From positions 186,001-250,000 of the forward strand of contig NZ_ATUK01000013.1 of the NCBI RefSeq assembly GCF_000420165.1: a stretch of 64,000 bases of DNA, read 5' to 3'. The notes beneath the pieces are model-generated. The model was given only the letters and a program-made list of their open reading frames with translations, made no database searches and was not told the DNA's origin. Position 1 is the stretch's first letter, and every line of letters begins with the position of its first letter. The stretch comes from Thioalkalivibrio sp. AKL19. Its GTDB lineage: Bacteria > Pseudomonadota > Gammaproteobacteria > Ectothiorhodospirales > Ectothiorhodospiraceae. Shown piece after piece: positions 1 to 64,000 of this stretch. A program made the position numbers and the translations under genes.

Positions 1-1
1 A

Positions 2-223
2 CGCGGCGCCTATACCGGCGGTTGCGGATACGTCAGCCGGCATGGGCGCATGGACACGAATATCCTCATCCGTACCCTCGTGGTGCGCGGAAACGAACTG
101 CGCTTCCGGGCCGGCGCCGGGATCGTCGCGGACTCCGATCCCGAGCGCGAACTGGAGGAGACACGGCACAAGGCACGTGGCCTTCTGGAGGCGCTCGGCG
201 GCGCGAACGAGGACGTGGCGTGA
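2..223 (+). CDS. pabB: Aminodeoxychorismate synthase component I, C-terminal end (partial)
   Basis: The first 74 codons of the window read RGAYTGGCGYV...MDTNILIRTLVV...FRAGAGIVADSDPE, ending in TGA. This is the C-terminal signature of chorismate-binding enzymes of the PabB/TrpE family, which bind chorismate and aminate it. The rest of the gene lies outside the window. PabB rather than TrpE is inferred from the next gene, pabC, whose GTG start overlaps this TGA by four bases (GTGA). The two would act in sequence to make 4-aminobenzoate for folate. An anthranilate synthase component I is the main alternative. Confidence 0.85.
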   Translation, partial: RGAYTGGCGYVSRHGRMDTNILIRTLVVRGNELRFRAGAGIVADSDPERELEETRHKARGLLEALGGANEDVA

Positions 224-1032
224 TCCTGGTCAACGGAGAAGCGGAAGGCCGGATTGCGCCCCTCGACCGCGGTCTGTTGCTGGGCGACGGACTGTTCGAG
301 ACCCTGCTTGTACGCGCCGGTCGACCCCAGTTATGGGCGTATCACCGCGACAGGCTCTGGCGGGGCCTGCAGCAGCTGGGTTTCCCGGAACCGGACGAGC
401 CACAGATCCTGGCGGAGGTCGCCCGGGTCGCCGTGCCGGGCAGCTGCCTGGTGCGGCTGACGCTGACCCGTGGCGAGGGGCCGCGGGGCTATGCGCCGCC
501 GGAGAACGCGACCCCCACACGGATTGTGAGCGGGGGGGCGCCCATTGAGGAAACACCACCCTACGCGCGGGCACCGTTGATCGTGGGCCATTCGGAGGTC
601 CCGGTGGGCGTGAATCCGGCCCTGGCGGGGCTTAAGCACACCAGTCGCCTGGAACACGTGATGGCGCGACGCAGCTGGCAGCCGGGATGGGACGAGGCGA
701 TCCTCGACGATGCCCTTGGGCGCGTCGTGAGTGCGACCCAGGGCAATCTGTGGCTGCGCGAAAAGCGCCGCCTGGTGACGCCGCCGGTCGAGCAGTCCGG
801 GATCGCCGGGACCCGGCGCGCCTGGATACGGGATCACGCGGCCCGGTTCGGGTTCGAGGTCGTCGAGGCCTATCCGGACCCGGTCCGTTTGGAACAGGCG
901 GATGGCCTCTACGTCACAAGTGCGCGCCTCGGTTTGACCCCGGCGCGACGGGTCGAAGCGGACAAGCCGGGGCCCGCGTGGCAGGATGATCCGCTGTATC
1001 CAATGGGAATCGCGTTGCATGAAGCGGATTAG
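220..1032 (+). CDS. pabC: Aminodeoxychorismate lyase (PabC)
   Basis: This is a 270-residue fold-type IV PLP enzyme that splits 4-amino-4-deoxychorismate into 4-aminobenzoate and pyruvate (folate pathway, cytosol). The N-terminus LVNGEAEGRIAPLDRGLLLGDGLFET is typical of the family (key stretch: DRGLLLGDGLFET). The PLP lysine is K139 in GLKHTSRLEHV. Start: GTG at 220, overlapping the pabB stop, was chosen because the protein then begins at the conserved strand; upstream in-frame codons lie inside pabB. The 3' end overlaps mltG by 14 bases, so pabC, mltG, tmk and holB look co-transcribed, as in many gammaproteobacteria. Confidence 0.93.
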   Translation: MILVNGEAEGRIAPLDRGLLLGDGLFETLLVRAGRPQLWAYHRDRLWRGLQQLGFPEPDEPQILAEVARVAVPGSCLVRLTLTRGEGPRGYAPPENATPTRIVSGGAPIEETPPYARAPLIVGHSEVPVGVNPALAGLKHTSRLEHVMARRSWQPGWDEAILDDALGRVVSATQGNLWLREKRRLVTPPVEQSGIAGTRRAWIRDHAARFGFEVVEAYPDPVRLEQADGLYVTSARLGLTPARRVEADKPGPAWQDDPLYPMGIALHEAD

Positions 1033-2053
1033 TCTCGCCGTACTGGCCTTCGTGGTGGTGCTGGCCCTGGTGGCCGCGTGGTGGTTGAGCGAGGATTACC
1101 GCGCGCAACTGGATACGCCGCTGGTGCTGGAGACGTCGGAGCGTTACCAACTCGAATCCGGTCAGGGGCTGCGCGCGGTCAGTCAGTCGTTCGCGGAGCG
1201 GGGCTGGATCGATTCCGCATGGGTGGCCGAGGTCTATGGCCGTCGGCAGGGAATCGCCCCGCGTCTGCAGGCAGGGGAGTATGCGGTCACCCCGGGGATG
1301 ACGCCGCGCGACTTGCTCCACGCGATGGCCCGTGGCGATGTCGTTCAGCACCGCCTGACATTCCCCGAGGGCTGGACCATCCGTCAGGCGCTGGCCGCCT
1401 TGCGCGAGCATCCCGAGCTGGTCGGTCCGCCCGAATCCGTCGGCGTGCACAACCTGCTCGAGACCCTCGGTCTTTCGGACCTGGAACATCCCGAGGGCTG
1501 GTTCCTTCCGGATACCTACTTCTTCGGATCCGGGACCAATGCCCTGACGGTGCTGGAGCGCGCGCACCGGGCGATGCGCCTGCATCTCGACCGTGCCTGG
1601 GAAGACCGCATCGAGGAACACCCGGTGGACTCGCCCTACGAACTCCTCATCCTGGCCTCGATCATCGAGCGCGAGACCGGGCGCGGCGACGAACGCGACC
1701 GCGTGGCCGGCGTGTTCGTGAATCGCCTGCAACGCGGCATGCGTCTGCAGACCGATCCGACGCTCCTGTATGTGCAGGAACCGGGCGTGCAACGGCTGAC
1801 GCGCGACGAACTCGACCGCGACCATCCCTACAACACCTACACCCGGGTCGGGCTCCCGCCGACGCCGATCGCGCTCCCCGGGCGGGCGGCCCTGCAGGCC
1901 GCGGCCCGGCCGGCCGATACCAACGACCTGTTCTTTGTCTCGCGCGGCGATGGCAGTCATCATTTCTCCGAGACGTATCGCGAACACCGCGAGGCCGTGA
2001 TTCGCTACCAGCTCGGCGGCGACGGCAGCCGCTACGGCATTCGCAACCGCTAA
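1019..2053 (+). CDS. mltG: Endolytic murein transglycosylase MltG
   Basis: This 344-residue YceG/MltG-family protein cleaves nascent glycan strands at the inner membrane and is thought to set strand length. An N-terminal membrane anchor spans about residues 4-22 (ISLAVLAFVVVLALVAAW). The periplasmic part has the LysM-like region, then the catalytic glutamate E217 in SIIERETG, aligning with E218 of E. coli MltG. The C-terminal NTYTRVGLPPTPI and GxHHFSETYREH motifs are also present. The ATG at 1019 lies inside the end of pabC; the hydrophobic anchor starts right after it, which supports this start. tmk follows 15 bases downstream. Confidence 0.95.
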   Translation: MKRISLAVLAFVVVLALVAAWWLSEDYRAQLDTPLVLETSERYQLESGQGLRAVSQSFAERGWIDSAWVAEVYGRRQGIAPRLQAGEYAVTPGMTPRDLLHAMARGDVVQHRLTFPEGWTIRQALAALREHPELVGPPESVGVHNLLETLGLSDLEHPEGWFLPDTYFFGSGTNALTVLERAHRAMRLHLDRAWEDRIEEHPVDSPYELLILASIIERETGRGDERDRVAGVFVNRLQRGMRLQTDPTLLYVQEPGVQRLTRDELDRDHPYNTYTRVGLPPTPIALPGRAALQAAARPADTNDLFFVSRGDGSHHFSETYREHREAVIRYQLGGDGSRYGIRNR

Positions 2054-2068
2054 CCGGAGTCCCTGCGC

Positions 2069-2722
2069 ATGGATCGCTCGCCCCATCCTGGCCGCTTCCT
2101 GGTGCTCGAAGGCATCGAGGGCTCGGGCAAGACCACCCAGATGGAGCGCCTGGATGCCGCCCTGCGGGCCGCGGGTCACCCGGTGTGCAACACCCGCGAG
2201 CCCGGCGGGACCGCACTGGGCGAACGGCTGCGCGGCCTGCTGCTGGATCCGGACCTCCCCGGCATGTGCGCGGAGGCCGAACTGCTACTGATGTTTGCCG
2301 CGCGCGCCCAGCACCTGTCGGAGGTGATCCGGCCCGCGCTGCAGGCCGGGGAGTGGGTCCTCAGCGATCGCTTCACCGATGCGTCGTTTGCGTATCAGGG
2401 GGCAGGTCGTGGCCTGGGTTCCGGGCGCGTGGCCGAGCTGGAAACCTGGTTGCAGGGGGCGCTACGGCCGGACCTGGTCATCCTGCTGGATATTGAGCCT
2501 GAAGCTGGACTGGAACGGGCGGTGCAGCGCGGCCGGCGCGACCGTATCGAACGCGAGGCGGTGGACTTCTTCGAGCGTGCCCGCGACGCGTATCGCGAGC
2601 GCGCGGCCGGGGCCCCCGATCGGTACCTGGTCGTCGATGGCGCCTCGGACCCGGACACGGTGGCTGAACGCATCCTTGCGGGGGTTCGCGAGCGGCTGCC
2701 CCTGCATGCACTCGAGGGGTAG
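2069..2722 (+). CDS. tmk: Thymidylate kinase
   Basis: This 217-residue enzyme phosphorylates dTMP to dTDP in the cytosol. The P-loop is GIEGSGKTT near residue 15. The DR motif is in SDRFTDASFAYQG and the LID region is RGRRDRIE. TREPGGT, a dTMP-binding signature, is also present. Length is normal for the bacterial family. A GGAG lies nine bases before the ATG. It sits between mltG and holB in the conserved pabC-mltG-tmk-holB order, and holB begins seven bases after its stop. Confidence 0.96.
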   Translation: MDRSPHPGRFLVLEGIEGSGKTTQMERLDAALRAAGHPVCNTREPGGTALGERLRGLLLDPDLPGMCAEAELLLMFAARAQHLSEVIRPALQAGEWVLSDRFTDASFAYQGAGRGLGSGRVAELETWLQGALRPDLVILLDIEPEAGLERAVQRGRRDRIEREAVDFFERARDAYRERAAGAPDRYLVVDGASDPDTVAERILAGVRERLPLHALEG

Positions 2723-2729
2723 GGGCGAC

Positions 2730-3719
2730 ATGGACACCGTCACGACAACCGAGACCCTCCCGCCCTGGCTACGCTCGCCCTGGGAGTCCCTGATCCGGCG
2801 CGGGCGTGACGGACGCCTGCCTACCGGCCTGCTGCTCCATGGCGCCACAGGGGTGGGCAAGGTGCTCCTTTCCCGGGCACTGGTCCAGGCCCTTCTGTGT
2901 CAGCGCGCGACCGGCACCGAGGCCGCCTGTGGCGAGTGCAATGCCTGTCGCAGCTTCGTCGGCGGCGTGCACCCGGAGGTCCTGAGCCTGGAACCCGAGG
3001 AGGCCGGCAAGGAGATCCTGATCGCGGCGGCCCGCGAGGCGACCGACTTTCTCTCCCTTTCCGGCTCGGGGAACCTGCGCTGCGTCCTCATCCGTCCGGC
3101 CGACGCCCTGAACACCAATGCTGCCAACGCCCTGCTCAAGACCCTGGAGGAACCGCCACCGGGCGCCATGCTGATCCTGGAGGCGGCGCAGCCGGCACGA
3201 CTCCCGGCGACCATCCGCAGCCGCTGCCAGATGGTCGAGATCCCCACCCCGGACCCGGCCGACGCCACTCAGTGGCTGCGGGGGTTCGCGGACGATGCGA
3301 GGGCCGTGGACGAGGCCTACGCCGCCAGCCTGGGGCGTCCACTGGCGGCCCGGGAGATCCTCACCGACCCCGAGCGTATGGGGCGCTGGGAGCAGGACCG
3401 CGAGGCCCTGAGCACGCTTTTGCGTGGCCAGGGCATCAGCGTGATGGCCAGCACCATGCAGCGCAGCCTGCCGGAGTCCCTGATTCCGCGCATCCAGGCC
3501 CTGCTGGTCGCGGCGCAGCGGCTGCTGGTCAGCGGCGAACCGGACGCATTCGGGTGCCAGTTCCCGCGCGACCAGCTGGAGGGCTTTGCGCGGCGCACGG
3601 GATCCCGGCGCCTGGCCGAACTTTCCGCGCAGGCGCTCGTCTGGCAACGCCAGGCCACGCGCCAGCTGAATCCGCAGTTGCGCATGGAAGACATCGCACT
3701 GAGCTTTCTGCGCAGATAA
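2730..3719 (+). CDS. holB: DNA polymerase III delta' subunit
   Basis: This 329-residue clamp-loader subunit, a rigid 'stator' of the DnaX complex, has GATGVGKVLLSRAL in place of a working P-loop. Four cysteines form the zinc module (Cys-x8-Cys-x2-Cys-x2-Cys, ending CGECNACRSF), and the SRC motif is IRSRCQMVEI. The C-terminal collar domain follows. The start ATG at 2730 follows the tmk stop by seven bases with a GGGG-type ribosome site; it gives MDTVTTTETLPPW, the usual delta' N-terminus. pilZ follows after about 100 bases. Confidence 0.95.
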   Translation: MDTVTTTETLPPWLRSPWESLIRRGRDGRLPTGLLLHGATGVGKVLLSRALVQALLCQRATGTEAACGECNACRSFVGGVHPEVLSLEPEEAGKEILIAAAREATDFLSLSGSGNLRCVLIRPADALNTNAANALLKTLEEPPPGAMLILEAAQPARLPATIRSRCQMVEIPTPDPADATQWLRGFADDARAVDEAYAASLGRPLAAREILTDPERMGRWEQDREALSTLLRGQGISVMASTMQRSLPESLIPRIQALLVAAQRLLVSGEPDAFGCQFPRDQLEGFARRTGSRRLAELSAQALVWQRQATRQLNPQLRMEDIALSFLRR

Positions 3720-3820
3720 CGCGACGTTCGCGACGGGTGCCGCCCCGGGGTGGCGCCGTATCGGTGCGATGGGCGATACTGCCCGACCGAGCACGATTTC
3801 TGGTCACCACGGGAGGGTCT

Positions 3821-4159
3821 ATGGCCGGGCAGGGCATGCTGACCTTGGCAATCAAGGAAAAACCCGCGCTGTATGCGGCGTACATGCCGTTCGTGACCAA
3901 TGGCGGCCTTTTCATCCCCACCGACAAGGCCTACAAGCTGGGAGACCAGGTCTTCCTGTTGCTGTCGCTGCTGGAGGATTCCGATCGCCTGCCGACGCCC
4001 TGTACCGTCGTCTGGATTACCCCGCCGCGTGCCCAGGGCAATCGCCTGCGCGGGATCGGCGTTCAGTTCAACAAGTCGGACAAGGGTGTGACCCACCGCC
4101 GGATCGAGGAACACCTGGGCGGCATGCTCAACTCCGATCGCAAGACCCACACGTTCTAG
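3821..4159 (+). CDS. pilZ: PilZ-domain protein of the type IV pilus PilZ family
   Basis: This short protein (112 residues) is a single PilZ-type domain. The order holB-pilZ is the classic arrangement of Pseudomonas PilZ, which is needed for type IV pilus biogenesis and interacts with the pilus machinery (PilB/FimX in Xanthomonas). The sequence has NGGLFIPTDKAYKLGDQVF and RLRGIGVQF, the usual core. It lacks an RxxxR c-di-GMP motif before the barrel, as in the founding PilZ, so direct c-di-GMP binding is doubtful. A GGAGGG stands nine bases before the ATG. The usual downstream tatD is absent; a convergent gene follows. Confidence 0.9.
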   Translation: MAGQGMLTLAIKEKPALYAAYMPFVTNGGLFIPTDKAYKLGDQVFLLLSLLEDSDRLPTPCTVVWITPPRAQGNRLRGIGVQFNKSDKGVTHRRIEEHLGGMLNSDRKTHTF

Positions 4160-4257
4160 CCCGGCCGCAGCGACTCCCGTTCCGTCATGGCCCCGGCCCA
4201 TGAGGCCAGGCGATCGCCTCGTCCCGCCGCTACCCGCGTTGCCGGCAACCGGTACGG

Positions 4258-5391
4258 TCAGCGCACCGGGATCGCGCGGGTCTCGCGGATGGCCTCGCCC
4301 AGTACCTCGAGGGCCTGATCGATCTGCTCACGGTCCAGATAGAAGTGCGGCGCAAAACGGATTCCGCCGCCCCGCTGGGCACACAGGACCCCGTGTGCCT
4401 GAAGCCGGGCGTAAAGGGCATCGAGGTCCTCGACCGGAGGCCGGAATGTGATGATGCCGGCCCGTCGGGCGCGCGGCGTCAGGATCCGGCAGTCCTGCGC
4501 CCGCAGACCTTCTTCGAGATGCAGCCAGTGTTCGCGGATCTCGTGGTCGATGGTCTCCAGGCCGACCTCGAGTAGCAGGGACAGGCTGGCGTGCAGCGCA
4601 TGGATCCCGAGCATGTTCGGGCTCCCCGGTTCGAAACGCCGGGCGTTCCGGGCCGGTTCGATCCCGGGGTTGGAGAAGTCACCGGCGTGCGCCAGCATGT
4701 TCCAGCCGTATTCCTGCAGCGTCAGGCGTTCACGGCTCTCCGGATTCACGTAGAACACGCCAATCCCCTCCGGTGCCAGCATCCACTTGTGGGCATCCGC
4801 CATCACGAAGTCGGCATGGCAGCCGGGCGCATCAAAGGGCAGGGCGCCGAGATGCTGGATTGCATCGACACAGAACAGGATGCTGCGCGAACGGAGCTCG
4901 GCGCCCAGTGCCTGGACATCGATCCGCATCCCGGAGTCATAGCGCACCGCGCTGGTCGCCACCAGGCGGGTGCGCCCATCGCAGGCGGCCAGCAGGTCAC
5001 GTTCCGGTTCCTCGCCAATGTCGATCTCGCGAGCCTCGATACCGAAGCGTTCCGCCGCCGCGAGCCACACGACGCGGTTGGAAGGAAACTCGTGCGCGGG
5101 GAAGACAACGTTGTCGCCCGGTTGCCAGTCCAGACCAAAGGCCACCATCGACAGCGCCTCGGAGGTATTCTTCACGAAGGCGATGTCTTCCGCGGATGCC
5201 GCGCCGATCAGGGCCCGGGCCAGCTCGCGGGTCGCGTCGATCCGCTGGAGCCATTGCAGGTAGTCGCGCGAACCATGGGCCACGTTATCGCGCGCAAACT
5301 GGCAGACGGCCTCCTCGGTTCGTCGGGGCCACGGCCCGACGGCGGCATGGTTGAGATGGATAATCCCTTCCTGTGGAAATTCCGGGTGCAT
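4258..5391 (-). CDS. Class V aminotransferase / cysteine desulfurase-like PLP enzyme
   Basis: This is a 377-residue fold-type I PLP enzyme. It begins IIHLNHAAVGPWPRRTEEAV and carries the PLP lysine K202 in MADAHKWMLAPEGIGVFYV. That H-K-W pattern is common in the isopenicillin-N epimerase / CsdA-like branch of class V. The substrate cannot be read from sequence; no SufE, IscU or carrier gene is adjacent. Start ATG at 5391 has AGGAGG six bases upstream and fits the conserved N-terminus; longer in-frame starts have no such site. It faces pilZ tail to tail and diverges from the kamA-like gene across about 300 bases. Options include a cysteine desulfurase, selenocysteine lyase or an epimerase-like enzyme. 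Confidence 0.8.
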   Translation of the reverse strand: MHPEFPQEGIIHLNHAAVGPWPRRTEEAVCQFARDNVAHGSRDYLQWLQRIDATRELARALIGAASAEDIAFVKNTSEALSMVAFGLDWQPGDNVVFPAHEFPSNRVVWLAAAERFGIEAREIDIGEEPERDLLAACDGRTRLVATSAVRYDSGMRIDVQALGAELRSRSILFCVDAIQHLGALPFDAPGCHADFVMADAHKWMLAPEGIGVFYVNPESRERLTLQEYGWNMLAHAGDFSNPGIEPARNARRFEPGSPNMLGIHALHASLSLLLEVGLETIDHEIREHWLHLEEGLRAQDCRILTPRARRAGIITFRPPVEDLDALYARLQAHGVLCAQRGGGIRFAPHFYLDREQIDQALEVLGEAIRETRAIPVR

Positions 5392-5522
5392 GCGATCCTC
5401 CTGAACAGGACCCGAAGGGTAACCCAGTCCGCCGGGACGTAGAACACCGCAACCGCGCCTTGTGGTCCGCTGAAGGCGCATGGAACCGCGAACCCAGGGT
5501 CATACGCTTGTTGTGATTCCGC

Positions 5523-5543
5523 CGGCAAGTTGTTAATTTGCCG
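5523..5543. promoter_or_regulatory. Inverted repeat in the divergent intergenic region (possible operator)
   Basis: The 299 bases between the class V PLP gene and the kamA-like gene hold no gene. The only structure I see is a pair of 6-base arms, CGGCAA and TTGCCG, separated by nine AT-rich bases. It lies between divergent starts, a place where regulators often bind, but it could be chance. Confidence 0.25.
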
Positions 5544-5690
5544 CATCCTCGATTTCCCCGTGTCCGCGCCCGGCTGCCCACAAGCCACCCGGGCCCGGCT
5601 CATTGCACTGGTGGATTGCCCTGGTCCCTGCAGCGGTCTCCCCGCGCCGGGTTCGCGTTCCCGTGCACCTTGTCAGTACAGGAGGGGCGG

Positions 5691-7061
5691 ATGAATTCCG
5701 TTGTCCAGTTTTACCGAGACCCGCACGATGGCGTGGTCGAGCCGCGCGAATTTCGTGTCTTCAATGATCGTTCGATGGACCGCATTGCCGCCCTGAACCG
5801 GCTTCCCGGGGCCATGCGTTTCGAGATGGCTGTGGTCGCCAGCGTGCTGCCGTTCCGGGTCAACGATTACGTGATCGACGAGTTGATCGACTGGGAGCGC
5901 GTGCCCGACGACCCGATGTTCCAGCTGACCTTTCCGCAACGCGACATGCTCGCCCCCGAGGCGTTCGAACGCATGGCGGCATTGCACCGCCGGGGGGCGG
6001 ACCGCGCCGAGATCCAGGCCCTGGCGCGCGAGTTGCGCGAGGCGCTGAATCCGCATCCGGCGGGGCAGATCGAGCTCAACCGCCCAAGCGAGGAGGCGGG
6101 GGAGGCCATCGACGGCCTGCAGCACAAGTATCGCGAGACCGTGTTGTTCTTTCCCGGCCAGGGACAGACCTGCCACAGCTACTGCACCTTCTGTTTTCGC
6201 TGGGCCCAGTTTGTCGGGGACAAGGCGCTGCGTATCGCCAGTACCGACGCCGAAATGCTGCACGACTACCTGCGCGGCCACCCGGAGATCAGCGACCTGC
6301 TGATGACCGGTGGCGATCCGATGGTGATGAAAACCAAGCACCTGAAGGCCTATCTCGAGGCATTGCTGGAGCCGGAGCTGGCACATGTCCAGACCATCCG
6401 GATCGGCACCAAGGCGCTGACGTTCTGGCCTTATCGCTTCGTAACCGACAGCGACGCCGACGAACTCCTGCGCCTCCTGGAACGCCTGGCCGAGGCGGGC
6501 AAGCACGTGGCGCTGATGGCGCACTACAACCATCCCAACGAGTTGCGCACCCCGATCGCCCACGAGGCGATCCGGCGGGTGCGCGACACCGGCGCCGAGA
6601 TCCGCGCCCAGGGCCCGCTTCTCCGGCACATCAACGACCAGCCCGCCGCCTGGGCCGATCTCTGGCGCGAGCAGGTGCGTCTCGGGATCGTCCCGTACTA
6701 CATGTTCGTGGAGCGCGATACCGGTGCGCGGCGGTACTTCGAGGTCCCGCTCGCGCGGGCCTGGGAGATCTACCGCGAGGCCATGCAACAGGTCTCGGGA
6801 CTCGGGCGCACCGCGCGAGGCCCCTCGATGAGCGCCGAACCCGGCAAGGTCGAGATCCAGGGTGTGGCCGAGATCCACGGCGAAAAGGTCTTCGTGCTGC
6901 GCTTTATTCAGGCGCGCAATCCCGACTGGGTGCAGCGGCCGTTCTTCGCGCGCTATGACGAACAGGCCACCTGGCTGGATCAGCTCGAACCGGCCTTCGG
7001 CGAGGACCGGTTCTTTTTCGAAGACGAACTGGCGGCCATGAAGGCCGAATCCGGTCACTGA
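5691..7061 (+). CDS. KamA-family radical SAM protein (lysine 2,3-aminomutase-like)
   Basis: This 456-residue protein has the radical SAM cluster motif C161-x3-C165-x2-C168 (CHSYCTFC) followed by aromatic FRW, and the LLMTGGDP motif near residue 204 typical of lysine 2,3-aminomutases. VPYYMFVERDTG corresponds to the conserved YY...D segment. The family uses SAM and PLP to shift an amino group, generating 5'-deoxyadenosine transiently. The usual glycine-rich PLP-lysine motif (PGGGGK in clostridial enzymes) is not conserved; K386 in AEPGKVEIQG is the nearest candidate. Whether it makes beta-lysine is therefore open. AGGAGGGG precedes the ATG. bioA starts 27 bases downstream on the same strand. 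No acetyltransferase of the acetyl-beta-lysine pathway is near. Confidence 0.82.
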   Translation: MNSVVQFYRDPHDGVVEPREFRVFNDRSMDRIAALNRLPGAMRFEMAVVASVLPFRVNDYVIDELIDWERVPDDPMFQLTFPQRDMLAPEAFERMAALHRRGADRAEIQALARELREALNPHPAGQIELNRPSEEAGEAIDGLQHKYRETVLFFPGQGQTCHSYCTFCFRWAQFVGDKALRIASTDAEMLHDYLRGHPEISDLLMTGGDPMVMKTKHLKAYLEALLEPELAHVQTIRIGTKALTFWPYRFVTDSDADELLRLLERLAEAGKHVALMAHYNHPNELRTPIAHEAIRRVRDTGAEIRAQGPLLRHINDQPAAWADLWREQVRLGIVPYYMFVERDTGARRYFEVPLARAWEIYREAMQQVSGLGRTARGPSMSAEPGKVEIQGVAEIHGEKVFVLRFIQARNPDWVQRPFFARYDEQATWLDQLEPAFGEDRFFFEDELAAMKAESGH

Positions 7062-7088
7062 ATCCGCCGCGGCGGGCGGTTTGGCACA

Positions 7089-8456
7089 ATGAGCCACATG
7101 GACAACGAGACCCTCAAGAACCGCGACCTGCGTGCCCTGTGGCATCCCTGCACCCAGATGAAGGATTACGGGGAGGAGGGGACCCTGCCGCTGCTCCCGA
7201 TCCAGCGCGGGGAGGGTGTCTGGCTCCACGATTTCGACGGCAACCGCTACCTGGATGCGATCAGCTCCTGGTGGGTCAACCTCTTCGGGCATGCCAACCC
7301 GCGCATCGGTGATGCGGTCAAGGACCAGCTGGACCGGCTGGAGCATGTGATCCTCGCCGGCTGCACCCACGAGCCGGTGGTCGAGTTGTGCGAACGCCTG
7401 ATCGACATCACCCCCAAAGGCCTGGACCGGGTGTTCCTGGCGGACAACGGCAGCGCCGGGGTCGAGGTCGCCCTGAAGATGAGCTTTCACTACTGGCGCA
7501 ACGTCGATCGCCCGCAGAAGACCCGCTTCATTCGCCTGTCCAACAGCTACCACGGCGAGACCCTGGGCGCCTTGTCCGTGAGCGACGTACCGCTGTACAG
7601 CGCGACCTACGAACCGCTGATGCTGGACGTCGTCACCGTGCCGGCACCGGATTGTTTCGACCGCGAAGACGGCGAAACCTGCGCCGATGTGGCGCGCCGC
7701 CAGTTTGTCCACATGGAGCAGGCCCTGGCGGAACATGCCGACGAGGTCGCCGCGGTCATCGTGGAGCCCCTGGTCCAGTGCGCCGGTCACATGCGCATGT
7801 ACGACCCCGAATACCTGCGGCTACTGCGCGAAGCCTGCGACCGTCACGGTGTCCACCTGATCGCGGACGAGATCGCGGTCGGCTTCGGGCGCACGGGCAC
7901 GCTGTTCGCCTGCGAACAGGGGCCGATCACGCCCGATTTCATGTGCCTGTCCAAGGGACTGACCGCCGGCTATCTGCCCATGGCGGCGGTGTTGACCACG
8001 GATACCATCTACCAGGCGTTCTACGACGATTACGAAAAGCTCAACATGTTCCTGCATTCGCATTCCTATACCGGGAACCCGCTCGCGTGCAGGGCCGCAC
8101 TTGCCACACTGGACATCTTCGAATCCGATCCCGTTCTTGAGCGAAACCGCGAGCTTGCCGCCCATATCGAGAAACGACTTGAACCACTGAAGGCGCATCC
8201 GCATGTCGCCGACGTGCGCCAGCACGGCATGATTGCGGCGGTGGAACTGGTGCAGGACAAGTCCCGGCGCACCCCGTATCCGTGGCAGGAACGTCGCGGA
8301 CTGCACATCTATCGCCACGGCCTGACACGCGGTGCGCTGTTGCGACCGCTGGGGAACGTGAGCTATCTGATGCCACCGTACGTGATCACCGAGGAACAGA
8401 TCGACTTCCTCGTCGAGGTGATGACCGAGGGCATCGAAAAGGCGGTGCGCGCCTGA
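7089..8456 (+). CDS. bioA: Adenosylmethionine--8-amino-7-oxononanoate aminotransferase (BioA)
   Basis: This 455-residue class III aminotransferase converts KAPA to DAPA in biotin synthesis. Signatures include RALWHPCTQMKDY, YLDAISSWWVNLFGH, the PLP lysine K289 in CLSKGLTAGYLPM, and HSHSYTGNPLACRAA. SAM is the usual amino donor for BioA; the BioK variant uses lysine, and the sequence alone does not settle which applies here. The first ATG (7089) or one nine bases later could be the start; neither has a strong ribosome site. It follows the KamA-like gene closely, an unusual neighbour, while other biotin genes are not in the window. Confidence 0.92.
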   Translation: MSHMDNETLKNRDLRALWHPCTQMKDYGEEGTLPLLPIQRGEGVWLHDFDGNRYLDAISSWWVNLFGHANPRIGDAVKDQLDRLEHVILAGCTHEPVVELCERLIDITPKGLDRVFLADNGSAGVEVALKMSFHYWRNVDRPQKTRFIRLSNSYHGETLGALSVSDVPLYSATYEPLMLDVVTVPAPDCFDREDGETCADVARRQFVHMEQALAEHADEVAAVIVEPLVQCAGHMRMYDPEYLRLLREACDRHGVHLIADEIAVGFGRTGTLFACEQGPITPDFMCLSKGLTAGYLPMAAVLTTDTIYQAFYDDYEKLNMFLHSHSYTGNPLACRAALATLDIFESDPVLERNRELAAHIEKRLEPLKAHPHVADVRQHGMIAAVELVQDKSRRTPYPWQERRGLHIYRHGLTRGALLRPLGNVSYLMPPYVITEEQIDFLVEVMTEGIEKAVRA

Positions 8457-8548
8457 CGTGCGAGATCGAGCCTGGCGCAGCCCGTGTTGGTGATTTCGAT
8501 GGCAGCATCCCGGTCATTCAGGTCGAGACCCGCCCATCCTCAATGTCG

Positions 8549-8564
8549 CATAATACATATTATG
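8549..8564. promoter_or_regulatory. Perfect AT-rich palindrome, operator-like
   Basis: CATAATACATATTATG has 7-base arms and a 2-base centre. It is strikingly AT-rich against the GC-rich background. AT-rich near-palindromes of this kind are typical ArsR/SmtB-family operators, though no regulator gene is present. It lies between two convergent genes (bioA and mtnP) where no normal gene start is expected; the only downstream reading frame is the 34-residue one at 8587. Confidence 0.4.
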
Positions 8565-8586
8565 TTAAATCGTAGATTGGAGCGGA

Positions 8587-8691
8587 ATGGCCACGGATGT
8601 GACGGTGTCGTATAGCGGAACGGATGGCGAATGCCCGGCGTTGGAATACTCTCCCCGGCCGGGACGGATTCTCGTCAGGAAAGACTGCTGA
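8587..8691 (+). pseudogene. Orphan 34-codon reading frame with ribosome site, possibly a truncated gene
   Basis: An ATG preceded by TTGGAGCGGA opens a 34-residue frame (MATDVTVSYSGTDGE...). Its last 17 bases run into the 3' end of mtnP on the other strand. It starts 22 bases after an operator-like palindrome. I recognise no family. A small peptide gene, or the remains of a regulated gene cut short by rearrangement, are both possible; it may also be chance. Confidence 0.2.
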
Positions 8692-9427
8692 TTACGTGCG
8701 TGAGGATCTGCTTCACCCGGCTCATGCCCACGTCCAGGTTCGCGGCAATGTCGTCCATGGTGATTTCGCCCTCGGCGCGTCCGGCCGCCCAGTTGGCGAT
8801 CACGGCACAGCAGGCATAATTCAGCCCGAGTTCGCGCGCCAGCGCCGCCTCCGGCATGCCGGTCATACCGACGAGGTCACAGCCGTCACGTTCGAGACGG
8901 TCAATCTCCGCGGCAGTCTCCAGGCGCGGCCCCTGCGTGGCTCCGTAGGTACCGTGTTCCACCGCATCGATCCCGAGCTCGTCGATCGCCCGGATAAGGG
9001 TCTGGCGGACTGACTCGCTGTACGGCCAGGTCATGTCGATGTGGGTCACCTCTTCCAGGTCGCCGCCTTCGAAGAAGGTGTTGGCGCGCGACCAGGTGTA
9101 GTCGATGATCTGGTCAGGGATTGCGACGATACCGGGTTTCATTTCCTCGGCGATCCCGCCGACCGCGGCCACCGCCACCACGTTGTCGATACCGGCGTTG
9201 TGCAGGGCCCAGATGTTCGCCCGGTAGTTCACCTGGTGCGGCGGGATGGTATGCCGGGCACCATGGCGCGGCAGAAACACGATCTCGGTATCGTTCAGGC
9301 GGCCGAACACCAGCGGCCCGGAGGGCTCGCCAAAAGGCGTGTGCATCACCTGGCGCCGGGTAATCTCCAGATCCTTCAGCCGGGTCAGGCCGGTGCCGCC
9401 AATCACGGCAATACGGGGTGCGGACAT
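8675..9427 (-). CDS. mtnP: S-methyl-5'-thioinosine phosphorylase (MTAP/PNP family)
   Basis: This 250-residue phosphorylase of the MTAP/PNP family splits methylthio-nucleosides with phosphate, releasing a purine base and 5-methylthioribose 1-phosphate. GGTGL near residue 11, HGxRH (HGARH, 55-59), TYGATQGPRLETAAEI and GMTGMPEA are family motifs. At the purine-binding site, where adenine-specific human MTAP has an aspartate, this protein has N212 (ANWAAG). That favours 6-oxopurines, as in the Pseudomonas methylthioinosine phosphorylase PA3004; this is inference from alignment by eye. It lies 21 bases after hpt, which would recycle the released hypoxanthine. Methylthioadenosine phosphorylase is the alternative. 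Confidence 0.88.
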   Translation of the reverse strand: MSAPRIAVIGGTGLTRLKDLEITRRQVMHTPFGEPSGPLVFGRLNDTEIVFLPRHGARHTIPPHQVNYRANIWALHNAGIDNVVAVAAVGGIAEEMKPGIVAIPDQIIDYTWSRANTFFEGGDLEEVTHIDMTWPYSESVRQTLIRAIDELGIDAVEHGTYGATQGPRLETAAEIDRLERDGCDLVGMTGMPEAALARELGLNYACCAVIANWAAGRAEGEITMDDIAANLDVGMSRVKQILTHVISSLS

Positions 9428-9448
9428 GAACGCCTCGAACGTCGGTGG

Positions 9449-10000
9449 TTAGTGGTCGGCCACGGCGAAGATGCCGGGAGCATTGCGCAGATAATCCTGG
9501 TAGTCCATGCCGTATCCGAACAGATAGCGGTTGGGCGCCTCCAGGGCCGCGTAATCGACGGTGATCGCGGGGTCCCGCTCGGGGTTGTGCTTGTCCACGA
9601 GGACGATCGAGATCACCTGCTCGGCCCCCTGCTCTACACAGAAGGTCTTGATCCCTTCCAGCGTGATGCCGCCGTCGAGGATGTCGTCGACAATCACGAC
9701 GGTACGCCCCTTCAACGCGGCCTGCGGGCGTGCCAGCCAGTGGAGCTGGTCACCACCACGGGTGCCACCGCGATAACGGGTGGCATGGAGATAGTCGACC
9801 TGCATCGGAAACGACCAGCGGGTCAGCAGTCCGCCCATCAGCACCACACCCCCGTTCATCACGCCCATCACCAGCGGGTTGCGGTTCTTCAACGCCGCCG
9901 CGGTGCGTTCGGCCAGGCGGTCGATGGCCATCTCGACGGCATCGCGACTGAAGAGGCAGTCGGCATCACGCAGGGTGGCTCGGGCCTGTTCCGGGCTCAT
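9449..10000 (-). CDS. hpt: Hypoxanthine-guanine phosphoribosyltransferase
   Basis: This 183-residue type I phosphoribosyltransferase makes IMP or GMP from hypoxanthine or guanine and PRPP. The PRPP loop is VVIVDDILDGGITL, and the upstream GVMNGGVVLMGGLL is the usual substrate-loop region. Start ATG at 10000 gives MSPEQARATLRDADCLF; longer frames reach back into the hairpin region and were rejected. It is followed by mtnP, so this two-gene unit can take methylthioinosine to IMP. The upstream neighbour dsrE is separated by a hairpin and 141 bases. Confidence 0.93.
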   Translation of the reverse strand: MSPEQARATLRDADCLFSRDAVEMAIDRLAERTAAALKNRNPLVMGVMNGGVVLMGGLLTRWSFPMQVDYLHATRYRGGTRGGDQLHWLARPQAALKGRTVVIVDDILDGGITLEGIKTFCVEQGAEQVISIVLVDKHNPERDPAITVDYAALEAPNRYLFGYGMDYQDYLRNAPGIFAVADH

Positions 10001-10094
10001 GGCATGTCCTGAGGGTGTCAGTGCGGGGAAATCATGTCCGAGCGCCGCGCAATCGGCAAGGTTGCCCTCGCCGTTCCTGGCCCCGGAAACGCAA

Positions 10095-10118
10095 CCGGCC
10101 GGCACAAGGGCCGGCCGG
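10095..10118 (-). terminator. GC-rich hairpin downstream of dsrE
   Basis: A 9-base-pair perfect stem of alternating CCGG/GGCC with a 6-base loop lies 24 bases after the dsrE stop. On the minus strand it is followed by TTGCGTTT, only a weak T run. It probably ends the dsrE message before hpt. Confidence 0.5.
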
Positions 10119-10141
10119 CTAGCGAACAAACGTCGGAGACC

Positions 10142-10510
10142 TTAGTAGGTAAAGGTGACCGTGTCGTCGTCCATTGCCTCGGAGATCACGTAGGCGCCGC
10201 CCACGGTTTCTTCGATTTCGGGGATCAGGTCGTTGCCCCACAGGTCCAGGGTCGGGGTGCAGACCTTCATCACGACGCCGGCTTCGTGGGCGTCCTTCAT
10301 GAAGTCGTAGACGCTCTTGCTGGAGCCTTCCTGCACGAACAGGTTCTCGGCCACACCCTTCTTGGCGAGTTCCCCGGCACGGCCGGTCATCACGACTTCA
10401 ACGTCGTATTCCATGGCGGCGGCGACGGTGGCCTGGAAGAACGGGGCACCCAGTTCGGAAGCGTTGCTCGGGTCGGTGTTGACCATGACGATCAGGAGCT
10501 TGTCGGCCAT
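10142..10510 (-). CDS. DsrE/DsrF-like family protein
   Basis: This 122-residue single-domain protein of the DsrE/DsrF/TusD fold reads MADKLLIVMVNTDPSN... with C84 in VMKVCTPTLDLWGND. The cysteine position matches the sulfur-carrying cysteine of several DsrE-like proteins, so persulfide transfer is possible. In sulfur oxidisers such proteins hand sulfane sulfur between TusA, DsrEFH or sHdr systems. None of these partners is next to it here, so its role is inferred only at family level. It is a single-gene unit with a near-consensus sigma-70 promoter and its own hairpin, suggesting strong, separate expression. Confidence 0.82.
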   Translation of the reverse strand: MADKLLIVMVNTDPSNASELGAPFFQATVAAAMEYDVEVVMTGRAGELAKKGVAENLFVQEGSSKSVYDFMKDAHEAGVVMKVCTPTLDLWGNDLIPEIEETVGGAYVISEAMDDDTVTFTY

Positions 10511-10576
10511 TTTGGATCTCCAACTTCAGTGGTGAGTGTGAATATTAATAGCTGCTCAATTGCAAACCGGTGGCGC

Positions 10577-10606
10577 ATTATAGGCGCCTCGGCTCGCGGG
10601 CGCCAA
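10577..10606 (-). promoter_or_regulatory. Sigma-70 promoter of dsrE-family gene
   Basis: On the minus strand TTGGCG and a perfect TATAAT are separated by 18 bases. The -10 lies 67 bases before the dsrE ATG. The spacer itself contains the inverted repeat GGCGCC around the -10, and an AT-rich leader (AGCTATTAATATT) follows. This is among the best promoter matches in the window. Confidence 0.75.
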
Positions 10607-10621
10607 TCCACTTTGATGGGC

Positions 10622-11665
10622 TCATGCAATCGCCAGCTGGCTGGCCTGGAGCCAGTGCGCCAGTTGTGCGCGCAGCGCGGTGATCCGGTGTCTGTCGGCC
10701 TCCACCGGGCGCGCCCGCAACCGCTCCAGGCGGCGCCGTGCCTCGGGTGACAGGGGCTGACCTGCCTGAGCGGAAAGAATGGTGTCGGCTTGTTCCGGCT
10801 GGTTGCAGATCAGCACCATGTCGCAGCCGGCCGCTCGCGCCGCCGTGGCCCGCTCGGCTGGATCACCCACCTTCTCGGCCCCGACCATGGCCAGGTCATC
10901 GCTGAGGATCGCGCCGCGATAGCGCAGCTCGCGCCGCAGAATGTCCTGCAGCCAGACCCGCGAGAAGCCCGCGGGCTGGGCGTCGACCTGCGGGTACACT
11001 ACATGGGCCGGCATGACACCTTCGAGATCGCCCAGGACCGGGCGAAAGGCCTCCAGGTCCTGGTTCTCGATCTCGGACAGCGGCCGGTCGTCCACCGGCA
11101 GGGCCACATGCGAGTCGGCGGCCACCGCGCCGTGCCCCGGAAAATGCTTCCCGACGGCCGCCATCCCGGCGGCCCCGAGGCCGCGGATCAGCTCCGCGGC
11201 AAGGCGCGCGATCACGTCCGGGTCATGATGGAATGCACGATCCCCGATGACCTCGCTGATCTCCAGGTCACGGTCCAGCACCGGGGCAAAGCTGAAGTCG
11301 ATGTCCACGGAGCGCAGTTCGCGGCCAAGCAGTTCGCCGGTCGCGCGCGCCAGCTCGCAGGCCTTGTTGCGGTCGAGATCGTAGACATGGCCCAGCTGCC
11401 GCATGGGCGGGATGGCGGTGAAGCCTTCGCGCAGGCGCTGCACCCGCCCGCCTTCCTGGTCGACGGCGATCAGGATGCCGGGGCGTTCGGCACGAATGGC
11501 CGCAACCAGCGCGGCGACCTGTTCCGGCGCACCCACGTTGCGGGCGAACAGGATGACCCCGCCGGTGGCCGGATGGCGAAGGCGTTCACGGTCTTCCGGG
11601 GTCAGTTCCAGCCCGGTGACGTCGAGCATCACCGGGCCGAGGGGCAAGGGGGTGTTTTCGGACAT
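10622..11665 (-). CDS. nagZ: Beta-N-acetylhexosaminidase NagZ
   Basis: This 347-residue glycoside hydrolase family 3 enzyme removes N-acetylglucosamine from anhydromuropeptides during cytosolic cell-wall recycling. Motifs are FARNVGAPEQV, DQEGGRVQRL, KHFPGHG (H178 in the catalytic loop) and the nucleophile D256 in AILSDDLAM. It has no signal peptide, as expected. It lies downstream of uvrB (42 bases) and upstream of dsrE and hpt-mtnP; Pseudomonas also keeps nagZ beside the methylthioinosine phosphorylase gene, which supports both calls. Confidence 0.95.
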   Translation of the reverse strand: MSENTPLPLGPVMLDVTGLELTPEDRERLRHPATGGVILFARNVGAPEQVAALVAAIRAERPGILIAVDQEGGRVQRLREGFTAIPPMRQLGHVYDLDRNKACELARATGELLGRELRSVDIDFSFAPVLDRDLEISEVIGDRAFHHDPDVIARLAAELIRGLGAAGMAAVGKHFPGHGAVAADSHVALPVDDRPLSEIENQDLEAFRPVLGDLEGVMPAHVVYPQVDAQPAGFSRVWLQDILRRELRYRGAILSDDLAMVGAEKVGDPAERATAARAAGCDMVLICNQPEQADTILSAQAGQPLSPEARRRLERLRARPVEADRHRITALRAQLAHWLQASQLAIA

Positions 11666-11707
11666 CGCTAAGGGGCTCGGATCGACGCTCCCGCGGGAGC
11701 CATCTTT

Positions 11708-13768
11708 TCAGGATAGCGAGGCTTCGGGGAGAAACGCGAGTGCCTTCAGCTTTTCGATGCGGTCGCGAATGCGGGCGGCCTCCTCGAATTCGAGGTCGCG
11801 GGCCTTGGCAAACATCTCCTGTTCCAGGCGTTCGATCTCTTTCGCGGCGTTCTCCGGCGCGCCGAGGTAATCCGCGCCCTCTTCCGCCACCTTGCGGCCG
11901 CGCCGACCTCCGGATCCCGGCGTGGCATTGCGCGCCTCGAGGATGTCCGCGATGTTCTTGCGGATTCCCTTGGGTGTGATGCCGTGAAGCTTGTTGTGCT
12001 CGATCTGTCGTTCGCGCCGCCGTTCGGTCTCGTCGATCGCGCGTTGCATCGAACCGGTGACCTTGTCGGCATACAGGATTGCCTTGCCGTTCACGTTGCG
12101 AGCGGCCCGGCCGATGGTCTGGATCAGCGAGCGGTCGGAGCGCAGAAAGCCTTCCTTGTCCGCGTCGAGGATCGCCACCAGCGAGACCTCGGGCATATCG
12201 AGCCCCTCGCGCAGCAGGTTGATGCCCACCAGCACGTCGAACTCGCCGAGGCGCAGGTCCCGGATGATCTCCATGCGCTCGACGGTGTCGATATCGGAGT
12301 GCAGGTAGCGCACGCGCACGCCGTGTTCCGAGAGGTAGTCCGTCAAATCCTCGGCCATGCGCTTGGTCAGCGTGGTGATCAGTACGCGTTCATCTCGCTC
12401 CACCCGATCGCGTACCTCGGACAGGCAGTCATCCACCTGGGCCCCGGCCGGGCGCACCTCGAGGACGGGGTCCAGCAGGCCGGTCGGGCGTACGACCTGA
12501 TCGACGATAGCCCCGGCGTGCTCGCGCTCGTAGGGGCCCGGCGTAGCTGACACGTAGATCGTCTGCGGCTGCAGCGCTTCGAACTCCTCGAAACGCAGGG
12601 GCCGGTTGTCGAGTGCCGACGGCAGGCGGAAGCCGTACTCCACCAGCGTCTCCTTGCGCGAGCGGTCCCCCTTGTACATCCCGCCCACCTGCGGCACCGA
12701 CACGTGGGATTCGTCGATCACCAGCAATGCATCCTTGGGCAGGTAGTCGAAGAAGGTCGGCGGCGGCTCGCCCGGCGCACGCCCGGAGAGATAGCGCGAG
12801 TAGTTCTCGATGCCGTTGCAGTAGCCGATCTCCAGGATCATCTCCAGATCGAACAGCGTCCGCTGTTCCAGCCGCTGCGCCTCGACCAGGCGATCCTCCT
12901 TGCGCAGGAAGTCCAGGCGCTCCTTCAGCTCGTCGCGGATGTGGTCCACCGCCTCCAGCAAGGTCTCGCGCGGCGTCACGTAGTGTGTCTTCGGGTAGAT
13001 CGTCAGCCGCGGTACGGTGCGCAGCTGCTCGCCGGTCAGCGGGTCGAAGTACGAAAGACGCTCGACCTCGTCGTCGAACAGCTCGATGCGCACGGCCTCG
13101 TTGTCGGACTCCGCCGGATGGATGTCGATGACTTCGCCCCGCACGCGATAGGTGGCACGGCGCAGCTCGGTATCGTTGCGGGTGTACTGCAGCTCGGCCA
13201 GGCGGCGCAGCAGGTCGCGCTGGTCGATCCGGTCGCCCCGCTCCACGTGCAGCACCATGGAGAGATACTTGCGCGGATCCCCGAGGCCATAGATCGCCGA
13301 GACCGAGGCCACGATGATCGCGTCGCGCCGTTCCAGCAGGGCGCGGGTCGCCGACAGGCGCATCTGCTCGATGTGATCGTTGATCGAGGCATCCTTCTCG
13401 ATGTAGGTATCCGACGACGGGACGTAGGCCTCGGGCTGGTAGTAGTCGTAGTAGGAAACGAAGTACTCCACCGTGTTGTGCGGGAAGAACTCCTTGAATT
13501 CCCCGTACAATTGCGCAGCCAGGGTCTTGTTCGGGGCGAGGATGATCGTTGGACGCTGTACCTGTTCGATCACGTTGGCGATGGTGAAGGTCTTGCCCGA
13601 GCCGGTCACGCCAAGCAGAACCTGGTGTGCCAGACCGGCCTCCAGACCCTCGGTCAGGGCCTGGATGGCCGTGGGTTGATCGCCCGCCGGCTGGTACTCG
13701 GACACGACCTTGAATTGTTCGCCTTCGCCTGGCTGCACCTTATCCTCCGCGCCTGATTTCAGTATCAT
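11708..13768 (-). CDS. uvrB: UvrABC excinuclease subunit B
   Basis: This 686-residue helicase-like subunit of nucleotide excision repair verifies DNA damage and loads UvrC. Walker A is [14 protein letters not shown]; the beta-hairpin region [13 protein letters not shown], the Walker B-like [10 protein letters not shown] and the helicase motif [12 protein letters not shown] follow. The C-terminal UVR coiled-coil motif ([20 protein letters not shown] region) binds UvrC. Length is normal. The ATG at 13768 is the only good start; its ribosome site is weak. It diverges from the aspartate aminotransferase gene over only 55 bases. nagZ follows on the same strand. Confidence 0.97.
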
Positions 13769-13823
13769 TTCGCACCCGGCCGCCCACGCGGTCCCTTGTC
13801 CCGATCACACAGAGGCCTACCCC

Positions 13824-15014
13824 TTGGATATCGAGCTCTCCGACCGCGTCCAGCGCATCCAGCCCTCCCCCACCCTGGCCGTCAGCGCGCTGGCCGCACA
13901 GCTGCGCGCCGAGGGCCGGGACATTGTCGGGCTGGGGGCCGGAGAACCGGATTTCGATACCCCCGAGCATATCAAGCAGGCCGCGATCGACGCGCTTGCC
14001 CGCGGAGAAACCAAGTACACTCCGGTGGACGGCACGGCCAGCCTGAAGGCCGCGATCATTCGCAAGTTCGATCGTGACAACGGCCTGACGTTCACCCCCG
14101 ACCAGATCCTGGTCTCCTCCGGCGGCAAGCAGAGCATCTTCAATCTCTGCCAGGCCTTGCTCAATCCCGGTGACGAGGTGGTGATCCCGGCGCCCTACTG
14201 GGTGTCCTATCCGGATATCGCCCTGCTTGCGGGGGCCCGGCCCGTGATCGTCAGCGCCGAACAGGAGGCCGGTTTTCGTATTACCGGCGAGCAACTCGAG
14301 GCCGCGATCACCCCGAACACTCGCCTGGTGTTCCTGAACAGCCCGTCCAATCCCACCGGGGCCGCCTACTCGGCCGAGGAACTGACGGAACTGGCCGACG
14401 TCCTGCGCCGCCATCCCCGTGTCGTCATCGCGACCGATGACATGTACGAACACATCCTTTTTGCCGGGGCGCCGTTCGTGAACATCGTCAACGTCGCACC
14501 GGACCTGCTGGAGCGCACCGTGGTCCTCAACGGTGTGTCCAAGGCCTACGCGATGACCGGCTGGCGTATTGGCTACGCCGGCGGGCCGAAGAACCTGATC
14601 GCGGCGATGAAAAAGATCCAGTCGCAGAGCACTTCCAACCCGACCTCCATCGCGCAGGCCGGTGCCGAGGCCGCGCTGAATGGCGACCAGGGCTGCGTGG
14701 TCGCCATGTGTTCCGCCTTTGCCGAGCGCGCACGCCACGTGGTGGCCGGACTCAACGCCATCGACGGCATCGACTGCCGGATGCCCGATGGCACCTTCTA
14801 CTGTTTTCCGCGCGTCACCGGACTCATGGAAGCCGCCGATATCGACACCGACGTGGCCCTGACCAAGCAGCTGCTGGACGAGGTGGGCGTTGCCCTCGTC
14901 CCCGGCAGCGCCTTTGGGGCCCATGGCCACGTTCGCGTCTCCTTTGCCACCAGCGTCGACCAGCTCGACAAGGCACTGGAACGCCTGCGCCAGTTCGTCG
15001 CAAGCCACCGCTGA
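13824..15014 (+). CDS. Aspartate aminotransferase (class I, AAT-1b type)
   Basis: This 396-residue fold-type I aminotransferase exchanges amino groups between aspartate and oxaloacetate, often with some aromatic or prephenate activity in the 1b subgroup. Key motifs are VGLGAGEPDFDTPEHI, SGGKQSIFN, PAPYWVSYPD, LNSPSNPTGAAYS and the PLP lysine K240 in GVSKAYAMTGWRIGYAG. The start appears to be TTG at 13824 (preceded by AGAGG), giving MDIELSDRVQRIQPS, the normal N-terminus; the nearest ATG would lie inside uvrB. It is followed by a tRNA gene with its own promoter. Confidence 0.92.
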   Translation: MDIELSDRVQRIQPSPTLAVSALAAQLRAEGRDIVGLGAGEPDFDTPEHIKQAAIDALARGETKYTPVDGTASLKAAIIRKFDRDNGLTFTPDQILVSSGGKQSIFNLCQALLNPGDEVVIPAPYWVSYPDIALLAGARPVIVSAEQEAGFRITGEQLEAAITPNTRLVFLNSPSNPTGAAYSAEELTELADVLRRHPRVVIATDDMYEHILFAGAPFVNIVNVAPDLLERTVVLNGVSKAYAMTGWRIGYAGGPKNLIAAMKKIQSQSTSNPTSIAQAGAEAALNGDQGCVVAMCSAFAERARHVVAGLNAIDGIDCRMPDGTFYCFPRVTGLMEAADIDTDVALTKQLLDEVGVALVPGSAFGAHGHVRVSFATSVDQLDKALERLRQFVASHR

Positions 15015-15058
15015 TCCGAGAACGGGCAGCGTGAAGGCGCGAGGTGGCCAGATTTTCC

Positions 15059-15087
15059 TTGACGCCCTCGCCCCGCCCCATTAGGAT
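15059..15087 (+). promoter_or_regulatory. Promoter of tRNA-Asn
   Basis: TTGACG, a 17-base spacer and TAGGAT precede the tRNA gene by 11 bases. The spacing and position are what a sigma-70 stable-RNA promoter needs. Confidence 0.7.
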
Positions 15088-15098
15088 TTGCGCCCAAT

Positions 15099-15174
15099 TC
15101 CCCGGTAGCTCAGTCGGTAGAGCGGGTGACTGTTAATCACTAGGTCGGCGGTTCGAGCCCGTCCCGGGGAGCCA
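15099..15174 (+). tRNA. tRNA-Asn (anticodon GTT), CCA encoded
   Basis: The 76-base gene folds as a full cloverleaf. The 7-bp acceptor stem is TCCCCGG/CCGGGGA with G discriminator and encoded CCA. The D-arm has AGCTCAGTCGGTAGAGC. The anticodon GTT is at 15132-15134 in a TGTTAAT loop, and the T-arm has GTTCGAGCC. It reads AAC/AAU codons. It has its own promoter and is followed at once by a strong hairpin. Confidence 0.98.
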
Positions 15175-15181
15175 GATATAA

Positions 15182-15216
15182 AGAAAGGGCCAGGTCACTG
15201 CGACCTGGCCCTTTCT
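15182..15216. terminator. Bidirectional intrinsic terminator between tRNA-Asn and the diheme cytochrome gene
   Basis: A perfect 15-base-pair stem (AGAAAGGGCCAGGTC and its complement) encloses a 5-base loop. Read on plus, the stem ends in CCCTTTCT after the tRNA. Read on minus it ends in CCCTTTCTTTATAT, a better T run, 28 bases after the cytochrome gene stop. It can serve both convergent units. Confidence 0.85.
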
Positions 15217-15243
15217 CGTGGTGCGTGAGTTGTTTCACCCTCG

Positions 15244-16152
15244 CTAGTCGGGTTCGTGCTCGATGGGATCGAGGGATCCGATATAGGCCGCGATGGCGCG
15301 CCGATCGGCATCAGTAAGATGGGCGGTGCCATGATCGATGACGTCGGCCATGCTGCCCCCGGCAAAGTCCCCGTCCCGGGTCAGGCCCATCTCGAGGTAG
15401 CGCGCGATATGCCGCTCGCCCCAGCGCCCGATCCCGGTCTCGCGATCGGGGGTGATGTTCGGTGCGACATCGCCGTCGGGCAGACGGGCCCCGGCCCCGA
15501 TGCGGTTCAGGTCCAGTCCGCCGGTCCGGGTGCGCGGGGTGTGGCACTCCATGCAGTGGCCGAGGGCGTTGGTCAGATAGGCCCCACGGTTCCAGTCGTC
15601 CGACTGCTCGGGATCGGGCTCGAAGGCTCCCGGTTCGAAATGCAGCCACTTCCAGCCCACCAGGGACGGCCGGAACCGCGCATACCAGACCAGGTCGTGC
15701 GGAGTGTTCTCGCGGGCGACCGGTTCCACTCCGGACTGCAGAAAGGCCCACAGGGCTTCCACGTCGCGCGGTTGCATCCGGGTGTACGCGGTATACGGAA
15801 AGGCCGGATAGTAGTGCCGCCCGTCCGGGCCGCGGCCTTCCAGCAGGGCGCGCTTGAAGTCCTCCTCCGACCAGTCTCCGATACCGTATTCCTTATCCGG
15901 AGTGATATTCGGGCCGTAGAACGCGCCAAACGGGCTCTCGATGGCCCGTCCGCCGGCCAGGAAATCGCCGTCGTCCGCCGTGTGGCAGGTCACGCAGCCA
16001 CCGGCGCGCAGGACATACTCGCCATAGGCGATCTGCTCATCGGATCCGACTGCCGGGTCGTGCTCGCCGATCGAAACATCGGCCCGGGCCGTCGCAGCCA
16101 CCAGAAAAAGGGCTGACAGGCAGGCTGTCAGCCCCTCCTTGCGCAGCACCAC
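15244..16152 (-). CDS. Diheme cytochrome c, exported
   Basis: This is a 302-residue periplasmic electron carrier with two class I heme domains. Heme motifs are C53-V-T-C56-H57 and C200-M-E-C203-H204. The first domain has YPAFPYTAYTRMQPRDVEALWAFL, a typical distal-Met segment, and the second has GGSMADVI. The domains resemble the cytochrome subunits of alcohol/gluconate dehydrogenases and diheme cytochromes of sulfur oxidisers; the partner enzyme is unknown. The signal peptide is MVLRKEG-hydrophobic-ATARA. The start is GTG at 16152 (or 16149), with no clear ribosome site before it. A complete intrinsic terminator lies inside its signal-peptide codons. The cytochrome c' gene is directly upstream. 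Confidence 0.85.
   Translation of the reverse strand: MVLRKEGLTACLSALFLVAATARADVSIGEHDPAVGSDEQIAYGEYVLRAGGCVTCHTADDGDFLAGGRAIESPFGAFYGPNITPDKEYGIGDWSEEDFKRALLEGRGPDGRHYYPAFPYTAYTRMQPRDVEALWAFLQSGVEPVARENTPHDLVWYARFRPSLVGWKWLHFEPGAFEPDPEQSDDWNRGAYLTNALGHCMECHTPRTRTGGLDLNRIGAGARLPDGDVAPNITPDRETGIGRWGERHIARYLEMGLTRDGDFAGGSMADVIDHGTAHLTDADRRAIAAYIGSLDPIEHEPD
16105..16134 (-). terminator. Intrinsic terminator inside the 5' end of the diheme cytochrome gene
   Basis: On the minus strand GGGCTGACAG and CTGTCAGCCC form a perfect 10-bp stem with a 5-base loop, followed directly by TTTTT. It begins 24 bases after the cytochrome c' stop, the normal place for a terminator. It also falls at codons 7 to 16 of the downstream gene, so most transcripts from cytochrome c' should end there. 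Confidence 0.8.
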
Positions 16153-16158
16153 CGCGAA

Positions 16159-16626
16159 TCAGTCGCGGCGGAAGTCGTCGTGGCAGGCCTGGCAGGACTG
16201 CCCGAGGTTGCGGAAGCGAATGGCATATTCGTCTTCGTCACCCGCTTCGACCGCCGCATGCAGGGCCTTGGCGGCCTCCTGGGTGTCGCTGGAGAGCTCC
16301 TTGAAGTGCTCCCAGTCGTCCCAGATCTCTTCCTTGGCATCGGTGTCCGGGAAGTCACTGCCCTCCGGGAACAGGCCCGGGATATCCTGGCTGAGCGCCA
16401 CCAGCTGGCTGGTATGCATCTTCAGGTTGTCGCCAAAATCGGCGCCATCCACGACGACGGCCGCGATGGCGCCGACGTTCCCGCCGATCGCGCGCATCAC
16501 GCCCTGGCGGTAGTCAATGGTGGCCTCGTGTTCATCGAAGGCATGAACGGTGCTGGTCGCGCCCAGCCCGATGGTCAATGCGGCGGCCACGGTGGTGGCG
16601 GTAAACAGTCGTGCTACGTTCTTCAT
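16159..16626 (-). CDS. Cytochrome c' (four-helix, high-spin)
   Basis: This 155-residue periplasmic class II cytochrome c has a signal peptide of about 29 residues (MKNVARLFTATTVAAALTIG...VHA). The mature four-helix protein starts FDEHEATIDYRQGVMRAIGGN. The heme motif C145-QA-C148-H149 stands near the C-terminus, as the family requires. Cytochromes c' bind NO and CO at a five-coordinate heme and often protect against nitrosative stress. Start ATG at 16626 has GGAGG eight bases upstream. A perfect 17-bp palindrome lies about 50 bases before the start and may control it. A terminator follows the gene. Confidence 0.93.
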   Translation of the reverse strand: MKNVARLFTATTVAAALTIGLGATSTVHAFDEHEATIDYRQGVMRAIGGNVGAIAAVVVDGADFGDNLKMHTSQLVALSQDIPGLFPEGSDFPDTDAKEEIWDDWEHFKELSSDTQEAAKALHAAVEAGDEDEYAIRFRNLGQSCQACHDDFRRD

Positions 16627-16678
16627 GGTGTTTCCTCCCTGTACCGAACAAAGGATTCGCCTGCATCTGGCGAACCGG

Positions 16679-16695
16679 ATATTGGGACCCAATAT
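16679..16695. promoter_or_regulatory. Perfect 17-bp palindrome upstream of cytochrome c' (putative operator)
   Basis: ATATTGGGACCCAATAT is fully symmetrical about a central base. On the minus strand it overlaps TATATT, a plausible -10 element for the cytochrome c' gene. A repressor bound here would block that promoter. The regulator is not identified; NO-sensing Rrf2-family proteins are one guess from the gene's usual role, but the motif is not their known box. Confidence 0.5.
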
Positions 16696-16835
16696 AGACG
16701 GTAGGCCCGCCCGATTTCCATGAGCACGGTCTTGATCCCGCATGCCGGACGGGCCCTCTCCGTTGACCCCACGCCCAATGAGGGGTTCCGTGCGAACCCG
16801 GTACAATCACCCCGCATCCATTCGCCGCCGCAAAC

Positions 16836-17507
16836 ATGCCAGAACAGTCAGCTGACACAACCCACGAGGCCGCCCTTCGCGAGGCCGTCATCCACGCCGG
16901 GCTGGAGACCAACCGCCGGGGCCTGAATCAGGGCACCTCCGGCAATATCAGTGTGCGTCACGGCGACGGCATGCTGATTACGCCTTCCGGCATCCCCTAC
17001 GAAGCCCTGCAGCCGGATGACCTGGTGCAGGTCGACGGGGACGGGCACTGGACCGGTGATCGCAAGCCTTCCAGCGAATGGCATTTCCACCGTGCCATCC
17101 TCCAGGCGCGTCCCGAGTTGGGCGCGGTCATCCATGTACATTCGCTCCATGCCAGCGTGGTGGCGATCCAGGGCCTAGACATACCCGCCCTCCACTACAT
17201 GATCGCGGCCGCCGGGGGAAACTCGATCCGCTGCGCGCCGTACGCCACCTTTGGTACGGAAGCCCTGTCGCAGCTTGCCGTCGAAGCCCTGCAGGATCGC
17301 ACCGCATGCCTGCTGGCGAACCACGGGATGATCGCGACCGGACCGGACCTGGAGCGGGCGCTGTGGCTCGCCGGAGAGGTTGAGCTCCTGGCACAGCAGT
17401 ATGTGCTCAGTCTGCAGATCGGGGGGCCGCGGCTTCTGGACGACGCGGAAATGGAGCGTGTTCTGGAGAAGTTCCGCCACTACGGGCCCCAGCGTGGGGG
17501 GGACTAG
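16836..17507 (+). CDS. FucA-like class II aldolase (L-fuculose-phosphate aldolase family)
   Basis: This 223-residue zinc-dependent class II aldolase has RRGLNQGTSGNISVR, LITPSGIPYE, and HYMIAAAGGNSI followed by APYATFGT, very close to E. coli FucA. The catalytic glutamate is E81, and the zinc histidines H100, H102 and H163 match FucA E73, H92, H94 and H155 at a constant offset of eight. No fucose genes are present. Such aldolases also cleave 5-deoxyribulose 1-phosphate or 5-methylthioribulose 1-phosphate to DHAP and an aldehyde (DHAP shunt); mtnP and mtnA elsewhere in the window make that role plausible. MtnB dehydratase belongs to the same superfamily but resembles this less. Confidence 0.85.
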   Translation: MPEQSADTTHEAALREAVIHAGLETNRRGLNQGTSGNISVRHGDGMLITPSGIPYEALQPDDLVQVDGDGHWTGDRKPSSEWHFHRAILQARPELGAVIHVHSLHASVVAIQGLDIPALHYMIAAAGGNSIRCAPYATFGTEALSQLAVEALQDRTACLLANHGMIATGPDLERALWLAGEVELLAQQYVLSLQIGGPRLLDDAEMERVLEKFRHYGPQRGGD

Positions 17508-17532
17508 GTTCGCCTCGTGCAGAATGGCCGCG

Positions 17533-17600
17533 CGGCAGTCACCGCGCGTTGTCCGCACGCAAAAGCGACTCGCGCACGAACGGGTACATTGATCCGTCCT
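17533..17600 (-). repeat. Decayed fragment of the 59.7-kb MITE-like element
   Basis: This gap between the aldolase and NUDIX genes matches the inner left end of the element at 59711-59996 in reverse orientation. CGGCAGTCACCGCGC (17533-17547) and ACGCAAAAGCGACTCG (17557-17572) are identical to the complement of 59768-59782 and 59743-59758, at nearly the same spacing. Beyond them GGTACATTGATCCGT weakly matches the terminal repeat. The other end is missing. Confidence 0.6.
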
Positions 17601-18155
17601 CTAGAGTCCGGGCGGCTCGCCTTCCGCGTTGGCGAGAGGCGCCGAGCGCGGAGCAAAATCGGTTTGATCGCGTGTGTCGAGATAGTGGCGCAGGGCCCAG
17701 GTGACCGACGGGAAGGCCAGGTCCCCCGGCAGGTCATCGAACCGAAACAAACCAACCTCTTGCGATTCGGGGCCTGGCGCGATCGCATCACTGAGCAGGC
17801 GCGCCCGGTAGATCATCTGTACATGGCCGATATGCGCCACGCTGTAGACCCCAAGCAACTGATCGGTTTCCAGGTGGGCACGGGCTTCCTCCCAGGCCTC
17901 GCGGCGGGCGCCGGCGGCCGGGCTCTCGCCCTTTTCCATGAAGCCGGCCGGCAGCGTCCAGTAACCCCGGCGCGGTTCGATGGCCCGGCGGCAAAGCAAC
18001 ACGCGATCCTCCCAGATGGCCACGCTGCCGACGATGATTCGCGGGTTCTCGTAGTCAACGAACCCACAATGGTCGCAGACGCGTCGTTCGCGATCGTCGC
18101 CCTCGGGGATATGAACGTGGAAGCTGGGGTCCAGGCCGGACGGGTTACGACTCAT
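17601..18155 (-). CDS. NUDIX hydrolase with N-terminal zinc-ribbon-like segment
   Basis: This 184-residue protein hydrolyses a nucleoside-diphosphate-linked substrate that cannot be named from sequence. The NUDIX box is GFMEKGESPAAGARREAWEE, including the REAWEEA metal-binding core. Upstream, RRVCDHCGFVDYENPRIIVG is the single CxxC-plus-YxNPRxVVG signature of a common proteobacterial subgroup distantly related to NudC. Its stop falls at the edge of the repeat relic. It diverges from hspQ across 134 bases. Confidence 0.88.
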   Translation of the reverse strand: MSRNPSGLDPSFHVHIPEGDDRERRVCDHCGFVDYENPRIIVGSVAIWEDRVLLCRRAIEPRRGYWTLPAGFMEKGESPAAGARREAWEEARAHLETDQLLGVYSVAHIGHVQMIYRARLLSDAIAPGPESQEVGLFRFDDLPGDLAFPSVTWALRHYLDTRDQTDFAPRSAPLANAEGEPPGL

Positions 18156-18289
18156 GGCGGTACCGTATTGGGTATTCAGGGACTACGGACAAGGCGAATC
18201 GGCATCACTCGACGACGTATCTCGAAACACGCGCCGGCGGCGAAGGTCCACAATAGAGAATTGCGCACCGAAGCAGTACAGAGGGGATC

Positions 18290-18610
18290 ATGACCACACG
18301 CACACGCTTTACCGTCGGTGAGCTGGTTCACCATACCAAGTTCGATTATCGCGGTGTGATCGTCGATGTCGATCCGGTGTATGCCGGCTCCGACGAATGG
18401 TACGAAACCGTGGCCAAAAGTCGTCCACCCAGGGATCAACCGTGGTATCACGTGCTGGTGGATGGTTATTCGCACAGTACCTACGTCGCCGAACGCCATC
18501 TGGAGCCGGATACCGGCGGCGAGCAGATCGAGCATCCCGCCCTCGGCCAGTTCTTCGACCGCTTCATGAATGGCCGTTATTCGCGCCACGGCGACCCCGG
18601 CGCCCATTGA
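18290..18610 (+). CDS. hspQ: Heat-shock protein HspQ (hemimethylated-DNA-binding/YccV family)
   Basis: This 106-residue protein has the YccV core: [23 protein letters not shown], then [23 protein letters not shown]. HspQ in E. coli is a heat-shock protein that modulates Lon proteolysis and affects DnaA levels. GAGGGG precedes the ATG. The upstream stretch CTCGAAA ... TCCACAAT resembles a weak sigma-32 promoter but is not convincing. ilvD starts 64 bases downstream. Confidence 0.92.
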
Positions 18611-18674
18611 GCCCGTCGCCGAGCCCCGTCTCCATACCCGGCGCCTCCACCACCCAACCGCACAGGGAAGCAAC

Positions 18675-20366
18675 ATGGCACAGGACAACCGCCGCAGTCG
18701 CGTCGTCACCGAAGGCCCGCGCCGCACGCCCAACCGCGCGATGCTGCGCGCCGTCGGCTTCGGGGATGACGACTTTCAGCGCCCGATCGTGGGCATCGCC
18801 AATGCCCACAGCACCATCACTCCCTGCAACATGGGCATTGGCGCCCTCGCCGCCCGCGCCGAACAGGCCGTGCGAGAGGGTGGCGGTATGCCGCAGACCT
18901 TCGGCACCATCACCATCTCCGACGGCATCTCCATGGGGACGCCCGGGATGAAGTACTCGCTGGTCTCGCGCGAGGTGATCGCCGACGCCATCGAGACCGT
19001 GGTCAATGGCCAGAGCCTGGACGGTATCCTGGCCACCGGCGGCTGCGACAAGAACATGCCCGGTGCGATGATCGCCCTGGCCCGCCTCAACGTACCCGGC
19101 ATCTTCGTCTATGGCGGCACCATCAAGCCCGGCCATTACAAGGGGCAGGACCTGACCATCGTCAGTGCCTTCGAGGCCGTGGGCCAGCACGGTGCCGGTA
19201 ATCTGTCCGAAGAGGACCTCCAGGGCGTGGAACGTAACGCCTGCCCGGGCGCCGGCTCCTGTGGCGGCATGTTCACGGCCAACACCATGTCCAGTGCCTT
19301 CGAGGCCATGGGCATGAGCCTTCCCGGCTCCTCCACCCAGGCCGCCGAGGACCCGGAAAAGGGCGACTCGGCCGCACGATCGGCCGAGGTGCTGCTGGAG
19401 GCGATCCACGCGAACCGCCGTCCGCGCGACATCCTGACCCGCGAGGCCTTTGAAAACGCTTTGGCCGTGGTCATGGCCCTGGGCGGCTCCACCAACGCGG
19501 TGCTCCATCTGCTGGCGATCGCCCACGCCGCCGAGGTGCAACTCGACATCGATGACGTCGAGCGCATCCGCCGCAAGATCCCTGTGCTATGCGACCTGAA
19601 GCCCTCCGGGCGCTACGTCACCACCCAGTTCCATGCGGTGGGCGGCACGCCACAGGTCATGAAGATGCTCCTGAATGCCGGGCTGATGCACGGTGAGTGC
19701 CTGACGATTACCGGGGCCACCCTGGCCGAGACCCTGGCGGCGATCCCCGATACGCCCTCCCCGGATCAGGAGATCATCCGCCCGCTGGAGCGGCCCCTGT
19801 ACCCACACGGGCACCTGGCCATCCTCAAGGGCAATCTCGCGACCGAGGGCGCGGTGGCCAAGATCACCGGCCTCAAGCGGACCGCGATCGCCGGCCCCGC
19901 TCGCTGCTTCGATTCCGAGGAAGAATGCCTGGACGCGATCCTGGCCGGCCAGGTCCAGGCGGGCGACATCCTGGTCATTCGCTACGAGGGCCCGCGTGGC
20001 GGCCCCGGAATGCGCGAGATGCTGGCGCCGACCTCCGCCATCATCGGGGCCGGCCTCGGCGATGCGGTCGGACTGATCACCGACGGGCGTTTTTCCGGCG
20101 GGACCTACGGGATGGTGGTCGGCCATGTGGCACCCGAGGCTGCCGCGGGCGGTACCATCGCGCTGGTTCACGATGGCGATATCATCGAAATCGATGCCGA
20201 CGACAACCGGTTGGCGCTCCGCGTCGAGGAGGCGGAACTGGAACGCCGGCGCGCCGCCTGGCAGGCCCCGGCCCCGCGCTTTGACCGGGGCGTCCTCGGA
20301 AAGTACGCGCGTACGGTGGGTTCGGCGAGTCGCGGGGCCGTAACCGACGACTTCAGCGGATCGTGA
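18675..20366 (+). CDS. ilvD: Dihydroxy-acid dehydratase
   Basis: This 563-residue Fe-S dehydratase makes 2-keto acids from dihydroxy acids in valine, leucine and isoleucine synthesis. Cluster cysteines are C51 (TPCNMG), C124 (GGCDKNMPG) and C196 ([14 protein letters not shown]). The C-terminus carries the [21 protein letters not shown] active-site loop (short form FSGGTYG). Three cluster cysteines and length match the shorter, [2Fe-2S]-type IlvD group. Start ATG at 18675 follows GGGAAG. The gene lies between hspQ and a rhomboid gene; no other ilv gene is near. Confidence 0.96.
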
Positions 20367-20382
20367 CCCGGCACCCGGCGCC

Positions 20383-21069
20383 ATGACGCATCCGGATCCC
20401 CGGCATCCCGACTTCAGCATAATGCCGCCGGTGATCGGCTTTTTGCTGGTCACCAATGTCGCGCTGTTCCTGGCGATGCCCTGGCTGGGCGACTGGCTGA
20501 TCAGTCACTTCGGGCTCTGGCCCATCGGGACGCCGGCGACCATCCACCAGGACGGCACCTGGATGCGGGTTCCGGACTTCCAGTTGTGGCAACTGGTGAC
20601 CTACGGCTTTCTGCATGGCGGCCCGGTCCACCTGTTCGTGAACCTCTTTGCCGTTTGGATGCTGGGGGTACAGATCGAGAATGCGTGGGGTTCGCGCACC
20701 TTCGGGATCTATTTCCTGATCTGCGTGATCGGTGCGGGACTGGTGCAGCTGATGGTCACCGCCCACGGCAACGGCGACATGATCTATCCAACCATCGGTG
20801 CCTCGGGCGGGGTATTCGGGGTGTTGCTGGCGTTCGGCATGATGTTCCCCAACCAGCGCCTGTTCCTGATCTTCCTGCCCATCCCGATCAAGGCCAAGTA
20901 CTTCGTCATCGGCTACGGCGCGCTGGAGTTATACCTGGGGATCTCCGGTACGCTGGCCGGGATTGCCCATTTTGCCCACCTGGGCGGCATGGCCTTCGGC
21001 TTCCTGCTGATCCAGTACTGGCGTGGACGTCTGCCGATCCGGCCGCGCCAGCGTCGTTTCTGGTGGTGA
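20383..21069 (+). CDS. Rhomboid-family intramembrane serine protease
   Basis: This 228-residue inner-membrane protein has about six helices. The conserved HLFVNLFAVWMLG helix carries the oxyanion Asn, the nucleophile Ser is in TIGASGGVFGVLL, and the catalytic His is in AHFAHLGGMAFGFLL. The C-terminal tail is basic (RPRQRRFWW). It cleaves membrane-spanning substrates within the bilayer; the substrate is unknown. It starts 16 bases after ilvD and faces galU tail to tail. Confidence 0.92.
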   Translation: MTHPDPRHPDFSIMPPVIGFLLVTNVALFLAMPWLGDWLISHFGLWPIGTPATIHQDGTWMRVPDFQLWQLVTYGFLHGGPVHLFVNLFAVWMLGVQIENAWGSRTFGIYFLICVIGAGLVQLMVTAHGNGDMIYPTIGASGGVFGVLLAFGMMFPNQRLFLIFLPIPIKAKYFVIGYGALELYLGISGTLAGIAHFAHLGGMAFGFLLIQYWRGRLPIRPRQRRFWW

Positions 21070-21095
21070 AGTCCGCCGTTGGCCGGACGCCGGGA

Positions 21096-21983
21096 TCAGC
21101 GCGCGGAGCGGTCCCGTAGATAGGCCGCGAAGTCGTCCTTCAGCTCCGGATGGTTGAGCGCGAACTCCACCGTCGCTTCCAGGTAGCCCAGCTTGGAGCC
21201 ACAGTCGAAGCGCCGACCCTCGAAGTTGAAGGCCGTCACCCGCTCCAGATCCAGCAGGCGCGCGATGGCATCGGTCAGCTGGATCTCGCCGCCGGCCCCC
21301 GGCTTCTGCGTGGCCAGCATCTCGAAGATCTTCGGCGTCAGTACGTAGCGCCCCACCACGGCGACATTGGAGGGTGCCCGGTCGGGGTCGGGTTTTTCCA
21401 CGATCCCCTTGACGTCCCAGCTCCGCGGACCGGTCTGCACCGGATCGATGATCCCGTATTGATGCGTCCGGTCCGCCGGGACCTCTTCCACCCCGAGCAC
21501 GCTGCAGCCGTGCTCGGCGTATTGCTCGACCATCTGCCGCGTCGCGCCGCCGTTGGCCGATTCGATCAAGTCATCGGCCAGGATGACCGCAAAGGGCTCG
21601 TTGCGGACAATCGGATGGGCACAGGCGACGGCGTGCCCGAGGCCCAGCGCATCGGACTGGCGCACGTAGACACACGTGACCTTGGGCGGGACGATGTTCC
21701 GGACCTGCTCGAGAAGCTCGGTCTTGCCGCGCTCCTCGAGCTCGTGTTCCAGCTCGTAGGCCTTGTCGAAGTGATCCGGAATGGAACGCTTGTTGCGCCC
21801 GGTGACGAATACCAGCGTCTCGATCCCCGCCGCGACGGCCTCCTCGGCCGCGTACTGGATCAACGGCTTGTCGACGATTGGAAGCATCTCCTTCGGATTC
21901 GCCTTGGTAGCCGGCAGAAAGCGCGTGCCCATGCCGGCCACGGGGAAAACGGCGGTACGAATCGGGGCGTGATTCTGGCTCAT
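21096..21983 (-). CDS. galU: UTP--glucose-1-phosphate uridylyltransferase
   Basis: This 295-residue nucleotidyltransferase makes UDP-glucose for LPS, capsule and other glycans. The UTP loop is [20 protein letters not shown] and the second conserved block is [35 protein letters not shown] and GEIQLTDAI are also family marks. Start ATG at 21983 with GGAGAAGG just before it was chosen over an upstream in-frame ATG lacking a site. It follows a small ComEA-like gene on the same strand. Confidence 0.96.
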
Positions 21984-22088
21984 TCCTTCTCCTGATGGCT
22001 CCATAACGAACCCCCGGCCCACGCATCCTTTCGGACTCGTCGACCGGGGGCAGGAACTGGATGGCGGCAGGGGCCGCCATCCACCGCG

Positions 22089-22370
22089 TTACTCGACGAC
22101 GATGCGGTCGAGATTCATCTCCACGGTACGCTCCCCGATCCCTGAAACCTCGGTCAGGGCCTGCACCGAGGCAAAGTCACCGTGGGCCTCCCGGTGTTCC
22201 ACAATGGCTTGCGCCTTGACCGGGCCCACGTTGTCCAGTGCGGCCAGTTCCTCGGCGGATGCCCCGTTCAGGTCGATCGGCTGCCCGCCCGAGGCGGTCA
22301 CCATCACCAGTGGCAGGACACAAAGACCCGCCAGGGCCCAGCACTTCGCACATTGAAAAAGCTTGTTCAT
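22089..22370 (-). CDS. ComEA-like helix-hairpin-helix protein, exported
   Basis: This 93-residue protein has a signal peptide (MNKLFQCAKCWALAGLCVLPLV...) and a ComEA-type double helix-hairpin-helix: IDLNGASAEELAALDNVGPVKAQAI and SVQALTEVSGIGERTVE (key GPVKA and GIGE turns). ComEA homologues bind double-stranded DNA in the periplasm during natural transformation. A comEC gene lies at 38.3-40.7 kb, so uptake is plausible. Start ATG at 22370 has AAGGAGCG upstream. It sits between pyrF and galU. Confidence 0.88.
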   Translation of the reverse strand: MNKLFQCAKCWALAGLCVLPLVMVTASGGQPIDLNGASAEELAALDNVGPVKAQAIVEHREAHGDFASVQALTEVSGIGERTVEMNLDRIVVE

Positions 22371-22456
22371 GAAAACGCTCCTTATCTTCATTGGTTGACC
22401 GGTGCATCCCTGCACCAAGGGCATCCTAGCGGGATCAACGGGCCGGGAAAACCCCC

Positions 22457-23188
22457 TTAATCCACAGCGTCATTCGGCACACCCAGCCGTGTGACGAAGG
22501 CCTCCATTGCCCTGGCCGGATCTTGTGCCCGCGTGATCGGCCGGCCGACGACGATGGCGCTAGCGCCGGCCGCAAGGGCCCGTTCGGGAGTCATCACGCG
22601 CTTCTGGTCATCCCCTGCCGCGTCCTCCAGCCGGATCCCCGGGGTCACCAGGAGGGGGCGTTCGCCCAGACGGCGTCGCAGCATGGCCGCCTCCTGGGCC
22701 GAACAGACCAGGCCCTCCAGCCCCGCCTTTTGTATCGCTAGTTCGCCCAGCAGGCCTACCTGCTCCGCCGGCTCACGGCTCACGCCGATCTCACGCAGGG
22801 TGCCGGCGTCGCTGGAAGTCAGTACGGTCACCGCCAGTAGTGCGCTCGTGTCATTGGTCTCGCGCACCGCTTCGTGTGCCGCCCGCATCATCTCCAGGCC
22901 ACCGCTGGCATGCACATTGATCAGCCAGACGCCGGTTCGCGCGGCCGCCCGGCAGGCGGCCGCGACGGTGTTCGGGATGTCATGGAACTTCAGGTCCAGA
23001 AACACCCTAAAACCCAGATCGTGAAGCCGGTGCAGCAGGTCGGGCCCGGCGACGACGAACAGTTCGAATCCGACCTTCAGCGCACAGTGGGCCGGGTCGA
23101 GTTGGCGCGCGAAGGTCAGGGCCGCATCGGCCTCGGCGAAGTCGAGGGCCACGATCAGGCGTGTTGCAGGTTCCGGGGTCACAGTCAT
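22457..23188 (-). CDS. pyrF: Orotidine 5'-phosphate decarboxylase
   Basis: This 243-residue TIM barrel converts OMP to UMP. The catalytic tetrad is visible: K38 (ALKVG), and D65-K67-D70 in [18 protein letters not shown] and [12 protein letters not shown] form the phosphate-binding part. Its ATG overlaps the lapB stop by four bases, matching the lapAB-pyrF order of E. coli and relatives. Confidence 0.96.
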
Positions 23189-24417
23189 GAGTGGGGGCTC
23201 CCTTCGCGGATCAGCGCCTCCTCGGCGGCCTCCGTCGTCTGGTCAATGTCGAAATCCAGGCCGCGCAGGGTATCCCAGCGGCGGCAACTCGGGCACTGCC
23301 ATACATGCGCTCGCCCCTGATAGCCACAGTTCACGCACTGGTACAGGTGCTGGGTCCCGAGCTGGTCGGCCAGGGCCTTTTCGAATGCCGAGAATTCCGT
23401 ACTGTATTGCTGGACCGCCGGGAGGATCTTCATCCAGCGCACGGCTTCCAGCAGCCCCGATGTCGGTACCGGGCGCTGTGCCAGGATCTGGCCCAGTTCC
23501 GCCAGGGCCGCGTCCAGCCTTCCCGTGCGTCGGTACAACCGCATCAGTGCGATGCGCGCCATCGTAATGCCGCGATTTCGGGCCAGATCATCCAGCAGTT
23601 CCTCCAGCTGGCCCAGGCGGTTTTCCCCGGGGAGCTCCTGATGCAACCGTTCGATTCGAGGTACCAGCAGTGGCGCCAGTTGCGGGGTCCGGGCGACCGC
23701 TTCGCGTCCGAACCGGATTGCCTCGTGGATCTCCCCGGCCCGTGCCGCGATCTCCGACTGAATCAGCAGGGCCCGGGACAACCCGGGCACCAGGACCTCG
23801 GCCTGTTCCGCGCGCGTCCGGGCGGCGGCCGCGTCGCCCTGGTCCAGCGAATTCTGCGCCAGCTCACAGTGGTAGTGCGCAAGCCGTTGTTCTTCGTGGG
23901 GAACCCCGTGCTCCTTGAGGCGTTCGCCGACCTCGATTGCCCGTTCCCACTCGCGTTGCGTCTCGTACACCTGACGCAGCCCTTCCAGCGCCGCGACCGC
24001 CTGGTGCGGCGAATCCGCCAGCTCCCGAAACACCGCCTCGGCTCGATCCAGCACCCCGGCCAGGAGGAAATCCTCCCCCAGTTCGCAAAGCGCCTGGGCA
24101 CGTTGCGCCGCGGGCAGCGTGGGTCGGGCCACCAAATTCTGGTGGATGCGGATCGCCCGGTCGACCTCGCCCCGGCGCCGGAACAGTCGGCCCAGGATCA
24201 CGTGGGTCTCGAAGGTCTCGTGATCCACCTCCACCATCTCGATGAAGGCCTGCAGGGCATCATCCGTGCGGTCATCCAGCAGGTGGCGCACTCCCTCCAG
24301 ATAGCGATCCAGCGAGGGCTCGCGCTCCTCGGGGTCTTCCGGCACACCGAAACGTGCCAGCCACCACCCGCTAGCCGCCGCGATCGGAAGCAGCAACCAG
24401 AACCAGTCATCGATCAT
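23185..24417 (-). CDS. lapB: LPS assembly protein LapB (TPR and rubredoxin-like)
   Basis: This 410-residue inner-membrane-anchored protein has an N-terminal transmembrane helix ([19 protein letters not shown]), a long run of tetratricopeptide repeats, and a C-terminal rubredoxin-like domain ([15 protein letters not shown] then CPSC; four cysteines). LapB adjusts LpxC proteolysis by FtsH through YejM and so balances LPS synthesis. It is paired with lapA and pyrF as in enterobacteria. The gap to lapA is 69 bases. Confidence 0.93.
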
Positions 24418-24486
24418 GGGAGAGAACGGTTCCCGGGTGCGAAGTGATCAGGAAGGGAAGGACGACGTCGCATGAACTTCGCGCGA

Positions 24487-24804
24487 CTAGTAGAAGTCCC
24501 GCATGGGCGCGGTACGCAGCTGCTCGACCTCGACCTTGAGGGCATGGTTCTGTTCGCGAAGGTCGGCGATCTTCTGGCGCAGGCGGCGCAGCCGAAGCCA
24601 CAGCACAAGCGAGGCCAGGACCACCCCGAAGAGGGCCGCAATGCCGAGAAACACGACCAAGGGTGCCTCGATCTGGATGCCCGGAAGCGCCAGGGTCACC
24701 AGGTCTTCGTTCAAAACCACAAGAATGCCAACAGCGGAAGAGATCACGATCAGCGCGGCAAAGGCCACGGCGTTGCGAACCTGTTGACGACGCCGGTCAT
24801 CCAT
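24487..24804 (-). CDS. lapA: LapA-family (DUF1049) inner-membrane protein
   Basis: This 105-residue protein has two membrane helices (NAVAFAALIVISSAVGIL and APLVVFLGIAALFGVVLAS), then a cytoplasmic coiled coil (RLRRLRQKIADLREQNHALK). LapA works with LapB in LPS control and outer-membrane assembly. It is seven bases after ihfB and upstream of lapB, the usual order. Confidence 0.9.
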   Translation of the reverse strand: MDDRRRQQVRNAVAFAALIVISSAVGILVVLNEDLVTLALPGIQIEAPLVVFLGIAALFGVVLASLVLWLRLRRLRQKIADLREQNHALKVEVEQLRTAPMRDFY

Positions 24805-24811
24805 GGGCGGT

Positions 24812-25108
24812 CTAGGCGCTCTCTTCCACGGAGCCGTTTACCCGTTCACGCAATTCCTTGCCGGGTTTGAAATGGGGGACATGCTTGCCGGGCAAGGCAA
24901 CGCCTTCGCCGGTCTTGGGGTTGCGTCCCAGCCGCGGTGGCCGGAAATGCAGGGAAAAACTGCCAAAGCCGCGAATCTCGACTCGTTGGCCGTTGGCCAG
25001 CGCATGACTCATGCGTTCGAGCAATGCCTTGACCGACATCTCGACATCCCGGGCCGGTAGATGAGGCGACTTCCGCGCGAGGTTCTCGATCAATTCCGAT
25101 TTGGTCAT
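24812..25108 (-). CDS. ihfB: Integration host factor beta subunit
   Basis: This 98-residue HU/IHF-family DNA-bending protein begins [27 protein letters not shown] and has the signature [21 protein letters not shown] with the intercalating proline arm. IHF-beta rather than HU is supported by [16 protein letters not shown] and the conserved place after rpsA. It pairs with IhfA (not in the window) to bend DNA at specific sites. Confidence 0.95.
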
Positions 25109-25201
25109 CTGGCACTCGTCACAGACAGGAAGGAAATCCGGTTTCCCGGTACAAAATGGCCCACGGCACCCTCTGGTACCGCGGGCCGGGGCGGAACGGA
25201 C

Positions 25202-26872
25202 TTAGTCGTTCTTGTCCATCTGTTCCTTCAGCAGGTCGCCCAGGGTCGTGCCGCTACCGGCGTTGCTGCCGTAGTCGGACACCATCTCGGCTTCCTCGGC
25301 ACGATCCTTGGCCTTGATCGACAGGCTGATCGCGCGGGTCTTCTTGTCAACGCCCATGAACCTGGCTTCGACGGTGTCGCCCACCTTGAGCACGGTGCTC
25401 GCGTCTTCAACACGGTCCTGCGAGATATCCGCAGCCCGCAGGATGCCGTCGATGCCGTCGGCCAGTTCGATCACGGCGGCCTTGGCGTCCACTTCCTTCA
25501 CGGTGCCCGACACGATGCTGCCCTTGCTGTGTTCGGCCACGAAGTTGGCGAACGGGTCGCGGTCCAGCTGCTTCAGACCAAGCGAGATGCGCTCGCGCTC
25601 GGGGTCCACGGACAGGACCACGGCCTCGACTTCGTCACCCTTCTTGAAGTTGCGGATCGCCTCTTCCCCGGCTTCGTGCCAGGACAGGTCGGACAGGTGG
25701 ATCAGGCCGTCGATGCCCCCTTCTAGGCCGACAAAGACGCCGAAATCGGTGATCGACTTGATCTGGCCACGGACCTTCTCGCCACGGTTGTGGTTGGCGG
25801 CGAAGTCGTCCCAGGGATTGGACTGGCACTGCTTCATGCCCAGCGAAATGCGGCGGCGCTCTTCGTCCAGGTCCAGGATCATCACCTCGACCTCGTCACC
25901 GATGGCGACCATCTTGCCCGGATTGACGTTCTTGTTGGTCCAGTCCATCTCGGACACGTGCACCAGGCCTTCCACGCCGTCTTCGATTTCCACGAAGCAG
26001 CCGTAGTCGGTGATGTTGGTGACCTTGCCGAAGATGCGGGTACCAGTCGGATAACGGCGGGTGATGTTCTCCCACGGATCCTCGCCCAGCTGCTTCAGGC
26101 CCAGCGACACGCGCATGCGTTCGCGATCGAACTTGAGCACCTTGACCTCGACTTCTTCGCCGATCTCGACCACGTCGGACGGATGCTTGACCCGCTTCCA
26201 GGCCATGTCGGTGATGTGCAGCAGGCCGTCGATGCCGCCCAGATCCAGGAACGCACCGTAGTCGGTCAGGTTCTTGACGATACCCTTGACCTGAGCGCCT
26301 TCCTGCAGGTTCTTCAGCAGCTCTTCGCGCTCGGCGCTGTATTCCTGCTCGACCACGGCGCGACGCGAGACCACCACGTTGTTGCGGCGACGATCCAGCT
26401 TGATGAGCTTGAATTCCAGCTCCTTGCCTTCCAGGTACGCGGTATCGCGCACCGGACGGACATCCACGAGTGAACCCGGCAGGAACGCACGAATGTCACC
26501 CAGCTCGACGGTGTAACCGCCCTTGACCTTGCCAGAGATCTTGCCGGTGACGTACTGCTCTTCTTCCATCGCGGCTTCGAGACGGTCCCAGGCCTTGGCA
26601 CGCTTGGCCTTCTCGCGCGACATGCGCGTCTCGCCGAAACCGTCTTCCGGGGTCTCGAGGGCCACTTCGACGACATCGCCGACCTTGACCTCGAGCTCGC
26701 CCTCCTCGTTCATGAACTGCTCGGTGGGAATGACCCCCTCGGACTTCAGGCCGGCGTTCACCACGACGACTTCCGGGGTGACCTCAATGACGGTGGCACT
26801 GAGGATGGCACCCGGCTGCATCTGGGTGTAGGCCATGCTCTCTTCGAGCAGTTGCGCGAAACTTTCACTCAT
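25202..26872 (-). CDS. rpsA: 30S ribosomal protein S1
   Basis: This 556-residue protein has six S1 RNA-binding repeats, visible as recurrent blocks such as [41 protein letters not shown] and [20 protein letters not shown] (each about 85 residues apart). S1 recruits mRNA to the 30S subunit and unfolds it. Codon use is strongly biased, as expected for a highly expressed gene. The ATG lacks a strong Shine-Dalgarno site (ACAGGTTCACAAATCC), a known trait of rpsA, which autoregulates. It lies between cmk and ihfB. Confidence 0.97.
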
Positions 26873-26902
26873 GGATTTGTGAACCTGTGGTTTAACAAAT
26901 GC

Positions 26903-26921
26903 TTGCAGAAACTTCCTGCAA
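26903..26921 (-). promoter_or_regulatory. Hairpin in the rpsA leader
   Basis: The 85 bases between cmk and rpsA contain a small stem-loop (TTGCAG / CTGCAA, 7-base loop) 31 bases before the rpsA ATG, in an AT-rich leader. rpsA leaders in gammaproteobacteria fold into hairpins that mediate S1 autoregulation; equivalence here is inferred from position only. Confidence 0.4.
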
Positions 26922-26957
26922 CCAGTTCTAGACGTTTGTGATCCCGCTTCCGACGGC

Positions 26958-27665
26958 TTATTCCGCGGGGCGGGGGCTTTGTTCCGGGAGTACGTCCCGG
27001 AGGCGCTCCAGGATCATGTCCACCACGCCGACGATATCGAGGTCCGTGGTATCCACTTCCCAGGCATCTTCGGCGGGCTTGAGGGGGGCCACGCTGCGTT
27101 CGCGGTCACGACGGTCACGGGCCTCCATCTCATCCTGAAGGGCGGAGAGATTAGCACTAAGTCCTTGTTCCTTCAACTGCATGTAACGCCGCCGTGCCCT
27201 TTCTTCCGCCGACGCCGTCAGAAAGATCTTCAGGTCCGCTTCGGGGAACACGACCGTGCCCATGTCGCGCCCGTCGGCAACCAGCCCCGGGGCCTTGGCA
27301 AAGCCGCGCTGGCGCTCGAGCAAGGCCTCGCGCACGGCGGGAATCGCGGCCACCTGGGAGGCATCGCTGCCGGCTTGCTCGGTGCGGAGCAGCTGGTCCA
27401 CCGGAGCCCCCTCCAGGAGGGTGGTCACGGCCGTGGCGTCGCGGTTGACCTCGAAATCCATATCGAGGCCGGCGGCCAGGCGCACCAGTGCAGCCTCGTC
27501 GGTCAGCTCCACCCCGTGCTGGCGCGCAGCGAGGCCGAGCAGCCGGTACAGGGCGCCGCTGTCCAGCAAGTGCCACCCCATCGCGGCCGCCACGCGCATG
27601 CACACCGTGCCCTTTCCGGCCCCGCCGGGCCCGTCAATGGTCAGTACCGGAACTTCCGAACTCAT
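26958..27665 (-). CDS. cmk: Cytidylate kinase
   Basis: This 235-residue kinase phosphorylates CMP and dCMP. The P-loop is [14 protein letters not shown] near residue 9. [15 protein letters not shown] is the CMP-binding signature, and [22 protein letters not shown] is the second family block (key [11 protein letters not shown]). Its ATG overlaps the aroA stop by four bases, as in the cluster aroA-cmk-rpsA of gammaproteobacteria. Confidence 0.96.
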
Positions 27666-28966
27666 GCCGCCTCCAGTTGCAGCCCGGCCTCGCGTGCCAG
27701 CTCCACGAAGCCGGGAAAGGATGTACTCACGTTCGCGCAGTCACGGATGCGGATGGGGGCACGGGCACGCAAGCCCGCCATCGCGAAGGACATCGCGATC
27801 CGGTGGTCGCCGTGGCTGTCGACTTCGCCGCCGCCAAACCCGTCGCCGCCCCGGATCCGGATCCCGTCCGGCTGGACCTCGCAATCCACGCCCAGGGTCA
27901 TCAGGCCATCGGCCATCACCTGGATGCGGTCGCTTTCCTTCACCCGCAGCTCCTCGGCTCCGGTCAGGACGGTTTCGCCCTGGGCGCAGGCGGCCGCAAC
28001 GAAGATCGCGGGAAATTCATCGATCGCCAGTGGCACAAGGTGCTCGGGGATCTGGATACCCTTCAGGGCCGCGGCCTCGACCTCCAGGTCGGCTACCGGC
28101 TCGCCGCCCGCCTCACGCTCGTCCAGCACGCGGATCTCGGCGCCCATCAGGCGCAGAATGTCGATCACCCCGGTGCGGGTCGGGTTGATCCCGACATGTT
28201 CCAGGCGCATGCGCGAGCCGGAGGCGATCGAGGCCCCGACCAGGAAGAATGCCGCCGAGGAGATATCCGCCGGCACGTCGACCGGGCTCGCGACCAGCCG
28301 GCCGCCGCCGTGGACACAGGCGCGCGGCCCGTCGCGCTCGACCGGGTAGCCAAACCCGGCCAGCATCCGCTCGGTGTGATCGCGCGTGGGCGCCGGCTCG
28401 GTCACGCAGGTCCGGCCATCGGCCCACAGACCGGCCAGCAGCAGGGCCGATTTCACCTGGGCACTGGCCACTTTGAGCACATGATCGGTCCCTCGTAGCG
28501 GTGCTCCGCCGTGCACACGCAGCGGCGGCGTCCCGGCCTCGCTGGTATCGATCCGGGCGCCCATCGCTGCCAGCGGCTCGGTGACCCGGCGCATCGGCCG
28601 CCCGCTCAGGGAGCGATCCCCCACCAGTTCGCTGTCGAACGCCTGACCCGCGAGGACGCCACACAGCAGGCGCATCGCGGTACCCGAGTTGCCCATATCC
28701 AGCGCCGCGGAGGGGGCCTTCAGGCCATGCAGCCCGGCGCCCTGGATGCGCACGCCACCCGGGCCGGTCCGCTCGATGGCCACGCCCATGGCGCGGAACG
28801 CCTCCAGGGTCGCGATGCAATCCGCGCCTTCAAGAAAGCCGGTCACATGCGTCTCGCCCTCGGCGAGCGCACCCAGCATGATCGCGCGGTGCGAGATCGA
28901 CTTGTCGCCCGGCACGCGGGCATGGCCCGCAAGCTGGCCCCCGGGCTGTACGGTAAAGGTATTCAT
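27662..28966 (-). CDS. aroA: 3-phosphoshikimate 1-carboxyvinyltransferase (EPSP synthase)
   Basis: This 434-residue enzyme adds an enolpyruvyl group to shikimate 3-phosphate. PGDKSISHRAIMLGALAEG and MGNSGTAMRLLCGVLAG are the phosphate and PEP-binding blocks; KESDRIQVMADGLMTLG and HGDHRIAMSFAMAG mark the C-terminal domain. The lysine, serine and arginine of the first block are intact. The N-terminal part, with GNSGTAMR rather than GNAGTAMR, and the short spacing resemble class II (glyphosate-tolerant type) enzymes; that class call is tentative. tyrA stands six bases upstream and cmk overlaps downstream. Confidence 0.95.
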   Translation of the reverse strand: MNTFTVQPGGQLAGHARVPGDKSISHRAIMLGALAEGETHVTGFLEGADCIATLEAFRAMGVAIERTGPGGVRIQGAGLHGLKAPSAALDMGNSGTAMRLLCGVLAGQAFDSELVGDRSLSGRPMRRVTEPLAAMGARIDTSEAGTPPLRVHGGAPLRGTDHVLKVASAQVKSALLLAGLWADGRTCVTEPAPTRDHTERMLAGFGYPVERDGPRACVHGGGRLVASPVDVPADISSAAFFLVGASIASGSRMRLEHVGINPTRTGVIDILRLMGAEIRVLDEREAGGEPVADLEVEAAALKGIQIPEHLVPLAIDEFPAIFVAAACAQGETVLTGAEELRVKESDRIQVMADGLMTLGVDCEVQPDGIRIRGGDGFGGGEVDSHGDHRIAMSFAMAGLRARAPIRIRDCANVSTSFPGFVELAREAGLQLEAA

Positions 28967-28972
28967 CGGGTT

Positions 28973-29854
28973 TCAGGTATCCAGTTGTGCATCCGCGGGG
29001 TCGCACAGGCGATCGCGGGTTTCTTTGGCGTGTTCAAAGCTTCGTTCGATGGTCGCGGCATCCCGGCCCTCGATCGCCGCGCGCAGGTTCTCCAGATCGG
29101 CCTGGTATTGTCCGATCACCTCGAGGATGGCGTCGCGATTGGCCAGGCAGATATCGCGCCAGACCACCGGATCGCTGGAGGCGATCCGCGTGAAGTCGCG
29201 AAAGCCACCGGCGGCGTAGTGAAAGATCTCGTCACGCTCGCTCATGTTGGCGAGCGACGATACCAGCGTGAAGGCCAGCACATGCGGTAGATGGCTGGTC
29301 GCCGCCAGGACGCGATCGTGGTGTGCCGGTGTCATGTACTCGACCCGGGCGCCTGCGGCCTGCCACATTGCGGCGACCCGGTCGGTCGCCAGCGGGTTCG
29401 TGGCATCCGCCGGCGTCAGGATCACCAGGCGATCACGGAACAGGCTGGGAAAGGCCGCCGTCACCCCGCTCTTCTCCGTGCCGGCGATCGGGTGGCCCGG
29501 TACGAAGGCGCGCGGGAGGCCGCCGAACCCGGAGCCCACGGCGTCGATCACGGCTTGCTTGCTGCTGCCCACGTCGGTCAACGGGCTGTCCTCGGGCCAG
29601 GCCGCCGCGAGCTCGCGGGCCAGTGGCTCCATGGCACCCAGCGGGACCGCGAGCACACCCATGTCGGCGCCCTCGGCGGCTGCCGCGATGTCCGTGGTCC
29701 ACCGGTCGATCACGCCCAGGCGCTGCGCCTCGCGCAGGTTGTCCGCGTTGCGCGAGCAACCCACCACCTCGCGCACCGCGCCTGCCTCGCGCAGGGCCAG
29801 GGCCAGGGAGCCGCCGATCAGGCCGACCCCGAAGATCACCAGCCGTTCGATCAC
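28973..29854 (-). CDS. tyrA: Prephenate dehydrogenase (TyrA)
   Basis: This 293-residue NAD(P)-dependent enzyme converts prephenate to 4-hydroxyphenylpyruvate (or arogenate to tyrosine in cyclohexadienyl forms). The Rossmann motif is VIFGVGLIGGSLALALREAG (GxGxxG). TDVGSSKQAVID and FVPGHPIAGTEKSGV are catalytic-site blocks, the latter with the conserved His. The start is GTG at 29854, overlapping the hisC stop (GTGA). It is a separate gene here, not fused to aroA as in Pseudomonas. Confidence 0.95.
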   Translation of the reverse strand: MIERLVIFGVGLIGGSLALALREAGAVREVVGCSRNADNLREAQRLGVIDRWTTDIAAAAEGADMGVLAVPLGAMEPLARELAAAWPEDSPLTDVGSSKQAVIDAVGSGFGGLPRAFVPGHPIAGTEKSGVTAAFPSLFRDRLVILTPADATNPLATDRVAAMWQAAGARVEYMTPAHHDRVLAATSHLPHVLAFTLVSSLANMSERDEIFHYAAGGFRDFTRIASSDPVVWRDICLANRDAILEVIGQYQADLENLRAAIEGRDAATIERSFEHAKETRDRLCDPADAQLDT

Positions 29855-31008
29855 GCCAGCGCCTTGTGGAGCGCCGCGAGGAAGCGGGCGTTGTCCTCGT
29901 GGGTGGAGACGGTCACGCGCAGATGCCCGGGCAGTCCGTAGTTCTCGACCGGGCGCGTGATCACGCCCTCGCGCAGCAGGGCCTCGTATACCGGGCCAGG
30001 CTCGCGGTCCGTGTCGAAGGTGACGAAATTGCCGACCGACGGGATCACGCGCAAGCCCAGCTCGCGCAGGGCCGCACTGACCTGCCGGAGCCCTTCGCGG
30101 TTGATGGCGACCGACTTCGCCACATGCTCGACATCGTCCAGCGCCGCCAGGCCGGCGGCCTGAGCGATGGCATTGACGTTGAAGGGCTGGCGCACGCGGT
30201 TCAGCAGATCCGCGATCTCCGGAGAGCTGACGGCATACCCGAGACGCAGGCCGGCCAGGCCCTGGATCTTGGAAAAGGTCCGGGTCACGACCAGGTTCGG
30301 ATAGCGCTCAAGCCACCGGGTGGTGTCCGGATACCCGGCCTCCTCGACATACTCGAAATATGCCTCGTCCACCACGACCACGGTGGTCGCCGGCATCGCC
30401 GCCACGAAGGCCTCCAGCGTCCGGCCATCCAGCCAGGTCCCGGTCGGGTTGTTCGGGTTGGCCACGAACACCACCCGAACATCCTCGTCCACCCGGGCGC
30501 GCATCGCGTCCAGGTCATGCCCGAAGGGCTGCAACGGATGGTCGGCGGCCAGTGCCGGCGCCACCCGTGCCTCGGCACCCACCGCCTGCGTCACCAGTGG
30601 ATAGACGGCGAACGCGTGTGCGGAAAACACGGCCGCGCGCCCCGGCGCGAGCCAGGTGCGGGCGATCAGTTCCAGCACTTCGTTGGAACCGTTGCCCAGG
30701 GTGATCTGGTCCGGCGTCACCCCGTGGCGCTCGGCCAGACGGGCCTTCAGTTCGAAGCCATTGCCGTCGGGATAGACGTGCGCCTCGGCCAGGGCCGCCC
30801 TCCCCGCCTCCACCGCGAGCGGTGACGGCCCCAATGGGTTTTCGTTGGAGGCCAGCTTGATCGCCTGGGTAATCCCCAGTTCGCGCTCGAGCGCGGCCAC
30901 CGGCTTGCCCGGCTGATACGGGCTCAGACCCTGGACACCGGCGACCGCGAGCGCGACCGGATCAAACGCCGCGCCGGCCGCAGTGGATGCGGAGGGATTG
31001 GATGCCAT
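29851..31008 (-). CDS. hisC: Histidinol-phosphate aminotransferase
   Basis: This 385-residue fold-type I aminotransferase begins at GVQGLSPYQPGKPVAALERE, typical of HisC (GLxPYxPGKP). KLASNENPLGPSP, NPNNPTGTWLD, VDEAYFEYV and the PLP lysine in TFSKIQGLAGLRLGY follow. In this cluster it may also serve as an aromatic aminotransferase for tyrosine and phenylalanine, as HisC2-type enzymes do. ATG at 31008 is preferred because GAGG lies eight bases before it; an ATG six codons upstream has no site. It lies between pheA and tyrA. Confidence 0.93.
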   Translation of the reverse strand: MASNPSASTAAGAAFDPVALAVAGVQGLSPYQPGKPVAALERELGITQAIKLASNENPLGPSPLAVEAGRAALAEAHVYPDGNGFELKARLAERHGVTPDQITLGNGSNEVLELIARTWLAPGRAAVFSAHAFAVYPLVTQAVGAEARVAPALAADHPLQPFGHDLDAMRARVDEDVRVVFVANPNNPTGTWLDGRTLEAFVAAMPATTVVVVDEAYFEYVEEAGYPDTTRWLERYPNLVVTRTFSKIQGLAGLRLGYAVSSPEIADLLNRVRQPFNVNAIAQAAGLAALDDVEHVAKSVAINREGLRQVSAALRELGLRVIPSVGNFVTFDTDREPGPVYEALLREGVITRPVENYGLPGHLRVTVSTHEDNARFLAALHKALA

Positions 31009-31052
31009 GCGGAAAACCTCGGCCATTCGGATAAGGACGTCGGGTAGGCGAA

Positions 31053-32168
31053 TCAGGTGGCGGCCTGGGGATAGCTCCCCAGAACCTTCACGGTGTCGGC
31101 GCTGGCTCGCAGCTGCTCCAGACAATCGCGGATCAGCGGGTCCTGCTGGTGACCGATAAGATCGAGGAAGAACACGTAGTTCCAGGGTGTGCAGCGCGAC
31201 GGGCGCGACTCGATGCGGGTCAGGCTGATCCCGGCCTCGGCGATCGGCTTGAGCAGCGAATACAGTGACCCCGGGCGGTTGGCGGTGCTCAGCATCACCG
31301 AGGTGCGGTCGGCGCCACTGGGCTCGGTCGTCCCGGCGCCGATGATCAGGAAGCGCGTCGTGTTGTCGGCGCGATCCTCCACATGCTGCGCGCGGACCGG
31401 GACGTTGTAGTGCTCGGCCGCCGCCTGGCTGGCCAGGGCCGCGGCTGCGGGATCCTGGGCCGCGATCTCGGCCGCCCGGGCGTTGCTGGAAACCGCCTCC
31501 CGTTCGGCGTGAGGCAATGCCGTATCCAGCCACTGGCGGCACTGCGCGAGTGCCTGCGCATGGGCCAGTACACGCTGGATCTGGCCAAGATCCTCGGCCT
31601 GCGCCAGCAGGTGGTGATGAATCGGGGTCACGACCTCGCCGCAGATCTGCAGCGAGGAGTCCATGAAGCAATCGACGGTATGCGTTACCACGCCCTCGGA
31701 GCTGTTCTCGATGGGGACGACGCCGAACTGCGCGCGGCCGGTTTCCACCGCGCCGAAAACGGCATCGATGGAGGCGAGCGGCTGGGTTTCCACCGCATGT
31801 CCGAAGTGCTTGCGCGCCGCCAGGTGCGTGAAGGTCCCGACCGGCCCGAGATACGCCACATGAAGCGGATGCTCCAGTGCCAGGCATTCCGACATGATCT
31901 CGCGGAACAGCCGGGTGACCGCCTCGCCCGACAGCGGACCGGGATTCTGCTCGCGCACCCGGCGCAGGATCTCCGCCTCGCGCTCCGGTCGATAAAACAC
32001 CGGATCGCTCTCCTGGCGGCGCTTGACCCGGGCCACGGCCTCGGCGCAGCGGGCCCGCTCGCTCAGGCGTTCGAGCAGCTCGGCGTCCAGGGCGTCGATG
32101 CGTGCACGCAGGGCCGCCAGGTCCTCTGGCTCGCTCGCGGCCTGCGACGAATGCGAATCCCCCGCCAC
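31053..32168 (-). CDS. pheA: Bifunctional chorismate mutase / prephenate dehydratase
   Basis: This 371-residue P-protein has three parts. Residues about 15-105 are an AroQ chorismate mutase (LAALRARIDALDAELLERLSERA, with RxxE residues). Residues about 105-280 are prephenate dehydratase (YLGPVGTFTHLAA, VPIENSSEGVVTHTVD, DNTTRFLIIG with the catalytic Thr). The end is an ACT domain with the ESRP motif (RIESRPSRCTPWNYVFF), which binds phenylalanine for feedback control. Start GTG at 32168 is three bases past the serA stop, suggesting translational coupling. Confidence 0.96.
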   Translation of the reverse strand: MAGDSHSSQAASEPEDLAALRARIDALDAELLERLSERARCAEAVARVKRRQESDPVFYRPEREAEILRRVREQNPGPLSGEAVTRLFREIMSECLALEHPLHVAYLGPVGTFTHLAARKHFGHAVETQPLASIDAVFGAVETGRAQFGVVPIENSSEGVVTHTVDCFMDSSLQICGEVVTPIHHHLLAQAEDLGQIQRVLAHAQALAQCRQWLDTALPHAEREAVSSNARAAEIAAQDPAAAALASQAAAEHYNVPVRAQHVEDRADNTTRFLIIGAGTTEPSGADRTSVMLSTANRPGSLYSLLKPIAEAGISLTRIESRPSRCTPWNYVFFLDLIGHQQDPLIRDCLEQLRASADTVKVLGSYPQAAT

Positions 32169-32171
32169 GAC

Positions 32172-33335
32172 CTAGAGCACCCGGGCCCGCAACACGCCGT
32201 CGATCCGGTGCAACGCGTCCAGCGTGGCCGCATCGGGATGGCCATCGACGTCCAGCAGGGTGTACGCCAGATCGCCGCGCGAGTCGTTCATCAAGTGCAG
32301 GATGTTGATGTTCGACTCGCCCAGGGTGTGCGAGATGCGTCCGACGCGATCCGGCAGGTTGCGGTTGACGATCGCAATGCGCGTGTCGCCCTTGCGACCG
32401 AGCACCAGCGTCGGCAGGTTGACGGAATTCACCACGTTGCCGTTTTCCAGGTAGTCGCGGAGCTGGTCGGCAATCATCACCGCACAGTTTTCCTCGGATT
32501 CGGTCGTCGAGGCCCCCAGGTGCGGCAGGGTGATCACGCGCGGGTGGCCCACCATCCCCTGCACGGGGAAGTCCGTGATGTAGGCGTGCAGGCGCTCGGC
32601 ATCCAGCCCTTCGCGCACGGCCTCGTCATCGACGATGCCCTCACGCGCCAGGTTCAGGACCATCGCCCCGGTGTTCATGCCCCCCAGGTTCTTCGCATTG
32701 ACCAGGTTGGCGGTATTCTCGGTCAATGGCACGTGGACGGTGACCGCGTCGGCACCCTCCAGGGCCGCCTCGACCGAGCGGGCCCGCTCGATGCCGGAAT
32801 CCAGCCGCCAGGCATTCTCCACCGTGACCTTGGGATCGAAGCCGACCACCTCCATGCCCAGCGCGCGGGCGGCGTTGGCCACGCCCACCCCGATCGCGCC
32901 CAGGCCCAGGACGGCCAGCCGCCGGCCCGGCAGCTCGAAGCCGGTGAATTTCTTCTTGCCCTGCTCCACCGCGGACATGAAGTCCTCCTTGGTGGGGTCC
33001 AGCTCCTGGACATAACCCGCGGCCGGCAGCAGATTGCGCGCGGCCAGCAACAGACCGGCGATCACCAGCTCCTTCACCGCGTTGGCGTTGGCGCCCGGGG
33101 CGTTGAATACCGCCACGCCGCGCTCCGACAAGGCTTCCACCGGGATGTTGTTCACCCCGCTGCCCGCTCGCCCGACCGCGAGGACCGAGTCCGGGATCTC
33201 CACGGAATGCAGGTCGAACGAGCGCAACATCAGCGCGTCCGGCTGATTGATATCCGACGCGACCTCGTAATGATCGCGCGGGAAGCGGTCCAGCCCGCGC
33301 ACCGCGATGTTGTTGTAGGTCTGGATCCGGTACAT
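32172..33335 (-). CDS. serA: D-3-phosphoglycerate dehydrogenase
   Basis: This 387-residue enzyme starts serine synthesis by oxidising 3-phosphoglycerate. It has the D-2-hydroxyacid dehydrogenase fold: VGRAGSGVNNIPVEAL, the NAD motif VLGLGAIGVGVANAA, NLAREGIVDDEAV with Arg, a Glu-containing loop, and His in LPHLGASTTESEENC. A C-terminal ACT domain (RIAIVNRNLPDRVGRISHTL) could bind serine. ATG at 33335 has AGGAGG at good spacing; a GTG three bases upstream is the alternative. Its place between serC and pheA joins the two serine steps. Confidence 0.94.
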   Translation of the reverse strand: MYRIQTYNNIAVRGLDRFPRDHYEVASDINQPDALMLRSFDLHSVEIPDSVLAVGRAGSGVNNIPVEALSERGVAVFNAPGANANAVKELVIAGLLLAARNLLPAAGYVQELDPTKEDFMSAVEQGKKKFTGFELPGRRLAVLGLGAIGVGVANAARALGMEVVGFDPKVTVENAWRLDSGIERARSVEAALEGADAVTVHVPLTENTANLVNAKNLGGMNTGAMVLNLAREGIVDDEAVREGLDAERLHAYITDFPVQGMVGHPRVITLPHLGASTTESEENCAVMIADQLRDYLENGNVVNSVNLPTLVLGRKGDTRIAIVNRNLPDRVGRISHTLGESNINILHLMNDSRGDLAYTLLDVDGHPDAATLDALHRIDGVLRARVL

Positions 33336-33384
33336 CACGACCTCCTGGCCCGGTAGTACTACCGGTGACTGCGTTTGGGCGGGA

Positions 33385-34464
33385 TCAGGCGTGACGGTTT
33401 TCGAAGTCCGCCATGAACTCGATCAGGGTGTCCACCGCGCTCTCCGGGACCGCGTTGTAGATGCTGGCACGCATCCCGCCTACCGAACGATGGCCCTTCA
33501 GCGAGGACAATCCGGCGGCATCCGCCTCGTTCAGGAAGGTCCCGTCGAGGGCATCGTCCGCGAGGATGAACGGCACGTTCATCCAGGAACGGGCCGAGGG
33601 TTCCACGGGATTGCGATAGAACGCCGAATTGTCGATGTACTGGTAAAGCTTGGTGGCCTTGCGCTGGTTGACCTCGGCCATGGCCTCCAGGCCCCCCTGG
33701 TCCAGCAGCCACTCGAATACCAACCCGGCCAGGTACCAGCCAAAGGTTGGCGGGGTGTTGTACATCGAGTCATTCTCGGCCTGCAGCGCCCAGTCCAGTA
33801 CCGCCGGGACCGCGCCCCTCTCTCGTTTCAGCAGGTCGTTGCGCACGATCACCACGGTCAGGCCCGCCGGACCGATATTCTTCTGCGCCCCGGCGTAGAT
33901 GACGCCGAATTTCGACACGTCGATCGGGCGCGACAGGATGGTGGAAGACATGTCCGCCACCAGCGGGACATCGCCCACCTCCGGGATATCCGGGAATTCC
34001 ACCCCGCCGATGGTCTCGTTCGGGGTGTAGTGCACGAAGGCCGCGTTCGGGTCCAGGTTCCACGTCGCGCGATCCGGGATCGAGTCGTACCCGCTCGCCT
34101 GCGAGCTCGCCACGATATTCACCGGGCCGTACTTCTGGGCCTCCTTGATGGCCTTGCCCGACCAGGCACCGGTATCGACATAGTCCATGCCCTGGCCGTT
34201 GGCCAGGTTCATCGGGATGGCCGCGAACTGCCCGGTCGCCCCGCCCTGCAGGAACAGCACCGAGTAGTCCTCCGGGATGTTCATCAGCTTGCGCAGGTCG
34301 TGCTCGGCCTTCTCCGCGACGGCCATGAACGGCTTGCCACGGTGGCTCATCTCCATCACGGACATCCCGGAACCGCGGAAGTCCAGCAGTTCGTCACGGG
34401 CCCGTTCGAGCACGGCCTGGGGCAGGGCCGCCGGCCCCGCGCTGAAGTTCATCACTCGCGTCAT
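33385..34464 (-). CDS. serC: Phosphoserine aminotransferase
   Basis: This 359-residue class V-like PLP enzyme makes phosphoserine from 3-phosphohydroxypyruvate and also acts in pyridoxal phosphate synthesis. [44 protein letters not shown] and the PLP lysine in [18 protein letters not shown] are family marks; [15 protein letters not shown] closes the active site. Its ATG overlaps the gyrA stop by four bases. serA is downstream. Confidence 0.97.
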
Positions 34465-37076
34465 GCATGTTCTCCATCGTCGCTGGATTCGAGACCCGAC
34501 TCCGGGTCTGCCCCGGCCTCGGACGGACCGGGATCGTCTTCGTCCTCGCCCTGCAGCTGCGCCACGCGGGCCAGCTCCACCAGGTTCTCGCCTTCGTCGA
34601 GGCGGATCAGGCGTACCCCCTGGGTGTTGCGGCCGATCAGCGGGATCTGGTCGATCGGCGTGCGGACCAGGGTTCCGCCGTTGGTGATCAGCATCACCTC
34701 GTCATCGTCCAGGACGCGCGACGCCCCGACCAGCAGGCCGTTACGGCCCTCGGTCTGGATCGCGATCACGCCCTGGCCGCCACGGCGGTGCACCGGGAAC
34801 TCGTCGAAGCGGGTACGCTTGCCGAAGCCGTTCTCCGTGGCCAGCAACGCCGAGCCTTCGTCGACGTTCAGCAGCGCGATCACCCGCTGGTCGTCCTCCA
34901 TGCGCACACCGCGGACGCCACACGCGGTGCGACCCATGGCCCGCACGTCGCTCTCGTGGAAGCGCACCGCCTTGCCGGCGGTGGTAACCAGCATTACATC
35001 CAGGGTGCCATCGGTCAGAGACACATCCACCAGATGGTCGCCGTCGCGCAGATCCACCGCAATAATGCCGGACGCCCGGCGCCGCGAGAAATCGGTCAGC
35101 GGGGTCTTCTTGACCGTCCCCTGCGCCGTGACCATGAACACGTAGTGGTCCGGGGTGTATTCGCGAACCGGAAGGATCGCGTTAATACGTTCGTCCGATT
35201 CCAGCGGCAGCAGATTGACGATTGGCTTGCCACGCGAGGCACGCGAGCCCTGCGGCAGTTCGTAGACCTTGAGCCAGTACACCCGCCCGCGGCTGGAGAA
35301 GCACAGGATGGTGTCGTGGGTGTTGGCGACCACCAGCCGGTCGATGAAGTCCTCTTCCTTGAAGCTGGTCGCGGCCTTGCCGCGCCCGCCCCGGCGCTGG
35401 GCACGATAGTCCGCCACCGGCTGGTACTTCACGTAGCCGGCATGCGACAACGTGACCACCACGTCCTCCTCGCCGATCAGGTCTTCCAGGGTCAGGTTCG
35501 CCTGGCGCTCGCGGATCTCGCTGCGGCGCTCGTCGCCGAACTGTTCGGCCACCGCCAGCAGTTCGTTGCGGATCTCCTGCTGCAGCCGATCGCCCGAGCC
35601 GAGGATGTCCAGCAGGTCGTCGATCAACTCCAGCAACTCGCGGTATTCGTCCAGGATCTTGTCCTGCTCCAGCCCCGTCAGGCGGTGCAGACGCAGATCC
35701 AGAATGGCCTGGGCCTGTGCTTCGGACAGCCGGTAGCCGTCCTCGCCCATGCCGTATTCCGGGGCCAGGTCTTCCGGTCGCGAGGCGCTGGCGCCGGCCC
35801 GGTCCAGCATGTCGCTGACCACGCCCAGCGGCCAGGCGCGCGCCAGCAGCCCGGCCTTGGCCTCGGCCGGGTTGGGGGCGGCGCGGATCAGTTCGATGAC
35901 CGGGTCAATGTTGGCCAGGGCAATCGCCAGGCCTTCCAGGATATGGGCCCGCTCGCGGGCCTTGCGCAGGTCGTAGATGGTGCGACGGGTCACCACCTCG
36001 CGGCGATGACGCAGGAACGCCTGCAGCACCTGGCGCAGGTCCAGCACCTTGGGCTGACCGTCCACCAGCGCGACGATGTTGATGCCGAACACGTTCTGCA
36101 TCTGGGTGTGCATGTAGAGGTGGTTCAGGACCACCTCGGCCATCTCGCCGCGCTTGAGCTCGATGACCAGGCGCATGCCGTCCTTGTCCGACTCGTCGCG
36201 CAGTTCGGAGATGCCCTCCATGCGCTTTTCCTTGACCAGCTCGGCGATCTTCTCGGTCAGACGCGCCTTGTTCACCTGGTAGGGCAGCTCGGTGACGACA
36301 ATCGCCTCGCGCTGGCCGCCTTCCAGCGGCTCCACATGCGATCGCGCACGGATCAGCACCCGGCCGCGGCCAGTGCGGTAGGCCTCGCGTACGCCGTCGA
36401 TGCCGTTGATGATGCCGGCAGTCGGGAAGTCGGGACCCGGCAGGTGCTCCATCAGACCGTCGATGGAGATATCGGGCTCGTCGATCAGCGCCACGCAGGC
36501 GTTGATGACTTCGCGCAGGTTGTGCGGCGGGATATTGGTCGCCATCCCGACCGCGATGCCGGCGGAGCCGTTGACCAGGAGGTTCGGAAACTTGCTCGGC
36601 AGCACCGCCGGCTCGGTTTCGGAGCCGTCGTAGTTGTCGATGAAGTCGACGGTTTCCTTGTCGATGTCGGCCAGAAGCTCGGCCGCGATGCGCGCCATGC
36701 GCACCTCGGTGTAGCGCATGGCCGCCGGGGAGTCGCCGTCAATGGAGCCGAAGTTGCCCTGCCCGTCCGCGAGCATGTAGCGCATCGAGAACGGCTGCGC
36801 CATACGCACGATCGCGTCGTAGACGGCGGAATCGCCATGCGGGTGATATTTACCGATCACGTCACCGACCACGCGCGCCGACTTCTTGTACGGCTTGTTG
36901 TAGTCGTTGCCCAGCTCGCGCATCGCGTAGAGCACGCGGCGATGGACCGGCTTGAGGCCGTCACGGACATCGGGGAGGGCCCGGCCCACGATTACGCTCA
37001 TCGCGTAATCGAGGTAAGACTGCTGCATCTCGTCTTCGAGATTGACCGGGAAGATTTCCTTGGCAAATTCAGCCAT
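34461..37076 (-). CDS. gyrA: DNA gyrase subunit A
   Basis: This 871-residue subunit breaks and rejoins DNA during ATP-driven negative supercoiling. The catalytic tyrosine is Y122 in [17 protein letters not shown]. Numbering equals that of E. coli: the quinolone-determining positions are S83 and D87 ([13 protein letters not shown]), the drug-sensitive wild-type residues. The C-terminal pinwheel contains the GyrA box (QRRGGRGK). It ends in an acidic tail ([12 protein letters not shown]). A promoter with extended -10 precedes it, so it can be read apart from mtnA. serC overlaps its stop. Confidence 0.98.
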
Positions 37077-37110
37077 CGAGGGTTACGCCGTCCGTCTGAA
37101 CAAGCTCGCG

Positions 37111-37118
37111 ATCATACC
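37111..37118 (-). promoter_or_regulatory. Extended -10 promoter element of gyrA
   Basis: On the minus strand TGGTATGAT gives a TGn extended -10 with TATGAT, 35 bases before the gyrA ATG. No good -35 stands upstream, which extended -10 promoters do not need. gyrA promoters respond to supercoiling in many bacteria; nothing more can be said here. Confidence 0.5.
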
Positions 37119-37218
37119 ACAGGGGTAACCACTGGGGCTTGGGTTTTCGCCCCTCAAAACGGTTCTCCGACGCTCTCAGCCCCGAAAGCGATCGTGCCGG
37201 AACCGATTTGCACCGACG

Positions 37219-38295
<1,077 letters not shown>

Positions 38296-38304
38296 TACGT
38301 CATT

Positions 38305-40677
38305 CTACCAGTGGATCGCGTCCCCTGACGCGGGGTTGCACCCCTCCGGCCCGCGCGACGGCGGGCGCGACGCAGGCCGCCAGAGCCGCCGCTGGCGGGC
38401 ACGATGCCCGGGCGCCACCTCCAGTTCCGAATTCGCCTCCAGCCGCAATGCGCCGTGCAGCCCGGTTTCCTGCAGTGGGACGCAGGCGGAGCCCAGCCGC
38501 TCCCGCACCTCGGCGGCCAGACCCCGCCCCCTCGCATCCGTACTCGCCCACGCCAAACGCGGCCGGGCGTCCTCCAGCCACCCGCGGCTCAAACTGTCGC
38601 CACCGGCCCCGCGCGGCAGCACCAGCAGATCGCTGGCACGCCTTTCCGGCAAACCTCGCATCAGCACCGCTTCGCCCAGCCCGCCCAGGCCGCCGGTCAG
38701 CAACAACCGGACACCGCCGGCCGTCTCCACCTTCAGGACGCAGGAGGCGGACGAGCTCCCATCCCAGCCGGCCGGTGGGTGCAACACTTCGAATCGCACG
38801 CCGTCCCAGTGCCAGCGCTCCCCCGCCTCGCAGGCCCGTTCGTGGTCACCGTCCGGGACCCGGCGCAAAGTCTCCGCCACCGGCATGGCCGCCCGGACAC
38901 CGTCCGCACCTCCGGTATGCGCGGCATGCTCATGACTGAGGATCAGCCTGTCCAGGTGCCGCACACCCTCGGCTCGCAGCGCCGGGGCCACGATCTGTTC
39001 CCCCGCGCTGAAGCCCCCTTCACGCCCGGGGCCCGCGTCAAACAGCAGATTGTGATGCCGTGTCTGCAGCACCATCGCCTGGCCATTCCCGACATCCAGC
39101 AACAGCGCCCTCACCGCACCCGCTTCGAGATCGGGGCGCATCGGCAGGATCAGCGCAACGCCCGCGAGCAGGACCCAGATCCCTGCCCGGCGCGACCGGG
39201 GCTGCAGGGCCATCACGACGGCAAGCGCCCCCAGCAGACTCGCGGCAAGGGGAACCCGCCGCTCGTCGACCAGCACGGGCAACCCCGACAGTCCATCCAG
39301 TACGACGACGAGCAGCGCCAGCACCGCATCGCCCGCCTGCAGGAACGGCTGTCCCAGCGGTGCCCACAAGGCCGCCAGTCCGGCCCCCACCAGCAACACA
39401 GGCAGGACCAGCAGGCTGATCACCGGTACCGCCACCAGGTTGGCAAGTGGCGCTACCCAGGAGCCCAACTGGAACCAGGCCAGGCTCAGCGGGAGCATCG
39501 CCAGGGCGAGCAAGACCTGGATGCTCCCGGCCTCGCGCCAGCCGGGGCGGCCGGCACGTCCCTGCAACAGCACCAGGATCACCGCGACGGCCCCGAAGGA
39601 GAACCAGAACCCCGGGGCCAGTACACTCGCTGGCTGCCACAGCACGACCGCGATGGCGGCCAGCATCAAGCCCCGCCACGCAAACGCTTCGCGCCGCCAC
39701 AGCAACGCGGCCATGAATGCGACGAGCATGATCAGTGCCCGCTGCGTCGGGATGCTGAAACCGGCCAGTGCTGCGTAGATTGCGGCGCCCGCCAGACTGG
39801 CCAGCGCCATGAAGGCCGCCTTGCGCATTCGCCGTTGCACAGGGACCAGTCCCCGCCAGACCCCGGCGGCCAGCAGCCCGACAAACCCGGCGACCAGGCC
39901 CACATGCAGCCCGGAGATCGCCATCAGGTGGTTGGTTCCGGTGCGCAGGAACGCCTGCCATTCGGACCGGGTCATCGCCTGGCGATCCCCGATCAACAGG
40001 GCCTGTACCAGCCCCGGATGGCGCAACTCCGGAGTGGCGGCTTCCAGGCGCTCGCGCAACCACGCCCGCGTCCCATGGAGACGGGCCCGCCAGGGAACGG
40101 CCGGTTCCGCCGCCGGCACATCACCCAGAACCTCGATGTCGAGCAACGTGGCGGAGCCATGCAACCCTTCGCGGTAATACCACCCGGCCCGGTCAAAACC
40201 ACCCGGGTTCGCAGGCCCCGTCGCGGGGCGCAGGCGCAGCCGCATGACACCCCGGGTGCCGGGTGCCACCGACCGCCGGGCCGGATACGCGGACACCAGC
40301 AACTCCTGGGCACGGAAACCCTCGGGCGCCGCCAGGGTCGACTCCACCGCAATCCGGAAACGGCTGCGGTGCCCGGCGTGTTCCGGCAGACTGGTAACGG
40401 TGGCCCGCACCGTGACTTCCTCGCCTGCGAGCGAAGGTGCCAGGGAACGGTCGAGCCACTCGGTCGACGTCGCGAAAACCAGTGCCCAGGCGACCAGCAC
40501 GCCCAGGGACGCGGTCCATGCGCACGTCGCGCGAATACCGAGCCATCGCAGCCCGGCCGCCGCAGTCATGGTGATTAGTACCAGGAGCACCACGAGACCG
40601 GGCGTCAGCGCGAGCGGCTCCGGGAGCCGGTGCAACCCCCAGGTCGTGACGAGCAGCCCGAGCGCGAAGCCCGTCAC
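38305..40677 (-). CDS. comEC: ComEC/Rec2 DNA-uptake channel protein
   Basis: This inner-membrane protein of about 790 residues carries a single DNA strand into the cytoplasm during transformation. An N-terminal pair of helices and soluble OB-like domain are followed by the competence core (NHLMAISGLHVGLVAGFVGLL), many further helices, and a C-terminal metallo-beta-lactamase-like domain (LLLDVGNGQAMVLQT, LILSHEHAAHTGG, LLLTGGLG). The lactamase domain has SHEHAAHTGG where many members have SHxDxDHxGG. Start is uncertain; GTG at 40677, with GGGAG before it, gives a normal length and avoids overlap with the divergent DUF2062 gene. mtnA follows. Confidence 0.88.
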   Translation of the reverse strand: MTGFALGLLVTTWGLHRLPEPLALTPGLVVLLVLITMTAAAGLRWLGIRATCAWTASLGVLVAWALVFATSTEWLDRSLAPSLAGEEVTVRATVTSLPEHAGHRSRFRIAVESTLAAPEGFRAQELLVSAYPARRSVAPGTRGVMRLRLRPATGPANPGGFDRAGWYYREGLHGSATLLDIEVLGDVPAAEPAVPWRARLHGTRAWLRERLEAATPELRHPGLVQALLIGDRQAMTRSEWQAFLRTGTNHLMAISGLHVGLVAGFVGLLAAGVWRGLVPVQRRMRKAAFMALASLAGAAIYAALAGFSIPTQRALIMLVAFMAALLWRREAFAWRGLMLAAIAVVLWQPASVLAPGFWFSFGAVAVILVLLQGRAGRPGWREAGSIQVLLALAMLPLSLAWFQLGSWVAPLANLVAVPVISLLVLPVLLVGAGLAALWAPLGQPFLQAGDAVLALLVVVLDGLSGLPVLVDERRVPLAASLLGALAVVMALQPRSRRAGIWVLLAGVALILPMRPDLEAGAVRALLLDVGNGQAMVLQTRHHNLLFDAGPGREGGFSAGEQIVAPALRAEGVRHLDRLILSHEHAAHTGGADGVRAAMPVAETLRRVPDGDHERACEAGERWHWDGVRFEVLHPPAGWDGSSSASCVLKVETAGGVRLLLTGGLGGLGEAVLMRGLPERRASDLLVLPRGAGGDSLSRGWLEDARPRLAWASTDARGRGLAAEVRERLGSACVPLQETGLHGALRLEANSELEVAPGHRARQRRLWRPASRPPSRGPEGCNPASGDAIHW

Positions 40678-40823
40678 GGCCGGGCTCCCGGCAACCGCGA
40701 CACGACACGGTCCGCGATCGGCGCGGCAGCCGGCACAAGCAGCCGGCGGCCAAAATCGGCGAGAATGAACGGCCCAGGCGCGGTCACGAGACCGCACGAG
40801 ATGCAGCATCGGCAACCCGGCAC

Positions 40824-41417
40824 ATGGCAAGACACATCATCAAGAAGATGTTTCCCGGCATGGAACACATGCGCGGGCACAAGGCGCTCGCCCCGCTGGG
40901 GCCGCGGCTGGGGTCGCCGGATCTGTGGCATTTGAACCGCCGCTCCGTGGCTGGTGCGTTTGCCGTCGGGCTCTTCGTGACCTTCCTGCCACTGCCCATG
41001 CAGATGCTGATTGCGGCCGCCGTGGCGGTGGTGGTCCGCGTGAATCTGCCGATTTCGGTGATCCTGGTCTGGATCTCCAACCCGATCACCATGCCGCCCA
41101 TGTTGTATCTGGCCTACACGATCGGGCGCAAGCTCCTGGACGAACCCCGCCGCGACATCCACCTGGACTGGAGCTGGGAATGGTTCACCACGGAGCTACT
41201 GACCATCTGGCAGCCCCTGCTGCTGGGCAGCGTGCTGCTCGGTTCGGCAGCCAGTCTCTCGGGGTATTTGCTTGTGCGTTTCCTGTGGCGCCTGAACGTG
41301 GTCCAGCGCGTGCGCAGCCGCCGCTACCTGCGACGCCTGCGCAAGGAAATGGCGGAACGCGAAGCGGCGCGTCGGCGGGAGACGCGCACGCCGGAGGATC
41401 GGGACCCGGGCCCGTAA
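40824..41417 (+). CDS. DUF2062 family membrane protein
   Basis: This 197-residue protein is of unknown function. The DUF2062 core has HLNRRSVAGAFAVGLFVTFLP-type residues, a first hydrophobic helix (MLIAAAVAVVVRVNLPISVIL) and a second (LLLGSVLLGSAASLSGYLLVRF). WISNPITMPPMLYLAYTIGR is the family hallmark. The C-terminus is highly charged. It diverges from comEC and converges on lolD. Confidence 0.85.
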   Translation: MARHIIKKMFPGMEHMRGHKALAPLGPRLGSPDLWHLNRRSVAGAFAVGLFVTFLPLPMQMLIAAAVAVVVRVNLPISVILVWISNPITMPPMLYLAYTIGRKLLDEPRRDIHLDWSWEWFTTELLTIWQPLLLGSVLLGSAASLSGYLLVRFLWRLNVVQRVRSRRYLRRLRKEMAEREAARRRETRTPEDRDPGP

Positions 41418-41428
41418 GTCTGCTCCGG

Positions 41429-41457
41429 CCGGCTCCCCGGCCCAGCCGGGAGGCCGG
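41429..41457. terminator. Hairpin between convergent DUF2062 and lolD genes
   Basis: Two 13-base arms (CCGGCTCCCCGGC and GCCGGGAGGCCGG) with two mismatches enclose a 3-base loop in the 42-base gap. There is no clear T run on either side, so termination is inferred from place and structure. Confidence 0.4.
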
Positions 41458-41459
41458 GT

Positions 41460-42179
41460 CTATGGGTGGACGGCCAGCTGCCCGTCGAAGGGTTCCTGCT
41501 CGAGGTGACCCTTGACCAGCTGGACCGAACGATCCAGCTCGCGTGCGAGGGTGATGTCGTGGGTCACCAGGGCCAGGGCGGTGCCAGTGGAACGGTTCAT
41601 GGCGCGGAGCAGATCGAACACCTGCGCTGCCCGCTCCTGGTCCAGGTTTCCGGTCGGCTCGTCCGCCAGGATGGCCGAGGGGCGCGTCACCAGCGCCCGG
41701 GCGATCGCGACCCGCTGGCGTTCGCCGCCGGAGAGCTCCGCCGGCTTGTGCTCCAGGCGGTGTCCCAGATCGACCTGCTCCAGCCAGTGACGTGCCTCTT
41801 CCCGCGCCTTGCGGTTGGACTGCCCGCGGATCAGCAGCGGCAGCGCCACGTTCTCGGCGGCCGTCAGCTCGGGCAGCAGGTGATGAAACTGGTAGACAAA
41901 CCCGAGATGCTGATTGCGCAGGTGCCCGCGCCTGGCCTCGCTCATGCGTGTCCAGTCCGTGCCCAGCAGCCGGACCTCGCCCGAAGTCGGGCGATCCAGC
42001 CCCCCCAGCAGGTGCAGCAGCGTGCTCTTGCCACTGCCCGAGGCACCGATGATCGCCGTCTGGTCCCCCGGCTGCAGGGCGAAATCGACCCCGCTGAGCA
42101 CGGCGACATCCAGCTTGCCGTCACGGAAGCGGCGTTCCAGCCCGATCGCTTCGAGCACCGGCGTATCGCGATCAGTCAT
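41460..42179 (-). CDS. lolD: Lipoprotein-releasing ABC transporter ATP-binding protein LolD
   Basis: This 239-residue ATPase powers extraction of outer-membrane lipoproteins from the inner membrane. Walker A is [20 protein letters not shown], the Q-loop is [13 protein letters not shown], the signature is [16 protein letters not shown], Walker B is [12 protein letters not shown], and the switch His is in [13 protein letters not shown] is specific to the LolD/MacB branch. It overlaps the permease gene by eight bases. Confidence 0.95.
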
Positions 42180-43422
42180 AGCGCAGCGCCTCCGCGGGCT
42201 GGGTCCGGGCCGCGCGCCAGGCCGGGAACAGCGTGGCCACCACCGTCAGCAGGAAGCCGAGAACCCCGACTCGGAGTACATCCGACAGCTTGAGTTCCGA
42301 CGGCAAGTCACTGATGTAATAAACCTCGGCGGAGAGGAATTCGACACCCGAGACACGCTCGATGAAGGGCACCACCACGTCGATATTCGCGGCCAGCGCC
42401 ACGCCGGCGATCGTCCCCAGCAGGATCCCGATCGCTCCGATCACAACTCCCTGGACCATGAAGATCACCATGACCCCGGCGGGCGACAGGCCGAGCGTTC
42501 GCAGGATGGCGATATCCCCCTGCTTGTCGGTCACCAGCATGATCAGCGTCGAGACAATATTGAAGGCCGCGACCGCCACGATTAGCGAGAGGATGATGAA
42601 CATGACCATCTTCTCCATCTGGATCGCGCGGAACAGGTTCGCGTGCTGACGAGTCCAGTCGGAAACCCGGAACAATCCGTCCAGCTGTGCGGCGACATCC
42701 CGCGCGACCACCCCCGCCTCCATCATGTCGGTCAGGCGCAGCCGCAGCCCGGTGACCTGCTCGCCCATCTGGAACACCGCCTGGGCGTCTTCCAGATGGA
42801 TAAATGCCGTGCCGCGGTCGTATTCGTACATCCCGACCTCGAACAGTCCGGACACCTCGAATCGCCGCATGCGCGGCATCACCCCGGCCGGTGATACCGA
42901 GGCCTGCGGGGCCATCAGGATGATCGAGTCCCCGATCCGAACGCGCAGCTCGGCCGCAAGCTCGCGACCGAGCACCACGCGGTAACGCCCCGCCTCCAGG
43001 CTCCCCAGTTCACCCTGCAGCATGTGCTCGCCGATACGCGCGACGCGTTCCTCTGCCGCGGGCTCCACACCACGGATCAGGGCTCCGGAGATGTTCCCGC
43101 GGGCACTCAGCATCGCCTCGCCCTGAACGTACGGCGCGGCCGCCACGACGCGGTCATCGATTTCGGGTGCCTCGCGCTGCAGGCGCTCCCAGTCCCGCAG
43201 GCCGCCATTGGCCTCGCGGATCGTCGCGTGTGATGCCATCCCGAGGATGCGCTCGCGCAGCTCGCGCTCGAAGCCGTTCATCACCGACAACACGGTAATC
43301 AGCGCCATCACCCCAAGGACCAGCCCGATGATCGACACCACCGAGATGAACGAGATGAAGTGATTGCGCCGCTTGGCGCGCGTGTAGCGCAGACCGATGG
43401 CGAGAGTCAGAGGGCGGAACAT
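42172..43422 (-). CDS. Lipoprotein-releasing ABC transporter permease (LolC/LolE family)
   Basis: This 416-residue permease has four membrane helices: one near the N-terminus ([26 protein letters not shown] region) and three C-terminal ([56 protein letters not shown]). The large periplasmic domain between them is where LolC meets LolA and LolE holds lipoprotein. Only one permease gene is present with lolD, pointing to a LolDF-type homodimeric arrangement rather than LolCDE, unless a second permease lies elsewhere. It diverges from the small exported-protein gene at 43543. Confidence 0.93.
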
Positions 43423-43542
43423 CGCGAAATCATGCCAGAGATACGGGGTCGCGCCTATAGCCCGGGATGTCGCGCGCCGGGGGGAGGCACGGCGTCACAC
43501 TTGACGCTACCATGGTGCCATCCAGCAAACGGAGAGTTGGCC

Positions 43543-43908
43543 ATGCCAGGGAAACGCAACGCCTCGACCCCCACTCAGAACCCCCGCACACGGTGGCGCA
43601 GCCCTCTGCGCAACGCGGCGGGCGCCCTCGTGCTGGCGCTGTTGGGCGGTGCCATGGCCACCGCATCGGCCGACATCCTGCGCAGCCCGGACGGCGGCTT
43701 TACCGTGAAGGAACGTGAAGGCGTTCCGACGCGCGGGCAGAGCCAGTCCGCTGTCATCCGCCAGCATGGCGAGCCCGAAAAGCGCCATGCCACGGTGGGT
43801 GACCCGCCCATCACGCGCTGGGACTATGCCGGTTTCACCGTGGTCTTCGAGGGCGAGTACGTCCTGCACAGCGCCGTGCGCAACGGATCCAGCGCCGATC
43901 GTCCATGA
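43543..43908 (+). CDS. Small exported protein with BamE/SmpA-like short domain, function unknown
   Basis: This 121-residue protein begins with a basic segment and hydrophobic stretch (NAAGALVLALLGGAMATASA) that looks like a signal peptide. The mature part has SQSAVIRQHGEPEKRHATVGDP, ITRWDYAGFTVVFEGEYVL, a GxP-then-WxY pattern like that of BamE-type small periplasmic domains. I do not recognise a named function. A GGAGAG lies ten bases before the ATG. Its stop overlaps the agmatine deiminase start (ATGA), so the two are co-translated, yet no link to polyamines is visible in the sequence. Confidence 0.75.
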   Translation: MPGKRNASTPTQNPRTRWRSPLRNAAGALVLALLGGAMATASADILRSPDGGFTVKEREGVPTRGQSQSAVIRQHGEPEKRHATVGDPPITRWDYAGFTVVFEGEYVLHSAVRNGSSADRP

Positions 43909-44978
43909 GCACGGGCGAAACCGCCCCGGCATCGACGCAGCGCCGCCTTCCGGCCGAATGGGAAACGCAAGGCGCGATCCAGCTCACCTGGCCGCATGAC
44001 GGCACCGACTGGGCCCCGGTCCTGAACCGGGTGCACCCGGTGTTTGCGCTCATCGCGGCCAGCATCAGCCAGTTCGAACCGGTCATCATCGTGGCGCGTG
44101 ATCCCGAGCACATCGAGGAGATCTCGGGCTTTCTCGCCGAGACGGCCATCCGCCCCGACCGGCTCTGGTTCGCCCTCGCCCCCAGCAACGACACCTGGGC
44201 CCGCGACCATGGCGCAATCACCGTGTTCGACGGCGACCAGCCGCGCCTGCTGGACTTCACCTTCAATGGCTGGGGCGGCAAGTACCCGGCCGAACTGGAC
44301 GACGGGATTAACCGGGCACTGGCCAGTCAGGGGGTCTTCGGCAGCTGCGTGCCGGAACCCACCGGCCTGGTTCTCGAGGGCGGTTCCATCGAATCCGATG
44401 GTGCCGGGACCCTGCTGACCACCTCGCGCTGCCTCCTCTCCGGGACGCGCAACCCCGAGCTGGGCCGTCCGGGGATCGAACGATCGCTCGGACAATGGTT
44501 GGGCGCTGAGCGCATCCTCTGGTTGAACCATGGCCAGCTGGAAGGCGACGACACCGATGCCCATATCGACACGCTGGCGCGTTTCTGCGCCCCCGATACC
44601 ATCGCCTATGTCCAGTGCGACGATCCGCAGGATCCGCATTATCCCGAGCTGCTGGCGATGGAGCAGGAGCTGCAGGCCCTGCGCCAAGCCTCCGGCGAGC
44701 CCTACCGGCTGATCCCGCTGCCGTGGCCCGCCCCGATCGTCGAGGATGGACGCCGCCTGGCCGCGACCTACGCGAACTTCCTGATCCTGAACGGAGCGGT
44801 ACTCCTGCCGGTCTACGACGATACCGCCGACGCGGTGGCGCGGGATCGTCTCGCCGAGGCCTTCCCGGGCCGCGAGATCGTGGAGATCGACTGCCGGGCG
44901 ATCATCCGCCAGGGGGGCAGCCTGCACTGCCTGACCATGCAATACCCCGCGGCCGCCCTCGGTATACCGCAGGAATAA
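43905..44978 (+). CDS. aguA: Agmatine deiminase
   Basis: This 357-residue enzyme of the guanidine-modifying (PPAD) superfamily hydrolyses agmatine to N-carbamoylputrescine and ammonia. Family blocks are QLTWPHDGTDW, NDTWARDHGAI, NGWGGKY, LEGGSIESDGAGTLLTTSRC and GHQ-like NHGQLEGDDTDAHIDT with the catalytic His. The nucleophilic Cys is in QGGSLHCLTMQ near the C-terminus. The next gene, aguB, completes the route to putrescine; the gap is 21 bases. Confidence 0.95.
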   Translation: MSTGETAPASTQRRLPAEWETQGAIQLTWPHDGTDWAPVLNRVHPVFALIAASISQFEPVIIVARDPEHIEEISGFLAETAIRPDRLWFALAPSNDTWARDHGAITVFDGDQPRLLDFTFNGWGGKYPAELDDGINRALASQGVFGSCVPEPTGLVLEGGSIESDGAGTLLTTSRCLLSGTRNPELGRPGIERSLGQWLGAERILWLNHGQLEGDDTDAHIDTLARFCAPDTIAYVQCDDPQDPHYPELLAMEQELQALRQASGEPYRLIPLPWPAPIVEDGRRLAATYANFLILNGAVLLPVYDDTADAVARDRLAEAFPGREIVEIDCRAIIRQGGSLHCLTMQYPAAALGIPQE

Positions 44979-44999
44979 CCACGCAAGCGAGCCAGCCCC

Positions 45000-45896
45000 A
45001 TGTCCAGCACGACCCTGTCCGTCGCCCTCGTCCAGCACCGTGATGCCGGTAGTGTCGACGCCAACCTCGACGCCACCGCCACTGCGGTGGCCGAGGCCGC
45101 CGCGAAAGGCTCGCAACTGGTGGTGCTGGCCGAGCTGCATACCGGCCCCTACTTCTGTCAGACCGAGGACCTCGCCACCTTCGACACCGCGGAGGCAGTC
45201 CCCGGCCCCAGCTGCGAGCGCCTGGCCACCATCGCGCGGGAGAATGGCGTGGTCCTCGTCGGCTCGTTGTTCGAGCGTCGCGCCCCGGGGCTTTATCACA
45301 ACACCGCGGTGGTGTTCGAGCGCGACGGCCGTCTGCTTGGCACCTACCGCAAGATGCACATCCCGGACGACCCGGGGTACTACGAGAAGTATTACTTCAC
45401 CCCTGGCGATACGGGGTTCGTCCCGATCGACACCTCCGTCGGCCGACTCGGCGTGCTGGTTTGCTGGGACCAGTGGTATCCGGAGGCCGCGCGCATCATG
45501 GCCCTGTCCGGCGCCGAGGTCCTGATCTACCCGACGGCGATCGGCTGGGATCCGCAGGACACGGCGCAGGAACAGCAGCGCCAGCAGGAGGCCTGGATCA
45601 CCGTCCAGCGTGGCCACGCGGTGGCCAACAATCTGCCGGTGATCGCCTGCAACCGGACGGGCCACGAACCGGACCCTTCCGGTCAGTCATCCGGCGCCAC
45701 CTTCTGGGGGACCAGTTTCGTCGCCGGCCCCCAGGGCGAGATGCTGGCCCGGGCCGGCGAGGCCGAGCCCGAGATCCTCGTGGCCCGGCTGGATCGCGCG
45801 CGGACCGAGGCCGTGCGCCGCCAGTGGCCCTTCCTTCGCGACCGCCGCATCGACGCCTACGCCCCCATCCTGAATCGCTACATCGACCCCGACTGA
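45000..45896 (+). CDS. aguB: N-carbamoylputrescine amidase
   Basis: This 298-residue nitrilase-family amidase turns N-carbamoylputrescine into putrescine, CO2 and ammonia. The Glu-Lys-Cys triad is visible: Glu in VVLAELHTGPYFCQ, Lys in TYRKMHIPDDPGYYEKYYF, and C155 in GVLVCWDQWYPEAARIMAL. YEKYYFTPGD is typical of this amidase branch. With aguA it gives an arginine-decarboxylase-dependent polyamine route. Confidence 0.96.
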   Translation: MSSTTLSVALVQHRDAGSVDANLDATATAVAEAAAKGSQLVVLAELHTGPYFCQTEDLATFDTAEAVPGPSCERLATIARENGVVLVGSLFERRAPGLYHNTAVVFERDGRLLGTYRKMHIPDDPGYYEKYYFTPGDTGFVPIDTSVGRLGVLVCWDQWYPEAARIMALSGAEVLIYPTAIGWDPQDTAQEQQRQQEAWITVQRGHAVANNLPVIACNRTGHEPDPSGQSSGATFWGTSFVAGPQGEMLARAGEAEPEILVARLDRARTEAVRRQWPFLRDRRIDAYAPILNRYIDPD

Positions 45897-45940
45897 CACC
45901 GGGGCACGGCTATAGAGACCGCTTGGGACTCGGAGGAAAA

Positions 45941-46087
45941 CGATTCACAGGAAGACGCGAAGCTCGGAAGAGGGATAATGTTGGGGCCGCGGCAAGCCCC
46001 GCACCCATGGCACGCTTCCCGGTGAGCCAACGGGCCCAGCCCTTCCCCCCCAACTCCCTTCCCGTCTTCCAAACTTCCTGTAAATCG
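45941..46087. repeat. Intergenic inverted-repeat element upstream of mfd
   Basis: The 318 bases between aguB and mfd hold no gene. Imperfect arms of about 33 bases face each other: CGATTCACAGGAAG at 45941 and its counterpart CTTCCTGTAAATCG ending at 46087, both purine/pyrimidine-strand rich. Just after it, CTCCGTGAT CTCCGTGGT forms a 9-base tandem pair (46104-46121). The strand-biased composition is unlike coding DNA. I see no transposase; a small non-autonomous repeat is likely. Confidence 0.45.
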
Positions 46088-46128
46088 CCCGTGACCTGGA
46101 CCTCTCCGTGATCTCCGTGGTCAAGCCG

Positions 46129-46179
46129 CCCTTGACCCTCAAGGGACCACGCGCACCCGTCCGGCGGAATCCGTATAAT
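46129..46179 (+). promoter_or_regulatory. Palindrome and -10 element upstream of mfd
   Basis: A perfect 7-3-7 palindrome CCCTTGACCCTCAAGGG (46129-46145) is followed by TATAAT at 46174-46179, 36 bases before the mfd ATG. No good -35 is at the right spacing from TATAAT. The palindrome could be an operator, or the end of an upstream message. Confidence 0.4.
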
Positions 46180-46214
46180 CGCGGCCCTTTCCGCAGCCCC
46201 GACCGCACAGGCCC

Positions 46215-49200
46215 ATGTCCGAACAACGGCGCAACCCGCTCAAGCCCGGTCGCTTCCCCGGATCCGGTTTCGAGGTCTGGTCGGGGCTTAATGCCTCGGC
46301 GGCCACCCTTGCCCTGTCCCGCAACGCTGGCGCATTCACCCGGCCCCTGCTGGTGATCACGGAATCCAACGAGGCCGCCGACCGCTGGCAGGAGGAGTGG
46401 GAATTCTTCGCCGGCGACCACGACCTCCCGTTGTTGCGCCTGCCGGACTGGGAAACCCTGCCGTTCGATGTCTTCTCGCCGCACGAAGACATCATCTCCG
46501 AGCGCCTGCGCACGCTCTATCACCTGCCGGGGCTGGAGCGGGGCATCGTGCTGATGCCCGTCTCTACCCTGATGCAGCGCCTTCCGCCCCGCGACTGGCT
46601 GACCACGCAGGGACTCTCGCTGCAGACCGGCCAGCGCCTGGATCGCATGACCCTGCGCGAGAACCTGGCCGAGGCCGGCTACAGTGCCGTGCAGCAGGTC
46701 ATCAGCCATGGCGAGTTTGCGGCGCGCGGCGAGATCCTGGACCTGTTCCCCATGGGGGCCGACGAACCCGTCCGCATCGAGTTCCTGGACGACGAGATCG
46801 ACTCCCTGCGCCGGTTTGATCCGGAATCCCAGCGCTCCACCGAAAAGGTGGAACGCCTGGAGATCCTGCCCAGCCACGAGTTCCCGCTGAACGAGACCTC
46901 CATCAGCGAGTTCCGGACCCGCTACCGGGCGCAGTTTTCCGGTGATCCGTCCAGCCACGCCGTGTACCGCGACATCAGCGAGGGTCTGGTCCCCCCGGGC
47001 ATCGAGGCCTACCTCCCGCTGTTCTTCGAACACATGGATACCGTGTTCGACTACTGCCCTGGCGCACAGGTCGTGCAGGTCGGCAACATCGCCGGGGCCG
47101 CCGAGGAATTCGCGCAAGAGATTCGCGACCGCTTCGAGCAGCTTGGCCATCAATTTGACCGCCCCCTGCTCCCGCCGGAGCGCCTCTACCTCGACCTCGA
47201 CGGCCTGGCCGGCGCGCTGCGCGAGCATGCCGGTATCGGCCTGGGCGATCCGGCCGCCCCGCTCCCGCAGGATCGTGGCGCGCAGATACCGTTTGCCTGC
47301 GACCCCCTGCCGGAACTGGGCATGCAGCAGGGTCGGGAAGATCCGGCCCAGCGCCTGAAAGGCTTCGTCGCGACACAACAGCGCGTCCTCCTGACGGCGG
47401 AATCCGCCGGGCGCCGCGAGGCCCTGCTGACCCTGCTGCGGGAACAGGCCGTGGCGCATCACGCGGTGGACGACTGGGACGCCTTCCTGAACGCCGAACC
47501 GGGCCTGCACGTGACCGTCGCGGCCCTCGGCGAGGGCTTCGTCCTGCCGGAGGGCGTCGCGGTTGCCCCCGAGGCCGCGCTACTCGGGGAGCGCGCCCGC
47601 CAGACCCGTGGGCGCAACCGCACCACGCGCGATGCCGATGCGATCATCCAGAACCTCAGCGACCTCACCATCGGCGCCCCGGTGGTCCACGAGGAACAGG
47701 GCGTGGGCCGGTACCTGGGCCTGCAGACCCTCGACTTCAATGGCCAGCCGTCCGAGTTCCTCACGCTGGAATATGCCGACGAGGCCAAGCTCTACGTCCC
47801 CGTGTCCTCGCTGCACCTGATCAGCCGTTACACGGGCGCGGATGCCGAGCATGCCCCCCTGCACCGCCTGGGCAGCGAGCAATGGAGCAAGGCCCGTCGC
47901 AAGGCGGCCGAAAAGGCCCGGGACGTGGCCGCCGAACTGCTCGACATCCATGCGCGCCGCGCCGCGAAGAAGGGTACGGTCTTCGATACCGACACCGCCG
48001 AGTATCACGCCTTCGCCGCCGGCTTTCCGTTCGAGGAAACCCTGGATCAGCAGCAGGCCATTGACGCGGTGCTGGCCGACATGGCCGACACCCGTCCGAT
48101 GGATCGCGTGATCTGTGGCGACGTGGGCTTCGGCAAGACCGAGGTCGCGATGCGCGCGGCCTTCGTCGCGGTCCAGAACAACAAGCAGGTGGTCGTACTG
48201 GTCCCCACCACCCTCCTCGCGCAGCAACATCACCAGAACTTTACCGACCGCTTCGCCGACTGGCCCGTGCGCATCGAATCGCTGTCGCGCTTTCGCAGCG
48301 CCAAGCAGCAGGCCGGGGTGCTGGAGGGGCTCAGGGACGGCAAGGTCGACATCGTGATCGGCACCCACAAGCTGCTGCAGGCGAATCTCGATTTCTCCAA
48401 CCTCGGCCTGGTGATCGTCGACGAGGAACAGCGTTTCGGCGTGCGCCACAAAGAAGCGCTGAAGAAGATGCGCGCCGAGGTGGATATGCTCACGCTGACC
48501 GCGACCCCGATCCCCCGTACGCTCAACATGGCGCTGGCCGGCCTGCGCGACCTGTCGGTGATCACCACGCCACCGCGCGAGCGGCTGGCGATCAAGACCT
48601 TCGTCAACGAGTGGAACGACGCCATCATCCAGGAGGCGTGCCTGCGCGAGATCCGGCGCGGCGGCCAGGTGTACTTCCTGCACAACGAGGTGAACACCAT
48701 CGACCGCACCGCCCAGCGCCTGCAGGAACTCCTGCCCGGTGCGCGTGTGGGTATCGCCCACGGGCAGATGCGCGAGCGCGAGCTGGAACAGGTGATGCTC
48801 GATTTCTATCACCGACGCTACAACATCCTGGTGTGCACCACCATCATCGAGACCGGCATCGACGTCCCCACCGCCAATACCATCGTGATGAACCGCGCCG
48901 ACAAGCTGGGCCTGGCGCAGATGCATCAACTGCGCGGCCGCGTCGGCCGCTCGCACCATCGCGCCTATGCCTACCTGATCACCCCGCCGGAAAAGGCGAT
49001 GACCGCCGACGCGAAAAAGCGCCTGGAGGCGATTGCGTCGCTGGAAGACCTGGGCGTCGGCTTTACCCTGGCGAGCCACGATCTGGAGATCCGCGGCGCC
49101 GGTGAATTGCTCGGCGACGAGCAGAGCGGGCAGATCCACGAGGTCGGCTTCTCGATGTACAACGACCTGCTCAACCGCGCGGTCAACGCCCTGCGCTCCG

Positions 49201-49685
49201 GCAAGATGCCGGAACTGGAGGCCCCCGAGGCCACCGGGACCGAAGTCGAACTGGGCCTGCCGGCCCTGCTCCCGGGCGACTACGTACCCGACGTGCACAC
49301 CCGCCTGATCCTCTACAAGCGCATCAGCAGCGCCGAATCCTCCGAAGCCCTGCGCGAGCTGGAGGTCGAACTGGTGGACCGCTTCGGTCTGCTGCCGGAT
49401 CCGGCCAGGGCTCTGTTCGAGGCCGCTCGCCTGCGCCTGAAGCTGACCCCGCTGGGTATTCGCAAGCTGGAACTGGGCCCGGCCGGCGGCCGCCTCGTCT
49501 TTGGGCCGAGTCCCAATCTGGACATCGCGGCCCTGATCCAGCTGGTGCAATCCGATCCGCAGGCGTACAAACTGGATGGCCAGAAGGCCTTCCGCTTCTT
49601 CGCGCCGATGGAGACACTGGAAGCCCGCGCGCAGGCCGTCCTGCGCCTACTGAACACGATCAGCCCCGAACAACAGGCCGCCTGA
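46215..49685 (+). CDS. mfd: Transcription-repair coupling factor Mfd
   Basis: This 1156-residue DNA translocase removes RNA polymerase stalled at damage and recruits UvrA. The N-terminal UvrB-like part (residues about 1-340) lacks helicase function. The CarD-like polymerase-interacting domain contains DLTIGAPVVHEEQGVGRYLG. The translocase has Walker A ICGDVGFGKTEVAMRAAF, DEEQ (VIVDEEQRFGVRHKE), TATPIPRTLNMAL and QLRGRVGRS. The C-terminal TRCF domain follows. Length and domain order are normal. The next gene starts directly after its stop (TGAATG). Confidence 0.98.
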   Translation: MSEQRRNPLKPGRFPGSGFEVWSGLNASAATLALSRNAGAFTRPLLVITESNEAADRWQEEWEFFAGDHDLPLLRLPDWETLPFDVFSPHEDIISERLRTLYHLPGLERGIVLMPVSTLMQRLPPRDWLTTQGLSLQTGQRLDRMTLRENLAEAGYSAVQQVISHGEFAARGEILDLFPMGADEPVRIEFLDDEIDSLRRFDPESQRSTEKVERLEILPSHEFPLNETSISEFRTRYRAQFSGDPSSHAVYRDISEGLVPPGIEAYLPLFFEHMDTVFDYCPGAQVVQVGNIAGAAEEFAQEIRDRFEQLGHQFDRPLLPPERLYLDLDGLAGALREHAGIGLGDPAAPLPQDRGAQIPFACDPLPELGMQQGREDPAQRLKGFVATQQRVLLTAESAGRREALLTLLREQAVAHHAVDDWDAFLNAEPGLHVTVAALGEGFVLPEGVAVAPEAALLGERARQTRGRNRTTRDADAIIQNLSDLTIGAPVVHEEQGVGRYLGLQTLDFNGQPSEFLTLEYADEAKLYVPVSSLHLISRYTGADAEHAPLHRLGSEQWSKARRKAAEKARDVAAELLDIHARRAAKKGTVFDTDTAEYHAFAAGFPFEETLDQQQAIDAVLADMADTRPMDRVICGDVGFGKTEVAMRAAFVAVQNNKQVVVLVPTTLLAQQHHQNFTDRFADWPVRIESLSRFRSAKQQAGVLEGLRDGKVDIVIGTHKLLQANLDFSNLGLVIVDEEQRFGVRHKEALKKMRAEVDMLTLTATPIPRTLNMALAGLRDLSVITTPPRERLAIKTFVNEWNDAIIQEACLREIRRGGQVYFLHNEVNTIDRTAQRLQELLPGARVGIAHGQMRERELEQVMLDFYHRRYNILVCTTIIETGIDVPTANTIVMNRADKLGLAQMHQLRGRVGRSHHRAYAYLITPPEKAMTADAKKRLEAIASLEDLGVGFTLASHDLEIRGAGELLGDEQSGQIHEVGFSMYNDLLNRAVNALRSGKMPELEAPEATGTEVELGLPALLPGDYVPDVHTRLILYKRISSAESSEALRELEVELVDRFGLLPDPARALFEAARLRLKLTPLGIRKLELGPAGGRLVFGPSPNLDIAALIQLVQSDPQAYKLDGQKAFRFFAPMETLEARAQAVLRLLNTISPEQQAA

Positions 49686-50363
49686 ATGTCCAACACCCCG
49701 TCCGAAGCCCCGAATCCTTTCCGCCGCCGCCTGCTGGCCGGCCTCGCCGCCCTGCCCGTAGCCGGAGCTGCTGGCCCGGTGCTCGCCCAGGCGGGGCGCG
49801 AATACCGGATTGAACTGGTGATCTTCGAGCACCGTACGGACGAGAGCCGGCGGCTGCAGATGGAGCTCGCGGCACCGCGTGAGGCGGTCTTCGGCGAATC
49901 CGAACTGGACGGACGGATCTATCGCAGTTCCCGCCGGGGCTTCGAGCTGCAGCGCGTGGTGCGGCGCGTGGAGGATTCCGGTGCCGGACGCATCATCGCG
50001 CGTCTGGCCTGGGACCAGACCGGCCGCGACCATGCCTCGGCACCGTGGCTGCGGGTCCAGCAGGGCCGGCGCCTGGGGGTACACGACCCGATCGGGGCCG
50101 AACGCGGTCTGTCGCCCCGTCCGCTGATGGAAGACCGGGAAGAACGCTTCGAGCTGGAGGGCCGACTACGGGTCTGGGTGGGGCGTTTCCTGCACCTGGA
50201 GACCGACCTGATCTACCACGTAGACGAACCGACGGACGACCAGCCACCCCGCGCGATCACCGTGCGGGGAAGCCAGCGCATGAACTCGGGCGAGGACCTG
50301 TTCTACCTGGATCACCCGGTGATCGGCATGATCGCCCGGGTGACACGAATCGACCGCTCCTGA
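49686..50363 (+). CDS. CsiV-like exported protein
   Basis: This 225-residue protein has an N-terminal signal with RRRLLAGLAALPVAGAAGPVLA, possibly Tat-type because of the RRR and weak hydrophobicity. After YRIELVIFEHR it shows the CsiV core, including ARLAWDQ, WLRVQQGRRLG, LEGRLRVWVGRFLHLETDLIY and SQRMNSGEDLFYLDHPVIGMI. CsiV in Pseudomonas is a peptidoglycan-binding protein encoded beside mfd, matching this location. The start is contiguous with the mfd stop, so the genes are coupled. Confidence 0.85.
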   Translation: MSNTPSEAPNPFRRRLLAGLAALPVAGAAGPVLAQAGREYRIELVIFEHRTDESRRLQMELAAPREAVFGESELDGRIYRSSRRGFELQRVVRRVEDSGAGRIIARLAWDQTGRDHASAPWLRVQQGRRLGVHDPIGAERGLSPRPLMEDREERFELEGRLRVWVGRFLHLETDLIYHVDEPTDDQPPRAITVRGSQRMNSGEDLFYLDHPVIGMIARVTRIDRS

Positions 50364-50390
50364 CCCCTTTCCCCGGAATCGCGGTCCGCC

Positions 50391-51356
50391 TCAGCGCCAC
50401 TGGGGCGTGGACTCCCAGGTCGTCCATTGCTGAAAGGCCGCCATCCCGAGATCCTCGAACAGCAGTTGCAACGGGCTCCGACGCGGCTTGAACACCACCA
50501 GCTTCTCCACACCAATCACGTCGCGGGCCACGCTGCGATCGGTGCCCAGGCCGTCGATCAGTCCCAGCTCCACCGAGCGGTCGCCCGTCCAGATGAGACC
50601 GTTGAACAGGTCGTCCCGCTCGACCAGACGATCGCCGCGCCCGCTGCGTACGACGTCCACGAACTGCTGGTGCACGCCCTGCAAGACGCCGTCGAGGTGG
50701 TCCACATGGCCCTCGTCAAGCGGCAGGAACGGATCCAGAAACCCCTTGTTCTCGCCCGCGGTAAACAGGCGACGTTCCACGCCGATGTTGTCGATCAGGT
50801 CCACCAGTCCGAAGCTGTCCATGCGCACCCCGATCGAGCCCACCATGCTGGCCTGGCTGGCATAGATCTCGTCCGCCGCCACGGCTATGTAATACGCGGC
50901 CGAGGCGCCGACGTCCCCGATGACCGCGTAGACCGGGGTATCCGGATGCTTCTCTTTCAGCCGCAAGATCTCGTCGTGGACGTTGGCCGCCTGTACCGGG
51001 CTGCCCCCGCCGCTGTTGATGCGCAGCATCACCGCCCGGGTGCCCTCGGATTCGAAGGCCTCGTTCAGCACCTTGGAGATGTCCTCGGCGTTGGCCGCCG
51101 CACTGGAGGCAATCAGGCCCTCGACCTCGACAACCGCCACGTGGTCGCTTGGTTCGCGCTCGCTCTCGAACATCCCCGCGAGGCCCATGTCGCCGCCACG
51201 CACCAGGATCAGCAGCGCAACCAGGTAGAAGAAGAACAGCAGCTTGAAGAAGATGCCCCAGCGCCGGGCCCGGCGCTGCTCGATCACCTGCGCCTGGACC
51301 AGCTTCTCCAGGGTCTCGCGTTCCCAGCCCGGTTTGTTGTCGTTTGCCCAGCCCAT
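50391..51356 (-). CDS. sppA: Signal peptide peptidase SppA, short form
   Basis: This 321-residue membrane-anchored serine protease degrades leftover signal peptides in the membrane. A single helix FFKLLFFFYLVALLILV (about residues 35-51) follows a basic cytoplasmic segment. The protease core has LRINSGGGSPVQAANVHDEI, the Ser in GDVGASAAYYIAVAADEIYA, and the Lys in AGENKGFLDPF, the Ser-Lys dyad of the 36K-type family. ATG at 51356 has AAGGAG upstream; longer frames were rejected. The HAD gene lies 13 bases upstream on the same strand. Confidence 0.93.
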   Translation of the reverse strand: MGWANDNKPGWERETLEKLVQAQVIEQRRARRWGIFFKLLFFFYLVALLILVRGGDMGLAGMFESEREPSDHVAVVEVEGLIASSAAANAEDISKVLNEAFESEGTRAVMLRINSGGGSPVQAANVHDEILRLKEKHPDTPVYAVIGDVGASAAYYIAVAADEIYASQASMVGSIGVRMDSFGLVDLIDNIGVERRLFTAGENKGFLDPFLPLDEGHVDHLDGVLQGVHQQFVDVVRSGRGDRLVERDDLFNGLIWTGDRSVELGLIDGLGTDRSVARDVIGVEKLVVFKPRRSPLQLLFEDLGMAAFQQWTTWESTPQWR

Positions 51357-51369
51357 CGTGGCTCCTTGA

Positions 51370-52065
51370 TTAATTGTCGCCTTCGGCCTGCCGGAATGCC
51401 TCCAGCAGTGCGTCAAGATCGGGCAGCAGTGCCAGCGCCCCCGCGCTCTCAAGCCGCTGCGGCGGGTGCACGCCGTGGGTCACGCCCACGGCCGGCACGC
51501 CGGCATGACGTGCCATCTCGAGATCATAAACGCTATCACCGACCATGCGCGTGCGGACCGGTTCCACCCCCGCCCGGGCCATCACGTACTCGAGCATCGA
51601 CGGATTCGGCTTCGACGCATGTTCATCCCCGGTGGCCGTGGCCACGAAGTAGCCACCCAGCCCGGTGGCCTCCAGCGCCTGATCCAGGCCGCGCCGCGAC
51701 TTGCTGGTCGCCACGGCCAGCAGCACCTCGCGTGCCTCCAGCCAATCCAGCAGCGCGGCGACGCCCGCAAACAGGGGCGTCTCCGGGGCATCCTCCGCCT
51801 CCAGATAACACGCCCGATAGGCCGTCGCGAAGCGCTCCACGAAGTGGTCATCGGCATCCGGATACAGCTCGCGTACGGCGGCCTGCACGCCGAGTCCGAT
51901 GATGTTGCGCAGGGCCGCCTCGTCGCGCACCGGGGCACCGATCTCCACGGCCGCACGCTGCAGGCAGTGGATGATACGGCGCGGCGAGTCCATCAGCGTC
52001 CCGTCCCAGTCGAACACGACCAGGCGCAGTTGTCCGTTCACCGGGGGCAACAAGGGGGGCATCAT
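51370..52065 (-). CDS. HAD-superfamily phosphatase (phosphoglycolate phosphatase-like)
   Basis: This 231-residue haloacid dehalogenase-type hydrolase has D19 and D21 in VVFDWDGTLMDSP (motif I), ATSKSRRGLD (motif II), the lysine in ASKPNPSMLEYV (motif III) and MVGDSVYDLEMARHAGVPAVGV (motif IV). The cap is of the Gph/PGMB type. In many gammaproteobacteria this gene follows the rluC pseudouridine synthase, as here, where the ATG overlaps that gene's stop by four bases. Its substrate is not known. Confidence 0.9.
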   Translation of the reverse strand: MMPPLLPPVNGQLRLVVFDWDGTLMDSPRRIIHCLQRAAVEIGAPVRDEAALRNIIGLGVQAAVRELYPDADDHFVERFATAYRACYLEAEDAPETPLFAGVAALLDWLEAREVLLAVATSKSRRGLDQALEATGLGGYFVATATGDEHASKPNPSMLEYVMARAGVEPVRTRMVGDSVYDLEMARHAGVPAVGVTHGVHPPQRLESAGALALLPDLDALLEAFRQAEGDN

Positions 52066-53042
52066 GCGTCCTCCCCGTCACCGGCATCCAGGCTGGCCAG
52101 GACGTCGGCCAGTTCCCCGGGCATGGGCGCCGAAAAGATATGCCGTTCACCGTCGGCGGATTGGTATGCCAGCGCCTGCGCGTGCAGGAACAGGCGCTTC
52201 AGGCCATGTCGTCGCAGGCTGCGGTTGGCGTCCGGAAGGCCGTAGTCGTGATCGCCCGCCACCGGGTGCCCGATGGACTGACCGTGGACGCGGATCTGAT
52301 GGGTGCGTCCGGTGCCGATGCGCACCTCGGCCAGCTGGAAGGCCCCGTGTGCCTCCAGTGGCAGAAAGACACTCTGCGCCGTGCGGGCACGCCCTTCCCC
52401 AGGGTCGGCATGCCCGGCCTTCATCCGCCGGCGGCCATCGTCCTGGCGTCCACTGGCGATAGGGGCATCGCATGCGATTGGCTGATCCGTCGGGAAGCGT
52501 CCCACCAGCAGAGCCAGATAGCGCTTCTCCACCCGCCCTTCGCGCAGGGCGGTATGGAAGTCCTGCAGTGCCGCGCGGCGCTTGGCCAGCACAAGGCACC
52601 CACTGGTCTCGCGGTCCAGGCGGTGCCCCAGCTCCAGCTCGGTATCCGGCCGCAACTGGCGCATCGCCTCGATGATCCCGAAGGCCAGGCCGCTTCCGCC
52701 ATGCACGGCCAGTCCGGAGGGTTTGTCCAGCACCAGCAGGTCGTCGTCCTCGTGGATGATCGCCTGGCGCAGGCGCTCAAGGACCCTGGGCGGGATCTCG
52801 ATCGTCGCCACCTCCGGACGGTCCAGGTCGGGTACGCGGACCTCGTTGCCCGCGGCCAGACGCTTGTGCGCCTTGGCCCGGCGCCCGTCCACACGGACGG
52901 CGCCCTGCCGCACCAGTCGATAGATCAGCCCCTTGGGCACGCCCTTGAGTTCGCGCAGCAGGAAGTTGTCCAGCCGCTGCCCGTCGCCACGTTCGGTGAC
53001 CTGGAAGCTCCGCGGGCCGGAGGGTTGTTGGCGTCCTTTCAT
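52062..53042 (-). CDS. rluC: RluA-family 23S rRNA pseudouridine synthase (RluC type)
   Basis: This 326-residue enzyme converts uridines in 23S rRNA to pseudouridine. An N-terminal S4 RNA-binding domain (QRLDNFLLRELKGVPKGLIY, RLVRQGAVRVDGRRAK) precedes the catalytic domain. The catalytic Asp is in GHRLDRETSGCLVLAKR. FLHAQALAYQ ends the active site. RluC rather than RluD is favoured by the S4 domain start and the rne/HAD neighbourhood, which is the E. coli arrangement. It diverges from rne. Confidence 0.92.
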   Translation of the reverse strand: MKGRQQPSGPRSFQVTERGDGQRLDNFLLRELKGVPKGLIYRLVRQGAVRVDGRRAKAHKRLAAGNEVRVPDLDRPEVATIEIPPRVLERLRQAIIHEDDDLLVLDKPSGLAVHGGSGLAFGIIEAMRQLRPDTELELGHRLDRETSGCLVLAKRRAALQDFHTALREGRVEKRYLALLVGRFPTDQPIACDAPIASGRQDDGRRRMKAGHADPGEGRARTAQSVFLPLEAHGAFQLAEVRIGTGRTHQIRVHGQSIGHPVAGDHDYGLPDANRSLRRHGLKRLFLHAQALAYQSADGERHIFSAPMPGELADVLASLDAGDGEDA

Positions 53043-53110
53043 GGCGCGGGATCCTACCCGAGCACCGCCCGCCGGGCTACTGCACCCGCCGCCTTTGCGG
53101 CCGAAAAAAC

Positions 53111-53477
53111 TTGCCCAGACCGGGGGTTATGCCCTACATTGGCGCACGGTACGTTCCCGCGACACGCCGGCAACGCGCCTCGAATCACCTGCCACTTCGA
53201 TCCACCAGCCAGCAACGGCTGCCGGTCGAAGGGCCATCGCCCGAAAGCGACACTGTGACGCTATTTCTTCTAACCCAGTCCTGTCTCCCCGGCACCGCCT
53301 CCCGCAGGCGACTGATCCCGTGGTTGCTGGTGAACACCTGGCTGGCGCGCTGGCTTCCGCTACGCGCCGCCGCGGCGAGCACGCGCGTGCAAGCGTTGCC
53401 GTGCCGCCGTTCGATCGCCGCACCCGGGTTCCCATTGATCCTTGCCGGATGCCAGGACGCCCTACCGAGTCCATTGC
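53111..53477 (+). promoter_or_regulatory. Promoter and long untranslated leader of rne
   Basis: The 435 bases between rluC and rne hold no credible gene. A promoter is suggested by TTGCCC (53111-53116), 18 bases and TACATT (53135-53140), leaving a leader of about 330 bases. RNase E genes in gammaproteobacteria have long, structured leaders that let the enzyme cut its own message. Length and place fit; I could not recognise the known hairpins by eye. Confidence 0.5.
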
Positions 53478-56471
53478 ATGAAACGGATCCTGATCAATGC
53501 CACGCAGCCCGAAGAGCTGCGTGTCGCCATGGTCGACGGCCAGCGGCTGTACGACCTCGACATCGAACTGCCCTCGCGCGAGCGCAAGAAAGCCAACATC
53601 TACAAGGCCAAGATTACCCGTGTCGAACCCAGCCTCGAGGCCGCGTTCGTCAACTTTGGTGCTGATCGCCACGGCTTCCTCCCGTTCAAGGAGATTGCGC
53701 ATACCGCCGTTGGCGCCCCGGACGACAGCGACAAGCCGATCCGCGACTTCCTGAGGGAAGGCACGGAGCTCCTGGTCCAGGTCGAGAAGGAAGAACGCGG
53801 CAACAAGGGTGCCGCGCTGACGACCTACATCAGCCTTGCGGGCCGCTATCTGGTCCTGATGCCCAACAATCCCAAGGCCGGGGGCGTCTCGCGCCGCATC
53901 GAGGGCGAGGATCGCGCGTCCCTGCGCGATGCCCTCTCCGGCCTGAATATGCCGGAGGGTATGGGCGTGATCGCCCGTACCGCCGGCGTGGGTCGCAGCA
54001 CCGAAGAGCTGCAGTGGGATCTCGACTACATGACCGCCCTGTGGGCCGCCGTCACCGAGGCCGCGGACAAGGCCAAGGCCCCGGCGCTGATCCATCAGGA
54101 AAGCAACGTCATCATCCGCGCCCTGCGTGATCACATGCGCAACGACGTCGGCGAAGTCATCATCGATGACAACGACGTCTATCAGCAGGCCGAGGACTTC
54201 GTCCGCCTGGTGATGCCGAACAGCCTGCGCAAGCTCAAGCGCTACGACGACCCGGTCCCGCTGTTCAACCGCTACCAGATCGAGAGCCAGATCGAGAGCG
54301 CGTTCGACCGCGAGGTGACCCTTCCCTCCGGCGGCGCACTGGTCATCGACCATACCGAGGCCCTGATCTCCATCGACGTGAACTCCGCTCGCTCCACCAA
54401 GGGCGGCGACATCGAGGAGACCGCCTTCCACACCAATCTTGAGGCGGCCGAGGAGGTCGCCCGGCAGCTGCGCATTCGGGACCTGGGCGGCCTGATCGTG
54501 ATCGATTTCATCGACATGAACGCCAACAAGCACCAGCGCGAGGTTGAAAACCGTTTGCGCGAGGCGTTGGAGATGGACCGCGCGCGGGTCCAGGTCGGGC
54601 GCATCAGCCGCTTCGGTCTGCTGGAGATGTCACGCCAGCGCCTGCGTTCCTCGCTGGGCGAGTCCTCCCAGAACACCTGCCCGCGCTGCCAGGGACATGG
54701 ACAGATCCGCAGCGTGGAGTCCCTGGCCCTCTCGATCCTCCGCCTGATCGAGGAAGAGGCCATGAAGGACCGCACCGGCCTGGTCATGGCTCAGGTCCCG
54801 GTGGACGTCGGCACCTTCCTGCTGAACGAAAAACGTGAATCGATCACCGATATCGAGGACCGCCACAAGGTCGACATCAGCATCATCCCCAACCCGCAAT
54901 ATCTCACCCCGCGCTTCGAGGTCCGCCGCGTTCGCGGTGACGAGCGCGAGGAGACCATCAGCGACCGCGGCTCGCACGAACTCGTCGAGATCGTCGAGGA
55001 CGACAGCGATCCGCACCAGGAGCGCCGGAGCAAGGTCGAGAAGCCCCTGGTCCAGGGCGTCAAGATGACGGGACCGGCCCCGGTCAGCGAAACGGCCCCC
55101 ACCGCCCCCGAGACCGCCGATCCGGTACCCCAGCCGGGCTTCTTCGCCCGCATCTGGTCCTCGCTGTTCCCCAACGCCGCCCCCGCGAGCACCCAGGAAG
55201 AGGGACAGGAAGACGATCGCAAGGAAGGCGAGCGTGCGCGGCGCGGCGAAGGCAATCGCGGCGGCAAGAGCAACGGCGGCCGTGGCGGTGGCCGCAAGAA
55301 GACCGACAACGGCGGTCGCAAGGCCGCGGACAAGCGCAACGACGGGGACAAGGGCAAGAAGGCCGGCCCCGACAAGCCGGAAACCTCCAAGGAGGACACG
55401 GCCAGGGCCGATGGCGCCAAGGGGCGGACGCGTCGCGGCGGCAAGAAGGATGGCGACAGCGACAAGGCGGCGGCTCGGGAATCGGCGAAGCCCGTCGCTG
55501 AAGGCCGCAGTCCCGAGGCCCGTTCCGAAAACAAGGGCGGCGAAAAGCCCGCCGACGCCAAGCCGGCCGAAAAATCGCCACGGGGCAAGGACGACGCCCC
55601 GGCCACGGAGGCGAGCGAGGCGCCGGGCGGAAAAGGCCCGGAGAAATCCGATGAAGACGACGGCAGCAAGGCGCGCTCCCGCTCTCGGCGCTCGCGTCGC
55701 GGTGGCCGCCGCCGCGGCGGCCGTGCCCGCACCGGCGACAATGCAGGCGAAACCGGAAGCGAGGGCACGCCAAACCCCGCGAGCGAGGCCTCCACGCCGG
55801 AAGCCGGAAATGGCGACGCCACCCGGGGCACGGCCCCCGCCGCCGGAAAGGCCGGTGAAGAAAAGCCCCGTGATGAACGGCCCCAGCCCCAGGACGGCGC
55901 CCAAGGCGCGGGCCCGCAGGATGCTCCGGCAGGTGGCGATCCCGCGAATGCCTCCGCCAAGGGCGCTCCGGACGACGGCGCCCCCGCCAGGGGGCGCGGT
56001 CGCGGCGGCCGCGGGCGCAAGCCGGCCTCCGATGCCTCCGCCAACGAGGTGACCCCGGCGGCCGGCGGCGAGGCGAACGGTCCGGGGCAACCCGAAACCG
56101 CTACACCGCCCGCGAAGGAAACCGCACCGAAGGCCGAGGCGACGGAAGCCGCCCCGGGCGAAGGGAAACGCGTACAGGCCCCTGCAAAGCGCCCGGCCCG
56201 CACACGCACCGCGGCCCGTTCCACCGAGCCGGAAAGCAAGGCCGGGACACCGCCCGAGGACTCGCCGGAGAAGCCTGCCAAGCCGAAGGCGCAGCGCTCC
56301 AGGCCAGCCGGAGGGGACGACACGCCCGGCAACGAAGGTCATGAAGGGGCCGCCTCCACTGCCTCGTCAAAGCCTGCCGAGACGAAAGAGGAAAAGCCCG
56401 CGACGCCCAAGCCCGCCGCGGAGTCGACGGAGCCGGCCACCGAGAGCCCGAACCGCAAGGGTGAAGACTGA
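53478..56471 (+). CDS. rne: Ribonuclease E
   Basis: This 997-residue endonuclease organises RNA decay and processing. The catalytic half has the S1 domain (about residues 37-120), catalytic D300 ([12 protein letters not shown]) and D343 (VIDFIDMN), spaced 43 residues apart as in E. coli, and the Zn-link cysteines C401 and C404 (CPRCQGHG). A membrane-binding amphipathic segment [11 protein letters not shown] lies at 555-565. The rest, over 400 residues, is low-complexity: Lys/Glu/Ala/Pro-rich with arginine/glycine patches ([19 protein letters not shown]), likely disordered RNA- and partner-binding scaffold. ATG at 53478 gives [10 protein letters not shown], the exact family start. Confidence 0.97.
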
Positions 56472-56507
56472 CCGGAGGTTCCGGGTTTCCTCCGGCACTA
56501 CGGGAAA

Positions 56508-56533
56508 GGGGCCCGCCATCCGGCGGGCCCCTT
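56508..56533 (+). terminator. Intrinsic terminator of rne
   Basis: A perfect 10-bp stem GGGGCCCGCC / GGCGGGCCCC with a 4-base loop, preceded by AAA and followed by TTGTCGTTG, lies 37 bases after the rne stop. The T run is short but the stem is very strong. Confidence 0.7.
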
Positions 56534-56668
56534 GTCGTTGCGGAACCGGGAACGCCGGACCATGCGACGTATGCCGGCCGGGGAATCCGGCCCGGCCAGG
56601 GATGCGCGGATCAGCCCAGCAGGCCCTTCCCGCCTCCGGCACGGAACGCGGGGCGCATCCCGTCGGTG

Positions 56669-57160
56669 TCAGGATGCCTTGAGTGTGTGACGTTCGCGGA
56701 TGTGCTCCAGCAGCCCGTCGGCGGCCGCCTCGACCAGGTCCATCACATGCACGAACCCGTCATCCCCACCGTAGTACGGGTCGGGGACCTCGTGGTCGTC
56801 GAACTGGGGTGCGAAATCCAGGTACCGCAGCAACTCCGCGCGGCTGTCCGTCGGACGAATGCGTTCGGCGTTGCGGTAATTCGCATCGTCCATGGTGAGG
56901 ATGTAGTCAAACTCGAGGAAATCCTCCGGCTCCAGCTGGCGTGCGCGCAGATGTTCCAGATCATAGCCACGGGAGCGCGCCTCCTGTCGTGCACGGGGAT
57001 CGGGCTTCGCGCCCACGTGGTACCCCGCCGTTCCCGCGGAATCCACCTCGATGACGTCCTCCAGGCCCTGCGCGCGGACCCGTGCCTCGAAGACCCCGTG
57101 CGCCATCGGCGAGCGGCAGATATTGCCGAGGCAGACCATCAGTACTCGTATCTTCGACAT
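56669..57160 (-). CDS. Low-molecular-weight protein-tyrosine phosphatase
   Basis: This 163-residue phosphatase has the P-loop C10-LGNI-C-R16-S in MVCLGNICRSPMAHGVF at its N-terminus, and the general acid Asp in VPDPYYGGDDGF. Such enzymes dephosphorylate protein tyrosines and sometimes work with exopolysaccharide kinases or arginine phosphate; no kinase is near. ATG at 57160 was chosen because the P-loop starts right after it. It is single-gene, convergent with rne. Confidence 0.93.
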   Translation of the reverse strand: MSKIRVLMVCLGNICRSPMAHGVFEARVRAQGLEDVIEVDSAGTAGYHVGAKPDPRARQEARSRGYDLEHLRARQLEPEDFLEFDYILTMDDANYRNAERIRPTDSRAELLRYLDFAPQFDDHEVPDPYYGGDDGFVHVMDLVEAAADGLLEHIRERHTLKAS

Positions 57161-57277
57161 CGAATCACCGTCCCGATCAACAGGGCATAAGGATAACAAA
57201 CGCGACCGCCAGCCGGCGGCGTTTCGCCCCCTGCCCCGCGGTATGCGATGCTGAGGCTTTGCACCCAGGACCCAACG

Positions 57278-58543
57278 ATGGTCGACCTAGGCGGACCCCG
57301 CATACCCGGCTGGACGCCGCCCGGCAACGTGTCCGGCGGCTCGGGAAGCGGCGCGCGCCCCAGCCTCCAGCCAGGGGCGCGCATCGAGGTGCGTGTTCTG
57401 GACGTGTTGCCGGATCGTAGCGTCCGCCTGCGACTCGAACCGGCCGCCGCCCGGGGCCTGACACCGGCGGCGCCGCGCGCGGCACCCCCCGCGCCGGTGG
57501 TCACCGCGCAACTGGCCGGCGCCCTGCCCGAACCGCTCCTGAACCGCGCCGGCGGCACGGCAATGCTGGCCGAGATCACCCGCACCGAGCCCCGCCTCGA
57601 AGTGCGCCTGATGCCACTAGCCCCGGACCGCACCGCGCCCCGCCCCGCGAGCCCGCCGGCCAATACGGCGCAACAATGGCTGGGACAGGAACTGCGCCAC
57701 CAGCTTCCCGGTGCCCGACCTCTCGGTCCGGCCCTCCAGGGCCTCCTTACCCCCCCGGCGGGGGGCGCGCGCGGCGAGGCGGCGCCGAATCTGGCGGCGG
57801 CAACCCAGGGCGCGCCCGCCCTCCAGCGTCTAATCGCGATCCTGCCCACCCCCGGACAGCTTACGCAGCCCGACAGCCTGCGCCAGCATGTTCAGAACTC
57901 CGGGCTCTGGATGGAGGCCATGCTGGGGCTGGCCGCCCGTGGTCAGGGCCCGACGCATGCACTCGCGGCGGATCTCAAGGGCCAGCTGCTACGGGCGGCC
58001 GATCAGCTTCGACAGGGCCCCGAGCCGCGCCCCGTCGCGCAGTCCCCCGCCCCTGCCGCCACCGCGTCATCCCCGGCGCTGCCCGCGCTGACCGGCTTGC
58101 TGGAAGGGCTGCTCAAGCGGGTCACATCGCTGCAACTCCAGTCGCTGCAGTCCTTTGCCAGCGACGAACCCGGCAACAACCGCTGGTTCTTCGAGCTCCC
58201 CCTGCGCAGCGACCAGGGGATCCAGGGCATCTTCGGCGAGATCCAGCGGGAACCCGCTACCGGCGGGGATGGCGAGGCGCCCTGGTCCATCGTATTGACG
58301 CTGGACCTCGGCGATCTGGGGCCCACCCGGGTTGCGGTGGCCTCGCATCATGGCGGAGTCAGCGTCCATTTCACGGCAAGCGAGCCGGATACCGTTACGC
58401 GGCTGCGCGGCGAGATGGCGTATCTGCGTGACCGTCTCGCCGAACGCGAACTCACGGTCACCGGCCTGTCGGTCCGTCAGGGTTCCGTCGATCCGGACCC
58501 GCGACCGGCGAATGCACATCGCATGGTCGACGAACAGGCCTGA
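57278..58543 (+). CDS. FliK-like flagellar hook-length control protein
   Basis: This 421-residue protein has a long Pro/Ala/Arg-rich, likely disordered N-terminal part and a C-terminal FliK domain: WFFELPLRSDQGIQGIFGEI, SIVLTLDLGDLGPTRVAV, GGVSVHFTASEPDTVTRLRGE. FliK-type proteins measure hook length and switch export specificity through FlhB. This copy sits away from other fli genes but beside an FlhB-like small protein. A second FliK elsewhere is likely, as in Pseudomonas. ATG at 57278 is preferred to an upstream ATG for its AGGA. Confidence 0.8.
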   Translation: MVDLGGPRIPGWTPPGNVSGGSGSGARPSLQPGARIEVRVLDVLPDRSVRLRLEPAAARGLTPAAPRAAPPAPVVTAQLAGALPEPLLNRAGGTAMLAEITRTEPRLEVRLMPLAPDRTAPRPASPPANTAQQWLGQELRHQLPGARPLGPALQGLLTPPAGGARGEAAPNLAAATQGAPALQRLIAILPTPGQLTQPDSLRQHVQNSGLWMEAMLGLAARGQGPTHALAADLKGQLLRAADQLRQGPEPRPVAQSPAPAATASSPALPALTGLLEGLLKRVTSLQLQSLQSFASDEPGNNRWFFELPLRSDQGIQGIFGEIQREPATGGDGEAPWSIVLTLDLGDLGPTRVAVASHHGGVSVHFTASEPDTVTRLRGEMAYLRDRLAERELTVTGLSVRQGSVDPDPRPANAHRMVDEQA

Positions 58544-58547
58544 TCCG

Positions 58548-58919
58548 ATGAAACGCAAGGATACCGGGAAGCGTCTCCCGCACCGGGAATCGCCCCCCTC
58601 CAGGGCTGTTGCACTGGAATGGGACCGGCGCCGGGCGCCGAAGATTACCGCCAGCGGCGCGGGCCTGACAGCCGAGGCGATCCTGAAAATCGCCGAGGAA
58701 CACGGTATCCCGCTCCACCAGGACCCGGCCCTCAGTGAAGCCCTGGCCCAGATCCCCGTCGGGAGCGAGATCCCGGAAGAGCTCTATGTCGCGGTGGCCG
58801 AGATCCTCGCCTTCGTCTTCCTGCTGGCGGGGATTACACCCGACGACCGGTCCAGCGGCTACCAGGATCCATCACGTCCACCCGGAGCAGGAGAGAGTGG
58901 ACCGAAGCAGGGGTCATGA
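58548..58919 (+). CDS. FhlB-like protein (FlhB cytoplasmic-domain homologue)
   Basis: This 123-residue soluble protein matches only the C-terminal cytoplasmic domain of the export-switch protein FlhB: RAVALEWDRRRAPKITASGAG, then EEHGIPLHQDPALSEAL, IPVGSEIPEELYVAVAEILAF. The self-cleaving NPTH motif of FlhB is not present (the site reads PPSR). Such stand-alone homologues can substitute for the cleaved FlhB tail. It starts four bases after the FliK-like gene; the pair probably acts together. Its stop codon overlaps that of the convergent DUF2802 gene (TCATGA). Confidence 0.85.
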   Translation: MKRKDTGKRLPHRESPPSRAVALEWDRRRAPKITASGAGLTAEAILKIAEEHGIPLHQDPALSEALAQIPVGSEIPEELYVAVAEILAFVFLLAGITPDDRSSGYQDPSRPPGAGESGPKQGS

Positions 58920-59339
58920 ACGGCCCACGTGGCCCGCGTCCCCGGCGGTGCCCGTACCGTGCAGGCTGAACAGGAGATCGAGTTCGGTCGAGGTCAAGCC
59001 ACAGCGCCGGCGAACCTCCTCTCGCCCCACGCCCTGCTGGATCAGCCGAATGGCCTGTTCGTAGGCGCCGCTGTCGCCCTCGCGGGCGCGCAACTCGCTG
59101 TGCTGATCATGGAGCCGCTCCAGCGCCCTTTGAACGGACGCCTGTGCCTGGCCGTGCGTGGCGACCCCCTCGGACAAGGCCTTCATCGCACCCTGCAGGG
59201 CCATGACCGAAGTGGCCTGGCGTTGATAGTCCTGGCGTAGCGCCGCCAGTTGGCGACGCAACAGGATCACCAGCCCGACGGCAAACCCGGCGACGATGGT
59301 CGCCAGCAGCGCGATCAACGCGGCAAGCCAGATCAACAT
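58914..59339 (-). CDS. DUF2802 membrane-anchored protein of the flagellar/chemotaxis cluster
   Basis: This protein (about 141 residues) has an N-terminal helix (LIWLAALIALLATIVAGFAVGL), a coiled coil (LRQDYQRQATSVMALQGAMK ... ALERLHDQHSELR) and the DUF2802 C-terminus AIRLIQQGVGREEVRRRCGL, resembling a short helix-turn-helix. DUF2802 genes follow cheW in polar-flagellar clusters of Pseudomonas; function unknown. ATG at 59339 has GGAGAGG just upstream; an ATG 12 bases earlier is the alternative. Confidence 0.8.
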   Translation of the reverse strand: MLIWLAALIALLATIVAGFAVGLVILLRRQLAALRQDYQRQATSVMALQGAMKALSEGVATHGQAQASVQRALERLHDQHSELRAREGDSGAYEQAIRLIQQGVGREEVRRRCGLTSTELDLLFSLHGTGTAGDAGHVGRS

Positions 59340-59507
59340 TCCCTCTCCCATTGCTCGCCCTCTTCCGAAAACCGCGGCGGCCCGATTGTCGCGTGAATCA
59401 TGGCCGCATGACCAGCGAGACACGGGTCAGCCCGATCGGCGTGAGCAGAAATTACCCCAAGCCCGCCCATCGGCCCCGGGGTTCCGGAAAAGGGTTCGCG
59501 TGAATCC

Positions 59508-59693
59508 TCAGGCGTAATCGTCAATCAAGCCGCGGCGCTTGCCGCGTTCTTCCTTGCGCGGGGGGCGCTGCTGGGTCGGACGCACGGCGGGCCGGAACAC
59601 CGGATCGCGGTCATGGTCATCGCTCAGCTGGCGACCCGGAACGGCTGTGTGAACCGGACGCACGGTCCGGTCCGGCTGCAGCTCATCGACCAT
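59508..59693 (-). CDS. Small basic protein of the flagellar cluster, function unknown
   Basis: This 61-residue protein (MVDELQPDRTVRPVHTAVPG..., ending KRRGLIDDYA) is rich in Arg, Pro and Asp, with no membrane segment. I do not recognise a family. GGGAGG seven bases before the ATG is a strong site and supports a real gene. The MITE-like element begins 17 bases upstream of the start codon, separating it from cheW. The 168 bases down to the DUF2802 gene hold nothing clear. Confidence 0.6.
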   Translation of the reverse strand: MVDELQPDRTVRPVHTAVPGRQLSDDHDRDPVFRPAVRPTQQRPPRKEERGKRRGLIDDYA

Positions 59694-59710
59694 GGCTCAC
59701 CTCCCGGTTA

Positions 59711-59996
59711 GGGAAACACTGATCACGGTACACACTCGCGCTCGAGTCGCTTTTGCGTAAGAACATGGCGCGGTGACTGCCGTGCAGTGCATTCTCTGCA
59801 CAAGGGCGCCGCAACGCCGTTCCCGCGCCCGTTTTTTCAACAAAGGGGCGACCGATCCCCTTCGGGGTTGGCACCCCAGGTTCCCCGATCCTGCGTTGCC
59901 CCGCTTGCGGGTAGAACCACTACCCGCCGCACGACGCGCCTTGTCTCGGACAACCTGGGGTGCCAACGCGAGTGTGTACAGTAATCAGTGCTTCCC
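59711..59996. mobile_element. MITE-like element with 30-bp terminal inverted repeats and TA flanks
   Basis: The 286-bp element starts GGGAAACACTGAT... (59711-59740) and ends with the inverted copy (59967-59996), 27 of 30 bases matching. TA stands on both sides (59709-59710 and 59997-59998), as a 2-bp target duplication would leave. Inside is a second perfect 16-bp inverted repeat (GTTGGCACCCCAGGTT, 59868-59883; complement at 59952-59967) touching the right terminal repeat, plus small hairpins such as CCCCTTCGGGG. No transposase is encoded. It is a non-autonomous element; its parent IS must be elsewhere. TA duplication suggests IS630/Tc1-like transposition, but other families are possible. Confidence 0.8.
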
Positions 59997-60046
59997 TACC
60001 GCCTCATGGTCCTTGTCCTTCTCGAGTGTAGACCCCGCACGAGTAA

Positions 60047-60532
60047 TTACAGTTCGCGCAACTGGGCCCACTCCTCGTCCGACAGCAGCTTGTTCAGGTC
60101 CACGAGGATCGTCAGGCCCTCCTCGGTGCTGGTCACGCCCTGAATGAAACGACTGCTGTCGTCATTGCCCACCTCCGGGGCCGGTTCGACCGCGTCCGGG
60201 GCGATCCGCACGACCTCCGAGACCGAATCGACCAGGATCCCGACGTTCTGGTTGTCCACGTCGATGATCACGATGCGCGAGGCCTCGTCCGATTCCCGAT
60301 CGTCCAGCCCCATGCGCCGCCGGGCATCGATGACCGTGACCACGTTGCCCCGCAGGTTGATGATGCCCAGGATGTAATCCGGAACACCGGGCACCGGCGC
60401 AATCTCGGTGACCTTGAGGACTTCCTGGACCTGCAGCACATCGATCGCGTAGGTCTCCTCCGCGAGGCTGAAGGTCACATACGGAGCGGTGTCGGCCTTG
60501 GCCATGGCTTCTACGTCTTGTGCGCTGCTCAT
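60047..60532 (-). CDS. cheW: Chemotaxis coupling protein CheW
   Basis: This 161-residue adaptor links chemoreceptors to the kinase CheA. The CheW fold is clear: YVTFSLAEETYAIDVLQVQEVL, GVPDYILGIINLRGNVVTVID, RIVIIDVDNQNVGILVDSVSEV. The core NLRG motif is intact. It follows parP by 100 bases; the MITE-like element lies just past its 3' end. Gene order cheB-motC-motD-parC-parP-cheW is that of polar-flagellated gammaproteobacteria. Confidence 0.95.
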   Translation of the reverse strand: MSSAQDVEAMAKADTAPYVTFSLAEETYAIDVLQVQEVLKVTEIAPVPGVPDYILGIINLRGNVVTVIDARRRMGLDDRESDEASRIVIIDVDNQNVGILVDSVSEVVRIAPDAVEPAPEVGNDDSSRFIQGVTSTEEGLTILVDLNKLLSDEEWAQLREL

Positions 60533-60632
60533 GTCGTCCTCGATATTCCGTGCAGGCGGGAGCCGCCCTGTGGTGTCGTCCTGACCGGGTTATCGGCCGG
60601 TTGCCGCGATGCTTGAATGCGCGTCGAGCCCA

Positions 60633-61337
60633 TCAGTCCCAGCCGCCTTCATCCAGCGTTCGGTCGAGCGCTTCCAGGTCCAGCAGCGTAGCCATCTTTT
60701 CGCGCTCTACCCCGGCCAGCCAGGGCAGGCGCCGACGGTGGCTGCGCCAGCGTAGCGAATCCGGCTGGATCACCCGGGTCCCGTGGATCGCCCGGCACGC
60801 CAGGGCGAACCGCGACCCCGCCAGGAAGACGACCTGCCGGGCGGTATCCGGCTCGTAGTCGCGATCTTCCGGGGTCACGACCGCGGCCAGGTCGATCAGC
60901 TGGACCCGGCCCTGCTTGGTATCGGCGAGCCCAAGGTACCAGACCGAATGATTCGGGGTCGGCCGCACCTCGAGGCTGTCCAGCGGTGCGACCCCGCCAA
61001 GGGCATGCAGCGGCGCCAGAAGCGTCAGGTTGCCCGCCTCGATCACAAGGGCGGAGAACGGCTGCTCCGGTCGCAGGTACTCCTGCTCGACGGGCGTGGC
61101 CGGCGGGGCTGGTGGGGCCTCGTCGACAATGGGCGCGGGCGTGGCTGTCCGCACCGGATGGGCTTCGCGCACCGGGGCCTGCGTTTCCTCAGCCGGCGCC
61201 GGCGGCGGGGGTTCGAGGAGATCCGGCCGCAATAGCGGTCGGGCAGGTGGCGGCTCGTCCAGCAGGCTGCCGAAGTAGTCGTCCAGCGCTTCCGGCTCCG
61301 CCTTGAGGGCCAGGTTGTCGACCGTGGACCGTTTCAT
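60633..61337 (-). CDS. parP: ParP-like CheW-domain protein
   Basis: This 234-residue protein has a Pro/Ala-rich linker (about residues 25-85, e.g. LEPPPPAPAEETQAP) followed by a CheW-like domain (FSALVIEAGNLTLLAPLHALG, VFLAGSRFALACRAIHGTRV). ParP in Vibrio tethers CheA and receptors to the pole through ParC. Its ATG overlaps the parC stop by four bases, supporting the partner pair. Confidence 0.87.
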   Translation of the reverse strand: MKRSTVDNLALKAEPEALDDYFGSLLDEPPPARPLLRPDLLEPPPPAPAEETQAPVREAHPVRTATPAPIVDEAPPAPPATPVEQEYLRPEQPFSALVIEAGNLTLLAPLHALGGVAPLDSLEVRPTPNHSVWYLGLADTKQGRVQLIDLAAVVTPEDRDYEPDTARQVVFLAGSRFALACRAIHGTRVIQPDSLRWRSHRRRLPWLAGVEREKMATLLDLEALDRTLDEGGWD

Positions 61338-62134
61338 CCGCGCCGCCTCCGTTCATGGGGTTCCGACAACTGCCCGCCGATAGCCTCGAGCAGGTCCGAA
61401 TAGGCGAGTACGCCGCGCGCATCCGGGATCATGAAGCACAGCGGCTGTCCCGCACTTGAGGCGTCGCGGAACTTGGTGTCGACCGGGATCACGCCGGGCC
61501 AGACGTCGTCGCCGTACAACCGCCGGAGTTCCGCGAGGGCCTCGTGCGCCGCGCGCGTGCGCCGATCGAACAGTGTCGGGATGATCCGGTACTGCAGCTC
61601 GGCCTTGCGCGACTTCTGTACCATTTTCAGGGTATTGATCATCCGTTCAAGCCCCTTCAGGGCCAGGAATTCGGTCTGCACCGGCACCAGCAACTCGTCA
61701 CAGGCCGCCAGGGCATTGACCATCAGCACCCCCAGCATCGGGGGGCAATCGAGCAACACGTAGTCGTATTGCCCGGCGACCTTCTCCAGGGCATGTCGCA
61801 GCACCAGCCCCATGCCGCTGCGGGTGCCCAGCTGACGATCCAGGGTGGCCAGCGCGGTACTCGCGGTCAGCAGATCCAGCCCGGGGAACCGCGTCTCGCG
61901 AATCAGCCCGTTCGGGTCCGGCTCCTCGCCCTCGGCGCACTGGCTGAACAGCTCGTACACCCCGCGCGTGGCGGTTTCCGGATCATGACCGAAGTACGCC
62001 GTGAGCGAACCATGCGGGTCCACATCCACCAGCAGAACACGCTGTTCCGGACCGGACAGCAGGCCGCCCAGTGTCACGGTGGTGGTGGTCTTGCCGACGC
62101 CGCCTTTCTGGTTCGCAACCGCCCAGACCTTCAT
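61334..62134 (-). CDS. parC: ParA-family ATPase of the chemotaxis cluster (ParC)
   Basis: This 266-residue deviant-Walker ATPase starts MKVWAVANQKGGVGKTTTTV (P-loop residues 10-19); LLDCPPMLGVLMVNAL is the second motif. ParC proteins place chemotaxis arrays at the cell pole. The ATG overlaps the motD stop. It sits between motD and parP, exactly as in Vibrio and Pseudomonas. It is not the chromosome-segregation ParA, which is paired with ParB. Confidence 0.9.
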   Translation of the reverse strand: MKVWAVANQKGGVGKTTTTVTLGGLLSGPEQRVLLVDVDPHGSLTAYFGHDPETATRGVYELFSQCAEGEEPDPNGLIRETRFPGLDLLTASTALATLDRQLGTRSGMGLVLRHALEKVAGQYDYVLLDCPPMLGVLMVNALAACDELLVPVQTEFLALKGLERMINTLKMVQKSRKAELQYRIIPTLFDRRTRAAHEALAELRRLYGDDVWPGVIPVDTKFRDASSAGQPLCFMIPDARGVLAYSDLLEAIGGQLSEPHERRRRG

Positions 62135-63033
62135 GGTGCATCTCCATCCGTCGGGAGCGGTGCGGGCGGAAGATCCTCGCGCAGGCGCTCCGGTTCCTGC
62201 GCGCCCTCGGCGCGTGGACGTGCCCCGGGCAATACCACGATGGACACGCGCCGGTTCTCGGCACGCCCCTCGGGCGTGTCGTTGCTGGCCACCGGGCGGT
62301 GCTCGCCATAACCCAGGGCGACCAGGTTCTCCGGATCGACCCCGGCGCCCTCGAACACACTCACGACCGCCGCCGCCCGCCCGGAGGAGAGCTCCCAATT
62401 GGAAGGATAGACCGCGGTCTGGATGGGCACGTTGTCGGTATGCCCCTCGACATGGATCCGCGACACCCGTGGCGCCAGGATGCCGCCCACCTCCTGCAGA
62501 AGGTCCTCAGCCTGCGGGTTCAGGGTTGCCGAACCGGACGGAAACAGCAGACGGCTGGTGATCTCGATCTCCAGCCAGTAGGCCTCGCGGGTAACACTGA
62601 GATCGCCGTCCTCGATCCACTGGGCCATCGCCTGCTCGATCTCGCGAGCCGTCTCGGCCAGCTCGTCGAGGAACGCCTGCATTCCGTCATCATCGGGCGC
62701 ATCGTCCAGCATCCCGCTCAGGGCCATGTCGATCGGCTGCGGGCCGTCTTCCACCAGGCCGGGTTGCACCTCGATGGGGACCAGGGCGCGCAGGTCCTGC
62801 GGGCTGCGCTCGCGCGCCACGGTCGGGTCGCCCACCTGAATCGGCTCGGCCTGCATCGGCGCACGGAACGCATCCACCAGCGATTCCGACAGCACGCGGT
62901 ACTTGCCGTCGTCCACCGACGAGATGGCGTACATCACCACGAAGAACGCCAGCAGCAACGTGACCAGATCCCCATAGGGAATGGCCCATGCCTCGTGATT
63001 CTGGTGCTCCTCTGCCCGCTTGCGCCGCGCCAT
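62131..63033 (-). CDS. motD: Flagellar motor protein MotD (MotB family)
   Basis: This 300-residue stator subunit has a single helix with the proton-channel Asp in IPYGDLVTLLLAFFVVMYAIS, then a periplasmic OmpA-like domain that grips peptidoglycan (VSRIHVEGHTDNVPI, YPSNWELSSGRAAAVV, GYGEHRPVASNDTPEGRAENR). The start MARRKRAEEHQNHEAW has GAGG upstream. It is preceded by motC. PYGD followed by T/L/L is compatible with H+ coupling, but ion choice cannot be settled from sequence. Confidence 0.94.
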   Translation of the reverse strand: MARRKRAEEHQNHEAWAIPYGDLVTLLLAFFVVMYAISSVDDGKYRVLSESLVDAFRAPMQAEPIQVGDPTVARERSPQDLRALVPIEVQPGLVEDGPQPIDMALSGMLDDAPDDDGMQAFLDELAETAREIEQAMAQWIEDGDLSVTREAYWLEIEITSRLLFPSGSATLNPQAEDLLQEVGGILAPRVSRIHVEGHTDNVPIQTAVYPSNWELSSGRAAAVVSVFEGAGVDPENLVALGYGEHRPVASNDTPEGRAENRRVSIVVLPGARPRAEGAQEPERLREDLPPAPLPTDGDAP

Positions 63034-63040
63034 GGTGACC

Positions 63041-63784
63041 TCACTCGTGGATGAAGCCACTCAGCTTGCTTTCAATGTTCCGCGGGTTTTCACCCTCGGC
63101 AATGGCGATCAGACCTTCCATCAGCATTTGCTGGTGTTGGGAACGGTTCTGGATAATCGACTTCAACTTGTTTGCGACCGGCAGGAAAAGCAGGTTGGCC
63201 GAGGCAATGCCGTAGATCGTGGCGACGAACGCGGCCGCGATCCCCGCCCCGAGCTTGCTCGGATCCGCGAGGTTCTGCATCACCGCCATCAGCCCCATCA
63301 CCGCGCCCACGATCCCGAGGGTTGGTGCGTAGATCCCCATGCTCTCGAACACCTTCGCGCCCTGCATGTCGAACTGCTCGCGATTGTCGAGATCCGCCTC
63401 CAGGATCTGGCGGATGGTCTGCGGTTCGCTACCGTCGACCAGCAGTTGCAGCCCCTTCCGCGCGAACCCGTCGCTCTCCTCGTCGGCAAGCGTCTCCAGC
63501 CCAAGCAGGCCTTCCTTGCGGGCCACGTGGGACCACTCGACGATCTGCTCGACCATGGCCCGGTTGTCGACCTTCGGCGGCTTGAAGGCCCAGGGCAGGA
63601 TGCGCATGCCGTGCATGAACACCGACATCCGGGCCTGTACCAAGGTGGCCCCCAGTGTCCCTAGCACCACGATCACGAAGGCCGCGGCATTCCACAGCGC
63701 CCCCAGCCCACTGCCCTTGGCAATGCTCCCCCCGAGCACCGCTACCAGCCCCAGGGTCACCCCGATGAGGCTCAGGATATCCAT
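63041..63784 (-). CDS. motC: Flagellar motor protein MotC (MotA family)
   Basis: This 247-residue stator subunit has four membrane helices: two N-terminal (IGVTLGLVAVLGGSIA, AAAFVIVVLGTLGATLV) and two C-terminal (YAPTLGIVGAVMGLMAVM, AAAFVATIYGIASANLLFLP). The conserved Pro of the third helix is in YAPTLG. The cytoplasmic loop carries the rotor-contacting charges. It lies seven bases upstream of motD and one base after cheB. Confidence 0.94.
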   Translation of the reverse strand: MDILSLIGVTLGLVAVLGGSIAKGSGLGALWNAAAFVIVVLGTLGATLVQARMSVFMHGMRILPWAFKPPKVDNRAMVEQIVEWSHVARKEGLLGLETLADEESDGFARKGLQLLVDGSEPQTIRQILEADLDNREQFDMQGAKVFESMGIYAPTLGIVGAVMGLMAVMQNLADPSKLGAGIAAAFVATIYGIASANLLFLPVANKLKSIIQNRSQHQQMLMEGLIAIAEGENPRNIESKLSGFIHE

Positions 63785-63785
63785 G

Positions 63786-64000
63786 TCAGCAGAACCCCTT
63801 GACCAGGGCGGGCCCGATCTCGGGCAGCGGATAGACGTGGTCCGACAATCCCGCCTCGGCGACTGCGGCCGGCATCCCGTAAACCACGCAGGTGGCCGCA
63901 TCCTGCGACCACACCTGGGCACCCTCGGCCTTCAGCGCCCGCGTGCCTTCGCGCCCGTCCGCACCCATGCCGGTCAGCACCACCGCCAGGACCTGGCCGC
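63786..64000 (-). CDS. cheB: Chemotaxis methylesterase CheB, C-terminal end (partial)
   Basis: The last 71 codons read GQVLAVVLTGMGADGREGTRALK and then VVYGMPAAVAEAGLSDHVYPLPEI. VLTGMGxDG is the signature of the CheB catalytic domain, which demethylates receptor glutamates. The N-terminal receiver domain lies beyond the window edge. It leads into motC one base later. Confidence 0.93.
   Translation of the reverse strand, partial: GQVLAVVLTGMGADGREGTRALKAEGAQVWSQDAATCVVYGMPAAVAEAGLSDHVYPLPEIGPALVKGFC

Follow-up and report, generated by a model that had tools for sequence, protein, structure and literature searches.

What is the palindromic element that separates a CheW-domain gene from a short open reading frame (ORF) in Thioalkalivibrio sp. 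AKL19, what moves it, and does the direction in which it lies matter to the host? The window that we analysed is a stretch of 64,000 nucleotides (contig NZ_ATUK01000013.1, positions 186,001 to 250,000). The original prediction was that the window holds a miniature inverted-repeat element (MITE) of 286 bp, mobilised in trans, with 30-bp terminal repeats, TA on both sides, an internal perfect 16-bp inverted repeat touching the right end and no transposase. The element is a MITE, and that identification was correct. The reading that we favour, with a probability of roughly 0.86, is that of a non-autonomous MITE moved in trans by an IS5-family transposase, with selection on its orientation and copying from one arm to the other.

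Structure of the window copy

The core of the window copy begins with GGAAAC and ends with GCTTCC (Table 1). The terminal repeats are present as an outer inverted repeat (59709-59740 / 59967-59998) of 32 nt that is 91% complementary, and the internal repeat by the right end extends over 22 nt (91%), including the perfect 16-bp run GTTGGCACCCCAGGTT, which adjoins the right outer arm. In other copies the apical hairpin has the form GCCGGTAG/CTACCGGC. A consensus fold built from 123 non-redundant copies has the same double inverted-repeat design. A list of ORFs of at least 80 aa contains no transposase gene within the element and no ORF longer than 124 aa that overlaps it. The window copy folds strongly, with z values of -10.3 on the plus and -11.3 on the minus strand against 200 dinucleotide shuffles, none of which was as good. 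The earlier suggestion of a large cruciform or RNA structure may hold: the fold is strong, but covariation lies mainly in the terminal repeats, and the pairing exceptions lend no support to selection on a minus-strand RNA (see below). An Rfam search of positions 59500-60200 gave no match up to E 1, and neither did a Pfam search with the 61-aa ORF downstream, whose ribosome-binding-like GGGAGGTGAG directly adjoins the element.

Table 1. The MITE of the window, its parts and its neighbours (positions within the window)
Feature	Position	Strand	Basis or remark
61-aa ORF, downstream neighbour	59508..59693	-	conserved in four sister strains
Left 4-bp target-type flank TTAG	59708..59711		4-bp length deduced chiefly from the partner IS
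MITE core, 284 bp	59712..59995		repeat family; empty site in three sister genomes
Left terminal inverted repeat	59712..59740	+	two partner IS copies have identical ends over the outer 14-16 bp
Inner inverted repeat, left arm	59867..59888		helix present in 123-copy consensus
Apical hairpin GCGGGTAG-AACCA-CTACCCGC	59907..59927		fold; copy comparison
Inner inverted repeat, right arm	59946..59967		helix present in 123-copy consensus
Right terminal inverted repeat	59967..59995	-	inverted-repeat search; IS-end comparison
Right 4-bp target-type flank CTAC	59996..59999		read beside core
CheW-domain gene, upstream neighbour, reads towards element	60047..60532	-	Pfam CheW 1.3e-41

Distribution and mobility of the family

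The original prediction would have been refuted had there been no second copy and no related genome with an uninterrupted site; further copies were found in large number, and related genomes do have the uninterrupted site. In its own genome the window copy matches at least 40 distinct places, most of them near full length, and a query from the second subfamily described below adds three. A search for the end motif with up to two mismatches returned 169 matches, versus 5 for a reversed control pattern, a number that points to some 80 elements or fragments in the genome. The complete genome G029 likewise holds at least 40 places. Family matches occur in 16 of 58 related genomes (the own genome included), all of one genus; across the order, 16 of 30 Thioalkalivibrio genomes were positive and none of the 17 other genomes, six of the 14 negative genomes of the genus being at most 80% complete.

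The full-length copies (n = 137) measure 265-313 bp and fall into length classes of about 265, 280, 295 and 310 bp, which result from optional modules of about 15 bp that vary even between some orthologous copies. This spacing had raised the possibility of a conserved ORF, which was ruled out: no frame is open across the copies, and even the most open of the six lacks stops in no more than 35 of the 137. The family shows the short length (below about 500 bp), the terminal inverted repeats and the multiple dispersed copies of bacterial MITEs. Short derivatives with the same ends also occur, of 90 bp (L148:598-687), 160 bp (L153:673-832), 162 bp (L158:355-516) and 225 bp (L159:282-506); the shortest has little beyond the arms.

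The site of the window copy is empty in three genomes; in strains ALMg11 and ALE31, for example, the CheW gene is followed by the 61-aa ORF without the element. When the left flanks of 35 copies were followed into the close relative G009, 24 sites were recovered with both flanks, 20 of them unoccupied and four with the element, which in one case has an internal deletion. With two further genomes added, orthologous loci could be traced for 26 of 36 copies, and for 25 of these the element was missing from the locus in one or more genomes (including a few with a short alternative sequence). Since orthologous sites are largely unoccupied, the family has moved within the time span of these species.

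Target sequence and partner insertion sequence

Outside the GGAAAC...GTTTCC ends lie YTAR-like or CTAG-like 4-mers. Those of the window copy are unequal and have TA in common, so that the predicted TA on both sides is indeed there. As the unit of the target, TA is better replaced by four base pairs. Among 141 copies the flanking 4-mers are identical in 49 and TA is found on both sides in 66; the identical pairs are CTAG in 34 cases and TTAA in 11, both palindromes (45 together), with four others seen once each. The 4-bp target rests mainly on the partner insertion sequence (IS) introduced below: among eight IS copies with both flanks, five have identical 4-mers (TTAA, TAAG, CTAG, GTAG, CTAG) and three have different ones. 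Because the five include the non-palindromic GTAG and TAAG, which are the best evidence, we take the target to be 4 bp, with TA as its centre. CTAG/TTAA-like 4-bp targets are also the consensus for the IS5 family.

Empty sites complicate this picture. All three genomes with the empty site have CTTG where the filled site of the window copy has TTAG and CTAC. At 17 sites of the own genome (G000) compared with G002, G004 and G009, empty-site and filled 4-mers agree at 40 of 68 positions on the left and 43 of 68 on the right, whereas identity over the flanks is mostly 80 to 98%. This shortfall is unexpected if insertion simply duplicates 4 bp; either the target mutates fast or its bases are changed in the course of insertion or later. 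One-sided changes of CTAG to CCAG or CTGG are common at the CTAGGG junction of CTAG-flanked copies; very-short-patch repair would give such changes.

Which enzyme could move the MITE? The own genome carries an IS of 1192 bp (L147) with an open transposase frame of 342 aa, which scores 306 bits against the NCBIfam model NF033581 for the IS5 family (cut-off 140). An IS5-family transposase thus lies between matching ends: compared with the end of subfamily-1 MITEs, end A of this IS agrees at 17 of 18 positions and end B at 14 of 18. Across five IS copies, 15-17 of the 18 positions of end A agree with subfamily 1, and in four copies 16 of the 18 positions of end B agree with subfamily 2; end B of L147 is ambiguous between the subfamilies (14 against 13). 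The MITE therefore has its ends in common with an autonomous element. Further full-length copies of the IS are found in G012 (2), G021, G022 and G029 (3 of equal score), and a fragment in G007. A full IS is present in five of 16 MITE-positive and in none of 14 MITE-negative genomes of the genus (Fisher p 0.045); in the other 11 positive genomes it was not found at the thresholds used, and the 14 negative genomes gave no match at E 1e-30 or 1e-20. Together with the many copies and the uninterrupted sites, an IS with matching ends in the same genome supports the predicted mobilisation in trans. The IS5-family IS is the likely source of the mobilising enzyme, and it is its transposase that would move this MITE.

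The MITE does not appear to be an internal deletion of the partner IS, for its interior had no match below E 0.05 to four IS copies. An IS630/Tc1 origin, which the TA had brought to mind, finds no DDE_3 (PF13358) match in the own genome at E 0.001, and a 2-bp TA duplication of that type disagrees with the IS flanks, which indicate 4 bp. Two arrangements of IS and MITE were also observed. A second IS copy in the own genome (L175, G000:C1:20262-21140), broken by two in-frame stops and 67% identical, adjoins a MITE-like end, and in G029 a partner IS lies directly beside a subfamily-2-like MITE with a CTAG flank common to both (L409:1038-2551).

Subfamilies and matched arms

The 137 full-length copies divide into 120 of subfamily 1, nine of subfamily 2 and eight of neither. 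Subfamily 1 carries a version of IS end A at both termini, and subfamily 2 carries IS end B likewise. Within a copy the two arms differ on average at 1.37 of 28 positions, as against 3.95 when arms are re-paired between copies (lowest value in 2000 shuffles, 3.41) and 1.36 against 2.93 for subfamily 1 alone, in shuffles that ignore any descent of the copies from a few symmetrical ancestors. In the 30-bp outer stem of the 123 non-redundant copies, both sides have changed in 228 of 3690 cells; the inner helices show little covariation (104 of 4546 cells in the largest).

Arm matching is not fast at resident copies, since 21 comparisons of orthologs, some of which have a site in common, contain 17 one-sided and two two-sided arm changes. 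At one site followed through four genomes, the arm states T/T, G/T and G/G are all present. Orthologous copies also vary in blocks and in length while the ends stay nearly constant, which looks like exchange between copies. Parts of PMC8604942 and PMC8794818 describe template switching as a process that homogenises the arms of inverted repeats and fixes hairpin pairing; it may act in the same manner on the arms of this MITE.

Orientation between genes

A simple codon-usage gene caller, trained on the window, placed a gene to either side for 133 of the 141 copies; these copies were picked by similarity to the window copy and are therefore not a random sample outside the own genome. With the element taken as plus, the strands of the flanking genes are '--' in 73 cases, '++' in 23, '-+' in 22 and '+-' in 15. 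After removal of known orthologs and weak calls, '--' exceeds '++' by 48 to 13 (p 8e-6), and in tight gaps, with both genes within 100 bases, by 39 to 7 (p 2e-6). The excess thus consists of genes that read the minus strand of the element. A preference for co-directional gaps as such was rejected: 96 of 133 copies lie in them, versus 243 of 340 sampled neighbouring genes of G029, so that the bias is one of orientation alone. For ten flank proteins, from five sites that are all of the '--' type, Pfam bore out both strand and domain; the gene pairs look like hisB-hisH, flgB-flgC, accC-prmA, mlaD-mlaC (a shortened copy) and uvrC-pgsA, the gene names being read from domains and sequences.

Several explanations were considered and set aside. 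In G029, where twenty 20-kb samples place the sign changes of the GC skew near 0 and 1.37 Mb, replication direction gave no significant bias, with the minus strand leading in 24 of 40 copies scored. For 30 copies of this genome, 12 of them also among the 141, '--' to '++' is 18 to 8 (p 0.08, not significant alone), and the minus strand leads at 12 of the '--' sites and the plus strand at six. A terminator on the plus strand is disfavoured, as copies with the T-run module (22:6) and without it (26:7) are equally biased, and a simple terminator scan of the window copy came out empty. An internal promoter was rejected too: the pattern scan of the window copy found none, and the best scores of the family consensus on both strands, computed with hexamer weights, lie below the mean of simple shuffles. 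Exceptions to pairing, read on the plus strand, number 105 G-T and 44 A-C in the outer stem, or 56 and 41 once one column pair is left out, and 86 and 77 at the common inner pairs, figures that give no support to a selected minus-strand RNA.

Discussion

We propose that an IS5_4-type transposase would recognise the outer ~17 bp of both MITE ends and insert the MITE into CTAG/TTAA-like 4-bp targets. Between co-directional genes, the plus orientation would do more damage to downstream expression, either through polarity or by offering a target for mRNA cleavage, and this orientation would then be lost by selection, leaving survivors mostly with the minus strand in the mRNA. The arms would be matched by template switching in the quasi-palindrome, within the lineages that found new copies; arm-to-arm copying best explains the matched arms. 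The simplest account of the bias is that the MITE survives best in the orientation least harmful to downstream expression; the bias itself hints that orientation is of consequence for the host. The background frequency of co-directional gaps and the three of eight IS copies without identical 4-mers make us slightly less sure of the favoured reading as a whole, and also of the two readings, discussed next, in which the RNA or the hairpin is of use to the host.

Could the minus-strand RNA instead be a selected intercistronic module, for instance one that stabilises or processes operon mRNA, so that the element is partly domesticated? The bias in tight co-directional gaps, the sites in apparent core operons and the strong fold would all suit such a role. 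So would conservation: of 24 overlapping pairs of orthologs, chosen by similarity to the window copy and compared with gaps omitted, 19 have the element conserved at least as well as its flanks, and at four common sites found through their flanks, changes number 44 in 1014 positions of the element against 138 in 1987 of the flanks. However, the 20 of 24 sites that are empty in G009 mean that single copies are dispensable, co-directional gaps are occupied at background frequency, pairing exceptions lack the excess expected from a minus-strand RNA, Rfam has no match, and the interior changes length among orthologous copies; we therefore consider domestication unlikely. Slightly less probable still is a related reading in which the family is kept in operons one way round, its minus-strand RNA forming a non-polar hairpin that tunes or insulates the neighbours, with ends made symmetrical again from a single IS end as one hairpin arm is copied into the other; were it true, each IS end could found its own MITE subfamily. 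The bias may also arise at the moment of insertion, coupled to replication or transcription, and not by later selection. Transcription-coupled targeting is compatible with all the data here, but replichores in the one complete genome show no significant bias, the '--' sites of G029 include both minus-leading and plus-leading cases, and a transposase would hardly distinguish orientations when the ends are near-identical and the common targets palindromic. On balance we think an origin at insertion rather improbable.

For the matched arms, selection on an RNA or cruciform structure is the competing explanation to copying between arms. The doubly changed cells of the outer stem include transversion pairs with few intermediates, and the preponderance of one-sided changes among orthologs is not what one-step copying at resident copies predicts. 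Yet each subfamily has a different IS end at both termini, a pattern reached more easily by replacement of an end than by base-by-base compensation, the inner helices covary little, and there is no minus-strand asymmetry. We consider structural selection doubtful. An ordinary dispersed palindromic repeat (REP or BIME), or an immobile remnant, is by comparison scarcely credible. Passages of PMC3733652 report REP families in this genus, and they concern REPs and not this element; our literature search for Thioalkalivibrio returned such REPs and no published element of this kind. Size, long terminal repeats, the empty sites of relatives and ends in common with an IS5-family transposon all speak against a REP.

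How does the Thioalkalivibrio MITE compare with known systems? Chunjie, a MITE of 178-235 bp in Geobacter uraniireducens, has many intergenic copies, one of them in a phosphate uptake operon, according to the passages on it in PMC10969869. That review states that this copy disrupts the operon, and the title of a work cited there speaks of Chunjie without disturbance of operon structure. By description, the two are alike as small MITEs with many intergenic copies, one of Chunjie's within an operon; they differ in host, and neither an orientation bias nor end-symmetrised subfamilies appear in those passages of PMC10969869. The partner IS L147 and the MITE are alike in their outer ends and in the CTAG/TTAA-like 4-bp target, and the MITE differs from it in lacking a transposase and in its unmatched interior. 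Correia/NEMIS and BOX/RUP MITEs are non-coding, have terminal inverted repeats, are thought to be mobilised in trans and give folded transcripts. The Thioalkalivibrio MITE is set apart from them, again by description, in that its arm pairs covary copy by copy. ERIC is 127 bp long. In the parts of PMC3049150 that deal with it, ERIC is a structured intergenic repeat in operon mRNA whose effect on the transcript depends on orientation, with a putative RNase E site. It resembles our MITE, as far as those parts describe it, in being a structured intergenic repeat within operons, and is shorter.

If the proposed model holds, dozens of copies per genome in both orientations amount to a natural experiment on a large hairpin in an operon, to which the unoccupied orthologous sites of sister strains add a comparison for why direction matters. 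The two subfamilies, each with its own IS end at both termini, would allow copying from arm to arm to be tested in a transposon. At one apparent single locus the element lies in opposite directions, in L178 (G001) and L213 (G005) versus L261 (G004), the flanks of the first two being about 70-74% identical to those of the third; this could reflect either an inversion between the arms or an independent insertion.
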